Shown here piece after piece: positions 1 to 7,113 of a stretch of DNA of 7,113 nt. The translations under genes were made by a program, and so were the position numbers. The notes under the pieces are model-generated. The model did no database searches and was not told the origin of the DNA. It saw only the letters and a program-made list of their open reading frames with translations. Each line of letters begins with the position of its first letter. The stretch's first letter is position 1. Origin of the DNA: Candidatus Thorarchaeota archaeon (GTDB taxonomy: Archaea > Asgardarchaeota > Thorarchaeia > Thorarchaeales > Thorarchaeaceae); contig JAEOSL010000147.1 in the NCBI GenBank assembly GCA_016840385.1, forward strand, positions 1 through 7,113, given 5' to 3'.

Positions 1-17
1 AATCGGTGCTATCAAAC

Positions 18-743
18 CTACCAATAGCGAGCATAAGGGAGGGCTGTAGGAACATCCTTTGGATGCAATGGGCATAGCACATTATCAATGCCAACAAAAA
101 ACAGGGCATTCCCACTTTCATAGAGCTCTGTAACTTTGTCTTGAAGGTCAACTAGGACTTCATCATCAAGGTCAAGGGAGTACATTGTATCCAGAAAACT
201 CATCGTGAAGACCATTCGTCCAAAGTTTGAACCCCACTCAAAAATATCAATCATCTGTTGTACATATGTATGACAGTAAGTAACATCATCCTCAGGATAA
301 CTACCCCATGGCCATGCGCTATACAATGGAGCATTTACGATACCTGCGACTCCGATTCCATTATTGATTGTAGAAGCAGCTACAGATGCCACGGCTCCTT
401 CATGAGAGTTTGCGCTCGAACTTGGATACGGTAAATATGAACTGAGAGAGCTATCCCCCGCAAAACTAGCTTTTTCAGTCAGGTTCAGATCCCCGTTTTG
501 ATCATCCGTGATAGGATACCCGATTACACAAAGCCCCACTGCGTTGGGAGTGTGAAATGAATAGCCATGATCCCAAACACTGTGAATTTTAATAGCATCC
601 AAATGCCACGGGTTTCCTTCTGGATCGTCTGGAGTAAATCCTTGAACAAGAGGGAGATTTGCACATGAGCTAATCATGAGTAACAATACTGTAACGCTTG
701 CAAGTATAATTGACTTTGAGAATGAAACCTCTGATTTGCTCAT
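18..743 (-). CDS. Subtilisin-like (S8) serine protease homologue, lipoprotein-like, degenerate and probably frameshifted
   Basis: A 241-residue reading frame that resembles the N-terminal half of subtilases. The N-terminus has a hydrophobic stretch (about 11-25) ending in ISSC (Cys27), which fits a lipobox, so the product would be exported and membrane-anchored. WHLDAIKIHSVWD (46-58) matches the stretch that precedes the catalytic Asp in many subtilases. SHEGAVASVAAS then NNGIGVAGI (113-135) matches the HGTxVAG...NNGIGVAG region with catalytic His114. MVFTMSFL (177-184) matches the VINMSLG strand. The expected catalytic Asp in V-I-D-T-G is Gly75 (CVIGYP), and the oxyanion AAGN motif reads VGIDN. 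The frame ends at TAG 18-20, but the next frame from 34 to the window edge reads MLAIGRFDSTD, very like the subtilase A-[IV]-G-x-x-D-S strand, so a one-base frameshift near 34-40 is likely. The Ser-containing half would lie beyond the left edge. No clear ribosome site precedes the start. Family assignment is fairly sure; activity is unlikely. Confidence 0.62.
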   Translation of the reverse strand: MSKSEVSFSKSIILASVTVLLLMISSCANLPLVQGFTPDDPEGNPWHLDAIKIHSVWDHGYSFHTPNAVGLCVIGYPITDDQNGDLNLTEKASFAGDSSLSSYLPYPSSSANSHEGAVASVAASTINNGIGVAGIVNAPLYSAWPWGSYPEDDVTYCHTYVQQMIDIFEWGSNFGRMVFTMSFLDTMYSLDLDDEVLVDLQDKVTELYESGNALFFVGIDNVLCPLHPKDVPTALPYARYW

Positions 744-850
744 GACTAACCACTCAAATGGAATACAATATCAAAATCCAAAGTAACGAATTCAAAATTA
801 AAGCACACTCATCACCGCAAGCGGTTGGGGTATTGATAGAAATATAGATG

Positions 851-937
851 GATGGAGTCCGACCAGCGCACATGCTTGTTGCAAACAATGAAAGAGGGTC
901 CCGAGAAACCCTCCAATCCTCTTTTTCAGAATACTAT
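851..937 (+). repeat. 87-nt direct repeat, copy A (hairpin plus T-run)
   Basis: Aligned without gaps to 2101-2187, it differs at 10 of 87 positions. It contains GAGGGT / ACCCTC (895-900 and 907-912) as a hairpin, followed on the plus strand by CCTCTTTTTC. Read on the minus strand, the hairpin is followed by TTTC and further on by a pyrimidine-rich stretch. The left end GGAGTCCGACCA and right end AATACTAT are also found, with the middle missing, in the shorter element at 2677-2712. Unlike copy B it does not lie just downstream of a visible gene on either strand, so it may mark the end of a lost gene or be a mobile or duplicated unit. Confidence 0.72.
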
Positions 938-964
938 GAGCAGGCCCCACCAATTGTTATCCAT

Positions 965-980
965 AGTCTATATATAGACT
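965..980 (+). promoter_or_regulatory. Palindromic TATA-box promoter element
   Basis: AGTCTATATATAGACT is a perfect 16-bp inverted repeat with an archaeal TATA-like centre. It ends 55 nt before the start codon at 1036. With the usual archaeal spacing of about 25 nt, transcription would start near 1000 and leave a short leader that includes the GAGGG at 1023-1027. The symmetry could also allow divergent transcription or operator binding; this is inference. Confidence 0.5.
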
Positions 981-1022
981 AAATATGCAACCCATTCTCT
1001 GAAAATGTCACATCAATTTTCT

Positions 1023-1027
1023 GAGGG
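1023..1027 (+). promoter_or_regulatory. Ribosome binding site of the GT-C-like gene
   Basis: GAGGG lies eight bases before ATG 1036, a good match to the archaeal anti-Shine-Dalgarno, and fixes that start. Confidence 0.6.
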
Positions 1028-1035
1028 AATTTCAA

Positions 1036-2016
1036 ATGATTGAGCGAAAAGATATCTCGATATTGTTCCCATTATATATCGTAGCAATTTTGATTTCTAG
1101 TATAGGTTTTGGTAGAATCTTCGAAGACTCAATATCTTATTTAGCTCTTGTTGATTGGTTTCGGGGTGGTGGAGAATTGGTTCCACCTTTCTGCTACCGG
1201 CCAACAATCCCTCTTATCGCAAGCTTTCTCCCCATAGATCCGGTTCTATCTATATCAATTATTTCTCTAGGATTTCTACTGGCACTAACGACAATGATTT
1301 ACTTGATATGTGTCCAGATTGGTGTGTCAAAGCAATCCGCATTTATAGCAACTCTTATTGCCACAATAAGCTACCCAGTCATGACATATGGAGCAGTTGT
1401 ACTACTTGATTCAAGCTACATATTCTTCATGTCTCTGGCAGTATACTTGATGTTACATCCAAAGACACGTGACAAATGGTACATCATTCTGGTTGTGATA
1501 ATGGTTGGCGTATGGTTTAAGGAATCTGCAGCTTTTGCATCTCTTGCATATATCTTCTATAGACGCAACTGGCGTCAAGCACCATTCTTCATCATTGGAC
1601 CTGCACTGTCATATGTAGGATGTCGGTTGTTCATTGGCATGCTCACAATGGAAGGAGCACAGGACTTCTGGATTCCAAGACTTGGTCATTTCATAGAAGG
1701 TCTTCCTCTTACCGCGCAATACTTGGGTGTAAGTTTAGTTGGATTCTCATGGATATTGATCGCATTTCTATTTTCTAAGATACAGAAGGAACATTATCGC
1801 TGGTTATTATCTGTGGGTGGTGCAATGAGTTTATTGAGTGTATATGCAATGACCTCCGCATCTTTTGATGGCCGATTTGTGTGGCCAGTATATTTGATGT
1901 TAACTCCATTGGCAGGATTGATCATTGACGATTTGATTGAGAAGTACGTTCATGGTAAGAAAAATGACGAAGCGGAGAGTATTCCGAACAATCAAAATGA
2001 CAGAGAAGGTGCATAA
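1036..2016 (+). CDS. Polytopic membrane protein, GT-C glycosyltransferase-like
   Basis: A 326-residue protein with about nine to ten hydrophobic helices and a charged, Asn/Asp-rich cytoplasmic-type tail (about 305-326). The first loop carries FEDSISYLALVDWFRGGG followed by CYRPTIPLIASFLP (about 29-66). An acidic residue after helix 1, then an aromatic/Arg-Pro stretch leading into the next helix, is the arrangement seen in membrane-embedded lipid-sugar-dependent (GT-C, PMT/GT39- and GT87-like) glycosyltransferases and their uncharacterised relatives. No other catalytic motif can be assigned by eye, so the enzymatic role is inference and a transporter-like protein is not excluded. The start is supported by GAGGG at 1023-1027, eight bases upstream, and by the TATA element at 965-980. 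The gene stands alone, is convergent with the small basic gene at 2184-2375, and is flanked by the two 87-nt direct repeats. Confidence 0.75.
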   Translation: MIERKDISILFPLYIVAILISSIGFGRIFEDSISYLALVDWFRGGGELVPPFCYRPTIPLIASFLPIDPVLSISIISLGFLLALTTMIYLICVQIGVSKQSAFIATLIATISYPVMTYGAVVLLDSSYIFFMSLAVYLMLHPKTRDKWYIILVVIMVGVWFKESAAFASLAYIFYRRNWRQAPFFIIGPALSYVGCRLFIGMLTMEGAQDFWIPRLGHFIEGLPLTAQYLGVSLVGFSWILIAFLFSKIQKEHYRWLLSVGGAMSLLSVYAMTSASFDGRFVWPVYLMLTPLAGLIIDDLIEKYVHGKKNDEAESIPNNQNDREGA

Positions 2017-2100
2017 GAAAACCTCAATGAGTCAGAATGAATTCGTACTTGAAAGGACATCGAGATTTGTGAATGTTTTTCGATTAAAAAAAGAGGGATG

Positions 2101-2187
2101 GAAGGAGTACGAGCAGCGCACATCCTTATTGTAAACAAAGGAAGAGGGTCCCGAGAGACCCTCCAATCCTCTTTTTCAGAGTACTAT
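2101..2187. terminator. 87-nt direct repeat, copy B: probable bidirectional terminator
   Basis: This copy differs from copy A (851-937) at 10 of 87 positions, with no gaps. It holds a perfect 7-bp hairpin, GAGGGTC / GACCCTC with loop CCGAGA (2144-2163), followed on the plus strand by CCTCTTTTTC. It lies between the convergent plus-strand membrane gene (ends 2016) and the minus-strand small basic gene, whose TAG stop (2184-2186) overlaps the right end of the element. On the minus strand the hairpin is followed by TTCC and then a pyrimidine-rich stretch. The placement and hairpin suggest it ends both transcripts. Confidence 0.6.
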
Positions 2188-2375
2188 TTCCTGCGTATAC
2201 TGACACCCTGAGTCAAACGAATAATTTGTTGTGATGTCAGAAGTGTATACGCAGAATGTGGTAACTGCTCATTCTCAAGATCTTCTGCATAAAACCTAGT
2301 GTACCATTTGATATCGTCTTTGCGCTGTTGTCTTATTGTTTTACGTCGTTTCTTCCGGGAAATACTTGCTGACAT
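2184..2375 (-). CDS. Small basic hypothetical protein (63 aa)
   Basis: Not recognised. The product starts MSASISRKKRRKTIRQQRKD and is strongly basic over its first 20 residues, with a mixed helix-forming middle (YTRFYAEDLENEQL) and a basic end (VSIRRK). The charge suggests nucleic acid or ribosome binding, but this is only inference. The frame is open further upstream to an ATG at 2471. I chose ATG 2375 because GGAGGT lies nine bases before it, while the upstream 32 codons have odd composition and no ribosome site. The stop codon lies inside the end of repeat copy B, which probably terminates the transcript. The gene is unaccompanied; the next minus-strand gene upstream ends at 2746. Confidence 0.6.
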   Translation of the reverse strand: MSASISRKKRRKTIRQQRKDDIKWYTRFYAEDLENEQLPHSAYTLLTSQQIIRLTQGVSIRRK

Positions 2376-2745
2376 TCTTATTTTACCTCCGTGAGGACAC
2401 GGCATCCAGAGCAGCTGCTTGCTTATAGCTACAGTCCGCAAACCTAGTCCTCTCCCCCGAGAGAACCACAATCAGAAGAAGCAGATATCACGAGGAAGAC
2501 GACAGTACTAGTTCCCACTAATATTGTGGAAACCATACTGGAGTGTCAATAGTCCTCGCATTGTAATTGATGGTTGATAAAAAAGGGATATAAAATTTAA
2601 CATCAGAATTCCGAAAATATCAATTGAATCTCAGAAGAATGAGTGTCAGATTAGAATTCTATTCGGTTGAAAAGTAAGAGGGAGGGAGTGCGACCATCTG
2701 TCCCGAATACTACATACATTTCCAAATTTGAAATACATTGAAGTT
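2376..2745. other. Intergenic region without a supported gene
   Basis: This 370-nt stretch holds the ribosome site of the small basic gene (GGAGGT, about 2385-2390), a TATA-like TATAAAAT on the plus strand at 2589-2596 preceded by purines, and repeat element C (2677-2712). The TATA-like site has no plus-strand gene after it. It could start an unknown short RNA or be chance in AT-rich DNA. No RNA gene was recognised. Confidence 0.5.
2677..2712 (-). terminator. Short repeat element C, probable terminator of the RDD/DUF998-like operon
   Basis: On the plus strand it reads AGAGGGAGGGAGTGCGACCA, then a short spacer, then AATACTA: the two ends of copies A and B without the hairpin middle. On the minus strand this is a pyrimidine-rich tract (ACTCCCTCCCTCTTACTTTTC) starting about 55 nt after the stop codon at 2746-2748. 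Archaeal termination at T/pyrimidine-rich runs makes an end-of-transcript role likely. Confidence 0.5.
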
Positions 2746-3432
2746 TCAGACATTGGAAGACCTGACTATATTCCTACTAACTAAAGATTGTACGAGGAAA
2801 CAAAGCATTATGGACACAACTACAAATTTCTGTCCTATTGTAACAGCCAATGATAGCTCGGTGGGATCGACTTGATACATTGAGTAAAGGAATAAACTGA
2901 GAACAACGCCTAAGGCTAAGTATACTAATGAAAACCGATTAGGGAAATTAGGAGAGCCAAGTATGGCAAATATATGAAAGACCACAATTGGCAGTCCTGA
3001 AACAAAAGCAAGAGCTCCAAACATCAAATGAGTATCCCTAAAGATATCTGATGGGGTAAAAGCAGCGCCTACAAAAGTCGATGCAAAGAATACACCAACT
3101 ACAGATCCAAGTAAACTGAACAGCATTGGCTCACGTGTACTTTGGAATAATTTTGGAAAGGCTACAAAATAGGGAATCAACAAAGCACCAGTGAAAAAGA
3201 GTGATGCGTTGAATAGGATAGATGATATCAGATTAGGCGCACCTGAGTATGCAGTCCCACGCCCTAGGTCACTGAAGAAGTTATAGAGCATAGAGAATCC
3301 CGGAGAGCTAGGTTCGACGGCGGAACCTCCTGCATAGGCAATGATAGATAGGGGGAGTAAGACCAATGCTTGTATCATTCCAACAACGCTGAGTGTAAAC
3401 AATACATCATACCAATTTCGTTTCGACTGCAT
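2746..3432 (-). CDS. DUF998-like integral membrane protein
   Basis: A 228-residue protein with about six hydrophobic helices. After helix 1 comes FSMLYNFFSDLGRG, then a helix with SSILFNASLFFTGALLIPYF, and later FTPSDIFRDTHLMFGALAFV. An S-D-L-G loop, a G-x-L-[IL] helix and a P-x-D-x-x-x-x-H loop are typical of the DUF998 family, whose function is unknown. The frame is open to ATG 3474, but I place the start at ATG 3432 (MQSKRNWYDVL): AAGGTGA (3442-3448) sits nine bases before it, and this start does not overlap the upstream gene, which stops at 3446. With a 13-nt gap the gene is almost certainly co-transcribed with the RDD-family gene. The role is unknown; both products are membrane proteins and may work together. 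Confidence 0.72.
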   Translation of the reverse strand: MQSKRNWYDVLFTLSVVGMIQALVLLPLSIIAYAGGSAVEPSSPGFSMLYNFFSDLGRGTAYSGAPNLISSILFNASLFFTGALLIPYFVAFPKLFQSTREPMLFSLLGSVVGVFFASTFVGAAFTPSDIFRDTHLMFGALAFVSGLPIVVFHIFAILGSPNFPNRFSLVYLALGVVLSLFLYSMYQVDPTELSLAVTIGQKFVVVSIMLCFLVQSLVSRNIVRSSNV

Positions 3433-3445
3433 TTGAATTGTCACC

Positions 3446-4171
3446 TTACCATAATGCTCCTGGGTCGTTATCATCTTGCAAGAACCCTAGCGAGATGCTT
3501 CCATTTGATAGATTGCTGAGCGAGGTTTTCACTATAAGCACTCCAGCAAGTTTCTGTGTCAATCGAACTTGTCTCAGTCCATTATTACGATTTTCATACA
3601 TTGATACTAATGTACCAAGAAAAAGGTCCAAGAGGAGGAAAGTCTTTCCAATAGCATTGACAGCTGCTTCTCCTACAGAGAGTGTTCTATTCTTACTTTT
3701 ATGAAGCGTCTTCAATCTTAAAACACGTCGGCCTACTGTTCTTCCTTCGAGAAACGCATCGAATACGAAGAAGTATAGGAACCCAGTAATTGCCACAAGT
3801 ATTGATGTTAACGAGAAACCGACTCCTCCAATGAATGTCATATAGAAGACCAAGAAGGAGGAAACACTCACGCCAATAAATACAAACACGGCCATCAAAG
3901 TGACAAGAGGGTTTACTGAAGGGAATATAAACGGGATGAGGAACAATGAAACATATCCGGGTATGAGGATTATTAATAGTAGTTCAATGACCAGACTAAA
4001 AATTGCGATATCAACAATCATAGCTAGAATCCTACTAGGTAGTTTGACAATATACTCATCAGCTTCTGTATTGAACACTCTCTCGCTGAGGAATATCAAG
4101 AAAACAATGACTAGTGCTATACCTCCAAATAGGATGGCAAAAGCTAGTAAGAAAACATTTGGATCAATCAA
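3446..4171 (-). CDS. RDD-family membrane protein
   Basis: A 241-residue membrane protein. After an N-terminal helix (5-29) comes LPSRILAMIVDIAIF (about 44-58), the R...D pattern that opens RDD domains, then three more hydrophobic segments. The second hallmark is FLEGRTVGRRVLRLKTLHKS (about 140-159), equivalent to G-x-T-x-G-[KR]-x-x-x-x-L-[KR]. Next comes LSVGEAAVNAIGKTFLLLDLF and finally RLTQKLAGVLIVK, equivalent to the D-K-x-A-G-T-x-V ending. The family is poorly defined biochemically; some bacterial members influence ion transport. A tail of about 30 residues follows the domain. The start is TTG 4171, chosen because GAGGG lies eight bases upstream. It is the first gene of a two-gene unit with the DUF998-like gene, 13 nt downstream. 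Confidence 0.8.
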   Translation of the reverse strand: MIDPNVFLLAFAILFGGIALVIVFLIFLSERVFNTEADEYIVKLPSRILAMIVDIAIFSLVIELLLIILIPGYVSLFLIPFIFPSVNPLVTLMAVFVFIGVSVSSFLVFYMTFIGGVGFSLTSILVAITGFLYFFVFDAFLEGRTVGRRVLRLKTLHKSKNRTLSVGEAAVNAIGKTFLLLDLFLGTLVSMYENRNNGLRQVRLTQKLAGVLIVKTSLSNLSNGSISLGFLQDDNDPGALW

Positions 4172-4214
4172 GAGCGATTCCCTCTAATCTACCACTAGTT
4201 TCGAACAGGTGAGG

Positions 4215-4232
4215 ATGCATAAAAATACTATG
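4215..4232 (-). promoter_or_regulatory. Possible TATA box of the RDD/DUF998-like operon
   Basis: On the minus strand this AT-rich stretch reads TAGTATTTTTATGCAT, about 45-60 nt before TTG 4171. That allows a short leader containing the GAGGG ribosome site. It is found by position and composition only. Confidence 0.3.
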
Positions 4233-4280
4233 AAGCAAGTATCTTTGTAGTTAGAATTTCGAACGTTGAAGATTTGATTT

Positions 4281-4312
4281 GAAAAGAAAAGAGAGGGAAG
4301 GAGTGTGACAAG
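4281..4312 (-). terminator. Repeat element D, probable terminator of the 74-aa membrane protein gene
   Basis: On the plus strand it contains GAGGGAAGGAGTGTGACAAG (4293-4312), identical over 20 bases to 4970-4989. On the minus strand this is GTCACACTCCTTCCCTC running into CTTTTCTTTTC, a pyrimidine tract suited to archaeal termination. It lies downstream of the gene ending at 4450 and before the RDD operon promoter region. A 7-bp hairpin (CTATCAT / ATGATAG, 4340-4362) lies just before it. Confidence 0.5.
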
Positions 4313-4449
4313 AGCATTACCTTCATCCTGTTTGTGGATCTATCATTTCCGTTTCATGATAGAGAATATAATCACTTCAACTGCAACGCTGCTACGTTAA
4401 ATGGAAATGTATACAATCAAGAATATCCGCTGACGATTACTGCATCTCA

Positions 4450-4674
4450 TTAGGTATCTTTTGCATAACAATAGCAACAGGGAGTAAATATCGTTCCCGC
4501 AACTATTGAATATATGATAACGGTTGGATTCGTTAGAGTACTCACAAATAGATCTGGCCCTGCTAATTCACTTCCACCCAGATTTCCCGTTATCGCCATA
4601 ATTGCCAGTCCAATAATTATCCAAGCTCCGATAATTCCAATTACCCAAAAAATCGCTAGCTGCTTCGTGTTCAT
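4450..4674 (-). CDS. Small membrane protein with Cys-rich tail (74 aa)
   Basis: Not recognised. Two hydrophobic helices (about 6-28 and 47-64) are joined by a polar loop (GNLGGSELAGPDLFVSTLTNP). The protein ends TPCCYCYAKDT, with three Cys within four residues directly after the second helix, which could bind a metal or be lipid-modified; this is inference. Two ATGs lie close together. The second (4674, MNTKQLAIFW) is preferred because AGGAGG (4682-4687) is seven bases before it but only one base before the first (4680). The gene stands alone on the minus strand and is followed by repeat element D. Length and hydrophobic pattern support a real gene despite its small size. Confidence 0.6.
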   Translation of the reverse strand: MNTKQLAIFWVIGIIGAWIIIGLAIMAITGNLGGSELAGPDLFVSTLTNPTVIIYSIVAGTIFTPCCYCYAKDT

Positions 4675-5040
4675 ATTCATTCCTCCTGTACTATTCCCTC
4701 TTTTGAGTCAAAATGATGACTGCAATAATCGCAACTACACCGATTTCCTCTCCATTGATTGAATGTGTGTAGTGTGATTATGTTCAAACACGCGAACGTT
4801 ATTCTATGCTAATAACTCCTTTATTAATTATCACATAATTTGATAGTTGAAGAATCAAGTTCCATATTATAGCTAAATGATTGAGAGTTGGTACTGTTAG
4901 CTAATAATTATGAAACATCTGCAGACTAAAAACATCAGGTTGAGTATTTCACATATTGAAAAAGAAAGGGAGGGAAGGAGTGTGACAAGCACACCCGAGC
5001 AGGGTTGTCAAACCCGGTCCATTAGTTTACGACCGAGTCT
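4675..5040. other. Intergenic region between vhuU and the small membrane gene
   Basis: From right to left it contains the 3' half of the proposed SECIS (to 4998), the terminator/repeat element E (4955-4989), about 150 nt of AT-rich DNA with no clear gene, and a 100-nt stretch (4677-4808) with two suggestive but start-less minus-strand frames. One reads as a membrane helix and basic tail, the other as a zinc-finger-like Cys cluster. The ribosome site of the small membrane gene is at 4682-4687. Confidence 0.5.
4955..4989 (-). terminator. Repeat element E, probable terminator of the vhu operon
   Basis: The plus-strand 20-mer GAGGGAAGGAGTGTGACAAG (4970-4989) is identical to that of element D. 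On the minus strand it gives CACTCCTTCCCTCCC followed by TTTCTTTTTC, a pyrimidine run just after the proposed SECIS. Its position at the end of vhuGAU fits transcript termination. Confidence 0.55.
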
Positions 5041-5052
5041 TCATCCGCCGCC
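4998..5052 (-). promoter_or_regulatory. Candidate eukaryote-like SECIS element of vhuU
   Basis: Folded by eye on the minus strand. A lower helix pairs GGCGG-C-GG (5052-5045, one bulged C) with CCCTGCT (5004-4998). The core is AUGAA (5044-5040) facing UGAC (5010-5007), giving tandem G.A pairs as in the kink-turn quartet of eukaryotic SECIS. The upper helix is nine pairs, GACTCGGTC (5039-5031) with GACCGGGTT (5019-5011), including G.U pairs. The apical loop GTAAACTAATG (5030-5020) carries AAA 12 nt after the core UGA, the spacing expected for the conserved loop adenines. The core lies 81 nt after the Sec codon. The UGA of the core is also the stop codon of vhuU. Eukaryote-like SECIS elements are known for Lokiarchaeota selenoprotein genes. 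The fold has not been computed. Confidence 0.6.
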
Positions 5053-5193
5053 AGTCACAAGCTCCTTCCTGACTAACTCGTGGCCATCATCGTCGACAAC
5101 GACAAGATGAGCACCACATGATAGTCAGCAGTCGTAGCACCGAACCACCATTTCTAGGAGGTTCAGTAGCCCTTCAGGGATTTCTTCCGACAT
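5041..5193 (-). CDS. vhuU: VhuU: selenocysteine-containing C-terminal fragment of the [NiFe]-hydrogenase large subunit
   Basis: A 50-residue selenopolypeptide with an in-frame TGA (5125-5127) read as Sec23. It supplies the second half of the nickel site to VhuA. GLLNLLEMVV (8-17) matches the end of MvhA-type large subunits, and RCYDCULSCGAH (18-29) matches R-x-Y-D-P-C-x-x-C-x-x-H with Sec at the first and Cys26 at the second nickel ligand. The usual Pro is Cys22. A 21-residue tail follows His29, as in precursors trimmed after this His by a hydrogenase maturation peptidase. The same split, with Sec, is known as VhuU in Methanococcus and Methanocaldococcus. ATG 5193 is the first possible start after in-frame stops; AGGA (5208-5205) lies 11 bases upstream. 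It begins 38 nt after vhuA in another frame. Terminated at the TGA it would be only 22 residues, so conventional annotation would miss it. Confidence 0.88.
5125..5127 (-). other. Selenocysteine codon (UGA) of vhuU
   Basis: The TGA sits between GAC-TGC and CTA-TCA-TGT. Translating through it restores the nickel-ligand motif and 27 more codons up to a second TGA. It aligns with the nickel- and iron-bridging or terminal Cys position of DPCxxC, where VhuU of methanogens also has Sec. Confidence 0.85.
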
Positions 5194-5231
5194 TGTAGTT
5201 CATTTCCTTTTTGCGCTTTATTATCCTGCTC

Positions 5232-6548
5232 CTAGGTTTTGACCAATGGATCAGGTAGTTTCAGGCTCTCATGGGCCTTATCCTCGAAGACTTGCTTTGC
5301 AGCAGTCATGAGGCTCTTTTCGATTCCAGCGATGTTGTTGTTTGTAGCAACGATGAGGTTTGCTTTCACAAGCATTCCCTTGTCGTCACTTACGTAGTTG
5401 TGCATGAGAGTTCCTCTCGGTGCCTCAACCATACCAACACCATCTCCAGCTCGTGGTTCAACATCTGACAGTTTAACGTCAGTGTTGCAAATGTCTGGGT
5501 CTTCAAGAAGTATCTTACACCATTCTGCAGCCTGTACTAACTCGACGATTCGAGCATAGTGGTATGCAAAGGTGTGATGTGAAGGTCTCCCAATGAGTTC
5601 CCTCATTTCTGTCAATGCGGCATCTGCAAGTGGAGTTGCCATTTTCTCTACAACATTGCACCTAGCAAGTGTGTTTGCTCTCCAGATGCCCTCAGGATAG
5701 CCAGCTGGTTTATGGTAAATGTGAGTAGCATAGCTGTGCTTTGCTACATGCTCACCATAATGCTGAGTGTAGTCCTTTGGTTCGAAGTCAGCAACAATCT
5801 TGCCTTCAGTATCCATCACTCGAATGGTTCCATCATAGATGTCGTGTACACCCTTGTTGTTCATTCCAATGTAGTAAGTTGGAGTCACAGCAATCTTTGT
5901 GATAACATCGATATAGGCATTAACTACTGTCTTTGCTAGGTCAACAGTTTTGTGGATATTATCCAACATCTCTGGAACCTTGCCAAGGAATAGGTCGCGG
6001 TCCTCTTCAGTTAGTGGAGCGAGTTGACCACCAGGAATAGCAGTTGTAGGATGGACAGCTTTTGCACCAACGGTCTTGATGAGTTCCTGACCAAACTCCA
6101 TGAGCTTGATCGCTTGTACAGCAACATCAGGCAAGTGCTTCAACACTGCAGCCACATTTCGAACGGAGGGGTCTGCAAAGGGACCGAACACAAAGTCTGG
6201 TGCAGCAAGTGCATAGAAGTGGATAGCATGGCTTGAGAGCTGTTTAGCTTCAATCATGAGTCTCCTGAGCTTTATTGCAGCTGGTGGAGGAGTTACACCC
6301 CAGGCAGCTTCGACAGCTTTCACTGATGCAAGATGGTGAGGGATAGGACAGATACCACAGATTCGTGGAGCAATTCTTGGAGCCTCTTCCATTGGGCGGC
6401 CCTCGAGGAACTTCTCGAAGAATCGTGTGGAGTTCACATTGAATTGAACATCCTTGACCTTGTTTCCAGGTCCGAGTTTGATTGTTAGCGAACCATGTCC
6501 TTCAAGCCTTGTTACTGGGTCGATGCGGATTACCTTTTCGTCAGTCAT
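5232..6548 (-). CDS. vhuA: VhuA/MvhA-type [NiFe]-hydrogenase large (alpha) subunit, lacking the C-terminal ligand motif
   Basis: A 438-residue catalytic subunit of an F420-non-reducing (group 3c) hydrogenase. It oxidises H2 at a NiFe(CN)2CO centre and passes electrons through VhuG and VhuD to heterodisulfide reductase HdrABC, usually by flavin-based bifurcation in the cytoplasm. The sequence has IRIDPVTRLEGHG (7-19, conserved Glu16) and RICGICPIPH (62-71) with nickel ligands Cys64 and Cys67. It then follows the family to its end but stops at LPDPLVKT, before the DPCxxCxxH that intact large subunits carry. That motif is encoded by the separate vhuU downstream, so the protein is complete as a split subunit and not a truncated pseudogene. 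The start ATG overlaps the vhuG stop (ATGA), with GGAGG ten bases upstream; vhuG-vhuA-vhuU form one operon. Confidence 0.93.
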   Translation of the reverse strand: MTDEKVIRIDPVTRLEGHGSLTIKLGPGNKVKDVQFNVNSTRFFEKFLEGRPMEEAPRIAPRICGICPIPHHLASVKAVEAAWGVTPPPAAIKLRRLMIEAKQLSSHAIHFYALAAPDFVFGPFADPSVRNVAAVLKHLPDVAVQAIKLMEFGQELIKTVGAKAVHPTTAIPGGQLAPLTEEDRDLFLGKVPEMLDNIHKTVDLAKTVVNAYIDVITKIAVTPTYYIGMNNKGVHDIYDGTIRVMDTEGKIVADFEPKDYTQHYGEHVAKHSYATHIYHKPAGYPEGIWRANTLARCNVVEKMATPLADAALTEMRELIGRPSHHTFAYHYARIVELVQAAEWCKILLEDPDICNTDVKLSDVEPRAGDGVGMVEAPRGTLMHNYVSDDKGMLVKANLIVATNNNIAGIEKSLMTAAKQVFEDKAHESLKLPDPLVKT

Positions 6549-7113
6549 TTATTCTTGGCCTCCTCACGCTTGATACGAATTGAACCGAGGTGGCTCGTAG
6601 TATAGGTGAACCGGTTGAAAGTTCCTAGTGGATCCTTCACCTGTTCTTTGATTTCTTCAGGTGTCAACGGAGCATATGTTCCCATCATGGATATCGCGTT
6701 CGCACCTTGGTCTTGAAAGACCGGCGGTGGTGGTCCATAACAGCCACGGCATGTTACACCTTTGTTTACACATTGTCCTTCACAAAGTCCCCAGGTGGCT
6801 GAGCCAACACAGATGTAACCTTGCTCTAACAGGCATCGGTCGGGGTCTGCGATTCCCTCGTAGGGTCTCAGTATCTTCTCGACTGGGGTTTCTTTCTTCT
6901 CTCTATCGCAGTAATGACACACAGTATGTGGTTCTAACTCAATGGGGGATCCACTGAGTAGAGCACTAACTGCTGTGAGAATGAGTTTTGATGTTGGAGG
7001 ACAACCTGGAAGATAGATATCGAAGTCCACAATAGTATTGTTAGGAACAACCACGGGTTCTAGGGCAGGGATATTCTCAGAAGGAATCACGTTGCCAGAA
7101 GTGGTTGGGTTCT
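6545..7113 (-). CDS. vhuG: VhuG/MvhG-type [NiFe]-hydrogenase small (gamma) subunit, 5' part outside the window
   Basis: The iron-sulfur electron-transfer subunit that binds VhuA and carries electrons from the NiFe centre. The frame is open to the right edge: codons before GTG 7090 read NPTTSGN without a stop, so that GTG is an internal Val and the N-terminal half with the first CxxC is missing here. Counting from that Val, LPGCPP (27-32) gives a proximal-cluster Cys. HTVCHYCDREKKE (55-67) with CHYC, and then CLLEQGYICVG, GLCEGQC and CRGCYGPP (86-121), give the ligands of two further [4Fe-4S] clusters, as in methanogen MvhG/VhuG and F420-reducing hydrogenase gamma subunits. It ends in the ATGA overlap with vhuA. 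VhuD would be expected upstream, outside the window. Confidence 0.92.
   Translation of the reverse strand, partial: NPTTSGNVIPSENIPALEPVVVPNNTIVDFDIYLPGCPPTSKLILTAVSALLSGSPIELEPHTVCHYCDREKKETPVEKILRPYEGIADPDRCLLEQGYICVGSATWGLCEGQCVNKGVTCRGCYGPPPPVFQDQGANAISMMGTYAPLTPEEIKEQVKDPLGTFNRFTYTTSHLGSIRIKREEAKNK

Follow-up and report, generated by a model that had tools for sequence, protein, structure and literature searches.

A predicted selenoprotein gene, vhuU, and its SECIS-like element beside a split [NiFeSe]-hydrogenase large subunit in an Asgard contig

The vhuU locus and its relatives

The window (the whole stretch of 7,113 nt analysed here) contains three neighbouring hydrogenase genes on the minus strand, vhuG, vhuA and vhuU (Table 1). 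The last of these starts with ATG 38 nt 3' of the vhuA stop codon and consists of 22 codons, a TGA, 27 codons and a terminal TGA; with the first TGA translated as selenocysteine (Sec), the peptide reads MSEEIPEGLLNLLEMVVRCYDCULSCGAHLVVVDDDGHELVRKELVTGGG. A first-pass annotation had picked out this frame by its start, its spacing from vhuA, its in-frame TGA and the segment RCYDCULSCGAH, all confirmed by frame reading. Four other frames lie at 18-743 (-), 1036-2016 (+), 2746-3474 (-) and 3446-4171 (-); in Pfam searches one has no match, one is of the PMT family, and the others give weak, sub-cut-off Frag1/DRAM-like and RDD-like matches.

Table 1. Positions of the features discussed, in the window unless a locus is named
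Feature	Position	Strand	Evidence
vhuU coding sequence, 50 codons and TGA stop, one in-frame TGA	5041..5193	-	frame reading, relatives
Predicted Sec codon (in-frame TGA), residue 23	5125..5127	-	kept in relatives; Cys in Cys-coded homologues
TGA stop codon; with A5044, AUGA of the SECIS core	5041..5043	-	Rfam SECIS_1 alignment
vhuA, main part of [NiFe] large subunit, CGIC present, C-terminal motif absent	5232..6548	-	PF00374, PDB, NCBIfam
vhuG, small subunit, cut by the window edge	6545..7111	-	PF01058, relative in L011
SECIS-like element, three helices around a junction	4972..5061	-	model R1, Rfam SECIS_1, covariation
Lower stem, 5' strand, within the last vhuU codons, pairs with 4982-4991	5049..5058	-	helix 1 covariation
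Lower stem, 3' strand	4982..4991	-	covariation
SECIS upper stem, 5' strand, pairs with 5010-5019; start of GUAAA loop next	5031..5040	-	fold and covariation
SECIS upper stem, 3' strand, then core GA (5009-5008)	5010..5019	-	fold and covariation
Extra short hairpin (5002-5005 with 4993-4996), between upper and lower stem	4993..5005	-	covariation
SECIS-like RNA behind cysS	L170 1656-1745, L171 1940-2029, L186 1880-1969, L187 1825-1913, L190 1905-1993
SECIS-like RNA behind cysS	L172 1758-1845, L173 1487-1576, L188 1833-1922	-

Several comparisons identify the vhuU product as the end of a hydrogenase large subunit. First, the pattern D-x-TGA-x-x-C-x-x-[H/R] is seen once, against 0.04 occurrences expected per window in 2000 first-order Markov simulations. 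Second, alignments to solved hydrogenases put the TGA at the first of the residues with which the C-terminal motif binds nickel. Third, the peptide matches the missing large-subunit end in PDB 7t2r, 9sw2 and 5odc, and the 27-residue chain 9sfi_M, named 'F420 non-reducing hydrogenase subunit', has X in the TGA column. Against the NCBIfam VhuU model (NF041786) the peptide scores 51.5 bits, below the cut-off of 70, and is thus probably a divergent homologue that works like VhuU and lies outside the equivalog as calibrated.

The adjacent VhuA is a chain of 438 residues that matches PF00374 (Pfam) with 95.4 bits and, among solved structures, PDB chain 9sfi_g best (E 2.4e-132, residues 7-421); the NCBIfam VhuA model gives 484 bits, below its cut-off of 800. 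The CGIC motif is present and the chain ends ahead of the C-terminal nickel motif, which is found, with Sec, in VhuU, so that an N-terminal CGxC and a C-terminal CxxC do not occur together in this one chain. The lack of the C-terminal motif, stated in the first-pass annotation for the window, extends to the Asgard loci, where among the matches listed none of 112 adjacent VhuA proteins carries it in the last 80 residues. The closest full-length VhuA is 91% identical and comes from Thorarchaeota, in keeping with the Asgard origin proposed earlier; a partial VhuA is 96% identical across 138 residues. A Thorarchaeota archaeon is the most likely source of the window. An AlphaFold2 model of the read-through vhuA-vhuU frame of relative L002, computed with 21 rows, has a mean pLDDT of 72.6, with values of 26-53 over VhuU.

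The vhuG fragment in the window matches PF01058 with 17.5 bits, below cut-off. In relative L011 the complete VhuG scores 228 bits against NF045875, below the cut-off of 450, and the NCBIfam matches to HdrA, VhuD and VhuG are all below their cut-offs. Upstream of vhuA, relative L001 carries an HdrA-like fusion, HdrC, HdrB, HdrA, MvhD and VhuG, in that order, the gene names being our reading of Pfam domains. The enzyme is most likely an HdrABC-MvhDGA(U) complex; because the window ends within vhuG, we infer this for the window itself.

Relatives of the locus were found with VhuA. Of 18 such loci, 15 are readable (13 Thorarchaeota, one Lokiarchaeota and one archaeon); two contigs stop at the match and one distant bacterial hit was dropped. 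All 15, like the window, have TGA at the same codon and a terminal TGA, the outcome of the TGA-versus-TGC comparison proposed in the first-pass annotation, and all keep LSC[GA]AH after the first TGA. At the aligned start codon L011 has ATT. A profile of the window and the 15 relatives (alignment A1, 16 sequences) was searched in 227 genomes of the phylum and matched at least 187 of them at E 1e-3, with short TGA genes and undivided Cys subunits mixed. From the matches listed, 142 loci were examined together with the window; rows for L001-L018 were removed as duplicates of genome loci, and 18 of 168 pattern rows because they fell below a similarity threshold. Among these matches listed, 135 of the 143 loci fit the pattern, 127 with TGA and eight with Cys in D-P-C (seven undivided, one cut by a contig edge). 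The pattern demands C at +3 and H or R at +6, and the conservation of both positions in the 127 TGA rows is therefore by construction. The eight loci outside the pattern comprise five with TGA and three of split Cys type. In L127 a TAA follows 12 codons past the TGA and cuts the frame short.

Database proteins supplied 19 further homologues: 12 split proteins with Cys at the TGA place (all D-C-C), six that print W there, and one that ends ahead of the site. The three split Cys-type loci (L080, L135, L152) read DCCLSCSAF, with Phe replacing the motif His. A general rule that Cys-coded split VhuU is always without this His was ruled out, as 11 of the 12 database proteins retain it.

Among the matches listed, 115 of the 127 TGA rows have VhuA in the fetched DNA, and in 112 of these it ends no more than 200 nt upstream; the other 12 rows have no VhuA there. 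For the TGA-type vhuU of eight loci (L070, L072, L073, L083, L086, L087, L092, L100), the roughly 1.6 kb of upstream DNA gave no VhuA match; these genes are perhaps second copies away from the operon.

The SECIS-like RNA at the 3' end of vhuU

The 3' end of vhuU coincides with an RNA element of three helices that the first-pass annotation had passed over. The lists of this region comprise 41 and 73 sequences, 13 of the 127 TGA rows being left out (no TGA stop, too little DNA, or identical). Alignment A3 contains the 41 sequences; A4 contains 62 of the 73, the 11 more divergent having been left out. Paired cells make up 90.6% in A3 and 95.4% in A4, and fall to at most 44.2% and 53.5%, respectively, when the partners are slid. 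Double-change cells number 83 in A3 against a shuffled mean of 26, and 94 in A4 against 18, in shuffles that leave relatedness among the sequences in place. None of five covariation measures is reached by shuffles in A4, and four of the five are reached by at most one of 500 shuffles in A3; the remaining, weak measure in A3, further pair types, stands at 44 versus 40 and is reached by 31 of 500. By helix, the lower stem (helix 1) has 92.1% of cells paired with changes on both sides in seven of ten pairs, and the extra hairpin 97.0% with such changes in one of four; the outermost pair of the upper stem is present in only 13 of 41 sequences. RNAalifold independently predicts the same three helices.

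Within the window, the RNA 5056-4990 folds with a z of -3.1, two of 200 shuffles being as stable; this 67-nt piece shows the upper stem and a different lower pairing, and it excludes the 3' strand of the lower stem. The eukaryotic model SECIS_1 of Rfam (RF00031) aligns over its full length at 4998-5052 with 23.5 bits (E 0.49), below the gathering score of 35. A covariance model, R1, for which neither the window nor the vhuU relative nearest to it was used (A6 excludes the window, L032, L058 and L059), has its sole hit in the window at this element, out of sample, with 91.7 bits and E 7e-22.

The lower stem is likely built from the last vhuU codons, with the stop UGA serving as SECIS core. Among the matches listed, the stop is TGA in 100 of 112 vhuU genes compared with one of the 112 adjacent vhuA genes; it is TGA in 115 of the 127 TGA rows, and 103 of those 115 read ATGA. 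The other 12 rows stop at TAA or TAG, and ten of these have NTGA 4-24 nt downstream; in L127 NTGA occurs at 7 and 44, and the downstream stretch examined in L146 contains none. These counts indicate that the overlap of stop and core is strongly favoured and not obligatory. For Lokiarchaeia, a stop UGA overlapping AUGA is noted in the text of PMC11227280, citing Mariotti 2016.

An alternative to a SECIS function, which we regard as improbable, is that this RNA acts as a terminator or a protein-binding hairpin and that recoding proceeds via another signal. Consistent with such a role, the pyrimidine-rich end of the element recurs elsewhere in the window: a 34-nt tract (4956-4989) has intergenic copies at 833-866, 2083-2116 and 4279-4312 (with the copy at 4279 as reference, the other three copies have identities of 91%, 71% and 71%). 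An element of the same form also stands behind cysS, where no Sec codon was seen. However, the window element, with its AUGA/GA core, upper stem of 10 bp, A-rich loop of 11 nt and the TGA in a UxxC motif, fits the Asgard eSECIS-like criteria given in the text passages of PMC11227280 (GA_[G/A]A core, upper stem of 7-15 bp, apical loop of 8-20 nt). Moreover, R1 gave weaker hits outside the vhuU-like group, and of the 11 that were fetched, seven lie behind frames with an in-frame TGA, read as Prx-like in four cases and MvhD-like in three.

The element behind cysS is the same three-helix SECIS-like RNA, with AUGA/GA core and AAAG loop, and is present in eight genomes, four of them from Thorarchaeota (Table 1); the gene was named cysS (Cys-tRNA synthetase) by our own reading. 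Here 95.1% of cells pair, and double-change cells number 14, compared with a mean of 5.5 in shuffles. Two measures are weak (double-change pairs, 6 versus 3.7, reached by 25 of 500 shuffles; pair types, 17 versus 16.5, reached by 245 of 500), and the lower stem shows no double change in the eight genomes. That this element serves a Sec codon in cysS was not borne out, no TGA being seen inside the enzyme. In L170-L173 the frame was followed as far as its stop, beginning ahead of the likely start codon or at the contig edge, and cysS contains no TGA; in the other four loci, whose starts were not individually mapped, the TGAs listed coincide with the stop or precede the likely start. We know of no precedent for a conserved SECIS without a Sec codon, and a literature search that combined both terms found neither in any title or abstract.

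Solitary copies of the vhuU-type SECIS occur behind other frames in L004 (about 9870-9985 and 10440-10550), L183, L184, L185 (two), L189 and L191. The vhuU 3' end is kept to varying extents in these copies, without the nickel motif, and the copy in L189 has a changed core (ATAA). The window also contains a 98-nt repeat twice, at 840-937 and 2090-2187, with 87% identity.

Coding constraint and selenocysteine machinery

Past the TGA, the codons show protein-like evolution that ends at the stop. In the nearest group of vhuU sequences (37 distinct), dN/dS is 0.08 before the TGA, 0.21 after it and 0.68 past the stop; in the other 81 the values are 0.10, 0.21 and 0.91, with synonymous sites near saturation. 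The two groups were split by score order and not by taxonomy. This pattern bears on the proposal that translation truly stops at the TGA, which would make the codons beyond it a relic and leave VhuA either inactive or completed by another subunit. In its favour, the frame read under table 11 has only 22 codons, as the first-pass annotation had counted; yet constraint continues after the TGA until the next stop, where it is lost, and neither the TGA nor LSC[GA]AH varies in the window and the 15 readable relatives, so that this proposal appears highly improbable.

Components for Sec insertion, a search for which had been suggested in the first-pass annotation, were sought in the genomes of 15 relatives and in 14 control genomes, and are widespread in the former. 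Matches above cut-off were obtained for tRNA-Sec in 12 of 15 relatives versus 5 of 14 controls, for SepSecS in 13 versus 4, and for SelB in 11 versus 2. SelD is present in all 15 relatives, with an in-frame TGA in 14 (the best match in G003 has none), and is above cut-off in 2 of 14 controls. PSTK-like matches of 100-153 bits in 14 of 15 relatives all fall below the cut-off of 290.5, which is exceeded in 1 of 14 controls; in all 12 genomes with tRNA-Sec, a PSTK-like gene is about 0.4 kb or less away from it. SepSecS was not found in G002 and G015, nor tRNA-Sec above cut-off in G002, G014 and G015. All five components, PSTK below cut-off, are present in G011, a single-contig chromosome. The PSTK-like gene, tRNA-Sec and SepSecS share one contig in 12 of 15 genomes, including G011 (G011:C1:258162-262431), and a SelB match, in one case just below cut-off, is on that same contig in ten.

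There is very little likelihood that the UGA instead specifies a different residue, such as Trp or Cys, or is skipped, with no selenium involved: the W printed at the TGA place in six of the 19 database proteins looks like translation of TGA as Trp by the source, since five of the six also print W at the terminal TGA, and this reading is opposed by the SECIS-like RNA that follows vhuU, by the Sec machinery in relatives, by Cys-coded homologues that fit a Sec/Cys pattern, and by the use of UGA to terminate vhuU itself.

We are therefore confident that vhuU is a separate gene of 50 codons whose in-frame UGA is predicted to specify Sec and whose product would complete the split [NiFeSe] large subunit. 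The Sec reading and the split, both proposed in the first-pass annotation, are upheld; the Sec reading is supported by the conserved TGA, the protein-like evolution of the codons on either side of it, the SECIS-like RNA and the Sec machinery of relatives. Judged from sequence, the hydrogenase that standard gene calling leaves incomplete is very probably intact.

Proposed function and comparison with known systems

A plausible mechanism can be outlined. The element at the 3' end of vhuU would recruit Sec-tRNA through EFSec, and Sec would be inserted at codon 23. The second UGA would itself be part of the SECIS core, and a ribosome arriving there would have unfolded the element and would terminate. 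The VhuU peptide may then supply the two nickel ligands absent from VhuA, with Sec23 and Cys26 joining the two CGIC cysteines of VhuA at the Ni-Fe site. MvhD/HdrABC would be the partner with which the resulting VhuGAU unit exchanges electrons; in a relative, the likely genes for these proteins are found upstream. A testable question raised by this double role of the stop UGA is how two UGAs 28 codons apart are distinguished.

A second feature concerns the residue preceding Sec. The first-pass annotation had placed Sec at the first Cys of DPCxxCxxH; alignment upholds the position, but the residue before it in the window is Cys (D-C-U) and not the Pro of the family (D-P-U), a change that had gone unremarked. 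Among the matches listed, this residue is Cys in 124 of the 127 TGA rows, Pro in two and Phe in one, and in the five further TGA rows, read by eye, Cys in four and Asn in one. Pro stands here in the solved VhuU-like chain and in eight fetched D-P-C subunits. Cys is also found in the three split Cys-type loci and in 12 database proteins, which indicates that the change from Pro to Cys accompanies the split form in Asgard archaea, irrespective of whether the next residue is Sec or Cys. The Cys-Sec pair raises the testable question of the role of a thiol beside nickel-bound Sec.

It is a tentative suggestion that Asgard VhuU is distinct twice over, by a vicinal Cys-Sec pair and by a partly coding recoding signal in which the stop UGA is the SECIS core. 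If so, the pair, placed at the metal site of a hydrogenase, could give rise to a protective selenenylsulfide or provide a further ligand, and one RNA would both make the first UGA sense and guarantee the second as a stop, the arriving ribosome unfolding that RNA.

Known systems differ from the window to varying degrees. In the bacterial [NiFeSe] hydrogenase HysA, Sec is a nickel ligand; VhuA aligns with the N-terminal part of HysA, which is one undivided chain. VhuU of Methanococcales (NF041786) and the VhuU-like chain M of PDB 9sfi/9t1s are, like the window VhuU, short separate chains with Sec at the first Cys of the C-terminal nickel motif. In chain M of 9sfi the corresponding segment is D-P-X-Y-S-C-A-A-H, its X lying where the window has TGA; compared with this chain the window VhuU has Cys for Pro before Sec and Cys19 for Ala. 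The recoding signals also differ, the window SECIS being of eukaryotic type, unlike the GAA_A type that PMC11227280 gives in its text for methanogens.

Within Asgard archaea, the novelty implied in the first-pass annotation does not hold, since Sec-containing VhuU is already in print in the text passages of PMC11227280 and PMC11291895. Text passages of PMC11227280, PMC11291895, PMC13188914, PMC9723677, PMC9499178 and PMC2933860 hold no discussion of the Cys-Sec pair, and those of PMC11227280 describe none of the extra hairpin, the coding lower stem and the pair. What is added here is the lower SECIS stem in vhuU codons, the stop UGA as core, Cys in place of Pro before Sec, and a clear Thorarchaeota-like case of a eukaryote-like Sec system. 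Huang 2024 (PMC11227280), according to its text passages, surveyed FrhA/MvhA/VhuU selenoproteins and SECIS elements in Asgard archaea; the family, the phylum and the AUGA_GA core are the same as in the window, whose GUAAA fits the G[U/G]AAA loop reported there for most Thorarchaeia frhA. As far as those passages go, the window vhuU is no different in kind from that Asgard family. The VhuU of Atabeyarchaeia and Freyarchaeia, as described in text passages of PMC11291895, likewise shows the split, a length of about 50 residues, Sec and an Asgard host, and differs in lineage. The sequence comparisons thus provide good support for regarding vhuU as a predicted selenoprotein gene of known kind, an Asgard VhuU with an eSECIS-like element.
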